Shown here piece after piece: positions 1 through 64,000 of a stretch of DNA of 64,000 bases. Origin of the DNA: Nymphaea colorata (taxonomy: Eukaryota; Streptophyta; Magnoliopsida; Nymphaeales; Nymphaeaceae); contig NC_045142.1 of the NCBI RefSeq assembly GCF_008831285.2, forward strand, positions 2,981,001 to 3,045,000, read 5' to 3'. Position numbers and translations under genes: made by a program. The notes below the pieces were generated by a model that saw only the letters and a list, made by a program, of their open reading frames with translations, was not told where the DNA came from and ran no database searches. Within the stretch, counting starts at the first letter, position 1. Each line of letters starts with the position of its first letter.

Positions 1-566
1 TGCCCGTGGATTTCCTTCCGACACGGTAACGCTAGCAGTGTTGGGATGCTTTGATCCGTATCGGTTGCAATGCAAACTTGATTGATTGGCCGGTAAAAAG
101 GTTTCATGCCAGGTGGAAGCTATTTTTAAAAATTATTTTGCAAAGATCTGGCATCCAAAACCTTCAAAATAAATGCCCAATCCGTGATTCGATTTGTTTT
201 GATTCGGCTTGTATCGGCTAATCGATAAGCAGAAATGTCGGTCGATAGACAATTTTTAGTCATTTCATTCCAAAATTACAGTTTCAAGTAACACAGTTCT
301 TTAATATTTATTTTAACGAAAAATCAAGTGCCATTTTCTTATATTTAAAAGTTGAACCTATAAATAACCAACTTGTATTTTTCCCTATGCTAGGGCAACC
401 GGATGTGCAAAGCCGTGCATTTTCTACTGCCATAACCGGTGTGTAATTTTCATATTTTCTTGTTCTACGTAATTTGAAACCAACTGCATATGATAACTAA
501 AAGAAAAAAGAAAGCTATTTTAGAGCAACATCATGACAAAAATGCCATATTTCGTTTGAAAACATA

Positions 567-1385
567 AGTTTAGGGTAAGCATGAGCCACCTCCAAGCGAT
601 TGACGAAGCCTTTTGATGTATGTCACCTGAGTGCGGAGTGTGGGTGCTGGTGTGGGTGCCGGTGCGAGTGCTGGCATGGTATATCTCAAAAAATTTTGGT
701 GCGGCGTGAGAGTATTTTATTATTATTATTATTAATTTATTATAATATTATGTATATAATATATATGACAAAAATTTGTCAATAAACCAACAAAATTATT
801 AAATAACAAGATGAAAATTACAATTTGTTAATCATGATATGAGTATCAATAATCAATTCAATAAGAAATATACTTTAGTTTTGAGTTCACATAATCACAG
901 TTCATACAGTCATCCTACCCTACAGGCTGCAAGCGACGAGTTCGTCGGCTCCACCCAATGCAACGTATAGAAGAGGGAAGAAGAAGAAGAAGGGACTAAG
1001 AGGGATGAAGGTCGAAGAAGAGGGAAGAAGAAGGATCGAAAAAGAGGGACGAAGAAGGGGCAACCATCGGCTTTGTTAAAAACTTAAAAAAAAAAACCCT
1101 AAAAATTGGACCAAAGTAGACTTTCTCGCCTTTGACCGCACCCGACTCGGGTTAAACGCGAGTCGGAAAAAGACGATTTTAGCCGGGTGCGACTGACCGC
1201 ACCCGACTCTTGTTTGACCCATTTGGGTGCGCATCGGAGGTGCACCCGAATCCGCACCCGCACCGCGTCGACGCGGGTGCTAGACCAAAACTGCCGCACC
1301 CAGGTATCATAGCTTTTGATGTATCATTAACTTTGTGTGCTGCAAAAAATATATGGTATTGTGTGTAGTTTAGGGTAAGCATGAG
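567..1385. repeat. 19-bp direct repeats bracketing the element
   Basis: The 19-mer agtttagggtaagcatgag occurs identically at 567-585 and 1367-1385, about 800 bp apart, on either side of the inverted-repeat element. It could be the target duplication of a retroposed unit or a remnant of a local tandem duplication. No poly-A tail is visible next to either copy. Confidence 0.6.
626..1304. mobile_element. Non-autonomous element with short terminal inverted repeats
   Basis: The left end cctgagtgcgg (626-636) and the right end ccgcacccagg (1294-1304) are inverted repeats with one mismatch. Inside each end lie GGTGCGGGTGC-like subterminal motifs, on opposite strands at the two ends. No transposase frame is visible. 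This resembles small hAT-like elements, but an exact 8-bp target duplication cannot be read. Nearby direct repeats (cttttgatgtat at 610-621 and 1313-1324, and a 19-bp repeat at 567-585 and 1367-1385) show that the flanks were also duplicated. Confidence 0.5.
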
Positions 1386-2040
1386 AGTTAATGATAACAA
1401 ATCCACTCACAACCTTCTGGAGAACAGTCTCTTTTAGCATAAAATACTGCTCCTTTCCTATTTAACTTTGGGTAAAATATTCCTATATAGTTTTCGCCTG
1501 ACTTCCAATTTGATCAAATCGAGTTCGCCGTGTCATTTTTCCACGTTCACAATAAAAAATATGTCTTCCATTTTTTTGTAATACATATATAAAGTTCATT
1601 GCTATTGTGTGCAGGGGTGTTATTGGATGGCTAAAATTTAAAACTTTGTTGCTAAAAAATAGTTACTAGATTGTGGTGGGATGACGGTTTATGGTGTTGT
1701 GTGCCTGATGTTACCAAATAGTTAAAACCTAAAAATCTTAACACCATGCGTGTAAAAGTACCAGTACCTAGGTGGCTGGAGACTTCATTCGATCTCTTCA
1801 ACTTGATATTCTTCATACAAATAAAACTTGGATCTTCGCTTAGTTGTTTTTAAATCAAACTCATTTGCAATTGAAAAAAATAAAATTTTTATCTCTAGTG
1901 AATCTTGTAATTGATGAGTCATATTTTATGAGCAAAACCATGTCACATTATATCTACAAAATCAAGATTCATATTTCTCAAACTCGCGCACATTGTCACA
2001 TGCCAAGACACCGTTCTAATGATCAAATAAACAGTTTGAA

Positions 2041-2420
2041 CTAATTGTAACACCTCATTATTATCAAATCAAGGTTCAGGAATATACATGAGTGTTGGCT
2101 CAGTGAGTAGTTGTTATAGTTTCTGATCCGTGCTAGAATCAAAGCTGCTAAAGGGTGAGTTATGGTATGGAAGTGAGACAGGTTATTTTATTTGATAACC
2201 AAACACAGTTCAACATTGCGGGTCTCATGTGCATGGACACGGATGCCTTAAAAGATTGTGATAAATCTTTAAAAGTTTATAAGGAGGTTGACTTAACTAT
2301 CACTTGTCCTATTTCTTAACCTTTTGCACTCGAACCGAAGCTGGTAAGAGTAGGTCACTACATGCTAAATTAAGACATTCAGCCTAGTGTGAGAGTGGGC
2401 TGAGTCGTCACACCAACTAT
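2041..2420 (+). mobile_element. Degenerate TRIM-like LTR fragment
   Basis: The segment around 2207-2300 keeps the order of motifs seen in the intact TRIM at 14951-15488: a gttcaaca stretch, a cacggatgcc segment, then an aagattgtga...tctttaaaag...tttataagga stretch like the LTR body. The start of the segment (tgtaacacc) resembles the LTR start tgtaacgtcc. No second LTR or target duplication could be recognised, so this is an old fragment or a diverged relative. Confidence 0.4.
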
Positions 2421-3615
2421 AACTATTTGACAAGATCCTTTATTGCATTGCGTTGGGAGTTGCTTCCAGACGTGCCCACATGCCACTACAAGTTTGTGAA
2501 AAAGGTTTAGGTTGAGTTTGATAGCTTCAGATTTGAGATCCGATGCTAAATTAAAAGACCTGTTTTGTATCCATGCTACATGTTAATGGATTTAAGATTA
2601 GATAAGGGAGGTCTGATATTAAATCCATGGATTTGAGATTCTAGGAATCTCAGATCCAAAAGTTTAGCAACAGGGATGTAATGTTTTATTAATGTGTCCC
2701 AAAAAATGAAAACTATTTATGAAACACTATGTTTTTTGGAACGTGGTCTTTGAAGGTCGATACTTGATAACTTGCCTCGAAATGAAGATCGGTAATTAAA
2801 ATTATCCTTTGAAGCGGACGTTGTCCAACTAAGGCAAACAAATGGTCACAAAAAATTCAAATGCATTTATATATTTACTTATTATGTTAATCTATTAATC
2901 TTAAGATCGGTTTATATTATCGGAAAAGTGGTCGTATTTAGTCCTATCAAAGTAATTTCACCATATTTTTCTCAAAGGGTTTCACTGAAAACAAAAGTTT
3001 TATTCTTTCTTAATGCGTCTACATGTTATTTTCTACATGCAAAAATTTGAGTTTCCAAAATACTTGTAAAAGAAAGGCATAATAAAGAACTTTTGCAACG
3101 AATCAAATAAGTTATTGGGATGATCATATTAATATTTACAATAATAGGTACGAATATGGCAATAGCTACCGAAAGAAGGTCGGCCTTGGAAAAAAATAAG
3201 ACCATTAAGACAAAACCACTGCGAGTGAGCTTGGTGCGACGGATCAGCACGTTGCCGTCTTAATATCAAGATAACACGTCACGGAGTTCACCTCAGCCGT
3301 TGATCGTGAAAATTGACGTCCTGGATTTTGCACGCACAGCCAACGGACCGCCATACAGTGAGGTCGGTCCACATGTCATCGTTGCTCTAGCGGGGAGGGA
3401 AGGGGTCAGGGGCATGTCTTCCGCCGTCTCCTCCGACCCGCGAGCACGGTCTGGTCGACCCTCCTCTCTCCCTTCTCGCGGCGTACGGATCCCGGCGCGG
3501 TTCCGATAACTTCCGCCGTTTGATCCCGAGTCTGTTCACTTCTTCCGCTTTTCCCGATCTCATCTATTAGCCGGCGGAATCGAAGGAGTGCGGCTTCGTA
3601 GGTGAAGGGACTCTA

Positions 3616-6600
3616 ATGAGGTTTAGCGGAAGAATTTTTATCTCTTTGTTTCTCGTGATCGGCTCTTCGATCCTAATCTCCGGATCTTCGCCGGATGGTG
3701 CGACGAAGAACAAATTCCGGGAGCGGGAGGCTACGGATGATTCGCTCAGCTACCCTAACCTGTACTTTCTCTTTCTCATATTAGTCCTGTTCAAGTCATA
3801 GCGTTTTTCAGATTGAATTTTGGACAGAAACGTGGCTGCTGCTTGAATTATTAGCTGCATTATGCACAAAATGTGGTGGATTCAGCCATTCACGACGTCC
3901 AGTTAACTCTTAATCTCCTATTGAGGGAGGAGAAACTGGAGTCTCTCTTTCTCTCTCCCCTCCCCTCCCCGCCCCCCACCCCCAACCCCCCGCGCCCGCA
4001 CTCTGATGAATGGACGCAGCAAACTATCCGTTACTTGGAGTAGTTAGTCTTGGAAATCTTCCCGTTGCACTTGTCAAATGCTGTAGCAACACGGAGTAAA
4101 CCTATGCTCCAATTTTAGCCATGCCGGTTGGCCTCGAAGAATTCTTTGGTGCATTTGCTTCATCCCCCCAGTTTGGTAGTCCCATGGCTAATTGTTTCGA
4201 AGACCTTTATCGAGATTATTTATGTCTGCGCGCTATGAATCGGGAGTCCCATTCCCATTCTTACTCACTGTTTGGGTTTCATGTCAGTAAAATGTAGATC
4301 TATTCCTCTTTGTATTTGTAGCTTCTGACTGATGGCATTGATTCTTTAGAAGTAAGTCCGGTTGCTGCCTGTTCTGCGGGAAATTGATTGTGAATTTTTT
4401 TCTTTTTTACAGTGATGAGGATTCTTTGTTGAACTCTAAATGTCCTCACAATATCGAACTAAGATGGCAGACGGAGGTTAGCTCCAGCATCTACGCTACC
4501 CCTTTGATTGCCGATATCAATAAGTAATTTCTCTCTTTATCTCTCTCTCACTCTCACTGGCACTCACTCGCTCACTCACTCACACAGAGATATAGACACA
4601 CAGACACAAACTGTACTTCGTGGAGTAAGGGATTTGTTGCTCCCCTGTTCACTGTTGAACACTTTATTGGCCTCAAGATAGACTATCAGTAATTGACTTC
4701 TGAAGCACTTTCCTTGAACATTATCTGCAGGCCTCCTGATGAACAAGTATATGATTCCCACTAGGACCTGTGCTTGTCTGTTATATGTGTATGGTGTGTG
4801 TGTGTTTTTCAATTGCATGCACAATTATACACGGAACCTCTTTATAGTTCTGCACACTGTGCCATTTTGTTAATATCCGTTTAGGAGAAGGTTCTTGGTA
4901 CCTTCTCTTGTCTATTTTGACTGGTTCATTCTTGATTGAAAGATATGAATGAGAAACCATGCAATTGCTTAGCATTGAGCAGTTCCTCCACCAAGGAACC
5001 TCTTGTTACCATTTTCTGTGCTATGCATTTGGGATCCTGATCCTTCTTTTGATTTGAGGATAATTCTTCCGATTCTCAATAGTGTCTAGTTAAGCAATTC
5101 ATTTGATCTCTCCAACCAAAATGCTCTTGCGGTCATGGTGCAACTTCTCCGGAAACTGATGAACCACTCTATTTAGTCAACTGACAAAAATTCAGAGATT
5201 GAGATCCTGAGACCCTCTCTGCTCATAAGATTGTTGTGTAGTTCCTTTCAAATCCTTAAATAACCACATCTTGTGTGCATGGTATGTCTATATTTTAGGA
5301 AAATTAACTAGGTCATTATAGTTCCATCTGTAAACTGGATTAGTTACACTTTGTGAATCTGTTTGATAACACCTAAATATCTGCATATATATTTAAATAT
5401 AAGACAGGAGACTAAAAGAAGGAAATATTGTGGACTCTTCCTCCTTCCATTTTTTATATGGCCAGAAAGGATGAAAGAGGGGTAGTACCTCAGTGCTTAT
5501 CTTTTTTTTTTGTCCCTCTGAAGAGAAAGGGAGAGCTTCCTTTTCTGTGAAGAAGAAAAAGAGGGACAACCATTAAGAACTGTCGGCATCGGCTGTCCAG
5601 TAGACAGGCTTCATGCTTATAAAAGTGTCCATGTAACATAAAGCTTAGCAATTTGTGAAGCCACCAGACTTTTTTTGGATGGAAGTTATTGACAACAAAG
5701 TTTCCAAGAGAAATAAATAAATAAACAGATAAAACAAGAGAATTGTATTAGCATCTCTTTCAATGGTTGTCAGTTTGATCTCTTGATTCTGGCAGATTAT
5801 GCTTCCATTCTTGGTTATAACAAAAAAGGATATTGAACACATTTTTTGGACAGAGAACGTGGTGCTTGATGGGATAGAGCTTTCCAAGGTTGTTGATTTT
5901 TGCTCTTTGGAGTAATCTTTTATATGTTTGCACATTTTAGTCTCTCAATTTGGCATGAAGACATGATTTTTTTTTTAATCCACTTCTCTTTTTAAGCTAG
6001 TTCTAGTTTCCATGTTTGAGGAGAAATTGAGTCTGTATTGTGAGACTATAGGCATAAAATTTGGAAAATTTGTCCACCTTTAGAAAATTCCATATTTGAT
6101 ATTACTAAATAATTATAAATTTTGAAATGAATGTTACGTCATACAAGTTTCCTTGCTGATAGTGTGCAATCACTAATTGGCATATTTTGGTTGTGTTGTT
6201 CATTTATGGTTAGTCTTGCATATGGGACATTCTTACTGGTTTTTCATTTTGATTGTCTGTAATTGATCAGGTTTTAGGAACCAGATTAAGAAAGTAACTT
6301 CTGAATTTTCAAAGACTGATACATTTGCTTTCCATGTGATGCATTTCAGTGACGGAAGGCTAGAAGTTGTGGTGCCATCATTTGTTCATTACCTGGAGGT
6401 GTTGGAAGGGTCAGATGGAGATAAAATTCCAGGTTTGAGTTTAGCCGCATCATTGTGTCAATTCTTATAAAAGTGCATGCACATCAAATGATGGACATCT
6501 GTTCACAATGTTCATTTTTCAAGTGTATGCACTAATGCTATTGGAGAATATTCCGCAGAATTTAATTTTTTGGTCAATTTATCATGTCCCAAACTTTTTA

Positions 6601-9600
6601 AGGAGGCCCACTTGCAATCTCTATAAAGCTTTTGTCTTGCTAGAATTTTTTTTAAAACAAATACTCAAAAGCAAAAAGTTCTGCTGTATTGGTTACAAAA
6701 AAAAAAAAGAATTGCTCCTTTTGTCTTGGGTGGCAATGGAGGTTGGTGATGATGGTAATCATGGTGGTAAATGGTGCTGGGTAACACTCACATTGTTAGT
6801 TTTGGAGGCAATAGTGGGTAACGATAATTGGTATGGGCCCAATGGTGTCCATGAAGATAGTTTCCTGGCAGTAATGGTGTCAGTGGTGATATTGGATAGT
6901 GAAAATGGCAATAGTAATTGTTGATGGCAATGAAGGTGTTGGTGGGACTCTGTATGGTGGCTATAGTATTGAAGATGTGCTGGTAGTGTAGTGGCTGCAA
7001 ATGGTATCCAAGTGTTAAATCCAACAAACCCAAACATATAAAACAAGAAGATTTAATGTTATTTCAATCTGCACGAGAGTACATCAGCAGCAGCAGCACT
7101 CTTCACGTCATTCTCTTGTGTAAAAGAGACAGTTACAGCAATAGGGAACAAAACCGTAACTAATACTCTACTAAAGACAGTAAAATACACGGCTACCCTT
7201 AGTCAATAAAAGACTGACCTCACTTTCAAGGGGTAAGACTGTAAAATAAGTTAAAACATATTACAAGAAGAAGGACATAAATGGACTTTGACTAACATGA
7301 GCAGAATTAGACCTATTAATTTTAACATCAAGGAGGTGGTGGTTGTCTGGTTGAGATCTCAGGCTACCCCACCAAAAAGACAAGACTGTAGAAAACTTTA
7401 TGAAACTTAGGAAGAGTTGGTGAAATTTGTGGTGTGTTTTTTATATGAGGATGTGATACACACGCTTGTGATGTGCATCTTTTGTGTTTAAATTATTTAA
7501 CGTCTCTGTTACTTAACCGCCCTATATAATTGTTTTGATAAATAATGCTGGAAATATATGAGGACATGAGTGGCAATAGTAAGTATGTCTTGATCTGGAT
7601 AAAGCATGTTTTTTAATGGTTAATATGAGTTGGTTTTCTCTTGAAGCTACGATTGGGGTCTAATGTCATGCTGGTATGTTAGAGTAGCAATTATCTTTAA
7701 TTGGAAGCTAGGACTCTAACCAAGTTTGACAATTTCTCTAGCTGCTTTGGGTCGGTACCTTGTTGAAGTATCTGTGTGAATATTTTACGCCTCCCAAAAT
7801 CTAAATGGTCTCTCTCTCACTGACTTTCTCTGACTCTCTCAGGCTTCCCTGCATTCCATCAATCATATGTCCATTCTAGTCCTCTTCTGTTTGATATTGA
7901 CAAGGATGGTGTAAGAGAGATAGCTTTACCTACATATAATGGTGAAGTGCTTTTCTTCAGGTAAATGTTCCCACTGAGGATCATATCTTTGGACAGCATT
8001 GATAATGTGGTCTGAGTTTATTATTTAATAAACTATGATGTTCATTTTGTTCCTCAGGGTTTCTGGTTACATGATGTCTGAGAAATTGGTTATACCTCGA
8101 AGAAAAGTGCGTAAAGATTGGTATGTGGGCTTAGACCCAGAGACTGTTGATCGTTCTCATCCAGATGTCCATGATGATTCTCTCATGAAACAGCACACTG
8201 ATACAAATTCTTGTAAGCAGTTGATTTTTAGGTGATAGATGAGAATTTTTTTCTTATTGGATGATCACTTCCTTTTCATAATAGATATCGGTCTCCTGTC
8301 TTCTGATCAGAAGTAAGTGCAATACCTGAATTTTTCTTGTTAGTAAAGATGATTCTCAAATTTCCACTCTTGAGCAAATATTTTAGCATGTGAAATGGAG
8401 AAGTTGTGATTAAATTCCGTAAATCCTTGAAGAGTCTAAAAACGGTTTGTTGAAGGACTTACTACTCTCTTCTTTCCCAATGACATAATTTTTTTTTCAT
8501 GCAATGTTACGATCGCAACATACTCAACATATTTATTGGCATTATATCTGAGCTGATCGCATACTGAAGTAGGATGCTCTGTTTGCATTTTTAGATGCAA
8601 TTTAAAATGATACAACCTGACAACATGCAGCCGGAAATGATCTGAGATCCTGAACTAAAGATGCATTCTGAATCTCAAGTTATGAATGGATGAATAATCA
8701 TGTGATCAACTTGAGTTTGAGAAAGGAGCAAATGATAATTGTTATCAGGTTCTGGTGATCATGTCTCGGGGGCACGGGCATGCCTGTTATATGTTTTCAT
8801 GAAACCCTATCAGGCACTGCTCCGAAACTAGTATTGGATGCACATGCAATTTTGCGGTTAAATTGGTTTGACTATTTTCTTGGTAATTTCTAGAGTTAAG
8901 AACTGGTCTCATGTAGATATACTGTGCTTTTGTAGTTTATGTTGATCGTATTAATATGCTTTCAGCTTTGTTTTCCCATTTCTAAGTTATTTGGATGGTT
9001 ATAGGCATCTAATTTGATCAGTCATAACTTTCTGGCATCTGATTTTCATTGAAACTTCATTTCAGCAAGTTCAAGTTCCACTGTATCAAATGGATCTGTT
9101 ACTGCAACAGCAGAAGGCAACCATGTTGCCCTCAATAGTTCGACTGTAAATGAGGGCAAGAAGAATATTACTCAGCTGGGAGAAAATATTGAGTTGCCAA
9201 AAATGGACAATACAAGTCTTAGTGCTGGTTCTGAAAATAATAGCAAGGCAGATGGTGTAACACAATCTCTGAGGCGTCTACTTGAAGACACGGAATCAAA
9301 AGGATCTGGGGTTGATAATTCTAAATCCAATGATAATGCCCATGCTGATATTGGGGCAAAAAAATTCATTGTACAGAACAATGGAAATCTGGAAGAAGAT
9401 GCTGATTCCTCTTTTGATTTATTCCGAGAAGGTGATGGAGAGATGGCTGATGAGTATAATTATGACTATGATGATTATGCTGATGAGTCCATGTGGGGTA
9501 CAGAGGAATGGACAGAGGAGAAGCATGAAAAACAAAAAAACTTTGTGGAGATTGACTCTCATGTTTTGTGCACCCCAGTGAGTGCAATCAAGCTACTTGG

Positions 9601-12600
9601 TTGGCAAACCTTCTGATTTCAGTGCTTTTATGGGAGGATGGCTTGTGTTTGAGTTGTAGACTAATTATTTATTTTTATAGGTTATAGCAGACATCGATGG
9701 TGATGGAGTATCTGAAATGGTTGTTGCAGTATCATACTTCTTTGATCATGAGTACGTCTCCTGCTCCTCCTGCTAGGAAGCATGCTTATTGCCTACATAT
9801 TATATTTTATTTGAGGATCATCACGCTGCATTGTTGATGTGAGTTCTATAGAGAAACAAGCTAAAAACTTTAATTATATTGCTTTGAACTGCTGCTCCAT
9901 TACTTGCTGCTGGGAGAGAAACTCAATTTATTTCTTCCGTCACTTTTGTAGATTTTCTTGCATTCACAGATCATGGACACATAGCATTCATTACTTATAA
10001 GCATTATGCTTTTCTCATGGAAATGTTATCTAAAATTTTTTTAGGTACTATAGCAACCAGGAGCATTTATCAGAATTAGGCAACTTAGATATTACAAAAT
10101 ATGTGGCAGCTTCAATTGTTGTTTTTGATCTTGACACAAAGCAAATTAAGTGGACGACAGAATTGGATTTGAGCACAGATACTTCATCTTATCGTTCCTA
10201 TATATATTCTTCTCCTTCTGTCATTGATTTGGATGGTGACGGAAACATGGACATTCTCGTGGGAACCTCATATGGGTACTTCTATGTTATTGATCATAAA
10301 GGTGAGTTCCAAAAGTTGGAGACTTGTTTTTACGTTTCATTGGTGATTATTCCTTTTTTATGTCAAAATACAGATAGACCTAAAAGTTGGAAACCTGAAA
10401 ATTCCACTTAAGAGAGCCAATCCTGACATGTCTAACATTGAATTTTCCCTTAGAAACCTATCTTTTGTCTAGCTTATTTTTTGTTGAGTTATGAAATTTT
10501 GTCATTTTGTTGTATTTTTGCCTTCACTGTGTTTCTGTTAGATGTCTTGCATCTATGGTTCCCCTTCCCTTTCTCATGTTTGTTGAATTGGTGAATGTTT
10601 CTTCTAATTGATGCTCTAGTTGTAACTTCTATTAATTTCTATATACAACCAGAGACCCGTAGTTGCAGAAGTGCCCCAGCAGATATGATATGACCAGTAA
10701 CCTCACCTCTGCTACTTTACCTCTTTCTTTGTCTCGACCCCCATATTTCTTGTTTCTTACCTTTATTCTCTAAAACCAAAGGCTACTGTTTATCATTTGT
10801 ATTAGTTGTGTATTTATTTTTAGTTAAATGATAATCATACATTGAAAACTCAGAAACATGTTTATGTATCAGGAAAAGTAAGAGAAAAATTTCCTCTTCA
10901 GATGGCTGAGATTCAAGGGGCAGTAATAGCTGCTGATATCAATGATGATGGTAAAGTTGAACTTGTAACGACTGATACTCATGGAAATGTTGCTGCCTGG
11001 TCTGCCAAAGGTGATGAACTATGGGAAGTTCATCTGAAAAGTCTCATCCCACAGGCAAGTTAATTTTGGGTTGATTTTGCATTTTCTAGCTTCAGAAAAA
11101 GATACGACAGTTTTCACTTGCAGGTTGTGCATCAGATTGGTGATGGGATGTACATGTACTTAAAATTGCTTCTACCTCAAATTTAAATACTATTAAAGAC
11201 GGTGAATTATGGCAAGGGACATCAATGGTTCGTTTGGCTTTCATATTTAAGTATTTCAGATCTTTTAACCCGGTTTGCTATAAAAAACAAGAATCTGCAA
11301 CTACAGTAGGCTCAACTCTTGTTTAGGCATGTGCAGTCAGATTTTTAGCCAGTTACCCATCTTGGTTTAATCAGATGATTGTGTGAAATGGTGTACAAGG
11401 AATTCTGGACACTTATGAATTTGTCGACCCAAGTCTAGCCAGGAGTGAATTTGGAAATTTTTTTTAACGAGATTCTAATTCATTCTAATCAAGTTTGGGC
11501 TGTTGAGCACGTTGATCAAGGTATTTATATTAGAAATCCTGTAGTTGATGCTACATATCTAACCTATGACTATCTCCAACCAAGTCTGGCTGGGGAAACT
11601 TTGAGTTTTTAAGGTATTCATATTTACAAATGTGTTGTCGATGCTAGGTATCCAAGCATACTACATTCAGTAAGCCTTTTCTTCAAAATATGTAATTTCA
11701 AGCTATGGGAAGCATGATTTTCATGAACACCTGTGGTTATCTTTCCTTCAATTGCTCCTGTTCAGCTTAGCTTAGGTAACAGCGGAGCCAGAACATTGTG
11801 TGTTGTGAGGGATACTCGCTTTGGGTGGGATTCATATGAATGAGGTTCTCTTTTCATTCTTTGTTTCTATAAAATTTAGGTTCGTTAGCTTGTTACAGAA
11901 ACGTCAGAAAATGTGAAAAAAATACTAAAATGTGGAGGGAGGATAAACAGAACTAAGCAATATAATAGTCTTAAGCTGATGACAGAAGGATATAGAAGAA
12001 GCAAAACCTTTCACGGTTGATGTTAAGACATATGTATCATTCTTTTTTCCCATTTTCATATTTCCAAGGCTTTGCCTAGTTTCAGTCCTCCCTTGCTTTC
12101 TCTTCTTTTTTTCTAAAACTTTGGTGTTCTTGTCATCATTCTGTTTTTTATTTGTGATTACTTCTAGCTTTATTGGATCCTGGAAGAACAAACTGAAGTA
12201 TAGTGTTAACATTTTTCTGAATATGGTTAAAATATGTCTGCATGACCAGCTATTCACAACTTTATCCTTTTCAATATGTGATTTTTTCTGTTAACTGACT
12301 ATTGTTGCTACTGCCCGATCATCTGGGCTACCAAAAAATTGCTACAGGGCCCTACAGTCGGTGATGTTGATGGAGATGGGAGGACAGAGGTTGTGGTTCC
12401 CACAGTCTCGGGGAATATCTTTGTTCTTAGTGGAAGAGATGGATCTCGAGTCCATCCATTCCCATATCGTACTCATGGGAGAGTTATGAATCAAGTTCTT
12501 TTGCTTGATCTTAGCAAACGTGGAGAAAAGCAGAAGGGTTTGACTCTTGTAACAACTTCTTTTGATGGCTATCTTTATCTCATTGATGGTTCCACTGGAT

Positions 12601-13916
12601 GTGCAGATGTTGTTGACATTGGTGAAACCTCGTGAGTACTACTATTATGGTTTTGTGCTCGACAATGTCATTTGCTTACTGTATGTGTAAAATGCTCTAC
12701 CCAAGAAATTAATCCAAGGGTTCGTTTGTCTATTGCAGATACAGCATGGTTCTAGCAGACAATGTTGATGGTGGAGACGACCTTGACCTTGTTGTTACAA
12801 CCATGAATGGCAACGTTTTTTGCTTTTCAACTCCATCTCCTCATCATCCTTTAAAGGTAGAATACTCAAAATTCGAATTTGTGGTACTTCACGATCTGTC
12901 CTTAATCTTTTATTCATGCACTAGCCACACGATGGTTTTTGGAGATGACTTGCAAAGGTACTTGGTTGTCAACTATTCTGAAATGGGTTAATTTCATTTT
13001 CATAGAATTAACTGCCATGTTATAAAAGTGAGATATGGTTGATGTCGCTTAAATTAGTGAAAATGCAATCTTTCTGGTGTTTTCTTTTCTTTTTTTTTCT
13101 TGATTTAAATCACGTCAGAAATCATTTGCACATACTGAAGACTCAAAGCTCACGACGTACTCATGTGAAATCTCCCCCTTCTCGAGGGCATTCATATATG
13201 TCCTTAAATCAACCATGTTAGATGAATTCTTGTGCCTAGCTGGATTATGCCAAAGTCTATGAAGTTCGTGTGCCCATGGTTGTATAATGTATACTTTTCT
13301 GTGACTTATGGCTGCTCCATTTTCAGTCTTGGACATCCATCAATCAAGGGAGAAATAATGTTGCAGCACGATATAACCGTGAAGGAATTTATATCAGACC
13401 ATCATCAAGAACTTTTAGGGACGAAGAAGGCAGCAGTTTCTGGGTTGAGGTGGAGATAGTGGACCAGTATAGATATACAGGCTCTCATGGGCCTTATAAT
13501 GTCACTGTAAGCATTTTTCTCTTTTCTGAAATTTTTTCCTATAATGAATTGTTGAATTTGGTTGATTTGATTTGATTTGCCTGTGTGGAACAATGCAGAC
13601 GACTTTGTTAGTTCCTGGGAATTACCAAGGTCCAAGAAAGATTACCCACAACCAAATTTTTAATCAGCCTGGTAAACAGAGGATCAAGCTTCCAACAGTA
13701 AATGTTCGGACAACAGGAACTGTGTTAGTTGAGATGGTCAATAAGAATGGGCTTTACTTCTCAGACGAGTTCTCTCTTACTTTTCACATGCACTACTACA
13801 AACTGCTGAAATGGATGCTTGTTCTCCCAATGTTAGGAATGTTTGGTGTGCTTGTCATACTACGCCCGCAGGAAGGCACGGCATTACCTTCCTTCTCTAG
13901 GAACACTGACCTCTGA
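3616..13916 (+). CDS. DEX1: DEX1 (DEFECTIVE IN EXINE FORMATION 1), FG-GAP/integrin-like membrane protein
   Basis: Thirteen exons join in frame to 844 codons: 3616-3761, 4413-4523, 6350-6432, 7843-7960, 8058-8212, 9066-9577, 9681-9751, 10045-10301, 10873-11054, 12348-12631, 12739-12856, 13327-13506, 13599-13916. The protein starts with a hydrophobic signal sequence (about residues 5-23). It has repeated calcium-loop FG-GAP motifs of the form DxDxDG near residues 85, 130, 379, 460, 506, 551 and 646. Exon 6 (residues 205-375) encodes a Ser/Asn- then Asp/Glu-rich insert. One transmembrane helix lies near residues 806-828 and ends in a short tail. Landmarks typical of plant DEX1 include [26 protein letters not shown] and [10 protein letters not shown]. 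In Arabidopsis and rice DEX1 is needed for primexine and exine formation in pollen. That role is inferred here from similarity. The start is the first ATG, just before the signal peptide. The intron after exon 9 uses a GC donor. The protein is slightly shorter than the Arabidopsis one, mainly in the poorly conserved exon 6 insert. Confidence 0.93.
6720..6990. repeat. GGTGAT/ATGGT-rich low-complexity tract in DEX1 intron 3
   Basis: The intron between 6433 and 7842 contains a stretch built from degenerate ATGGTGGT/GGCAATAG words. The biased composition leaves long accidental open frames on both strands, none of which resembles a protein. I treat it as simple or minisatellite-like sequence. Confidence 0.45.
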
Positions 13917-14945
13917 ACTGAACACTTTGTTTTTGAGTTAATTTTTGTAATTTCACTTTTTTGTCGGAGTGGCTGCTTTTCATTGATCCATGAAGGAATG
14001 TGGCCCTTTAAATCCCATTTTACTGGGCAAATGCAGAGGCTGGTGCTTCACTCAATCCCTGTCTAGCTTATGCAGTCTTCAACGGGTCGGGGCCTAGCTT
14101 CTCCAATTGAAATTGATCAGATTCTGTGTGCCGACTTGCCGACTTCTATATTGTAACATGGCAGATAGGTTTCTCAGTTATGGTTTGAAAAGCACATATG
14201 AATCCTCATAGATACACGTTCCTGTCTCTTGTAAACAAAAACTTCATCCTTGCAAGGTTAGACGTAGTTACATCAAGTTGATTTGTTCACGGATTGGTTA
14301 TCTTCCATCTTTTTCTGACTTGATGTCCTTTAGTTCTATTGATCTTTTGGTCCGATTAGAGATCCCTTTGTCCTTAAATCTGATCTAACCAGATACCAGC
14401 TTGAGTTTGAACGTGGGTGTCCAAATTTGATTGGTTAATCACTTGTGCATATGTATGTGGGTTGGATTCTCTATTAGATTTAGTTCCAATTAAGACTTGA
14501 GAAACAGGATCTGGTTGTTCCTCTGACGGCATTTTCATATCCAACGGGATTCATCTTTGAACAGATATGCAGCCCAAGCTCGATCCTTCGGCGTGGAGCC
14601 TCAGTAATTTCATTTCTGTTATTCAAAAGTTTGGTGAGAGAGAAAAAAAGCTTACTGTTGCCTGGCAAAAAAGTTGGTATTGATTTCTCATATTTGGTTT
14701 GGAAATTTGCAATGCCAAGGAGACAACTTTTGTTGGCGACAGAAATGTTTGTTGTATTTTTAACACAAAATTAGGTATTCCATTGCCATTACTTTTGAGG
14801 CAATTTGAAGGCTGATTCTTTTACGATCAATTGTGTTGATCAAACCTATAAGCTTAGAATTTGTCAAAACATGCACTCTTCCAAATTACCCTATTTGATA
14901 TAGTATCAGGTTATTAACATGACAAACATGACCAAGTACTTCATT
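13917..14945. other. DEX1 3' flank
   Basis: The first few hundred bases after the DEX1 stop are probably the 3' UTR. No unambiguous polyadenylation signal stands out. The remainder shows no gene. Confidence 0.4.
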
Positions 14946-15493
14946 GTTGATGCAACGCCCTAAATGTTTAGTTCTGTATCAAAAATTGTGAGAGATCTTT
15001 AAAGGTTTATAAAGAGAGTTATTAAGGAGATGATTATTTAGTTCTGTATCAAAAATTGTGAGAGATCTTTAAAGGTTTATAAAGAGAGTTATTAAGGAGA
15101 TGATTATCCTGGTTTTTAGTCTTCTTTGGGTAAGAACTGAAATTGTTAGGGGGTAGGTTAGGATCCGTCGAACCAATGGCCCGAGCTCATGAAAGGGTCG
15201 GGTTGTTATAGTGATATCAGAGCCGGTTCAACACTCGGACTTAGGGTCCCACATACGCGGATGCATGTGTCTTAAGCGGTGGATTGTAACGTCCTAAATG
15301 TTTAGTCATGTATCGAAGATTGTGAGAGATCTTCAAGGGCTTATTAATGCGATGATTATCATAGTTTCTAGTCTTTTTGGGGTTAAAATGGAAACTGTTA
15401 GGAAAATGATTGAAATTCGTCGAACCAGGCTCGAGTTCAAGAGAGGGTCAGGTTGTTATAGAGTTCAAGAGAGGGTCAGGTTGTTATAGTTGA
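14946..15493 (+). mobile_element. Complete TRIM (miniature LTR retrotransposon) with 5-bp target duplication
   Basis: Two similar terminal repeats, 14951-15210 and 15285-15488, both begin TGYAACGYCCTAAATG and end GGTTGTTATA. They flank an internal segment of only about 74 bp. The identical pentamer gttga lies directly outside each end (14946-14950 and 15489-15493), as expected for a target-site duplication. One base after the first LTR is tgatatcagagccgg (15212-15226), a near match to the primer-binding site complementary to initiator Met-tRNA (TGGTATCAGAGCC). The second LTR is preceded by a short purine-rich stretch. The element has no coding capacity, so it must have moved with help from an autonomous relative. 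Each LTR carries a private internal tandem duplication (70 bp in the first, 28 bp in the second). Confidence 0.85.
14968..15107. repeat. 70-bp tandem duplication inside the left TRIM LTR
   Basis: The block starting ttagttctgtatcaaaaatt is present twice in succession with a 70-bp period, and the two copies look identical over most of their length. The right LTR has only one copy, so the duplication arose after insertion or in the source RNA template. Confidence 0.8.
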
Positions 15494-16590
15494 TGCATTG
15501 CATCAGTACTTAACATGTCTGATCCAACATGACTCATGTAATTTGATGTTCGTTTGTATTGGTTATAAAGTAGATTCTACACTGGCAGCCATGGTTGTAT
15601 GAGAGAGATGGGAAATTACAAAAGAAAATGCATTAAAAACCGCAGTCAAAACAAGCTACCGTTTGAATTTCTCTAATTTCATCACCAACATCACGTGGAG
15701 AAGAAAAGTAGCAGTTGAATGAAAGAAATTCAAACTTAAGCATGTTTAATTGTACCTTCAAATTTTGAGCGACTTCTTGTAAAACTTTAGAAGGCATTTG
15801 GATGACACCCTCAAAACCCCAGTTTCGTGAGAACTATTAATGAATTTCTAAATAACCACCAGTTTTCGTATTTGAGCGACACATTTAAAACATAGTTTTT
15901 TTACGAATAACTTAGGAGGTGAGGTTATTTGCTTCTATTCTGAAAACTAGTTTTCGTCAAAACTGAATTTTTCTTAAACCCTCAAACAACGCCGTTTTGG
16001 AGGTAAGGTAATATTTTACTTCCAAAACTACATTTTAGATTGTCATTCAAACCTTCAGTTTAAAACCTTTTTATTTTTATTTTTTTTTACCAAAACGGTT
16101 CTGGCCGACACGGATCTTACAGTATTAGACATTTTTTATTTGGTAAATGTTTCAAAAATATCTATTGATTATTGTTAAAAAACATGGCATAACTCAATAC
16201 ACAGGCCAATGTCTGCCGATGGTACCGACCATGCGTAGCATTTATTTGCAAACCGAGACGGCAAGAAAACCGAGAAGGACAGGAGTGTTCATGGACGCTT
16301 ACAATCGTGTCTCTGTCACGTTCTCTGAGTCGATGCGATTCAAGGTAGAGTGGTACAAACGAAGGTTTAACTCAACGGCGGTGTCCTCTCTCCTTTCTCC
16401 CTCGCCCTACGGGGAGAGGCAGGCGGCCGCGCTAGGGGGCGACTCTCCCTCTTCTCTCTCACTCTCCTGCATTGCTGGAAGCCTATGACACCACAAGCTA
16501 GGCAGGCTTCTCCTCTTCACTTTCCTATCGAGCGTTGGGACGCCGCGGCTCTCCCAATACAGGACAATCAACCTTCCTTCCCTTCTTCGA
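15494..16590. other. Intergenic DNA and presumed promoter of the first PPR gene
   Basis: No gene is apparent. The last 250 bp before the PPR start are CT- and GC-richer and probably contain its promoter and 5' UTR. No clear TATA box could be assigned. Confidence 0.4.
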
Positions 16591-19404
16591 ATGGACTTCC
16601 GACGCCCCTCCTCCCTCCTCAGCCAGGAAGCCAAAACTCTGGCCGTCAACCTCATCCGTCCGCTCACTGGTGCCGCCTTCGCCTCTGCCCATCACTATCA
16701 GAACCACCGCTTGGAGTCGGTTGTCGTCGCTGACGATGACGGCGGCGGAGGCGGCCTCGCGAAGAAGGTGATGCAGGTTCTCTCCCAACCATTTCTGGAC
16801 TCGTCCAAATGCCGGGAAATCCTCGGGGGTCTGAGTCCTATCCAGTTCGATCGCATCTTCTCCGATGTACAGTCCGCTGTAAATCCGCTTACATCGCTTA
16901 AGTTTTTCGATTGGGCGTCCAAGACCCGTGATTTCCCGTTCACTGTCCGATCGTACTGCGTCCTCGTCCACGTTCTTCTTCGTGCCAACGTTCCGGCATC
17001 GGCTAGATTGGTTTTGATTCGCTTGATCGACTGTAACTTTGCTGTGGCCTTCGCCAACCCGAACGAGCGGCATCTTGAAGTTGCCCGTGCTCTAGTGGAC
17101 ACTGCTTGCGTATCTTCTAGCTCGATGGCGTTTGATTTGCTGATTCATATATGCTGTACTACATTCAAGAATGCGAGGTTCGCGTTCGATGCTTTTCAAT
17201 TGCTGCGCGTCCACGGTCTCTTCCCTTCTGTGAGAACTTGCAATTTTCTCTTGAATTCTCTCGTGAAATCGAACGAATTTGATAAATGCAGGGTGGTTTT
17301 CCAGTCGATGTCGATGGGCATCTCCCCCGATCTTTATACTTTTAGTACTATGATTAATGCTTATTGCAAATTGGGTAAGGTTGAAGATGCAATTGCGTTG
17401 TTTGGTAGGATGGAGGAATCTGGTTGTTGTGGAAGTGTCATTACATATAACACTATGATTCATGGGCTCTGTAAGAGTGGGAAATTGGATGAGGCTTTTC
17501 GATTGAAACAGAGGATGATTGATAAGGGAATTGATCCGAGCATTGTCACTTATAGTTCACTTCTTAACGGTTTGGTTAAATCTGAGAGAATGGATGAAGC
17601 GACCTCTGTTCTGAATGAAATGGTTGAAAAGGGGATTGCTCCCAATGATGTGGTTTATAATACCTTGATTGATGGTTTCTGTAAAGTGGGAAACGTTAAA
17701 GAGGCAATGAGGGTTAGGGATGATATGGTAATTAGAGGGGTTTCGCCAAACACGGTTACATGCAATTCTCTTCTCCATGGATTATCTAAAATGGGAGACA
17801 TGCAGAAAGCAGAGGGGCTTTTGGAGGAGATGCTATCAGAAGGCATTGATGTTCACCCTGGTGCTGTGAGTAGGATGATTCATTGGCTAATAGGTCAGTC
17901 AAGATTGGATTCAGCAGTTAGGCTCTTTGATGAAATGCTAGCTAGAAGTGTGAGGCTCAGTGATGCTATGTGCACTGTGATCATCAATGAGCTGTGTAAA
18001 GTGGGGAAGATGCATAAAGCTTTAAGATTATGCTCTGAACTGTTTGAGAAAGGATTTGGAGCTAATATTGTAACTTGTAATGCACTTGTACATGGTCTCT
18101 GCAAAGGTGGCAGCACAAAAGAGGCAGTTACACTTGTCAAACAAATGCTTGAGAGGGATATGTCACTTGACAATGTGACATTCAACTCGTTGATTATTGG
18201 GTGCTGCAAGGAGGGTAGGATTGATGAAGGTTTTAGACTGAAAGAAGACATGATTAGACGAGGGATGAGGCTGGATCTTTTCACATACAATGCTCTTTTA
18301 CATGGTTTATGTACTTTGGGTAAGATGGAAGAGGCCTTGGACCTATTGAAGAAGACGGTGGAGGCTGGTTTGGTGCCTGATTTGGTTATGTACAGCACAA
18401 TTATAAGTGGGTACTGCAAGCTTAAGAACCTTGATAAGGCAACTGACGTATTCACACAATTGCTAGAATCAGGGCTGGATCCAAATGATGTCGTCTACAA
18501 TACGCTTATTGATGCACATTGCAAAAATGGAAACATGGCAGATGCTGTTAGACTCTTCGATGAGATGAAACAGAAACACATCTCACCAACTAACGTTACA
18601 TATGCGTCCTTCATCCACTACCTCTGCAGCATTGGAAACATTGAGGCAGCAAAAAAGAATCTGGATGAGATGAGGAATGTGGGTTTGATTCCTAATGTTG
18701 TCTGCTATACGATAATAATAGAAGGCTACTGTAAACTAGGGCACTTAGATGAAGCAAACAATATGCTTGAGGAAATGCGTTGTCATGGTTTGGCTCCAAA
18801 TAAGATAACCTATACTATCATGATTGATGGCTACTGCAGAGCTGGTGACCTTGAAAAAGCTGTTAAGTTTTTTAATGAAATGGTTGAAAATGGGATTGTT
18901 CCAGATATTGTTACTTATAACACTTTGGCTTATGGGTTCTGTAAAGAAGGGAACATGGAAGAAGCAAACAACATCATTGCAAGAATGCATCTACATGACC
19001 TGGCTCCAAATAAAGCCACCTATGCTGGCATGGTTAATGGCTATTGTAGAGCTGGTGATGTCAAGCAAGCTGTTAAACTTTTGGATGAAATGGATGCTAG
19101 AGGCATTATTCCAGATGTTACAACTTACAACGCATTGATTCATGCATTCTGTAAGGAAGGAAATATGGATGACGCTTTCAAGTTCTGTGATCGTATGGCA
19201 CAGAGAGGTCTGGTCTTGGATGAAGTTGCATATACAACACTTGTAAATGGGCTTTATGTTTCCGGATATTCCAAAGAAGCTAGTTTTATATCAAAATGGA
19301 TGGTTAAGCATGGGATAGTTACTGGGGATATCAAGCATATGACACTTGATAAACAAACTGAAATATTGATAGCAAGACACCGGACACAGTCGGAAGATGG
19401 TTGA
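16591..19404 (+). CDS. P-class pentatricopeptide repeat protein, At4g19440-like
   Basis: This single uninterrupted frame of 937 codons starts at an ATG. The Ser/Arg-containing N-terminus looks like an organelle-targeting peptide. The region around residues 60-140 (LDSSKCREIL, FDRIFSD, VRSYCVLVHVLL, ARLVLIRLID) matches what I recall of Arabidopsis At4g19440. From about residue 205 to 920 it consists of about 20 tandem 35-residue PPR motifs of the form VVTYNTLIDGFCKVGNVKEA. There is no E or DYW extension, so it is a pure P-class protein, a type that binds specific organellar RNAs to stabilise, process or help translate them. The RNA target is unknown. It is about 110 residues longer than I recall for the Arabidopsis protein, partly explained by a 70-residue internal duplication near the C-terminus. 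Chloroplast versus mitochondrion cannot be decided from this sequence. Confidence 0.9.
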   Translation: MDFRRPSSLLSQEAKTLAVNLIRPLTGAAFASAHHYQNHRLESVVVADDDGGGGGLAKKVMQVLSQPFLDSSKCREILGGLSPIQFDRIFSDVQSAVNPLTSLKFFDWASKTRDFPFTVRSYCVLVHVLLRANVPASARLVLIRLIDCNFAVAFANPNERHLEVARALVDTACVSSSSMAFDLLIHICCTTFKNARFAFDAFQLLRVHGLFPSVRTCNFLLNSLVKSNEFDKCRVVFQSMSMGISPDLYTFSTMINAYCKLGKVEDAIALFGRMEESGCCGSVITYNTMIHGLCKSGKLDEAFRLKQRMIDKGIDPSIVTYSSLLNGLVKSERMDEATSVLNEMVEKGIAPNDVVYNTLIDGFCKVGNVKEAMRVRDDMVIRGVSPNTVTCNSLLHGLSKMGDMQKAEGLLEEMLSEGIDVHPGAVSRMIHWLIGQSRLDSAVRLFDEMLARSVRLSDAMCTVIINELCKVGKMHKALRLCSELFEKGFGANIVTCNALVHGLCKGGSTKEAVTLVKQMLERDMSLDNVTFNSLIIGCCKEGRIDEGFRLKEDMIRRGMRLDLFTYNALLHGLCTLGKMEEALDLLKKTVEAGLVPDLVMYSTIISGYCKLKNLDKATDVFTQLLESGLDPNDVVYNTLIDAHCKNGNMADAVRLFDEMKQKHISPTNVTYASFIHYLCSIGNIEAAKKNLDEMRNVGLIPNVVCYTIIIEGYCKLGHLDEANNMLEEMRCHGLAPNKITYTIMIDGYCRAGDLEKAVKFFNEMVENGIVPDIVTYNTLAYGFCKEGNMEEANNIIARMHLHDLAPNKATYAGMVNGYCRAGDVKQAVKLLDEMDARGIIPDVTTYNALIHAFCKEGNMDDAFKFCDRMAQRGLVLDEVAYTTLVNGLYVSGYSKEASFISKWMVKHGIVTGDIKHMTLDKQTEILIARHRTQSEDG
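18792..19211 (+). repeat. Tandem duplication of two PPR motifs (210-bp period) within the CDS
   Basis: The block starting ggctccaaataa at 18792 recurs at 19002 with no gap. Both copies encode APNKxTY, then GYCRAGD, AVK, a PD-containing segment and FCKEGNM in the same order, 70 residues apart. The DNA is also clearly similar, which points to unequal crossing-over inside the gene rather than convergent motifs. Confidence 0.8.
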
Positions 19405-21448
19405 ATGAAGTTCACAATGAATGTGCATAATATTTCAACAAGCAATAAGATTATCTGCAGAGTGCAAGGCATCCAAAAAATGTGTTTGGCTGTTTCTAAG
19501 GAACGGCAACCATCGAACGGTCGGTGCTTGTGACTCCAAAAGGTAAGGAATCAATTTACCGCGGCATTCATTGTTTATTTGCTTGTGACCTCGACAAACT
19601 TATAATGCATATTATGTCTTCTGATTAGATAAAGTGTGTTTGAGCTGAATATTCCATATCAACGAGTTTTTGGAGGGGAAAGAGGTCATACCGAATTCTT
19701 GATCTCGTCCAGAAGGTGCTTCTTGTGGTGATGAAGAAGCTTAGACAAGCTAGTACCTACCAATGAACAAGTGGACAAGAAGAAGTTTATGATGGGTGCG
19801 TTATTCCTTTTTTCTCTTAATTATTGGTTTTCACTGTACACCATAGACTGCATCGTGGAGCAGGCTTCTGTAACTAAGGGTGAAACCATTCTTGGCCATG
19901 CCTGATCATTTCAAGCTTGCTCTCGTACTGATCCTTATGATTATCTGCAGCAGATTTCTACGTCATTCTTTCGTCCAGTAGAAACATCATCCGCCCATGT
20001 AAGTTACTTGAGCCGTAACCGCTGCACAACACTGCCATATCAACGATAAATGCAAGATATGGTCGAATATTGGTGGAGAAGGTAAAAGGAGTGCATTAAG
20101 CTTTACAAGCCATGCTTTCTTTTCTGTTCGTGAAAAATCTCAATAAGGTAAGCTCCTCTAAAGAAGCCAATTGCTTTTTCAGGCTTATAAATTTGAGATG
20201 CAATATTTGGTACTAATCCTGCACATCTGATACAAAAGGAAGAAGAATAAGAATGAAGCTAAGATTTTCCGTGATTTTCATTGAATAAGCAACTAGTTTT
20301 TTTGACACAAAAAAGAACGAAAGAGCAATCTCGTTATTGGTTGGCCTGAAATGAGTTTATTTTTGTGTACAGACCATGCGATACGCCAATAGATGGGTTT
20401 CGATTTATTTAAGGAAACCCCCATTCAGGTGGCGGAATCTACAGAGACAATAATGCAGTGTACAGCCTTACAGTCCGCGACAAGCCTGTGTACAGCCGGT
20501 CAAGCAGTTGAACCTGGTAACTGCCCCGCCAGCCCATCGGACAAGCTTTATGTATATTAAATTCTTGTTTCCAGACTTGAGCACCATAAGCCGATCCAGC
20601 TAGCTAGATGTACAAACGGGCATGCGATTAAGGAATTTGCCATCTGCTGAACGTTCAAACACAGAGAAAGATAAACGGATCCTCTTAATATCGACAGTCT
20701 CGCCTTGCCAATGTGACGATTGATGCTGGTTGCCGATAAAGAACTAAAAATTGGTATTCCATGCGGCGCAAGATGTAGCTGCTGCCTCTCAAAAAGAAGC
20801 TACTGAAGAGGCTTAAAGGATGCGTAAGGTGTAATCTGAAACCTTCCGAATTACGATGAAGCCGGAGAGGCATCAAAGATGCATAGAGAAGGTGCAGTCT
20901 AAACCTTCCAATTTGGAAGGCCACTTTAACATTTCTTTCATACTAAATGCCGTATGAACTGCCAGCAAACTCTTGTATTTAATAAAGTGGTGGACTTCGT
21001 TCTCTAGGTAACTTTCAGCATAGAGGCAACACCAGCTAGTGATTTTTGCATTAACATGCATGGTGATATCTTGTTATCCATTTTCAACTTTCTGTGATCG
21101 TTATCCCACAAGTTCCATGTAGCCTTCGAAAAAAAAAAGGATATTTTTTGGTTGATATTTAACATGCAGTGAGTATAGCTTCTCTGTGCATTTCTACATT
21201 TCCTCACCATAGCAGCTTCCAGATGAAGAGCTCTACTAAATAAAGAACTTTGCAGAAATTAACGAATGCTTTACTAAGCCATATAAAAACATCAGAAGCT
21301 GATTGTGGGAAAATCTCACGGTGCATTTGGTTGGCGTGAATTGCCGAGCAGATCCATGAACACATGGAATACAAAACCTCCATTTAAGTGAAGGACCCTC
21401 GTTTCAGTTTTAAGGCATCTCCAAGGCCCATTCCATTGGCAAGGAACA
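19405..21448. other. Intergenic region between convergent genes
   Basis: No gene is recognised. The stretch contains the 3' flanks of the PPR gene (+) and the J-domain gene (-). A degenerate direct repeat of about 60 bp sits around 20800-20920 (both copies include an aaccttcc word preceded by gaggc). Confidence 0.4.
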
Positions 21449-24400
21449 CTAGAGGAAGTTTCTCTGGAAGGATCCTGATGAAAACCTGGAAGCAAGCCCC
21501 TGGGCCATATCCTTGGAGTCCAACTCAACTTTCTGTCTCCCAGCTGCCAAATCTGTTTCACGATTCCATGGCTTCCAAGGATGTTGTCCAGCCCACTCTT
21601 GCTTGATTGTTTCTTTGTTTTGCTTTTTCCGGGGGGCACTACTGGCAGCTTCTTGGTGCTTCTGCAACAATGTCTTCGACCTTTTAGAGCTTTGATATGC
21701 ATCCACCAGCTCAGCATCTGAACTAGACTGCTTCTTTCTGTTAGCTGTTTCATCGTCGGCAAGTGCAGATATTGTGTTGTGTGTCATCAAATTTCTGCAG
21801 AAAACACCTATTTAAGAAAAGGAAGGAAAGTGGTACAAATGGCATAAAGTGGTCTAAATAGGCAAACCTCATTCTCGCTTTCCGGGCTATTTCATCAGGA
21901 GTGTCAGTCCAGAGGCTAGTATCACCACGGCCTTCTTTCCCACCTTTGCTGAATGATGTCGAATGCATACTTAGACCAGGCTGAGGGAGTTCCAAGATCA
22001 AATTATCAGTTCCCAAGGAGCCAACTTTCAGAAATACCAAATGAGGAAAGATCATTAACCAATGAGAGCTTCATCCACCAAAATAAGAGGTTGGACTTAG
22101 AGCTTGCTGAAGGCCAATGGTCCATATCCAGGTGCATCTCTTGGCATAATTTGCTAGGAATCTGCCTACTCTAGCTTCCCTGTTTGAAAAAGGATAAGGA
22201 AAATACTTACCGCCCTTTCAGGTGGCAACGTTGTCATCCATTCATCTCGCTTTGGTAGCTGCTTTCCGCCAGCAAGAAGCTCCTCATCACCAGGCAAAGA
22301 CTCGCCTGCAGGACCATTGGTAAGCAAACAGAATTAGAACCTGCTACCTTCCAGAATGTTCCTGGAGCCATTGTGTAGGCGAGGTTTCAACAGGTCTCAA
22401 AAGGATACATTCTTTAAGTTTTCTGGGAAGTCGTCTCTTTGTTCTTGTAACTAATTAACTGTAGTGATTTGCAAGTACTTTGCACCCTTCTCTTCACTCT
22501 CTTAAATCTTTCACACGTCCCTATTATATGGAACTCTAATACCATAGGTTGCCAATAGCATTATGTGAAGGTTGCAAAGTGAATTACAATGAACAGCACA
22601 TATTGGTAGTTCTACCTTACAAATTTCAATTTTCACATAAATAACATTAAGAAATGAATGTGGTCAACCTCGTATCTGTCGCCATTTTGCAGCCTCACGA
22701 TGTGCTTGCAGTTCTGCCTGCATTTACCAAAAAAAGTACTAAGCAAATCCAGAGTGTTGGACAGGAGGCATTCCAATCTGACAGGAATAGATCATCTCAC
22801 ACAAATTTGTTCATTCCAAAAAGGAATTGAATAAACATACAACATGAAAAAAAATCTGATTCACCTTAAACTCCTCTAACTCTTCTTTTTGCAAAATTTT
22901 CTCGTCAACAAGTTTTCGCTGCGCACACAGAGAGAGAGAGAGAGAGAGAGTTAATAGAAGTATTCCAAGGAAAAAGGGCAACAGCCAACAGGCAATTTTT
23001 ATTTTGGACATACCAATAGTTAACAGTTACAAAAGAGAGACTGAATATGGTCATTGTCAAAAAAGGAAAACAGAGAAAGTAAAAAAAAAATGCACAAATA
23101 GAATTTGAAGACAACGGAGAGCAGTCCTACTACATATATAAAATGAAAACTGTACTTGGTGAAAGATTTATTTATGCACTTAATGCCATAAGGCATGAGC
23201 AATTCAGACCTATAATATCTTTTAAATCATAAATCACTAAAACATGTATAATCAGGTCAGATTGCGATCAAAACAGGCTTCTGGTCAGGAAAGCAATTAA
23301 AGTTATGCTTGAAAACATAAGAAGATTTCAGTAACGCAATAAAGATAAACGAACAAATTTGGTCTTGCATCAAGAACTCCGTTCAATCAAATAACACTCT
23401 CATGAATGGGACTGCTGCAAAAATTCCTACTGGTACTACCTGGACTCTATCCTGCATAAGCTTTTTCCTCAATACTCCCTTGAAAAGGTAGCATAATGGC
23501 TATGAGCCTATGGGCTATGATAATTACTAAACTAAAAAAAATTATAAAAGTTGTTACTGGGACGAAAAATAACAGGTTATGCCTAGTCACACATTCTCAA
23601 CATTCACCAGCAGCAGTATTGAGATCAAAACATGGATCATAGTCATAAGACGGGAAGAAAACTGTTGGCTTCCATTTGACCGACTTTTTCCCTCAGGGTT
23701 TAATTTAATTAGACATATAAATCCCTGATACGATAACATAACTGACAAGCACATCTCTTAGGGAGCAAGCACATATAATAGCACAGAGATAGACCATCAT
23801 TTTCCCTATTTGGGACAGAAATACCCCTCGTACAGCACATTAGAAGAATATTTATGTGTAACGATCAAATAATTACATTTCTAAGTTCTAATACTTCAGC
23901 TCAGGATGTAGCCAATTCACAATCATATGATGCCCCAAGTGCATCTGCTGAGGCCTATCATCACAAAGTGACACTTCAGAAATGCTACCCCTCCCACTTT
24001 ATGCAGGAAACCTAGCATAAGCAATCTAAATTTTTTTGTTCTCAGAAGGAACAAAACAAAAGATTACCTTGTCTGGATTTTGCAGTTCTTTGAATGCTTG
24101 GTTTAACAATACAAATGCTTGGTGAGCTTGAGGATGAGAACATTTATCTGGGTGTACCAAAAGTGAGAGTTTCCAATACCTGAAACAAGAACTCATAGTG
24201 AAAAGTGAAAACTATCTGCAGAAAGAAAGCAACAGCCTAAACGTGAAAATATGTCAAAATTTTATAGGATTCAGGTGCCTACAGACTATGTAGTGCCAGA
24301 TGTCTTCAACACGTTATCTTTAACCACTTTCTTATCTCATGCTTCGGATGCGGTTATGCACTTGGGAATGTCATATTCTTGTTGTCCACCAAGAATATCA

Positions 24401-27400
24401 CAAGACAATGTGAAACCATGCTAGCTACACGTACCTGTATGAGCATGCATGTGTCTGGATGTATGTGTGTGCATACAGGTGAAGAGGGCAAATGCAGTCT
24501 CATACAGACTAACACACATATACAGAGAGATTCTGGAACAAGATTCCAGAATACTACTAAAGAGGCTCTATTGGACCCTTGATCCCAGTCTTTAAGGTTC
24601 TACCTTCTAAACATTTTGGAGGATGCAAGTAGACAAAATTAGCTTTGAATGTCGACGCATATCCCACATCCTACCATGACAGCCCATCAGAGACCCCGAA
24701 TAAGTATTTCCCCATGCCCAAGTCTAAACATATGCAAAGTGGTTCCTAACATCCCCTAGAGTCCAAATATTAGTCATTTACACGACTTGTTATGCAAAAA
24801 ATCTAGTCATTTATCACCAACAAGATCAAAGAGGAGTGAAATTATTTTTTCTATCACTTGGTTTACCCTACAAACCCACTGCTATCTAAGTCCAGATAAG
24901 TGTAAGAGATATTCAAAGTTCCAAACTCCAAAGGCAAGAAAATCACAGGATAAAAATTCAACAAGAAATCCATAAGAAACTTGAATATATTTTGCTGGTG
25001 GAAATTGATCTTTCTGAAGCACATTCATCCAGGGAGGAAAATCAAGCATTCCGTTCAACTCAAACGTGTAAGCAAAACCTTGATAGCTCCCGCAAGTCAC
25101 CATTGAAAAATTAATTGCGTATGAATGGTCCATAAATTCCATTAGCATGTGAAACTATATAACTGATTGTGTCAAGATTCTTGCAAATTTCATCAGATCT
25201 TCTGCAGAAAGAAAACTTGTATGTATCAAGACTTCCTTTTGGGGCAAAGATTGGTGAAAGTGACAGTTGCTCTATTCCCAGTTTTCCATGACCAAATATG
25301 AAATTTTGTTGGAAGTATTGACACAGTTATGGCATTAGCACAAAACTAATATTAGTCTGATGTTTCAGTCAAGGACACCACACAAATTTACCTTTTCTTG
25401 ATAGTCTCATGTGTTGTATTTCTGTTCAAACCAAGCACCTCATATGGATTCTCAATGGACCCTGCAACAATCCTTGAGACCTGCCAAGATATGTAAAAAA
25501 TGGTATGCTTGTCAGAGATGATGCACCAATAAACTACAGGTCAGCACATAGAATTAATGGAATAGGACAACTTTGACTAACGCATATGCTGAATATGCAT
25601 CCACATATACAAGTTCCATCATATTTCCACTTTCTTGTCTAACAGTGTGTTGTTCATAATAAAGATAAAGTTCTTGCTGTATTCCACTAGTATTATGATT
25701 GCAAGGCTTTTCTGGCAAGAGAGTGATGTGCATGTACATTGGCTGAATTTGATCAACTTGACAGAATATGGAGATCCACCATATGGTAAGAGATAGGGCT
25801 CCCTCCAGCATATGGTAAGAGATAGGGCTCTCTCTCCATGTTAGATCCTCTTAATCCTTTGGTGCAAAGAGAATGTCCAACTGAATATTTTCACCAATCA
25901 AACGTTTGATAACCCATCCTCTCAGCATCCTTTTTCTCAACTCCATATGGATTGGCATCATCACGACAGATACCATTCGACAAAACATTTCTCTTTTTGA
26001 CTTTTTAGAAAACTCGGAAAATTTATACTGAAGGAATACAGAAAGTACAAATGCCTTATGCAAGATCATTCACTTCTTCACGCACAAGAATTATGCATTT
26101 GAACAAACTTGAAATGGCCAAATATCCACAGTAGGCAGTAGGTCTGACCAATGTTATCCGTATCGTACGATACGCACGTGTAACGTACGATATGTATCGT
26201 ATAGGTCGAAGAAACATATACGATACGCATTTGATACGCGTGCGTATCGTACGCATATCGCCCGTATCGTACGATACGGGAGAAAAATTAAAAAGGGGCC
26301 CAACGGCCCTTTTTTTGCGTGTTCTTTTAAAAGCTACACTCTTCTCTCTCTCTCTTTTCTTGTTTCCTAACACTGCAAGAGATGTGGGAGGGAGAGATTT
26401 TCTCCATTTTCATCAAGCTTTGCCGGTGAACAAGCTTTCTTTCTCGTTGTGATGACGGTGGGGACGATTGACGAGGATTATTGTTGAATCATGAAAGATG
26501 ATAACTATATGTTTTGACTTTTGAACTTATGAATTGTGATGTAATTGAATTCTCTTCGACTGCTTATTATGTTATTTTGAATGTCTCATTTCTTATTTTG
26601 GAATGTGTTGTTCATACTTCATAATTCATATACATGAATGTTTCTTTAAATACATTTTTCTTGATTTTTTCTGAATTTTGCTTGTTTTTTCGGAACTTTT
26701 TGGATTTTTAATTATTTTTTTCTATTTTTTCTATTTTTAATATTTTTAAAAAATTTTGCGATACGTTACGGTACGGCATATAGGTTGGCCCAACCGATAC
26801 GCGATACGCTATGCCTTTGATAACATTGGGTCTCACAAAATGACAAAATCATTCTTTACTCTTTGATAATCTTCCCTTTTTCCATTCTCTATACAACAGG
26901 GAAAGCTTGATAATCATGCTCAAGAAAAATTTCAGACAGAATATCTTACCACATTAACAAATTTTTTCGTGTTATTTGAAAGAGGAAAGAAAGCTGAACT
27001 GAGAAAATAAACAGTTGCAAGTGCATTGATTTGTTCTGGACACTGATGTTGTTCTTACCTAAAAGTATAGAAACAAAATATAAGTCTTTGACTACCTACA
27101 AGCTGCAGCGGTTTCACATTTTACAATGAGGAGCAAACATTTCACGTGTATCAACTGCAACAAAGAAGTAGCAAACATTTCTTACCCAACTGGAGAAAAA
27201 AAGTAAACCAATATGGATAGTTAAAGAGGCACTGTTCAAAGCAACCTTCCATGCCACACCATCATGAACACATCCTTAGAAGCCATCAACAAAAAATATG
27301 TCACTCAGGATTTTGCTTACTTGCTTCATATGCAGAAACTATAAACAACATAGCTATAGTAAAGGAGTTTCTAAACTACAAAACGAGTACAGAAACCTCT

Positions 27401-30400
27401 GCTTCTACCTCATCAAAGCGCTCAGCTTCATTAGCTGATTCTGCTTCTGCAACTACATTGGGGGGAGGAGGACCTATTAGTACATCATCTTCATCATCCA
27501 CCTCATCGCTGACAAAAGAATCACCAAGATTAATCAAATATGGAATTGGTAACAGTCCTGTGGCTAAAAGTTTGCAGGTTTACCAAACAAACCATAAAAT
27601 GGATTGGATGCTATATTTTTAGACAGCAAGCAGCTTTTCAGATTACCGATGCATAACATAACCTAGGGAATGTCCCAGATGGCACCATAGATCTATAAAA
27701 GGACTTTTTCTAATAACACCACTGCATACCTCCACATTGCTTGAGGCTGGCTCTGTATGTTTGCTGAAGACAACTCTTCGGCTGAAGGCATCTGGGGACC
27801 AATCACTCTGTCAAATAGACAACATTATATGAGAATAAACAGATACATGCAGGAAAAAAAGAAGAAACAAGCTGAATGATGCTCAACAAATAAGCAAAAG
27901 ATAGTTTCACTTTCACCAATTACTCTAAAAAAGGCTTCCATTTTACACAAACTTGTTAGAAACTTAGAACAAAACTTCAATTACGACACACAGCAATGGG
28001 ATTTTCAGATAGCAATACCTCCTTGTTGTTTGAGGTTGGCTCGGCAAGGCTGGAGCCAATTCCTCAGCTGAAGGCATCTGGGGACCAATTACTCTGCAAT
28101 TGAAGTCAATGGTGGGTCACTAAGACAGAAAGAAGATAGCTTATATGACTTGATGAACAGTATAAAATAACAGGCAAAACATAGCAGTACATCTGGAATT
28201 ACTAAGAAATTTAACCCCAAAGCAACATCAGAAAAATATCAATACAAGACAAAGGCTTGCAATCTAAAATCCTTGAAAATTGACTTAATATAAGATTTTC
28301 TAAGAATAACGAGCATGCAAGATCTACCTTGCACATGATCATGAAAAGTCAATTGGGACTTGAGGACGGTAAGTTTTGCATGATAGATGGACGTGATAAA
28401 TTCAAGTAGCCACCATTGCAGAATTGTTTAACCAAAATTTGTTTTCTCCATACTACAAGAAAAAGTATGCAAAACTGGTAACTACATCATTACTGACTCA
28501 TGCAGTAAAAACCTCATTGCTTTCGACTCTTTGAGATATTTACTACCCATTCCCCCTTTGTTGACTCCTTAAACACATGAACTTTCCCCTTAGCCCTCCT
28601 CAGTGTGTTGATTATGTATATCCAAAATTCAACGTGTTTCTCTCCAGACAAAACCTAAACTGCACCATTGGGATGGGCAAATTAAAACACGGTTCAAAAA
28701 AGGTGGAGGATAGTGTATTGCGATTTCAAATGGAGAACACCAAGATCTAGTTTGCATTTAAGAAAGATAAACTAATGTAGTATTAGCTACCATTCCTCAT
28801 GTGACCCTCACTCTTCCTTGAGCTTCATCCTACTGAAATTCAAACCCTTCCTTTTCACATCCCAACTTTGTTTTTCATCCTCCTGTCATCACTTCAGCTT
28901 CAACACCCTGGCTACCCCTGTAACCTCTGTTCCAGTTTAGTTTTATCCAATAACTTACTTTGTCCAGCTTCATGTTGCTAAACTTTCAATGTAAAACTTC
29001 ACAAAAAAATTTATAGAACTGGCTGATACTTCTTCCAAGAATGATCTCGCAGCCTTAATATGATCCACATTGTGCAATTTACTGCTTGGACCCAGCAACC
29101 AAAATTTCCAAAATCCATTCCGTAAGCATAACTTCATGCACCCCTGGAGGTTGATCTTTCATTATCATACCTATCTCCATATATAGGTGCTCTAAGCAGC
29201 TTCTTTCACCACTTAACATGTCTTGCACAGCTAATAGGTGGATGTCACTTTGACAGTGCACCTTGTTTATAGCCAAAAACACTAAAGTTGCCAGCAGCCA
29301 TGCTTTCCAAATCTTTGCAATGAAAGTGGTTGTACAATAACAACATTAAACAGCCAGTTACCTGTAGGTACACAATAGATCCATAGAAGTTGAAGCATAT
29401 AGAAATGCCTATCGAGTTTGAACTTTGAACCCTTCTATATCATATATCATATGCAAAGGTTGGCATATATATATATATATATATATACACATTATATATA
29501 TATATATATACACATATATAAAGATACAGCTAAATGGCTCCAACATCAAAGATCTTTACAATCAAGGCACAGACCTTAATTGATCAGAAAGCATATTACG
29601 GCAATATTAAGAGCATCCACAGAAACTTATTGGATATATTGGAGTCTCACCTTTTTGCTGAATCTGGGTTTGCAAATGTCCCCAGCTCGGACACATCATC
29701 AATTTTAGTTTTTGGTGTTACATCAGCAAAACTTGAAGGGACTGATTGTACTCTTTGTAAAACTTCAGAAGCAACTTCCTGTTTTCCTGACTCTTGGGTT
29801 GAAGAAAACAAATGCCCTAAAATATCCAAAGTAGAACCAGCTTTTGATGGCAAGAAGAACGCCCCACTTTTATTTTGTTTAAGATTGAGGTATTGAAACA
29901 GTTTCTCAAGAAGTTTTGCAAGGTAACTGTTGGTGAGTCCACCAAGGTCCACAGCCTGTCTTGCATCAATCATTTGCAGAATCTGGAATTATGAAACACA
30001 ACTTAAATCAATATTATCCAAAATATTCAAAACACGCAAAACCTAATGTAAAAAATAACCATTGCCACAGATATTGCATGTTCTTTGGTTAAAGAAAAAA
30101 AGAGAGTTATCTTAATGGTAAAAAGAAGAACAACAAAAAAGCAGTTAAAAAACACACGCTTTTTGTTCTGTGAAAATAAATTTATCATATATTTCCCTGT
30201 TTTTTTATTTTCTCTTTTTTAATATCATCATGGGTTAAATTTTAAAGTTAAAAGGAATTATTGATTATCATTTTTATCATCATTAAAACAGTATTTCAAT
30301 CAGTTATTTTTTATGTCTTCTTATTAGTTAATCATTTAGTTTTTTTTTTCTAATTTTTTAAATTTCTTTTCATTTGCTTAAAAAGTTGCTGAGGTTTTCC

Positions 30401-31833
30401 CAAGAAATAATTTTGCCAAAACATACCCCAGAAAAATCTCGCTATCAATAACTAAGAAGTATATTTAAGGCTATACAATAAACTCATTATCTTGATAATG
30501 GATAAAAACAATAAACTATTATATTTCTCTAAGTGTGGACCAAGAATAACTGAAATTACCAAATATCTTAATATGGAGAGCAGAATTGGAGACTTTACGC
30601 ATTACTGAGTGGGTTCGCATCTTGTCAGCCTACTGAGAATATGCATGGACCATTTACGAGAAGTCCATGTGGATTCTGTATCTGAATTCCGGTAAAAGTT
30701 TATAGAGGAGCACAAGGCTTTAATAGCTATTGTAAAATCTAAAATCCAAAAAAGAATTAAAAGATCGAGATGGAAGAGTGTTTGTCAACAACATCCATTC
30801 CAAGTAGTTGAAAATGCCCTATCTCCATCATCGTCTACTTTTTTTTTTTACTTCTCCCAAATCCTTCCAAACACCTAAAGAGATGGATGTGTAACAGGCG
30901 CTGCTGCAATGGTCCTGAACCGTTGAAAACAAAGTATACTTGACATGATAATCCTCAACAAGGTATACTTGATATGATAATCTCAAACAACACTTCGGCT
31001 CTATGTTTGACACAAACTCACCAACAGAGAAGACAGAAACATGCAAATGAGGACGAGCTCCAACTGACACGAGTTCATCTGAAGGAAACAACAACAACCA
31101 AAAATATTCTACACACAAAGAAACGGTGGGATGTTTCTTTGTGTGTTGATCGTTGCAGTAACATGTCAGCATGTCATGTGAAATTACTCATGGTAAAATC
31201 AAATCAATGTTGTATCTTTGTGCTGCATATCTAATAATAACGCATGACATTCGATGAGAATCTGCATAAAATATATGCGTGCTTCCTATACATAAAAGGG
31301 TCTTATATTATGCAATTTTTAACCTCTTCCTAAGTCAACCAAGACTAATCAGCATCCCAACCGCTTGTGACATCAACAAAAATCACCTCCAGTTTTACCA
31401 TGTGTAACAGATGAAAAGAGATGAAGATGCAATGTACATCAAAAAATGACCACGAGATATGGTCACTGGCAATTTTGATTTGTTAACTTTCTGGGAAGGG
31501 GCGGATAGCCATTACTTAAAATTACCACACACTTACGTGCTTTAGATCATCTTTGGCATCTGGAAACTTTTTCAGCATGTAACGAACGACCTTTTCTGCT
31601 TTATCTGGTTTGAATTGTGGACCTGTATCTTCCTTTCCCTTCTTCCTGTCTTTTTTCCTACCTTTCCTTTCAGAATCCCCGGAATCAGAGTCCTCCTTCC
31701 TGCGATGTTTACGGCCTCGCTGTCGTTTGCTTCTATGCCGTTTTTTTGATCTTTCCTCCCTGCTATCACTATCTGAACTTGATGATGAGCTCTCGCTGGA
31801 TTCTGATCTCTTTTTTCTTCTATCATGAGCCAT
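21449..31833 (-). CDS. Nuclear-type J-domain protein with GPALPP-like motifs and a DUF3752 C-terminus
   Basis: Twelve exons on the minus strand join in frame to 579 codons: 31537-31833, 29651-29982, 28019-28093, 27730-27807, 27409-27508, 25392-25480, 24068-24179, 22865-22918, 22669-22717, 22211-22305, 21868-21980, 21449-21794. Residues 1-80 are a very basic Ser/Arg/Lys-rich stretch like those of nuclear RNA-processing proteins. A helical segment follows (FPDAKDDLKH...ILQMID). Residues 210-290 contain GPQMPSAEEL twice and a GPPPP motif beside an acidic run. Residues about 304-361 form a J domain with the HPD signature (H333-P334-D335) between helices II and III. The C-terminal part (about 396-579) holds KRDEWMTTLPPERA, DTSLWTDTP and a DREKDL-like KPWNRETDLAAGR end, as in GPALPP1/DUF3752 proteins. 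The likely role is a nuclear HSP70 co-chaperone acting on RNA-processing complexes. That is inference, and the exact function is unknown. The start follows a consensus acceptor at 31846, with the 5' UTR continuing upstream. Confidence 0.85.
22929..22950. repeat. (GA)n microsatellite at an exon edge
   Basis: A run of GA dinucleotides lies about 10 bp outside exon 22865-22918. Read on the gene's strand it is a CT run and serves as the polypyrimidine tract just before the acceptor, so its length could affect splicing. Confidence 0.7.
26148..26829. mobile_element. GATACG-rich terminal-inverted-repeat element, copy 1 (in a J-gene intron)
   Basis: It begins ccaatgttatc and ends gataacattgg, an exact 11-bp inverted repeat. 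Both subterminal zones are packed with cgtatc/gatacg words, while the centre is AT-rich with no coding frame of interest. The flanks gtctga (left) and gtctca (right) may be a 6-bp target duplication with one mismatch. A relative of almost the same length lies at 43339-44029. It sits in the intron between exons 25392-25480 and 27409-27508. Confidence 0.75.
27730..28093 (-). repeat. Tandem exon duplication in the J-domain gene
   Basis: Exons 28019-28093 (75 bp) and 27730-27807 (78 bp) both start with the same reading, RVIGPQMPSAEEL, and share most bases over the first 40 positions. Both are flanked by phase-2 introns on each side, so one copy can be added or skipped without a frameshift. The 3' halves have diverged. 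Confidence 0.85.
29461..29520. repeat. AT-dinucleotide repeat
   Basis: Two (TA)n blocks are separated by cacatt, close to the coding exon at 29651-29982 of the J-domain gene but within its intron. Confidence 0.85.
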
Positions 31834-32243
31834 TCTTTAACCCTCCTACATGACATTCGATTTCCGCAAAGATTGTGACGTCCATGGATTAAAAAAAAGA
31901 AAAAGAAAATAGAGCACAACTATAAATTAGATAGTATTCAGTACAGGAGTAACGTGAGCGCTCTGATGCTTCAATACTACGATAGCTCAAACAAAAATTT
32001 ATCAAACAAAGCTGCGAAACAAAAGTTTCTGGACCGATAGCATCATCGTATTATCAGTATAAAATGTGTTAGAATATGCCAAAAAACTGAAAAAATTGCC
32101 AATACAAACAAAACTCTGGGCAGATTTCAATTGGCTATTGCCGTGTCCGATAAAACAAAAGAGAAGACCCAAAATCTCGACTCAACTGCGATCTTGTAAC
32201 GCATACCCAACAAATTTTAGGGCAAATTGTTGATAAATTTTAC

Positions 32244-32520
32244 CTGCCACAAACAACTAGGCAACGATTGAGCGATGAAAAAGGTGGGTTGATCTCATGC
32301 CCTCGCAGTACGACGTTTAACAGCGCCCGGATCTTAAAACCTCCCACTCGCTACTACTACTTCCACATATTTCCTCCTCCTCCTCCTCTTGTTCTCTTCC
32401 TGAGACTCCTACTACAAGATATCGGCCGATGAATAAGCTTAGGAACCAAAACAATAACTTATGCAGAAGAGCGAGAGAGGTGGCGTCCGCCGTTCCCGCG
32501 ATCGAGACCAACGAGGGAAG
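32244..32520 (-). other. 5' UTR exon and promoter-proximal region of the J-domain gene
   Basis: On the minus strand a GC-richer leader ends at a good donor (ggcag/gtaaaattt, exon edge at 32244). The matching acceptor tcatgtag/gagg lies at 31845, 12 bp before the start codon. This gives a 5' UTR intron of about 400 bp. The transcription start is not defined, but the GC-rich part ends near 32520. Confidence 0.55.
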
Positions 32521-33800
32521 CTAACGCTGAATTCTGGAACCCGAGATACCCGGATATTTGAATTTCGGGAAATGAAATGCATATGGATGGTTACTCTGTG
32601 ACCCGCCTTATTGCTGAAGTCGGTTTGTTGGGAAACAGATAATTCGGTTCCAATACACGATCAACCCGATCTCTACGGCTGAGAACCGAAACTTTGTGAC
32701 TGTTTGTTTGCGATAGAGGTCACCCTATTATCGGTTCTTTAATAAATGAGTCGAGTTCAAGTTAAAAATGAACTTGTTTAATTTAATGACTCGAGCTTGA
32801 TCTATATGAGCTGGACTCTTTTAAATTAGATGAAGTTAGTGGAGAAAGAATATGTAAAAAATACTTCCATTTTTTTTTAAACAAGTGAAAAGTTGTCTTG
32901 ATGGTCAAAGAGTCTTCTTTGAGGTGGACAACCCAAAGTGTTAGGGTTCAAACCTGACCTTTCACTTTATCAGCTCTGCTCTAGTCCTACTTGGGTTCGA
33001 ACTTAGCCATGCTAAGTTTGATCTGAGCTCAAGTAGCCAAGTTTGAGCTCTCTAAGCTCGAGCCGAGTTCAAGTTGTGACTTATGCCACTTGAACTGACT
33101 GAGCTAGTGGACAGCCTTATAGACTTTGTCGTTGGCAAACTCAATTTAGATTCAGTTCGGCTCGTGAACAGCCTTAGACAGTACCACGTCGTTGGCAAAC
33201 TCAACTTAGACTCATCGGGTTAGCCAATCGATTTGGCTGGGTTAGATAATAATTTGTATGGCACATTCTTTTATATAAATAGATGAAGAATGTAAATTTG
33301 TTAATTCATCATGTTTGGTTTCCTCCTCGGTTTTAGTACTACCAAAGTTTGTGATATTTCACAATTCAAAAAATAACAAACTTCATGTCTTCAATGGGAA
33401 AGGTGATTTGGAAACGACATACAACAAAAACAGAACATATAATTAGTTAATGATCCCAACTGACTCAACAAGTCTAACTCATGACTGTTTGTAAGCATTC
33501 AAAGCTTATAATTTTTTTTTTTTTTTACTATAAATGGATTTTGCAGTCAATAACATTTGACTGTTTGACATCGGATTATAAAATCGGATGGAAAGAGAGT
33601 CAAATTTTAAACATACTAATTTGAAATCCTACGATCTCATATCATTGTGGATTCAAATATGCAGTGAAACAAACACACAATATTGTGATCATAATACAAT
33701 CCTCCTCAAGTCACAATACAAAAAAAAAAGCGGGTTTTGTAAAGCACATAAAAAATGTAACTAATTACAAAAGATAGAAGGATCCTCGTTTTGATGACTC
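32521..33800. other. Intergenic region between divergent genes
   Basis: I see no coding gene here. The region separates the J-domain gene (-) from NOC2 (+) and contains AT-rich DNA and short degenerate repeats around gagctc/aagttgagctc words at 32990-33200. Confidence 0.4.
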
Positions 33801-33878
33801 TCAATTGTCTCTTTAAACCAAGTAAGGGTGGGTGTCGGTTTGTCCGACTCGGTTCAATTGTCTCTTTAAACCAAGTAA
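33801..33878. repeat. 53-bp tandem duplication at the left edge of the MITE
   Basis: The 25-mer starting tcaattgtctctttaaacca occurs at 33801 and again at 33854, and each copy is followed by a gtgggtgtcgg element end. The insertion junction has therefore been duplicated, or two elements inserted and partly deleted. Confidence 0.8.
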
Positions 33879-33879
33879 C

Positions 33880-34097
33880 GGTGGGTGTCGGGTCGGCCCA
33901 GCTCTGTTCGGTGTTCGTTTAAGTTTAAAAAATATTTTTTTTTATTTTTTAATAATATATATTTATTATTAATAAATATATTTTATATTTAAAAAAAACT
34001 ATTTTATGATTAAAAAATATTTTTTATTTTTAAACGGGCCGGGCCCGGGCCGAGACCCGGGCTATCGGGCTGGGCCCGGGCCGGCCCGATGCCCACC
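33880..34097. mobile_element. 218-bp MITE with 20-bp inverted ends
   Basis: The left end ggtgggtgtcgggtcggccc (33880-33899) and the inverted right end (34078-34097) match at 17 of 20 positions. The interior is almost pure A/T with a GC-rich subterminal block at 34035-34080. This resembles hAT-type MITEs. It lies directly upstream of the presumed NOC2 leader, so it may be part of the promoter region. Confidence 0.7.
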
Positions 34098-34119
34098 CTC
34101 GGAAAGGCTTCTCACGGAC

Positions 34120-34264
34120 ACGTGCTTATTTAGAAACTCGCCTCGCCAACGAGAAGGGGGGCAGCCGCTCCTCCTCCTTCCGCAGCCTTCCTTCGAGTCT
34201 TCGACGGTGCTCAGCAGCCTTTCATGGTGCTCACCGCCATTTCCCTTTCTCAGTCTTTGACCAG
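34120..34264 (+). other. Presumed 5' UTR exon of NOC2
   Basis: A GC- and CT-rich leader ends at the donor gaccag/gtaagc (exon edge 34264), about 3 kb before the first coding exon I can assign. The assignment to NOC2 rests on strand, position and the absence of another plus-strand gene between them. Confidence 0.4.
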
Positions 34265-34948
34265 GTAAGCCCGCTCTTTCTCTCTCCCGACGTTCATATC
34301 TGAAGCAAGCCGAGGTGGTCACCGCCAACTCTCGCTCTTGCTCAGTCTTAGTGCAGGAATCCTATTTCGAAGGAGGGTTTCAGGTCGACATAGGAATCGT
34401 TGTATTTTGAATGAGGGTTTTGCTATGACGTGTTGTATTTGGGGAAAATCGAGGAATCGTTATATTTTGAATCAGAGGATAGTGAATAAGGGTTTCCGCG
34501 CCTGCAGTCTTCATGTGTTGTGATTGGTAGTTATATTACTCATGCATTGTTTTAGAGCTTGAAATCTTCATGTGTTGTGATTGATCGTTATATTACTCGT
34601 GCATTTTTTTAGCACCTGCAATCGGTAGAGGTGAAACTGTCTCGTGGACACATTCTTCACGCTTTGATTCCCCTTTGATGGTCAAACACAGCATGTCCGC
34701 CTTTGATAGTTTATAATTTATGCTCATTTGTGATCGGTAGTTATACTCTGTTTATGATGGTGATAAGAATCATGCATGTTCAAGATCTCGTGAGTTGATT
34801 GAAATATTACTGTTAGAAAACAAATTAACTCTGGCCCCTTTGTTAGCAAGGAGCAGCAATTTCATGTTGCTCATTGAAATCTTATATCTGCAGTTTTGGT
34901 GTAGTCCACGATCCCAAATACAAGCAGGGTATCTCACTGAATCCACGG

Positions 34949-35346
34949 TAGTCACAGAAAAGGCTTTTTTTTTTTTTTGAAAAAAACTTGAAAAAAAAGC
35001 GATAAATTATACGGCCGTTTAAAACTGTAAAAAACAGTATTTTTTTAAGAAAACGTTAAAAACGAAAAAAAACGTTTTTAACCCTTTTTTAACACGTTTT
35101 TTTCACTTTTGTCAGTTTTTTTAATGCCAAACAGTTTTTTTTTCATTTTCTATTTTTATTTGTTTCAAATCTACTTATCTTTTGATGTTTGTGTTATTAG
35201 TTTACCAGTTATTTAATTTTTTCCCCATTTTTAGTTTTTTAAAATTTAAAAAAATGTACTGTTTTTTTTCCCTTTTTTTTCATGCTCAAAGTATTATACC
35301 TGGGAATAACCTCGCCGTTTATAACTCTGAGATGTTATTTGTGACT
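34949..35346. mobile_element. GTCACA-ended MITE, copy 1
   Basis: Left end tagtcacag and right end ttatttgtgactc are imperfect inverted repeats. The interior is AT-rich with many aaaacgtttt words. It is inserted in the left arm of the 34896-36403 inverted repeat, and the intact right arm confirms the insertion limits. The flanking tccac on both sides may be part of a target duplication. A second copy in opposite orientation lies at 40059-40593. Confidence 0.7.
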
Positions 35347-35591
35347 CTTTCCACACACAAACGCATTAACTGAAGCCTATTTCAACATACAAAAGGCCCA
35401 ACCTGTTACATTTTTTAAAAAAATTCAGGGCCGAATGCTCCATTTTATGAGAAACTTGATGCGTATATTTTTTGCTTTAATTAGCAAGCAGTAATTTTTA
35501 GAGATGTGCTTAGCGACTAGGAGATTGCTAGTATTTGATTCAGATGGTATGTTGGATATAGTTGGAAATTGGAGTGTCTATTGGAGCTTGG

Positions 35592-35747
35592 CTGTCATGA
35601 TGGGAATAGCAAAATGATTAACTTCTAAACTCTAGTCCAAGCTCAAAGCTGACTTTTTCAGTTCCAGTACTGTCATGATGGGAATAGCAAAATGATTAAC
35701 TTCTAAACTCTAGTCCAAGCTCAAAGCTGACTTTTTCAGTTCCAGTA
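35592..35747. repeat. 78-bp perfect tandem duplication
   Basis: The block starting ctgtcatgatgggaatagca occurs at 35592 and again at 35670 without visible differences. It is noncoding and probably a recent slip or unequal exchange event. Confidence 0.9.
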
Positions 35748-35975
35748 TATTTATCTTCTTTCATCGAATACTTGAGAAAAAATTCAGGTATAATTTACCA
35801 TTCCTTTCAACAAGTAAAAAAAAAAAAGAAACTGAGGAAATTTTTTGTCCCCATTCTGAACCAGGAAACTTCTCCTAGAAAAGTTTTCCAGAAAAAGCTT
35901 TTTCCAAACCATCAAACCTTCCCTTAGATAAAGTCATAAAACTTAAAACTAAAAGTACGTTTTCCAAGAATGTAG

Positions 35976-35980
<5 letters not shown>

Positions 35981-36016
<36 letters not shown>
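35981..36016. repeat. (CT)n microsatellite
   Basis: This is an uninterrupted CT-dinucleotide run upstream of the NOC2 coding exons. Confidence 0.9.
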
Positions 36017-36020
<4 letters not shown>

Positions 36021-37213
36021 TAAAGTTCTGCTCCCTCACCCCCATGCTACCATCTCTCTCTTGCTCCACCAAGATCTCTCTCACCTACTTGGCTTGCCAC
36101 AGAGTTTGTTGGATGTCAACATTCTGAGTATAAGGAGGGAAGGGGCAGCACGGGCCCTGGACCAGGGCTGCCATGTTCATCATTGTCAGTTCTTCTTCCT
36201 CTCTTCATGTAAGCCTAATTTCCTTTCTTATTTGATACTCGGCAGTGCCCAAAGCAATATACACAGGAAAAGGAAGGGATCTGGTTTTCAAAGCTGAACT
36301 GAGGTTGGGCCTTTTGTATCTTGAAATAGGTTTCAGTTAATGCATTTGTTGTATGGATTCAGTGAGATACCCTGCTTGTATTTGGGATTATGGGCTACAC
36401 CAACAAAGCTTCAAGTTTATGGGGTTTTTATTATTATTTCTGTTAACGTTTTGTTATTTGCTTAAAGAAATTAATATTGAAATTCTGTTTGGTTTTGTAT
36501 TTGAATAATTTCAATGAGGTCCGGACTTCTCTGGCACATTTATGCCATGTCTGAATGCGTGCATAATTCATTTATTGGAAAAATGGATATTATTGACCAT
36601 ATTTGCTTGGAGAGAGCAGAATATATAAAAAGCATAACTTATAGTTTGCAAATTTTCGTATTTATATTTGCTTCATAGAAGTCGTCATAAAAGATGTTAT
36701 CAAAGATGATTGATATACTGAGTTGATTGCTCTTTTGGTTCCTTTCATAGCATCCCTTTATTGAAACACTTGTTGCTTGTCAGCTGATGCTAAAACTCTT
36801 TTCATGTCATTACAGGAGAATTGAAGAATTATTTATTGCAGTTTAAAGTTCAAAGTTTGAGTTCAGTGAGCAGCCTAAGTTGATAATTGATTTTCTGCAA
36901 CTCTTCCCAAATTCTGAAGCCACTAAGTGTGCAGGAGCCCTTTTATGAAGATGGTACAAGTTGAACTGGGACTTCACCATAATGCATAAATGCAAAACAT
37001 GTCCTTTACCCATATTGTTGTGTCATTTATTTTTTTGTGTTTTCTAGTTGATCCTAAGACGATGCTTGATGTGGATTTGCTTGCATTTCATGCACGAGAA
37101 CATCCACAAACAACACTAATTTATTTTTGCTTGCATATACTCATATTCTTACTTTGATCTGGAGATCTATTCTTCTGCTGACTTTTTTGCTTTCTTGTCT
37201 GGTGTATCATTAG

Positions 37214-40200
37214 GATGAAAACGACATAGTTGACCATGAAACAGGTGTATCAGGTGTGGTCAAGTCAGGTTTGTCAAATGCTTCTGATGACAAAATTTTT
37301 AGTTGTTATTAATATTTCATGACAAGGTGTTTTGTTTCGTACAGATAAAAGTCATTCTACACCTAAGTTTCGGGGTGAAGTAGAAGAACACAAGCATCAA
37401 CTACAACGACTGAAAGAGAAGGTAGAGAAAGCAGTTTTTCATACTTTGCTTAAGTTTCATCAGAATTGTTACTTAAGAGTTCAGAGATAAAAACATAATG
37501 TACACCCCGTACGTTCTGAAGTAGTGAAAGAGGAAATCTATATCCAAAATGCAAAATGGTCAGTTGTTCAGAACTCTTAATTTCAGTTCCAATAAAGAAT
37601 TCTTAATTTCAGTTGCTTAAGAGAAATATTGTGCTTTGGAGCATGTGTACAGTAATCATGTTGTATTACTGGTTCTATTATGACGTAAAATTGAAACAGA
37701 AGCAATGTTGCATCTTATTTCTTTTGTAAGGACATTAGTTATTATACCAGTTTGAGTTTGATCAATCATCAAGTCCAATCCACAATTTCCTTTCTTCATT
37801 ACCCAGAGCCAGGTTGATGAGTTGAAATATAATGTTTGATCCAAATTCACATTCTATTGTCGATTGGGTTTGAGTTTTTTCTTATTTATGGTTTAACTTA
37901 GTTTATATTTTTCTTTAGAAAATATTGATTGTAATTACTTTTCTTGTAGTGAAATGGACTTTCTTTCCCTTTGATGACAACCAGGTTTTATTAGTTTGGG
38001 AGCTGAAGAACCATATGTCAAATTTGTGGACAGATCTAAGATTTTTATTTTCTAAAAGTGGCCCTCAGATGGAAATGATTTGTGTTTATGCTTCTAATAC
38101 TCTATGTGCGTGCTCTAGAGCAGTTTCACGTGTTGAAGTTAATAATATCCCTCAAATTGTAGATTGTTTTTCATTTGGTTGATAGCTTCATTTGAATTCT
38201 CAACATGGGACTAAGTGGACACAAAGATATACTGTCAATGTTTGCAATTAAGCATTTTTCTGAAGCTAAGAAATTCATGTTAAGACTACTGTTGATCACT
38301 GATATTGCAATGTTCCTTGTACTTCCACTCAGGACCCAGAGTTTTACAAGTTTCTTGAAGATCATGACAAGGAGCTTCTAGAGTTTGAAGATGAAGAACC
38401 TTCTGTAAGTGTAAATATTGTATCTTTTTATAACACATATTATGTTTTCCATCATTGCAAATGAACTAATGAAGAACATGGTTATGCATTTTGACATTTT
38501 CAGGAAGATACTGATGTTGATGAGGTTGAGTTAGAGCCTTTTTTACCCACGGAGAGCACACAGAAGTCGGGGAAGGTTCTCACAACTGTGATGATTGATT
38601 CCTGGTGCAAAAATATCTCGGAGAATGGTAGCGTAGGTGCAATTCGTTCAATCATGCGGGCTTACCATACTGCTTGTCATTATGGTGATGATAACAAAAA
38701 TGAATCTTCTCGAAAGTTCAGTGTCATGACCAGCAGTGTGTTTAACAAAATAATGGTGTTTGTTCTTAATAAGATTGATGGAATATTTCGTACCTTCCTA
38801 AAGCTTCCTGAAACTGGTGGAAAGAAAGAGACTATAATAGAACTGATGACTACCAAAGCATGGAAGGATCATGGTTATCTTGTGAAATCCTACCTTGGAA
38901 ACACTCTTCATGTACTACAACAAATGACGGATACTGAGATGATCTCATTTACTTTACAACGACTCAGATCTTCAGCAGTATTTTTGGCTGCATTTCCTAG
39001 TCTTTTAAGAAGATATATCAAGGTGTGAGCAGATGACCTGTTGATTTTGTTGTCAATGATGAAATATTAGATATATATTTCTCTTATGCATAGACTGTAA
39101 ATGTCCATGTCTTGCATTTTGATTATCTGCTGCAGAGAGCAAGTAAAATGTATTGTTGAATCTTCATTTGATTAATTTGGACGATACAGGTTTCTCTGCA
39201 CTTCTGGGGTACTGGAAAAGGTGCTCTTCCTGTTGTTTCTTTTCTGCTTATGAGGGACTGCTGTATTCGACTTGGGTCTGATTGTATAGACCCGTGTCTG
39301 AAAGGCATCTATAAGGCTTATGTTGTGAACTGCCAGTTTGTGACGCCGTCCAAGTTACAACACATTGAATTTCTGGGAAGTTGCATCATTGAACTATATG
39401 GCGTGGACCTACCAAGTGCATATCAACATGCTTTTGTTTTTATCCGCCAACTTGGAATGATATTACGAGATGCAATCACTGTTCAAACCAAGGTATTTTC
39501 TTCTTGTCATATGTATTATGTTGCCAATGGAAAAACATTAGCTGTTGGGTTTGGCATTAGAGATCTATTGAGTTTGGTCTTGGGTTTCTTTCAGATGCTA
39601 AGATTTTGGCCTTGGGTTTATCTCATTGTCATGAGGTTACCTATATAGGTACTGTATCAGTATAACCTATAAGTACATTATAAATGTAGGAAATATTTTC
39701 TCATTTAGGCTTGTAGACAATTTCTTTCATGTAGGAAATTTCTTGACAATGTTGGGAAATATGTGATTCATCCTTGAAGGAACATGTCACAGTAGACCAG
39801 AGCAAGAATGTTTTGTGTTAAGTGGTATACAGCAAGGTAATAGTTGTAAGCATCTGCTGTAATTGCATGCCACTTTTAGATGGTTGAAGGTAAGTATTTA
39901 GGATCTAGAAACCCATTCACCGACACGTGGAAAAGGGAGTTCCTACAATTTCACATGGTCAAATTTCAGTAGGCACTAGGCACGTAGTTGGCTACATCAT
40001 GTTTGTCAAATATATTACTATATTTTCAATTTCCTTGAACTTCCAAGAGGGTAAAGTATAGTCACAGACTCACAAATAATGTTTTGGCGTTTTAAGTGGC
40101 GAGGTTTTTCTCGGGTATAATACGGCGAGCTTGAAAAACACTGAAGGAAACGGTTAAAAAATCAGAAACTAGAAAACTACATGTCCTGTCTTTTTCAGTA

Positions 40201-42536
40201 CTGCTTACCTCAAAAAATCCAAGGCAAATCTGCAAATCTACTGAAAAAACCAAAGCAAATCCTACCTGTGCAAGGACAGACAGCTGGAGATTTGCTGAGT
40301 GCCGGAAAATGTACATAGCCGTCGAGTTGTTTTCCCCTCTGTTGGTGAAATGTTTTGAATGTCTTACGTTTTAGTCGTTTTTTACAAATCTACCATTTAA
40401 AATTTTTAAAATTACAATTGATGCCACCACCTGAAAAAGAAATCTGACTTTTAAAAAATGCAAAAAAATCGCGTTTTAAATACATCTTTTACACTTTTTT
40501 TTCATTTTTACCTTTTTTTTGAAAGAAATGCTTTTTTTTGGCAGATTCATTTCCACGCGTTTTTTTCAAAGATAACTGTTTTTTGTGACACTAGGGTAAA
40601 CTCTTAATTAGTGGTCCACTTGTTGAAGCCAATGTGGTATCTTCATTTGATTTTTGTTTGTTTTTTTATAATGCTACATTTAGTTATATATGTCTTTTAA
40701 ACGAACACCTTTTCCTTTTCCCTCCCTGGAATTTTCCTTTGCAATTAAGTTTCCTTCATGGCCAAGAAAAGCAGATATGTGATTTGTGACTGATTATGAT
40801 GGAAGTTTTTGTGCTTCTGTAAATGGCATTTTTACCATAAGCTCACATTTTACATCTATTTGTGGGAATACTGAATTGTCTGGTAAAACTCATGTCAAGA
40901 CCTTGATGTGCAGGATGCATATAGAAAGGTTTACGAGTGGAAGTATTTGAATTGCCTTCAACTGTGGACTAGAGTTGTTTGTACTTATAAAGAGGACCCT
41001 GACTTTCGTCTCCTAGCATACCCATTGACTCAGATAATATGTGGGGCCGCTCAGTTGGTTCCAACTGCGAGATACTTTCCTCTTAGATTGAAGTGCACTA
41101 GAATGCTCAATCAAATTGCTGTATCTACTGGTACCTTCATTCCCATCGGTTCCCTGCTTGCAGATATGTTGGAGTTTAAGGAGTTGAAAAAGTCAGCCAC
41201 TGGAGGGGTTGGCAAGGCAGTAAACTTTCGTTCTACATTGAAGGTAGAGTTGATGCAAAGACTTTGAATCATAAGGAAAGAAGTTGGGAAATTTCAGTTT
41301 GATGAGTTTGTTGTTTTCATTTGTTACAGGTAAGTAAGCAGACATTAAGAACACGTGCATTTCAGGAGGAATGTGTGTTTTCTGTAATTGAACAGATTGG
41401 TGAACATTTAGAACAGTGGAGCTACTCTGTCTTCTTTTATGAATTGGCATTTGTACCACTGACACGTTTGAGAAGCTTCTGCAAAACCACCACAATAGAA
41501 AGGTTCAGGAGGGAAGCAAAGCAATTGGTACAGCAGGTATGCCTGTTCCTGACCAGTCATGTTTGTACAATAAATTGTTATTATCCACCTGCAGCTCTTC
41601 TTACTCAGTGAGTAACAAAGAGCATGTCTTTGAAATGAATTATTTGTGAAAGCCAGAGCTTTAATTATTTTATTTATGTTAATCAAATAGGTGGAGGCCA
41701 ATGTTGAGTTTACGAATAAGATGCGAACGACTATTGCATTTTCACCAAATGACCAGGCTGAGATAGCATCATTTCTTGAGGTCTGTATAAATTGTTCTTC
41801 GTCTTCTTTTCATTTTTTTCTTTTCATTTATGATTAAATAGCACTGTAAACTTAAACCTCTTCTTTCACTAGGTTGAGAAAAAAGCGAAACTGAGTCCCC
41901 TATCCTTATACATGGAAAATTTGCACCTTAGAGCACGCCAGAGGAAGGCTTCAATGGATGAATCTAGGTTAGTAAATCCATTAGTTCTTTTCATCATTTT
42001 GTGCTTCATTTTTGTTTTCACAATGCTCAGTAACCTGAAATTCTCATCTATTTCCAGTGTTTTAGTTGGAGAGAAGGTGTCTAGATTCACCAAAGAAATA
42101 CCTGATATTGAAGGCGAGGATGCAGAACATGGCAATGCAGTCTTTAGTTCCAACTGGTTGCCAGGGAGCGATGCCAAGTATGTTACCCTGACAAAATTCT
42201 CATCATTTTCTTTCAGGTTAATCCTGTGATCTAATTCAAAATATATGCATCTTGGAATATTCTCCCCCATTCCCCAGGAAGAGTTTAAAATCCAAGAAAC
42301 ACACAAAGAAACGGAAATTGGAAGATCAGGAACCTGTCATGGATGAGGATGTGGTGACAGAACTAGAGCTTAGCTCTGATGAAGATGAGCGTTCAAGCTC
42401 CCCTGTCCTCGAAGGTCACTTTGGTAGCCCTACTGTGGCTCAAAAGTCACGGCAGAAAACATCAAAGGACACTAAGAAGATGAAAAGAGCCAAAAGACCT
42501 CCCAAGAACAAAAACAAGAGAGCATCTCTAAAATGA
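37214..42536 (+). CDS. NOC2: Nucleolar complex protein 2 (NOC2), 60S ribosome assembly factor; 5' end unresolved
   Basis: Eleven exons join in frame to 708 codons plus stop: 37214-37268, 37345-37421, 38333-38404, 38504-39022, 39190-39492, 40914-41243, 41330-41536, 41691-41780, 41873-41967, 42058-42177, 42278-42536. Signature segments of the Noc2 family are present: [20 protein letters not shown], then the helical core with [61 protein letters not shown] and [14 protein letters not shown] lysine-rich nucleolar-type tail follows (last ~60 residues). Noc2 works with Noc1/Mak21 and Noc3 in early and intermediate nuclear export of pre-60S particles. The first coding exon is not settled: no ATG precedes 37214 in frame, and the basic N-terminus usual in plant NOC2 was not found. 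A minimal exon ending in ATG at 36953-36955 (followed by GT) would be in phase, but this is a guess. A MITE occupies the intron before exon 40914-41243. Confidence 0.9.
40059..40593. mobile_element. GTCACA-ended MITE, copy 2 (in a NOC2 intron)
   Basis: Its start tagtcacagactcacaaata and the following ggcgaggt...gggtataatac segment match the reverse complement of the right part of the element at 34949-35346. It ends in ttttgtgacacta. The flanks gggtaaagta (40049-40058) and gggtaaactc (40594-40603) look like a 9-10 bp target duplication with decay, as produced by Mutator-like elements. Confidence 0.7.
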
Positions 42537-43338
42537 TGCACTAATGTAGCTCAAGGATGGAAAGAAGCTTGGCTTCTGGGTTTTGAGACTTGAGGACCGT
42601 AAAAAGATTATCTGGAAATTTTTTGTCAACTACAGCTTCAGCATAAGTGCTCGATGATGGTGACAAGTGTTAGTCCATCTGCAGTCCATCATGAGTCAGT
42701 TCCAGAATGTTGGTACAGCCAATCAAGTGGAAGTATCCAGCTAAGCTGCTTCATCAAATTGTCTGAGGCCTTCTCTTTTTTTTTTCCCTCTGCTGATTAA
42801 TTCTGAACGGATAAGTAGCATGGTGTCTGTTCCTAGGTTCGAATTGGCAGCCGATTTTGCAAGTGGCTGCAAGTGGCTTCCATTTTATGTTCCTTCTCTC
42901 GCATTCTATTTTGACACGAAAGAGCAGCATAATTTTTACAGGGTATGCTTGTTTATGGAGAGAGAGCCTCTTTTTATTTTTCTCTTTTGCATGTTAGCTA
43001 CCTTGTTTACGTGTGGAGAGAGCATATTCTTATCCATGTAATGCAGAAAATTATTCGGTGTCAGTTGTCTTGTTCAATGCTAGTCTGAAAGCTTTATTAG
43101 TACACATGTGAAGGAGCCCAGCTAGTAGATAATTGGTCATGCTTTCAAACTTGTTACCTTGTTTGTATTTGGAGAGAGTATATTCTTATCCTCGGAGTGG
43201 AAAAGGTTATTGTTTATGTCATGTCTAATGCTGGAGTTTGGAGCTTTAGAGGTTGATGAAAATGGGAAGGAACGAAGGTTGTAACATTTAGACGATCTGG
43301 TGTAAACAAATTCATTTATTGGGTTAGTACTTGAGACT

Positions 43339-44029
43339 GGTGTTATCAGTATCGTGCAATAAGTATCGTATAAGTTTACAAAACCTATAAGTTTACAAAA
43401 CCTATAAGATACACATACGATACGTGATGTGCTGTGTTAGGAGGCGTATTGGCTGTATTATGCGTACAATACGCTCGATATACCCATGTATATACTCATG
43501 TATTGTATGATATAGGGATAAAAATGATTTTTTGTAGTTTTTTTATGAAAAAACCTCTTTCCCTCCATTTAAACATGTTTAAAAGTTGTGAGAGGAAAAA
43601 GTTTTACTAGGTTTTTTTGACAAAAATCACATATTTATGTGATAAATCGTCAATTTAGAGGAGAACTCTCTTGTAGATCAAGAGATAAGGTTTACTCATG
43701 GCTCGTGGGGATGATGGGACCTTGATAGATGATGATTATAATATATTATTTGTTGTAAACTTATAATGTAATTTAAAACACTTTATTAAAATTTAAAGTT
43801 GTGATGAATGTTTATTATGTTATTATGAATATTTTATTTGTCAATTTCTTTTTTGTTTTTTTTATTTTACCGATTTTCACTATTTTTTATTTTTTTAAAA
43901 AAATTATGAATTAAAAAATTAATTTACAATATGTTACGCTACATCTACCATACGTTTCTACGATACGTTAAATACAGTGCATAGGTTGGCCTGACAGATA
44001 CGAGCTTCTATATGCCTTAGACACTATTG
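43339..44029. mobile_element. GATACG-rich terminal-inverted-repeat element, copy 2
   Basis: It aligns in the same orientation with the element at 26148-26829. The left end ggtgttatcagtatcgt corresponds to ccaatgttatccgtatcgt, and both right ends read ataggttggcc...gatacg...tatgcctt before a decayed inverted terminus. The lengths are nearly equal (691 and 682 bp). The terminal repeats are more decayed here, so this copy looks older. Confidence 0.7.
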
Positions 44030-46757
44030 CTTGAGATAAACGTGTTCGTTTTATGCTTCTCATACTTCTATTCTCATACTTCTACCAGGGTCCGCCCTCT
44101 TTTGTTCTTCTGGATTAGAAGGCGCTCAATGTCTCAAAAAATCTATTTTGGTTCACTTTTTCCTTTCCTTTTCCAACTGCAATTTGTTTGGTTCTCTATC
44201 CGTGGAATATCACCGCCAATGTTTTCCTTCTTCAGTAGTATTCACATGATCTTCAGTAAAACAAAGAAGAAATTTAGAATATAGTGTTCCTTTGCTTTTT
44301 TTAGTATAAACTGGAAACTGGACTATTGAAACTTTGTTGGCTGCATGGAATTTACTTTTTAAAAAAAACGAATTCACTCCTTTTGAACCTGGTGGAGGCA
44401 TCCTCAATGGGTTGACACAATGGATGGGGTAAGAGCTGCAAGGAAGTTGGTTTTTGTTTTGAATTAAGTAACATCAGCTTTTCATATTGCAAAAAGAAAG
44501 ACATTAATATGCAAGTTGAAACATAATGAAAGTATCATTCCAAAGCATCAAAAGCTGTCTTATACCTTAGGGGATGAAGGGAGAGTGAAAGTATCATTCC
44601 AAAGCATCAAAAAGATGCAGGGAAAGAAGAAAGAATGAAGCTTTGGCCTTGATTTTGCACCTGTTGATTTGCATGCCTTACCATTCATGACAGGGAAAGG
44701 GGGCCACTTATGTAGTTGCACCAACCCATTGCACAGACCATGAACAATGTATAAAAAATCTCAATATGACGTCATTCCATGTAGAGAGGGTGACAAAATA
44801 ACATAGAAATAATACCTTGTAATTTAAATGCATACCATGAGTGTCCAGCGGGGGTAAAAAGAGATTGATTGAAGAACGTCAAGACCAGACCTTGATATAA
44901 AGCTTCGATCCTGTCATTCATTTGCCTGAACTTTCTCATAGTATAGCGCTGATAAGACATGGTTGGGGGCTTGGTCCTCATTATCAAGAAATAATTTCAA
45001 GATATTGAACATCTCTATAAAGTGCATTGATGGATCATGCCATGTTGCGCTTCGTGCAGTAAAGATGGCTCTTTCTTATGAAGGCAGGAGGTAAGCTGGA
45101 TTTAGGCAGACCTTTACTACAAACGATGCCTCCAAACACTAATCGCTTGACGTTCTTCAACTTAAAGCAACGAGTAAAGAGAGACCAAAGTATCCAACAT
45201 TTCCATTTATTTAGGTCCAACATCTGCGTCAACTTGGAAGGTTGTGAAATCATTGCCGTACATTATTTTACCGAATTGAGGTAATTAATGCAAGCAACTT
45301 CATAATATCCCAACCAGCAGAACCACGTAAGAACAGAAATAACATTACATCAGTTTGAATTTGCTTTCATCACCATGGTTTTGGCTGGCAGGATGGACAG
45401 ATTTGTCGGATAAAAGTGAGTCCTGAAACAAGACGAAGGCTGATACATAATGTTAAATACCCAGAAAACTCCAGATATAGACCTGAACATTTTCAAACAT
45501 ACCTGCAATGTACAACCGAGTGATTTTCCGTCCTAAATGTTGGATCAAAGTGATCATGCATTAGGTTGAAAGCAATACATTCTTCAGAACATCAAGTATA
45601 CAAATTCTTGTGTTTGGTAACCCGCAGAGAAAGCTGTTAATCATGGACCGACATTAGAGGCTAAAATTCACATGAGAACGTCTTTTCTTGTGGAACTTTT
45701 ATTTGACAATCAACCATTCCATGCATACCATCCTTCTTTCTTACAAACTGAAAGTTGTTGGACTATGCAATTCAATAAGATTTAGCTAGATTCCTTTTCC
45801 GTTACATGAAAACTGCTTCATGAGATGAATGACTGAAATAACTATCAACAATGTAAAAAATGGAAGGCAGTTGCATCAAACTTCAATTTCCTGTTTTTTC
45901 AGAAATGAAAGTTATACAACCCTCATCACTAAAATTGTAGCAAGACACTTTAGCTATCTGGCCATCTTGTGATAGGCCAAACAGAGGAGAAACAGGTCCA
46001 CTTGGTTATGCACGTATATGGTGCTAACATCTGATTTTTTAACCTAATGTAATTCTGGTACTTAATCCCTCAAACCAAATGAATGTCTACTAACAGATAC
46101 TTCAGCTAGGATGGTAATCGGGAAATCTTAAGAAGAAATACATAGAGAAATTCCTTCCCAACATCATACATTTTCTGCAGGAACTTGACATGTTGTTTAT
46201 GCTATAAATAACGAAGTGTATTAAACAATCATATACATCTCATTGATTAATATTTCACATATATTTCTGACGCATAATGTAAACGTGTAACATCTGTTTT
46301 CATTGTTTTAGCCACTTTCGGCAACTAGTCCTGTGAATAGCCAACTTATCATGAATGTTAAGTGGGCAAAATGAGACAAGGCCGATTTGCAACATAAACT
46401 GCTAATCGCTTCCTCAGGAGAGTGATTAACCGTAAACTAATCAGCAACATGAGATGGCACTTGCTGTTCTCGACTTAATCACTTCCTGCTATGTTTTCTC
46501 CTTTAATTTGCCAATAGGTTGGATAGTACTCTTAAAAAATCAAATAATAATTTTTTACTCACCTTTTATAATTAACATATGACTAAAAGCATGCGTTAAA
46601 TACTCCTATACCTAAGGATCTTTGCTAGTCACATAATGGCTTTGGTCAACTGCAAGATGTATTTAGCAGATGAATATGAAAACATTAAGTTTTCATCTGA
46701 ACCCAGTCAAATTCAATTAGTTGAAATCTAAATTAACGCTTCTTTGAAATGCAATTC

Positions 46758-46763
<6 letters not shown>

Positions 46764-46831
<68 letters not shown>
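46764..46831. repeat. (TA)n microsatellite
   Basis: About 34 uninterrupted TA units in intergenic DNA. Confidence 0.95.
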
Positions 46832-46832
<1 letters not shown>

Positions 46833-47085
46833 CACTTAAATTTATTATTCCAAATCTCTCAATTATTATGAAGAGAGCTCTGGATCAATTTGACTAGTTT
46901 TTAACTGCTTAATCACAATTTATCGATTATAGGAGATTACAAAAAATTGGGCAAGACAAGGTGGGCTACCAGGATTTCCATTTATCTATATTTGATGGAA
47001 TTATTACCTAGCATTCACAAACTGATGCTCCATTTAGCACCAAAACCAAACAAAATCTGAACCTTGCTTAAGTCTGCTCATACAG

Positions 47086-47340
47086 ATGTGGATGTATACT
47101 TTCATATCAGTTATTGTCTTTCTACTAGTTTGGAAGACAGTTCACTTCCCAATTGGTTCAGTAAGAGGCTGGGGAATCCAGAAAGTTAGTGCTTACTTTT
47201 CATTTGTCTCATTCAGATTGGATGTTGACTTCATGTCAGTCCTTGCCATCCTCACTAGTTTCAAAGACAGTTCATTCCCCATCTGGTTGCAGTTGGAGGC
47301 TGGGGAATCCAAAAAGTCAGTGCTTACTTTTTCATTCGCC
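47086..47340. repeat. 131-bp tandem duplication
   Basis: The segment with gaggctggggaatcc at 47165 recurs at 47296, and the copies align over their full length with moderate divergence. A weak open frame crosses both copies but shows no recognisable protein. Confidence 0.75.
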
Positions 47341-48338
47341 CCCCAAACAACATTCATGTTAACTACCATATGGTGCAAACAATGGTAAGAAAGTTCTCCT
47401 ACCCTCGATGTAGGAGAGACCTTTCAACAATGCCCATTTTGTCTAACTCAAATGTTCCTACCATTCATGGTTAGAGTTTCACGCTCTCTGACTTAACCAT
47501 GTGAAATTTTCATTTGGTAACAAACCTCATCCTTCCACAGGTTTTCTTGCCTAAACAACAGATCTCGCACCCTACTAAGCCTACTTATATATCGGATACT
47601 GTTTTTGCTAAGGGCATATGTTAGACATGATAGAGTTCTCAGGGCATATGTTGGGCATGATCAGTTGCTTGATGTCAGATACATATACTTATGTACTCCA
47701 TTGTATTACTAGATAACATGCTCTACTCACGCATAGCTAGTTCATTTCTCACCACTTCCAAACATTTCCAATTTCCACATATGAGCCTTAAATAATGCAG
47801 CTGAATTGTCTAGTTATGCTGAAGTATCTTTCGTTCATGAACTCCAAAGGAACACCCATAGGCAGTAGAGCTGAAGAGTCAAAAAGTAATATCAAGTATT
47901 CAAGAAGCAAATTAGATAACTACAAGCTGCAAATCAATTTATAGATATACAGAAGACACATCATGTTTATAATCAGTACCGTTATCAATCGGGGGAAAAA
48001 CCATCTTACAGCTCTCGTGGAGGAAAAGAAAACCAGCATGTAAGCTAAGCAGAGCAGGCTTTCCATTACCAGTCAGGATTTCCATGCTGAAAACAAACAG
48101 CAATTGAACCTCAATTGGCAAATCAAAAACTACCCATCAAGAAAAACCCACCAATTCGACCAATTAGCAAATAATCGCTTCAATTCTTACATAAGAACCA
48201 CCAAAAATGGGATTTAAAGGAACAATATTCAAGAATTTCTTTTCAGATGAAGCAAATCCAACCTTATACATCCACAATCTAATACATGGAACGGAGAGAT
48301 ATCCAAATAAGCACAATTACACAAACACAAGAATAAGT

Positions 48339-48677
48339 TCAGAAGACCTGCAACACAGGCCTCTTGCCAAGTCTTTTCATCTCTTTATCCATCTGGCCCG
48401 TGAGCATCAAAACAAACATCTTCAAATCACAGATGAGAGACCAGAAGGGGTGCCCGTAGGTGGCAGGGATATTGCCCTCCACGAAGAAGTGACTGTACCA
48501 AGCGAGGCCGTAGCCAGAGAGTGGGGCGAAGAAGACAAGCCACCACCGGAGGAAGACGGCTGATATAAGAAAGAGGATGGCGGTGAGGGTGCCAAAGAAG
48601 TGCCAACGTCTCGTGGAGGGCTTGGAATGCTGATTCATGTAGAAGGGCCAGAACTCCTCGAGGCTCCTGAAAGGCAT
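48339..48677 (-). CDS. DUF962/Mpo1-like small membrane protein
   Basis: This is a single-exon frame of 112 codons beginning with ATG. The sequence EEFWPFYMNQHSKPSTRRWHF at the N-terminus, a hydrophobic stretch (residues 28-43), a second one (45-61) and SHFFVEGNIPA followed by HPFWSLICD are the DUF962 signature. Conserved histidines are H17, H26, H63 and H76. The yeast member Mpo1 is an ER iron(II)-dependent dioxygenase that alpha-oxidises 2-hydroxy fatty acids from phytosphingosine breakdown, and its histidines are required. An ER membrane location and similar chemistry are plausible here but inferred. The length is that of the short plant and bacterial form rather than the roughly 170-200-residue form. 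The sequence ends GKRPVLQVF. An acceptor-like site at 48095 is the only hint of alternative 3' exons. Confidence 0.88.
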   Translation of the reverse strand: MPFRSLEEFWPFYMNQHSKPSTRRWHFFGTLTAILFLISAVFLRWWLVFFAPLSGYGLAWYSHFFVEGNIPATYGHPFWSLICDLKMFVLMLTGQMDKEMKRLGKRPVLQVF

Positions 48678-48960
48678 CGTTGGGAGACCCTCAAGGTGGA
48701 AATCGAAGGTGGGTTTCTCGTATCTTCTCTTTCTGTGTGGACTTTTCCTTTGTAGGGGAAAAAGCTACCGCCTCTTTTGTTGCAGGTAACGGCACATCAT
48801 AGGCTTAGTTACAAGGAGAAAACCCCAGTTCAGAAACAGGCCACAGAAACTACTGGAGAGAGACAGAGCAAGTGAAAAAGAGAGAAAGAGAGAGAGAGAG
48901 AGTGACTCACACGGCTGGAGAATGGTGAATGCGACGCCGATCAGAGAACCAAAAAGATTT
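48678..48960 (-). promoter_or_regulatory. Leader and proximal promoter of the DUF962 gene
   Basis: On the gene strand this segment is CT-rich (a ctctctct run near 48890-48910) and precedes the ATG by a few hundred bases, as is typical of plant 5' UTRs. No TATA box can be assigned with confidence. Confidence 0.4.
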
Positions 48961-50107
48961 TTGGAATTTGGTAAAAGGTCGAAGTCGCAATAGTATGCGT
49001 TTTCTGAAAATATTGAGCCCGTTTGGTGACAATTGAAATTAAACTAAAACTTTGGTTTTAGCCTTACAACGAGTTCTATAAACCAGTTTTGATGCTAAAA
49101 TCAAATTTCTAGAGTTGACGTTACCACTACCTAAACAGGCCAATTATCGTTTCATCGCAAGGTTTTCAATTTCAAAGGATGATGTCAGATGGTGAGAGAA
49201 ACAGCCAGAGTATCTTCGTCTCGAGAAAATATCAAAATTTTATCAGATACTAAGTACATTTTAGGCAGCTAATTTCGGCCTTTTGATTACATTGTATACT
49301 GCACAATCTTTTTATATAATTTGAAATGCCGACATGGCTTATTAAAAGATTGGGCCGATGACGAAATCCGTAGTTACCTTAGCCGTGGTGGAATTAAAGT
49401 ATGACTGACTGACGATGGGATTACGACAGGAACGGGGTTGTTCTTTCTGAGGTCATTCAATAGAATTCTTCAATTATTTAGGTTCTTAAGCCAAAAGATC
49501 TGATAATTCATAAAAGAGAAGTTCAATTTCTTGTTTGAGGAGACCACCGTAGCGTCATAGCTTTTAGGGTAGCTTGTCGGACAATAGTTTCTCATTGATT
49601 TCTATTGATATTATTTTTCCTTGTGGCATTGAGATAAAGAGTTAGAGGAGAAGAAGGAGATGAAGATCTCCCCCTCTCCCCTCTTTCTGGCTTTTGCAAT
49701 CGGATTTCCAGCAAATGGAGAAACTTCAAACCTATTTGCTACTTAGTGCCTACATTTCCTTTGGTTGGCGGCTCCCAAGAGCAGTGGTGGAGAATTTTTT
49801 TTTTCAAAGAGGGGGATTAAATTAATGATTTTGAAAATGGGCCCAAATTAATAAGTTTGAAATCTTTAGTCATGCAATTTGAATTTACAAAACCCCATGG
49901 CTCCATCCTTGCTCAAGAGTCAAATTCAATATCGAATTCAGTGTTTTCTTAACTTCTAGTTGTTATTCCAGCTTCAATGAAGTGGGATGATTAAACCAAT
50001 GAATCATTATAACTCATTTTCCTGAATTTTATCCCTTAATTTCCATTAGTTCATAGCTCGCACTTTAGCATGCTTTCATGGTAGATTTCTTAGTAACTCG
50101 AGGGGTT

Positions 50108-50214
<107 letters not shown>

Positions 50215-50746
50215 ACGCAAACAAGATCTGAATCTCATAGGCATCATTTTTTGGAGAAATTTAGAAGCCAGTTCTTGGAGTACAGCTCTTGACAGACCCA
50301 AAAACTTATACATGCAAATGGATCAAGTGGTACATATTTAAAGAAAATTTGAAAAAAGGAAGGGTGCTTATTTGAATTACACAATTTCAGAGTTTGGATT
50401 TGAGTTAGAAGAAAAACTAACCCTTCGTTTTCAAGGGTTTGAAACCAATGATCTAAAGATGAAGCCATGTGCACCAATTAGGCTTCTAGCGCCTGCAGCC
50501 ACAAGAAAATGACCATAAATAACAAGCACATATTATGCGTCCCTAAGGTTGGACCCCGAAATGTTAGTGAACTTTTTTAACAGTGCTTTTGCAGTTGATC
50601 TACTATGGTAAGTTGTTGAAACTGTAGTTATTCAATTGACTGGTAGTCCACATGTATTTATGATGGGTAGATGCTCATCAAATTTTGGGTTTTTAATGAT
50701 TTTATTTAATAATATCATTAAGCCCATCAATTGTTCTTGCTAGTGT

Positions 50747-50748
<2 letters not shown>

Positions 50749-50830
<82 letters not shown>
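50749..50830. repeat. Compound (CT)n(TA)n microsatellite
   Basis: About 14 CT units run directly into about 27 AT units. This is the reverse-complement arrangement of the tract at 50111-50213, about 535 bp away. Confidence 0.95.
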
Positions 50831-50833
<3 letters not shown>

Positions 50834-51944
50834 GTGAATGATGACTCTAGCTATCTAAAATCGTCCAGCTATTTAAACAGAATCGTTCATTTGAAGCAGA
50901 TGGATGACTGAGAGAAAAACAAGAAAAAAAATGTGTAAACTAATACTAAATGACAAAAAATATTTACCATATTTTTTTTTCTTGTTTTTCTCTTAGCTAT
51001 CCTTCATCCATGATTAAATGGTTAGGTGATTCTAACCGACCAAAATCACCATTCATAATAATATATATATATATATAGTCACACACACTTGCCTGACCCA
51101 CCCGGCCCATTAGCTCAGATTGGGTCACACAACTGAACAGAGATATGTGTTAATTGTAACAGTGAGAAGCTTGGCCAGCCCATGACGGGCCGGTCCCAAT
51201 ACTGAACTCAGGTCCAGGTTGGGCTTTACACAGCCCTAGGAGTCACCATTTGACCAATTTAGGCTCAATTATTGGCTAATTCCACAATTAGCATGGCGAC
51301 TTTTCAACCTGTTCAGTAGTCAATTAAGGTAAATAAGACTAGGCACTGAACCCGACCAGGCGAGTCTGACCACATAAAGACCTGGGCCCAGCTACTGGGC
51401 TTGGACGGACCCAAGTCTGATTGGACCTGTCTTGAATTTATGCCTTGGTTGGTCCAAAGCAGGCCAGGCACTAGTCCTATACTTGGCCCGACCATTACCA
51501 TCAAAGCTCTTAATAAAGCTATAAAAATAAAGTTAGGTATACAAATTGTCGTGCAATGTTCTTGACAAATTAACATCATTTGATGCACTGGCAAAGCCAT
51601 TAATTTTGGTTTGAGGGGCACTAATTCATAATTTTCAATGCTTTTCAAGCATCCGTATGTACTCCGATATTTCAAAATAATGATGTAAAACTAAACATAT
51701 TTTGTGAAGCTAGTGCGGGCAACTTTCCATATGCTCTATGCATAGAAGGATCTTAAGAAACTTAAGCTTGGGAAATTGATCGAATAGTTGCAATTACCGT
51801 TAAAACCAAGTTCAGATCTCACATTAAGAGTGCAGTTAGTCTTGGATTCGATGCTGTTTTGAAATATTTTTATATGGGGCTCACATAATAAAAGAAAAAT
51901 AGTAGGTTTCATATTAAATGAGATTTATCACCTTTACTCTGGGG

Positions 51945-52078
51945 GAGGTAGTAGGGCCCGCACACGCCCTGGCCCCACCTCAAAAAAATTTATTTTTAAA
52001 AATTTATATGTAATTTTTTAAAAAATTTACTTGTTTTATATTAAAATTTTGAAAAATGATATTTCGCCCTATTCATAC
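51945..52078 (-). mobile_element. MITE-like element copy A (gaggtggggcc family)
   Basis: Its reverse complement reads gcgaaatatcatttttcaaa ... aatttttttgaggtggggcc, matching the plus-strand copies at 52373-52590 and 53171-53375. It is noncoding and AT-rich with a GC-rich terminus. Confidence 0.6.
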
Positions 52079-52372
52079 CAATTTAGGTGAGCAAGTATAT
52101 TAATATGATGTAATTTCTCTTAATTATAAGCAGTTGATGTGGTTTATTTTCCATTCCATGTTCTCTCTTTTAGTATGATGTAATTCCCTATAGTGGTAAC
52201 TAGGGTGAGTAATTGTATTAGCACGATGTAATTTCTCTTAATTATCCGTAGTTGATGTGGTGTACTTTCCACCCGATCGTCACTCTCTTAGTATGATGTA
52301 ATTGCTTATCATAGTAATTAGGATGAATAAGTGCATAAGTATGAGTAATTTCACGGCAGAGCTAGGATTTTT

Positions 52373-52590
52373 TTTAGGGAGGCTGAGTGCACGTTGCTGT
52401 GGTGATAACAACCCGTGGGGAGCCAGATTTTTTTTATGAGGGATGCCAAATTAAAGTTTCTAAATTTTGATTGAGGCCGAAATATCATTTTTCAAAATTT
52501 TATATATGACAAGTGAAATTTTTAAAAATTTACATGTAATTTTTTTTTTAAATTTTGTTTTTGAGGTGGCGCCAAGGCCCATTCAAACCC
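52373..52590 (+). mobile_element. MITE-like element copy B (gaggtggggcc family)
   Basis: It contains attaaagtttctaaattttg, gaggccgaaatatcattttt and, near the end, ttttgaggtggcgccaaggc. It is inserted into the 118-bp array. The preceding ggcagagctagg resembles the inverted counterpart ctggctctgcc at the end of copy C. Confidence 0.6.
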
Positions 52591-53170
52591 CCGATTGTGT
52601 TATTTTCAGTGTTCCGAAAGCCGAGGACGACAACATATAAGTTATCTGTCAAATTGCACCTATAGGGATTGACATCCCTAATGTAATTTCCTATCATAGC
52701 AATTAGGGTGAACAAGTATATTAGTACGATGTAATTTCTCTTAATTATGAGTAGTTGAGCTGGTGTATTTTCAAGCCGACGATCTCTATATTAATATGAA
52801 GTAACATCCCATCGTAGTAATTAGAGGGAGTAAGTAGACTAGTATGATGTAATTTCTATTTTTTTTTAAGGGGGAATGAATAGCATTTTCAAAATTTGTA
52901 TACGAGAATTTTACATATGCCATGTTGAAATTTTTTAAAAATGTCAGCGATTTTTTATAAAAAGAAATTAATGGGGGCCATGGTGAGGGAGAGGCGATGG
53001 AGGTCGCGGCAAACACAGAAGGAGATCAACATGCAGCAGGTGAACAATAGGGATGGTGGCCGCAATTCTTTGCCGCCGCGATAGCGGCATCTTCTGCCAT
53101 GATGGAATGGCTGCGGTAGGGCTTTTATTGTCGAAGTGAAATCAAAGGACCGTGTCATTTTTGGTCCTTG

Positions 53171-53375
53171 GAGAAGAGTGGAATTAAAGTTTCTAAATTT
53201 TGATAGGAGCCGAAATATCATTTTTTTTAAATTTTTATATAAAATAAGTGAAATTTTCTAAAATTTATATGAAAATTTTATATATATATATTTTTTTGAG
53301 GTGTGTAAATTTTTTATAATTTTTTTTTTTGAGGTGGGGCTAGGGCCGGTTATAGCCCCTGGCTCTGCCCCCTGC
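53171..53375 (+). mobile_element. MITE-like element copy C (gaggtggggcc family)
   Basis: The same word order as copy B is present: attaaagtttctaaattttg, gccgaaatatcatttttttt and gaggtggggctagggcc. It is followed by cctggctctgcccc. The words gattgacatccctgatgta after it parallel gattgacatccctaatgta after copy B, so both insertions share the same right junction with the array. Confidence 0.6.
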
Positions 53376-53554
53376 TTCCGGAGATTGACATCCCTGATGT
53401 AGTTTTCTACAGGGTGAGTAAGTATATTGGCAAGAACCTTTTAAAATAACGCTCACTCTCGACCAAGTATTTTAACTTATTTCTTGTTTATTTAAAGTCA
53501 TTAAAAGAAAAAAAACGAGATCTCAACAACGCCACCTTCCATGCACTTTCATAG

Positions 53555-55500
53555 ATGGTTTTGCCAAATAATTTTTCTCATGTTATAAAGAATTTTGACG
53601 CTTTTTTGTTCTCGCTTCTGCTTCCTCCAAGTAACATATTATCATACAAGCAAAATCCAAAATCCAGTAGCACTTTCGCATGGTACATTAAAGAAAACTT
53701 GTTGCTTCACAAAATACAACTTCATGGATTTGGCCAAAGTAAAAGACTTTGTAGTAATCTTCAATGCGGATTCATGCTATCCATCACACTAAAGTCATGC
53801 TGGCTCATCCGCCATGATGCAAAGAGCTCAGGTGAGCCTAGCTTGAAGGAGAAGAAGACACACAAAGAATCAAGAGAAAGCATGTACATGGTTCGTCTTT
53901 GTTTCTACGTCCACAAGAGGAGGAGAGCAATTCATTCATTCGTTTCAATTTATACAATAATCACCCGAGGAATATATAGAACAATACACTTCGATAGTCC
54001 AAGACAAACCAAAAGGAAAAAAAAAAACCGGCCATGGATTTGCTGAGAGATCACAGCGTCAACAAACGCCACGTCTGAAATCCGTGGATTTCAGATCCAT
54101 GAAGGGCCTGAAATCCACGGATTTCAGGTCGGATCGCCGGCCGGGGTTCGACCTCTCCCGCCGGAGAGGTTGTGGCGGGGCTCTTCCCGCCATGCCCGTG
54201 AAGCTACCTCCGGCATCGTCCGGACTCTCTTTCTATCTCTCTCTACAAATCTCTCTCTGTTCTCTCTCTACAAGTGTCTCTCTGTTGGCCGAGGGTCTGA
54301 GAGCACGGACAAACCCTCGGCAATGGCCGAAGGTTTGACATAAACCAGAAGCCTCGGTCATTGCCGAAGGTTTCAAGTGGAACAGAACCCTCCGCAATGG
54401 CCGAGGGCTTCACAGAAAACAAAATCCTCAGCCATTGCCGAGGGTTGTGAGGAAAACCCAAACCGCCATCGAGGTGATGACCTCGCCGGCGAGTTTGAAG
54501 CCCTCTCCTTCCGCAATGTGGTTACCAGAAAAGAAGGGCTGCAAAGCCCTCTTGTTCCGACGACCCATCCCTCCTTTTTGAGAGAGAGAGAGAGACTCGC
54601 CCGGACATGGCCATCGTCGGCTATGGCGCCTCGCCGGAGATCCTTTCATCACCGGCCGACGGATGCTCTCACGGCTGATGCTGCCATGCATCGGCGAGAA
54701 TGATCCGATGGCTTTCTGAAGCCATCAAACACGAAGAGGGTCTGACTTTAGAAGCTTGGATTATAGATCCTTGGATCTGAAATCAGTTTCCAATCTAAGA
54801 TCCAGAGTCATCAAAACACGATGAGGATCTTACTTTAAAAGCTTGGATTATAGATCTTTGGATCTAAAATCAGTTTAGAATCTAAGATCTGAGACCATAA
54901 ACGCAGCCAAAGAGAGAAAAAAAAAATCTCCAAAAATAGCTCGCACAATCTAAGACATTGGGTTTTGTTCCCAAAATCTCCAGCAGATAGCTCGCACAAT
55001 CTAAAATATTGGGTTTTGTTCTCAATAAGAGAAGTATGATTACTCCGATTGTTATCTTACACCACACGATTTGTGATACTCCTTCTCACACAGAAAGAGC
55101 AAATGACTCTCTAATATGATCGGATCCAAAAGGCAAATACGATTGGATCTAATACAAACCAGATATACATTTGGAGTCAAAAGAACCAAAAGAAAGAGAA
55201 CCTATCATAAAGCAAGCCCAATGCATTGTGGATCTTAAAGTAACCCATAAGCTAAATAGGTACAGAAATCCAGATCATATCAATGTAGATCCAAATACAA
55301 TATTACCAAAACATGATAATATGAACTTAGAACATGAATGGCTCGAAATCAAACGTTATATGGGCATGCTGCTATAATATCCAGATCCAATTAAAAATTC
55401 TAATTCTTCTAAAAGGAAATTGACACTTCCATACAAAGACTGATCATGCTTATTCGTCTTTGTAAAATCTATGAGTGATCGTCACACGCCTTCACTTTTG
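53555..55500. mobile_element. Composite transposon-derived region (LTR-like and hairpin-rich fragments)
   Basis: No gene is supported. The segment near 53880-53960 and the one near 55060-55180 look like parts of copia-type LTRs (gtacatggttcg...tctacgtccacaagag), but the ends could not be fixed. Between them lie GC-rich hairpin repeats (54285-54450) and two short tandem duplications: about 95 bp around 54718-54905, and about 60 bp around 54925-55030. The open frames here only reflect GC-rich repeat composition. Confidence 0.4.
54288..54444. repeat. 37-bp array of CCTCGGCAATGGCCGAGG-type hairpins
   Basis: Four 19-bp near-palindromes start at 54315, 54352, 54389 and 54426, exactly 37 bp apart. 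They alternate between a caatggc and a cattgc loop orientation, and a half-unit lies at 54288. Spacers differ in sequence. Subterminal repeats of CACTA-type transposons often contain ccgagg words, so that origin is likely. Confidence 0.75.
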
Positions 55501-55779
55501 GCGAGCAAGAAAATCAAAGGCTCCAATTTGGACTGTAGACAAATGTTTAATAAAAGAAAACTGAACTCCTATTTCTGACTTTTGAAGGTTTTCAAAAAGC
55601 GTATAAACCCCGAAGCTATGTCACAATATACAGCTATGGGTATGGGTACGGCATTTTTTAAAATCTTGGTATGGATAGAGTGACTATTATATATAATTAA
55701 TTCAAAAAAATAATTATTATATATAATTAAACCACAAGTTGGAACAAAAATGCCAACAAAAAGAAGCTCCTAATGAATA

Positions 55780-58050
55780 AATTATCAATGTTTCATCTTG
55801 TTAACGAGACTTCTTGTGTTAAAGTAAAAAAAAAAACAAGAAAAAGTAAAGGATAAGTCATTTTTTTTTCTTTTTTAGTTATAATGTAGTTTGGATCTGG
55901 TTCTGACCCGTATCCAGATCCAAATGTACCGGGCCGTACCAAAGTACCGGCGTACCGGCGTACCGGTACGTGGTACGCCACCAATTGGGCGTACCATTGT
56001 GACATACCCGACGTAGATGTTTTCTTGGGCCGTTTGATTAGGGAGTGATTGTACTGGTTGTGCATCATCATACCACCGCGACCTTCCGTCTTCATCAGGC
56101 ATACATCCACGGGTAAGGGTTCTTCACGCTGCTGAAAATGGAAACCTCTCTCTCTCTCGTTCCCCATTCGCTGTGCTCCTTTGCCCTGTGCATTATATGT
56201 TATGCTCTCTATGCTTGACTGCTCCTATTCGCTCATTCTTGTCATAATGTTCTGCTGATGTCGGTGCTCCTAATGTTTGTGCGCGTCCTTTTCTTCATCT
56301 CCACACAAACCAGGCAAGCCAAAGGACTTCCGGTTGTCCGTGCACCTGCTTTTTTCATATACATTTTGTTAAGTTTTACATGTTACAGATTCATGTGCAG
56401 CGTGGATTAACTGTTTGTTAAAATGCTTATCAGGGATCCAACATGAAATGCTTACAAGTATTTGATAAACACACATTTGTAATAGTTAGTTATTTAACTG
56501 TTTTTCTCTGGTTCCCTCACTTGCCATCAAACACCAATAAAGAACTTTTCTAACTCATCAAACACACGTTTTGGGATGAGGTTGAATTTCGACTCTTCCA
56601 CTCTTTACCAAGAGGACCTCCCCTTCGTAAAATTTCACCTCCAATCAAGGGAAATAAACAATGCTCCCTTATTTTTCCCTCCATCTTCTCCCTCCTCTCC
56701 TGTACCCTCTTCTCTCTCTGAGGGTTTCGCTGAAAGCAGAAACCTATTCTAGCCCCTTAGGCCACCGGCGAAAACCATTGACTAGCAGTCAAGAGTTCCA
56801 AGAGTTCTGAGGAGGAGGGTACCCAAAGATAGTAGGCAAACCTGGTTTTCAGGACGCTGTCAACTAGGCTAAGATGTCTTCGCAGAGAAGGCCGGTGTGC
56901 TGCCCCTCTTGTTTTTCATTATCTATTTCTTTTACCTCTTGTGTTATTTCAGCAAAGAGATTGACTCAATTAACAAGGCTTCTTGGCTCAAATAACCGAA
57001 GAAGGGATTTTTTATATGTTCTCTATTTTGGTTTGTTTCTCTCGCTTTTTTTTTTTCTGCATGCATCGAGCAGAGCCATGCGGCTTCGGTGGACTCCGTT
57101 CTGTTTTTGTTGTTGTCGTCATTTTTTTTTGTTTTTACTATTTTTTTAGAGTTCCACTGAAGAGTACCGATTATCGGTGGCTGGCTGAACACGTCAAACA
57201 TCCTATAGTGAGCAAGGTTTAGAACAGTCTCAATTCAGGCTCTGGTGTCAAGGGTCCATCAATCAAATTCAACCTCTGCAGGGGTTCTTTACCACCAGAG
57301 TGGAGGAGATTGGACCGAAGGAGATACCTGGCCCTCAGGCGTTATCTTCCTCTTGAGTCAAGACCAGAAAATCAAAGCCCTTAGCCAAGGGATGGACTTC
57401 CTTCTGATGGTAAGTATGAAATTTATTTTCCTTTCTCCTTTTATTATTATTATTTTTATTTTCACTGGTAGAGCTCAGAAATTCATTGCCTTACCTTTTT
57501 TTATGCACAGATTCATGCTATACATGGATGCATAAAGATTTTCGTTTTGGGGCACGCATATGCCATGTTTTATCCATGGTAGCCTATTATGAAATACCAT
57601 CACACATGTAAGCGTGTTTCTCATCATGCTCATAGAAAACACAATATTCCATGCCAGCATAAAGTCAATAGAAAATCATTTCTAAAATGGAGGCAAGCGT
57701 ATCCGCTACTCAAAGACAATAACATAGTGAAGCAAATAGCTTTTGAAGGCTCTTCCTAATAGTAGTTGGCCTTATCTCTTGAGGCACCAAGTACTGATGA
57801 AAAATACAAAATGTTGAGGCAGGCAATAAAGTGACTAACCTGAAAGTGTGCATATCGGCACACTTCTAGAAAAATAAGAATGCTTGAATGAAGCCTGTTT
57901 AACTCACTGTTTCTTGCCTTTGAACTTGCAGGATGCGGCAATGAGGCTTTGATACCACTGTTAGGAGTGAGGAAGTCCATACCTCTCAATGTTGTTGCAT
58001 GCATTGGACTGAACCGGCATCACAGAGCAGGGAGGGTGCAGCACCAAAGA
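55780..58050. other. Intergenic DNA with GTACC-rich element
   Basis: Around 55910-55995 there is a cluster of gtaccggcgtacc words like the subterminal zone of small inverted-repeat elements, but no matching second end was found. The CT-rich stretch 56700-57150 gives weak open frames without family resemblance. A PBS-like motif lies at 57945-57957. Confidence 0.4.
57945..57965 (-). mobile_element. tRNA-Met primer-binding-site-like motif beside an LTR-like end
   Basis: On the minus strand tggtatcaaagcc (57957-57945) matches the initiator-Met PBS at 12 of 13 positions. It is separated by one base from a cctaaca terminus, the usual LTR 3' end. That would place a minus-strand LTR from 57959 rightwards towards the PPR gene. 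The far LTR end and a partner LTR were not identified. Confidence 0.35.
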
Positions 58051-58253
58051 GGAAAATAAGGACAGAGAGAGAGATGGTGTAAGGGAGTTATGGGTTTGCC
58101 TCAGAGGCGCTTTCACACTGTTGCAAGGTTGGGTCCTTTGGCTTTCCCATCTGATCCCTACAGATTATGGCCATCACTGTAAATCTGGGAAGATGGCGCA
58201 AGACTACCTTCCATCATTTGCTCATTATGTCATGGGTCTGAGAAAGGCGGTGC

Positions 58254-58429
58254 ATGGCCACCTCCGTCAGGATACTCCTGGGTAAACAAGCATTTTCTCA
58301 CCAACTTCACCAATTATCGCCTTCTTTACTTCCGAAGCTGCTATGAGCCCTGTCATCAGGTTCCAGTCCCATTGTCGCTTGGTTCTTGACTTCTTTAAGT
58401 GGACAAAGCACCAATAGTTCAATCAGAGC
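58254..58429 (+). pseudogene. Disrupted N-terminal coding part of the EMB2745-like PPR gene
   Basis: An ATG in good context (58254) opens MATSVRILLGKQ and SHQLHQLSPS. A one-base shift within the T run 58325-58327 is needed to continue into FTSEAAMSPVIRF and LVLDFFKWTKHQ. An in-frame TAG (58415-58417) then interrupts the sequence five codons before the next ATG. These segments align, as I recall it, with the N-terminus of Arabidopsis EMB2745 (a YQLHHLSANFT, then EAAS, then a LLLKFLNWA stretch). The homology therefore continues across both lesions. This may be true decay or an assembly error. Confidence 0.75.
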
Positions 58430-60424
58430 ATGGATTGCAAAACTTTGCTCATCCATACTTTATGTCGATCAAGACAATACAAACAAGCTGAACAGATAAT
58501 GCGAGTGCTCATAACTGCAGAAGATGATAGCCGGTTTGATGTTTTTGAGTCTTTGAAGTCAACTTACAGCATGTGTGCTCACATTTCAGCTGCTTTTGAC
58601 ATGTTGATAAAGTCCTATGCATGTTGTGGCATGGCGTGGAAAGCAATTTCGGTGCTTAATTTAGCAGAATCTAGTGGCTTCATGCCTGGTCCACTCTCCT
58701 ACAACCATATTCTAGATGCACTATTTAAGTCTGGTAATTCTTTTATGGCTGAGAAGATATACAATGACATGATTAGGAAGTCTGTCTCATTAAATGTTTT
58801 TTCATATAACATTTTGATAAAAGGACTGTATCTGAGTGGGAAGCTCGACAAGGCTCTTGATTTGTTCAAACAGATGAGAGCAAATGGATGCGAACCAACT
58901 GTCGTCACTTTCAATACTATCATAGATGCTTATTGTAAAATAGGTGAGATACATAAAGCATGTGATTTGCTGGAGTTCATGTTGACAAGAGATTTGAGGC
59001 CAAATTTGGTTACATACAATGCTCTAATCAATGGCTTTTGTAGAGAAGGTAGAATGGGTGACGTTGGCAGATTGTTGGATGATATGAGAAAATGTGGTCT
59101 TGCCCCTGATGGTATTACATATAATACACTTATTAATGGGTACTGCAGGCAAGGAAATACTCATCAAGCTCTTTTCCTGCACGTTGAAATGGTTCAAAGT
59201 GGTTTGTCTCCAAATGTAGTAACATACACTGCCCTTATTAACAATATGTGTAAAAAGGGTAACCTGAAAAAGGCAATAGATTTCTTTCACGAGATGAATG
59301 AAAGAGGACTTCAGCCAAATGAGATGACATATGCTACACTAGTTGATGGGTGCTGCAGACGAGGTTATGTGGAGGATGCTTATGTTCTTCTGAAGGAAAT
59401 GGAGGGAAGCGGGTTCCCTCCTTCTCTTGTAGCTTACAATTGTCTTATCAATGGCCTCTGCCTCCAAGGAAGAATGGATGATGCTTTGCACATTGTTGAG
59501 GACATGCCAGATAAAGGTTTGAGGCCAGATGTAGTGACATATGGTACAATAATTGGTTCTTACTGTAAAAATGGTCAACTGGAGCAGGCTTTTTCTTTGC
59601 TTAAAGTGGCTATGGCGAAGGGTTTCATGCCTGACCTAATTACATATTCTGCACTTATTCAGTGTCTGTGTGAGCAGCTAAAAATCAAGGAAGCTGATGA
59701 TCTTTTTGAGAAGATGCAGAGTGCAGGCCTGTGTCCTGATAATATTACCTTCACAATGTTAATAGATGGCCACTGTAAGGAGGGCAACGTAATGCGTGCT
59801 CTGCAACTTCATGAAGAGATGCTTCAGAAAGGACTGCTGCCTGATGTTGTTACTTACAGCATACTTATTAATGGGCTCAACAGGCAAGCTAGGACGAAGG
59901 AGGCTAAGCGACTCCTGTTCAAAGTGTTGCATGACGTCCCAGTTACAAATGAGGTTACATATGATGCACTAATTGACCACTGTCTCCAAATAGATATGCA
60001 GGGCATTGTTGCGCTTATCAAAGGCTTTTGCTTGAAGGGATTAATTAAAGAAGCTGAAAGTCTCTTCGAGAGAATGGTAAAAAAAAATTGGCAGCCTACG
60101 GAAACTGCATATAATGTGCTGATCCATGGTCATTGTAGAGCAGGCAATATAGTCAAAGCCCTTGATTTATACAAAGAATTAAACAGTGCAGGTTTTGTTC
60201 CCAATATAAGAAGTATGATTGCTCTAATCATAGGCCTTCACAATCAGGGGATGAGTAAAGATTGTGGTAGCCTCATTGAGGACCTTTTGAGAAGTTCATT
60301 GGTCCCTGAGGCTGAAATATCTAAAGTTCTTGTGGAAATGAATCATAAAGAAGGAGACATGCATGCAGTTGTTGATGTACTCATGCAGATGATGAATGAT
60401 GGACTTGTTCCTACATCCAAGTAA
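58430..60424 (+). CDS. EMB2745: P-class PPR protein, EMB2745 (At5g39710) orthologue, N-terminally truncated frame
   Basis: An intronless frame of 664 codons begins at the first ATG after an in-frame TAG. About 16-17 PPR motifs follow one another from near residue 60. Diagnostic C-terminal segments match what I recall of EMB2745: LLPDVVTYSILINGLNRQ, RTKEAKRLL, the irregular ALIKGFCLKGLIKEAESLF after a short non-canonical unit, AYNVLIHGHCRAGNI, and VLVEMNHKEGDM...VDVL. EMB2745 is required for embryo development in Arabidopsis and is expected to act on RNA in an organelle. Translation from 58430 would lack the targeting peptide and first helices, so the protein could not reach an organelle unless the upstream lesions are sequence errors. 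The repeat part itself is free of stops, which suggests that any loss is recent. Confidence 0.8.
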   Translation: MDCKTLLIHTLCRSRQYKQAEQIMRVLITAEDDSRFDVFESLKSTYSMCAHISAAFDMLIKSYACCGMAWKAISVLNLAESSGFMPGPLSYNHILDALFKSGNSFMAEKIYNDMIRKSVSLNVFSYNILIKGLYLSGKLDKALDLFKQMRANGCEPTVVTFNTIIDAYCKIGEIHKACDLLEFMLTRDLRPNLVTYNALINGFCREGRMGDVGRLLDDMRKCGLAPDGITYNTLINGYCRQGNTHQALFLHVEMVQSGLSPNVVTYTALINNMCKKGNLKKAIDFFHEMNERGLQPNEMTYATLVDGCCRRGYVEDAYVLLKEMEGSGFPPSLVAYNCLINGLCLQGRMDDALHIVEDMPDKGLRPDVVTYGTIIGSYCKNGQLEQAFSLLKVAMAKGFMPDLITYSALIQCLCEQLKIKEADDLFEKMQSAGLCPDNITFTMLIDGHCKEGNVMRALQLHEEMLQKGLLPDVVTYSILINGLNRQARTKEAKRLLFKVLHDVPVTNEVTYDALIDHCLQIDMQGIVALIKGFCLKGLIKEAESLFERMVKKNWQPTETAYNVLIHGHCRAGNIVKALDLYKELNSAGFVPNIRSMIALIIGLHNQGMSKDCGSLIEDLLRSSLVPEAEISKVLVEMNHKEGDMHAVVDVLMQMMNDGLVPTSK

Positions 60425-62880
60425 GTCTGACTGTTCATCAACGTGAGTTAGTTCAACTAGCTGAACATGTCAGAGAATTCAGCTATTTGAGTATCCTATC
60501 AGGAAAAAGAAAAGGTTTATGGTGCATGTAGTGGTCATATTATAGTCGGAGCTCCATTTGCCGGATTAGGAGCCTGGCACCATAAAAATTATTCAGGCCA
60601 TAGCTTGGATGGTGCTTATATGTGTGATGTAGGGTCAGAATGCCCAAGGAATTTGGTGGTTGACAAGCAAAGGAAAAAAAGAAAAGAAAAATGCAGATTA
60701 AGCAGTCTGGTTCGAGAATTTCTCTGAGCTACCAGTAATCTTATCATGAACATGCAAATAAAGGAAAAAAGAAGAAGCTTGCAATGATTCTTATGCATTG
60801 TAATGGCTGCAGCAGATTTTGTATAAAAAACCTGTGCTTCCTGACGAAATGAGATGATTTTCCTTGTGTGAATGACATTCATTCTTTTCAGCTAGCTGAT
60901 CTTTTTGCTTGTGTTTATATGGTTCTATCATATTTCCTCTAATGCATGTTGAGGTAAACATGTAGTGTGCACTGTGCAGAGTCACGTCCGATTGGTTGTT
61001 TCGAATGGCATGATCTTTTCTTATAGAAATATGCTATCCAGTCATATGATGCAAATAAGTTGGACATGTATCCCAATCCTTGATTCATGGAATCTTTAGA
61101 ATCAATTGGATTTAAGATTATTGTCCCATTGTTAATGTTCAGATTTAATTCTTTTCTGTTTTTTCTTCACATTTCAGTTTGGGGATAAGATTGTGCTTAA
61201 TATTTCTGAAATTTATGATCCATCAACTCTTTCGCTAACATTGTTCAAGTAACAGCCTAAGGTTTTCATAGTCCAAGATATCTAAGACGGTAAGATGCTC
61301 ATCAAGTTTTTGGGGTTTAGCAATTTTACTTAATAATTTCGATGCCTTGTGTTGCACCTTTCGTGTCAATGCCCGTTATAGGGATGCCGCATGGCCATGG
61401 CACTGTGGCAATGCCTGTAAATCCCCCTCCACATAATGTTAGAAATCTTGTCCCACAGAGTGTCATCTGAAGAGCAGCACAGAGATTGGTCTTATGACAA
61501 TTTTGAGACTGTGATGCTGTATTCTCATGTTACACCAAACAATAAATGAAGAGATCGTTGGGTTTTTGCCGTGTATACAGATCCTTGATAAATTTCTTAC
61601 TGCCGATTCTTGGTGTAACCTTTCACTGCTAAAAAGCATACTAGCAAAAATTCTGTATCAAATTTGTGCCTGTAATTGTAACAGCAAAAGTTTTTAATAT
61701 TGATCCCCTATAACGATTTTTATTGCATTAAATGGAATCGATGTCAAGTGCCTTCTGTATTCCAAGTGAATGCCTCTGTATTATGGTCTGTTACAGACCT
61801 CATCTCCATATTTTCCAAGTATTAGCAAAAACTCTTGGATCTTAACCTTTTCTAGATTGTCTTCATCCATGCATCATCTTTTGCATGTTTTCATTGTGCA
61901 GTTGATTAAGAATGCTTTTCTTACGGGTGCCCATTGTGGAATCTCGATGACCAGTTATAATACTGCTACCACCCAAGTAATATAACTAATCTGCCTTTGA
62001 ATTAATCAACTGGCTGCTTAAATTGTATGTTTGCCAGAGAATTTGACTGCCGTGATGGCCGCTCCTGTCAGTCAGTTGAAGACAAAGCTTTGTTCATCCT
62101 ATTGAATAATAAGCTGAAGGTCACAACTGGGTGGAGGATGTCCGGCTATTACCATATTGGATTCAAATATTTGTGCATTCATCATGATTTTTCTTTTTCT
62201 TCTTGCAAGTTTCTTATCATTTCTTCGTCATGCTTCCACTTAACAAGAGAAGCGACAAGTAAAGAAAGCGCATCAACGGGTATCACTTCATAAGCAAGAA
62301 TGATCGACATTTAATAAGCTTGCCATGGTCGCTATTTGTCATACTGAGAGAAATGATCCATAGTTAGCAAATGAAATTGGCAAGAATTGAAGATGCAATC
62401 GCTTTGAAACTGCATGAAACATGCTCACCACTGTGACAAATCTGTTGGAGAAACGATGCAGCTGCATAAGCATGAACTTTACTCGTGCCACAGTGATCAA
62501 GTTCACCTTCTGGTAGACTTCGGGATTGCTCCCTGCAAATACGGAGTTTGTCGATCTTCGAACATGAATGACAACATAGTGCAGATGACGCGTCACCATT
62601 TGTAGATTTCAATTATAATAAGGTGTTGAAACAATGTCTCTAATGTTACGTGGTAGCAAGAGCCCAAAGTAGACTCGTTATGAAAAAAGGAGCCAAGGTT
62701 CAGCCATTAAGCTGACCTACCGCGGTCAAAGCCAAAGGCGGTTCAGTTTGGCGCGTGGGGCCCACTCAGGATCCCGGACGCGAAGCATTTCGATGCATGA
62801 AGTTTGATAAAGGGATTCGGTTCCGGCGCCAAGTCCGCAATGAACGGTAATTAATGAAACTTTCGCGTCCGCGTCTCGAA
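60425..62880. other. Intergenic region
   Basis: No gene is recognised. The first part is the PPR 3' flank. The rest is AT-rich with short frames only. Confidence 0.45.
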
Positions 62881-62890
62881 CCTTCTTGCG

Positions 62891-62902
62891 TTTATAAATT
62901 AT
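62891..62902 (+). promoter_or_regulatory. TATA box of the right-edge gene
   Basis: The sequence tttataaattat lies within an otherwise GC-richer promoter and about 30 bp before a pyrimidine-rich stretch (ttcttttccacttccc) where transcription probably starts. Confidence 0.6.
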
Positions 62903-62924
62903 AAGGGAGCTTCTTTTCCACTTC

Positions 62925-63013
62925 CCATTTGCCTTCTGGTTCTCTGTGCCGTCCGGAGGGCTTTCGTCCTGGTTCGCGATTCGAGTGTTGTTCTGAGTGG
63001 AGGAGCTGATACG
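62925..63013 (+). other. 5' UTR exon of the right-edge gene
   Basis: A GC-rich leader ends at the donor gatacg/gtaatt. It is followed by a T-rich intron of about 0.9 kb, the size and composition of plant leader introns that enhance expression. Confidence 0.55.
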
Positions 63014-63933
63014 GTAATTTTGCTAACTTTTTTTCTTTTAATAAGAGAGATCTTCTAGCTTCATGATTAGATTGTCGCTTCTTCTGAATGTTTTGATTTG
63101 ATGGTTCTCACAGAGAAATAGGTTTTCTTGTGTTTCTCTTTGATTTTTTGCTTTTTCTCCGTGGGAATTCTTTGGTGGGGGCTTCTTTATATGTCTGTGA
63201 CCCCAAAATTTCGTAATTTCATGATATATTTTGATATGTTATGATATGAATTTGTTTTTCTGCTTTTTTTTTTCAGCTTCGCACGTGGCCGTTCGTGTTT
63301 TCCTGGTTGCGCTGTCTTTTGGTTGGCGTGTTGGTTTTTTCTTAGAAATTACGTGCTTCTGCTTATATGTTTAACGAACTCGTAGTTTGGTTTGGCTGAA
63401 TTGCTGTTATTTTCTCGTTGTCTGATGGAGCGATGTTTAGGTTGTTATTATCGTTATTGTTGTTGCTGTTGTTATTCCTTCTGTCCTTGCTGTTATCCTT
63501 ATAGTTATTGTTGTTGTTCTTGTGGTTAACGGTCGAACTTTATAATACCTTTTACAGAAATGCTTTAAATTTGTAGATTTCGCAGTAGATGGGAGTTCGT
63601 ATTTTCCTTTCTAATTCTTTTGATTGAGCCACATATCATTTAATTGTTCGTACTCTTCTTCTTCTTCTATTTGTTACGATGTGATGGTCGACGCCAGGCG
63701 AGGACTATATAAAGGACTAAACGGATTTTATCTGCTTCCTTTGATTTTGCTGAAGGACAATATTTTTTGTTGAATGCTACTTCTGCAGGCCGGTATGGTG
63801 GCCTTAGTTTTTTTTTTTTTTTTAAATAATTTCACCTCTTGAGATGGCCGATAAGCGTGGTTTTTAAAATCGTATTTGATGCTTTTCCTCTCTTGTTGCA
63901 TAATAGCGCTCTTGTACAGTTATACTTGTTCTC

Positions 63934-63974
63934 ATGGGTGATGCAATCAACTTGCATGACATCATGGCAACAAG
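63934..63974 (+). CDS. First coding exon of an unidentified gene, cut by the window edge
   Basis: After the acceptor cttgtacag (exon begins 63920) a short leader precedes ATG at 63934. The exon encodes MGDAINLHDIMAT plus two bases of the next codon and ends at the donor acaag/gtatgc (63974). I do not recognise the family from 13 residues. The TATA box, leader exon and leader intron upstream make it a likely real gene. Confidence 0.5.
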
Positions 63975-64000
63975 GTATGCTGTTTGTCTGCTTTTGTCTC

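Follow-up and report, generated by a model that had tools for sequence, protein, structure and literature searches.

The window analysed here is a 64,000-nucleotide stretch of the Nymphaea colorata genome (NCBI RefSeq assembly GCF_008831285.2, contig NC_045142.1, positions 2,981,001 to 3,045,000 of the forward strand), and positions given below without a contig are those of the window. It contains a PPR gene whose long open body is preceded by an in-frame stop codon and probably by a one-base frame slip. From 5′ to 3′ the features are as follows.

58254..58346, + strand: 30-codon frame from an ATG, ending at a stop; probable original start and targeting peptide
58320..58327, + strand: interval of the probable one-base slip, placed by homology to an approximate EMB2745 sequence; longest homopolymer 3 bases
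58325..58414, + strand: N-terminal PPR-family segment FTSEAA...LVLDFFKWTKHQ, main frame, 5′ of the stop
58415..58417, + strand: TAG stop in conserved coding sequence, in frame with the ORF at 58418-60424
58430..60424, + strand: open body, 664 codons and a stop, of a P-type PPR protein; its ATG has A at -3 and G at +4

The ORF at 58418-60424 measures 668 codons from stop to stop, and 58430 is its first ATG 3′ of the TAG; the 664 perfectly open codons that the earlier note on this DNA had described there are indeed present. A Pfam scan of 58418-60421 gives PPR_2 with E=3.7e-179 in 13 stretches, that is, tandem 35-residue PPR motifs, and PPR structures, both designed and natural, match the body as well. 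No editing-type E or DYW C-terminal domain occurs among the 16 Pfam families listed for it at E≤0.001, and by its sequence the body is classed as a P-class PPR protein. It contains nine homopolymer runs of 5 bases or more, the longest A9, and the frame is kept throughout. A second PPR gene, intact and with a 971-codon ORF (16489-19404), lies 39 kb upstream and belongs to the comparison set used below.

The same note had claimed that homology continues through the TAG, and our comparisons bear this out. A profile of 17 other PPR genes, none of them from this locus, runs straight across the stop with its motif L..FF.W and scores 64.5 bits (the other two frames reach at most 1.3 bits), with a mild bias towards resemblance in that the 17 segments were chosen from 41 genes using an earlier profile that included the window gene. 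This N-terminal motif of the family stands directly 5′ of the TAG. A search of the whole genome with the main frame, its stop written as X, gave 16 matches; 12 are in genes without an internal stop, 11 of which start before the X, and the other four are the window gene itself and its decayed fragment (below). Scoring of 12 PPR genes gave 10 that start before the X among the alignments listed (W971 is not listed, and L041 has none at domain E≤0.01). The 14-mer that ends just 5′ of the TAG ranks second of the 127,918 six-frame 14-mers in the window with a score of 14.5, the first being from the window's other PPR gene, itself a profile member; since an unrelated stretch follows at 13.8, this rank alone is not decisive. 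Profile and genome matches both span the TAG, and thus the stop sits inside conserved coding sequence; on these sequence comparisons we regard the homology running through it as confirmed. Within 58325..58414 the family homology backs the part from about 58352, and the earlier part is matched by the approximate EMB2745 sequence only. The coding sequence is therefore broken in the sense used for pseudogenes, by a TAG in conserved sequence and probably by the slip as well.

We take EMB2745 (At5g39710) to be a P-class PPR protein that is embryo-essential in Arabidopsis. It can be aligned co-linearly with the main frame, starting at 58319, continuing across the TAG and stopping close to the end, with 48.6% identity over 702 columns, measured against an Arabidopsis sequence that is an approximate query. 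Orthology with EMB2745 is thus a strong lead, based on this approximate sequence. AT5G39710/EMB2745 is given as ‘Essential in embryo’ in a table of PMC12430068. The two genes are alike in being co-linear, the N. colorata gene having no other near copy in its genome, and they differ in that a stop and probably a slip part the body of the Nymphaea gene from its start. Searches by tblastn in viral and genome contig collections found no relatives of the gene, and our literature searches, on EMB2745/AT5G39710 among others, turned up no report of this 5′ lesion.

Upstream of the TAG, the homology appears to change frame. In the main frame, similarity to the approximate EMB2745 sequence begins at 58319-58325; in the frame of the ATG at 58254, HQLHQLS (58299-58319) resembles YQLHHLS of that sequence, a weak match (E 0.37-2.8). 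The 30-codon peptide that starts at this ATG has a net charge of +3 and no acidic residue, and its frame differs from the main frame. Going 5′ from the TAG in the main frame, the next stop begins at 58283 and the sole ATG between, at 58343, is inside the homologous segment, so a full-length protein needs a frame change or a splice upstream. The simplest account is a frame slip at about 58320-58327, and on the approximate Arabidopsis sequence it is probably the right one. Of the one-base shift previously placed at 58325-58327, the change of frame is probable, on the same approximate sequence, and the exact place less certain, as PPR profiles alone allow it anywhere 5′ of about 58352. The T run said to lie at the shift is absent; no run in 58301-58350 is longer than 3 bases.

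The genome that was searched comprises 407.8 Mb in 783 contigs. DNA searches, which skip very common words and whose negative results hold for that search only, found one full copy of the gene, one decayed fragment and no second copy of 58254-58416. In the protein search the closest other match has 32% identity and 296 bits, compared with 1531 bits for the gene. Rescue by an intact paralogue, one of several explanations that had been proposed, is accordingly rejected, these searches having found no intact second copy in the assembly. Nor was a haplotig of the flank at 60500-62500 seen, the other matches to it being at most 79% identical.

The decayed fragment lies 188 kb upstream of the gene at C5:2851074-2852528 (L002 1501-2955). 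Its start corresponds to 58417 of the window; after 58757 it continues at 60419, leaving out 1.66 kb, and within it a 293-bp unit is repeated in about 4.2 tandem copies. Against 341 bases of the gene it shows 15 substitutions in 293 aligned bases, 4 deletions and 1 insertion, and the same stretch of the gene has no break. By codon position of the gene the substitutions number 3, 8 and 4, without a third-position excess. The 1.5 kb upstream of the fragment has no match in the 64-kb window better than E 0.28, so the fragment reveals no upstream exon, and the idea that it is a retrocopy that would do so was rejected. Repeat-like sequence adjoins it. Its 5′ edge coincides with the stop codon within a few bases (58415-58425), perhaps by chance and perhaps at a shared break site; the fragment's bases at this edge do not spell the stop.

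For comparison we used 41 PPR genes, namely the window's other PPR gene and 40 of about 60 that were grouped among the matches listed (20 whole, 20 as 5′ ends); the matches listed are spread over contigs C1 to C14. The distance from the first Met to the model start is at least 46 residues in 37 of the 41, a leader length that is rough for 18 of these 37, where the profile match began no earlier than position 44. It is shorter in L033, L051, L063 and L065, none of which has a cut-off family motif in its upstream 420 bases; L063 and L065 look, on an interpretive reading, intron-bearing near this point. A search 5′ of the ORF with a profile lacking the window gene found a cut-off motif in 0 of 41 genes; the window gene, run as a positive control, scored 40.3 bits, and as the profile fits the N-terminus poorly in 18 of the 41, breaks there could be missed. 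Its top scores, 2.6 bits in L039 and 2.1 bits in L059, were taken as chance. None of the 20 whole PPR loci has a split body by a search that misses short N-terminal remnants, the window gene's own included. By a similarly interpretive reading, L029 has 23 residues of paralogous sequence 5′ of its ATG, and the hits at L034 belong to a neighbouring gene on the opposite strand. As neither a cut-off motif nor a split body turned up among these genes, the window gene's condition is an unusual one for this genome.

Both changes fall in the 176 bases 5′ of the ATG at 58430 and none in the next 1992, an arrangement with a chance of 0.0066 if lesions are even, a figure that is in part post hoc and includes the slip, which is less certain (for the stop alone it is about 0.08, 176 of 2168 bases). 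The lesions thus occupy the first 8% of the gene, the pattern to be expected of a body that is still being read, be it from ATG 58430 or from another leader. If substitutions are assumed to occur at 7e-9 or 3e-9 per site per year and indels at one tenth of that, a neutral body would on average wait about 0.6 or 1.4 Myr for its first break, and 95% of such bodies would be broken within 1.8 or 4.3 Myr; the fragment, with five indels in 341 bases, is an example of unconstrained decay in this genome. Set against that expectation and that decay, the open body suggests constraint until recently or still, and 664 open codons with strong PPR scores speak against a loss of constraint over the whole gene.

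We therefore favour, with a probability of roughly 0.42, a recent and real 5′ truncation of the sole full copy found of an EMB2745-type gene, the body of which is still read. The original start, the targeting peptide and the N-terminal helix would have been severed recently by a real in-frame stop and probably by a one-base slip, and the repeat-bearing body would have stayed under selection and still be translated, either from ATG 58430 or via a different leader joined upstream, giving a product without the ancestral N-terminus. The reality of both changes, the translation of the body and its route to the organelle are what we infer from the sequence. Next in our order of preference comes a non-functional or heterozygous allele, and after it an assembly error.

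The favoured truncation has to be squared with the N-terminus that it would leave. The ATG at 58430 has a good context, and 12 ATGs precede it from 57933 on. The protein that starts there has a net charge of -1 and 7 acidic residues in its first 40, and none of 37 comparison PPR N-termini has so low a charge or so many acidic residues; over these 40 residues the 18-residue amphipathic moment is 0.47, which is not low, 28 of the 37 comparison genes being equal or lower. By composition, the only basis on which targeting was assessed, the older peptide at 58254 is the more targeting-like of the two, and with its acidic N-terminus the protein from 58430 would probably fail to reach an organelle unless it acquired another leader. 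When 54001-58340 was scanned for leader exons with a good donor, one candidate emerged, which is no better than chance: 49 of 200 shuffled sequences yielded one or more. The distribution of the lesions thus favours a rescued gene, and the missing targeting signal disfavours it. About 300 bases 5′ of the gene, 57892-57962 has an 82% match to C10:48732-48800; part of it resembles the reverse of a tRNA primer-binding site, and we take it to be a possible retrotransposon remnant.

Heterozygous loss-of-function alleles and annotation-corrected genes occur in draft genomes, and a single conserved gene that carries a stop or slip in a single assembly is of that kind. The strongest rival explanation, doubtful in our view but to be taken seriously, is a recent non-functional allele: the sequenced plant would be heterozygous, or the gene dispensable in this lineage (for example after loss of its organelle RNA target), with decay just begun. 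A stop in conserved coding sequence is what such an allele would show, as is an N-terminus, from the only good downstream start, unlike those of the comparison genes. The change looks recent, since the segment 5′ of the stop can still be recognised, and a haploid consensus displays one allele only. PPR genes that were pseudogenised or truncated after loss of an editing site are reported (PMC3441922). The Nymphaea gene differs from the ordinary broken allele of a draft genome in having two changes about 90 bases apart at its 5′ end and an open body. Their confinement to the first 8% argues against this explanation, and homozygous loss of an embryo-essential gene is not to be expected; that no intact haplotig was found in the assembly also weighs against it, though collapsed haplotypes would not appear.

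Polished PacBio assemblies can retain one-base indels, whereas the stop would need a substitution-type error, which is rarer. An assembly or base-call error at one or both sites, the real gene being intact, is a possible explanation but an unlikely one. The N. colorata assembly (409 Mb, 14 pseudo-chromosomes) was made from PacBio RSII reads with Canu and polished with Arrow and Pilon, according to the assembly account in PMC7015852, and totals published there give a calculated read depth of about 122x, which makes error less plausible. The stop lies at the edge of a stretch copied elsewhere, where short reads map less surely, yet the edge bases of the copy are not those of the stop. The suggestion of an error had been founded on a T run, and that foundation has gone: no homopolymer in 58301-58350 exceeds 3 bases, while the body keeps its frame through far longer runs, A9 included. 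It also speaks against an error that neither a cut-off motif (0/41) nor a split body (0/20 whole genes) was found in other PPR genes.

Less probable still is a rewiring, in this early-diverging angiosperm, of the 5′ end of an otherwise embryo-essential PPR gene, in which the transit peptide and N-terminal helix would have been abandoned, the body would be read from a new leader or none, and the organelle role would have moved, been taken over or changed compartment. Very improbable, finally, is a natural 5′ intron that would make the apparent lesions intronic and thereby supply the small-intron rescue once proposed: there are a donor-like GTAAAC at 58282 and AGs at 58416 and 58425, an AG also marks the start of the copied fragment at about 58417, and L063 and L065 seem to carry an intron close to the corresponding place, but coding homology abuts the TAG on both sides, so a small intron cannot keep the conserved residues; none fits the few bases at the slip (about 6 between the frames on the approximate EMB2745 sequence), in L063 and L065, unlike in the window gene, no family motif is found in the 420-450 bases 5′ of the ORF, and the fragment's upstream sequence offers no exon.

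For the favoured truncation with the body still read, a partial precedent is found in CRR21, truncated genes of which are kept under negative selection in Brassicaceae and Malpighiales after loss of the editing target, as described in PMC3441922. There, as here, PPR genes are shortened, and in the CRR21 cases the remaining body is under negative selection and no full-length copy was found (PMC3441922). CRR21, however, is a PLS-class editing factor with a C-terminal truncation and a known target loss (PMC3441922), whereas the Nymphaea gene is a P-class gene with an N-terminal break and without a known target. If real and fixed, this break would offer a natural experiment on whether a protein that binds organelle RNA and is essential for the embryo can do without its targeting end, and on which RNA target water lilies can dispense with; should it prove an allele or an error instead, it cautions against inferring gene loss from a single assembly.

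The window has further repeats around the gene. Just downstream of it, 61336-62392 is a diverged repeat of about 1 kb with a 76% match to C5:1723897-1724996. Tandem units of 37 bases, each with a short palindrome-like core, occupy 54312-54446 in about 3.6 copies. Compound microsatellites, (AT)n(AG)n / (CT)n(TA)n, at 50110-50213 and 50749-50830 make up a perfect inverted repeat of 82 bases whose arms are 547 bases apart.
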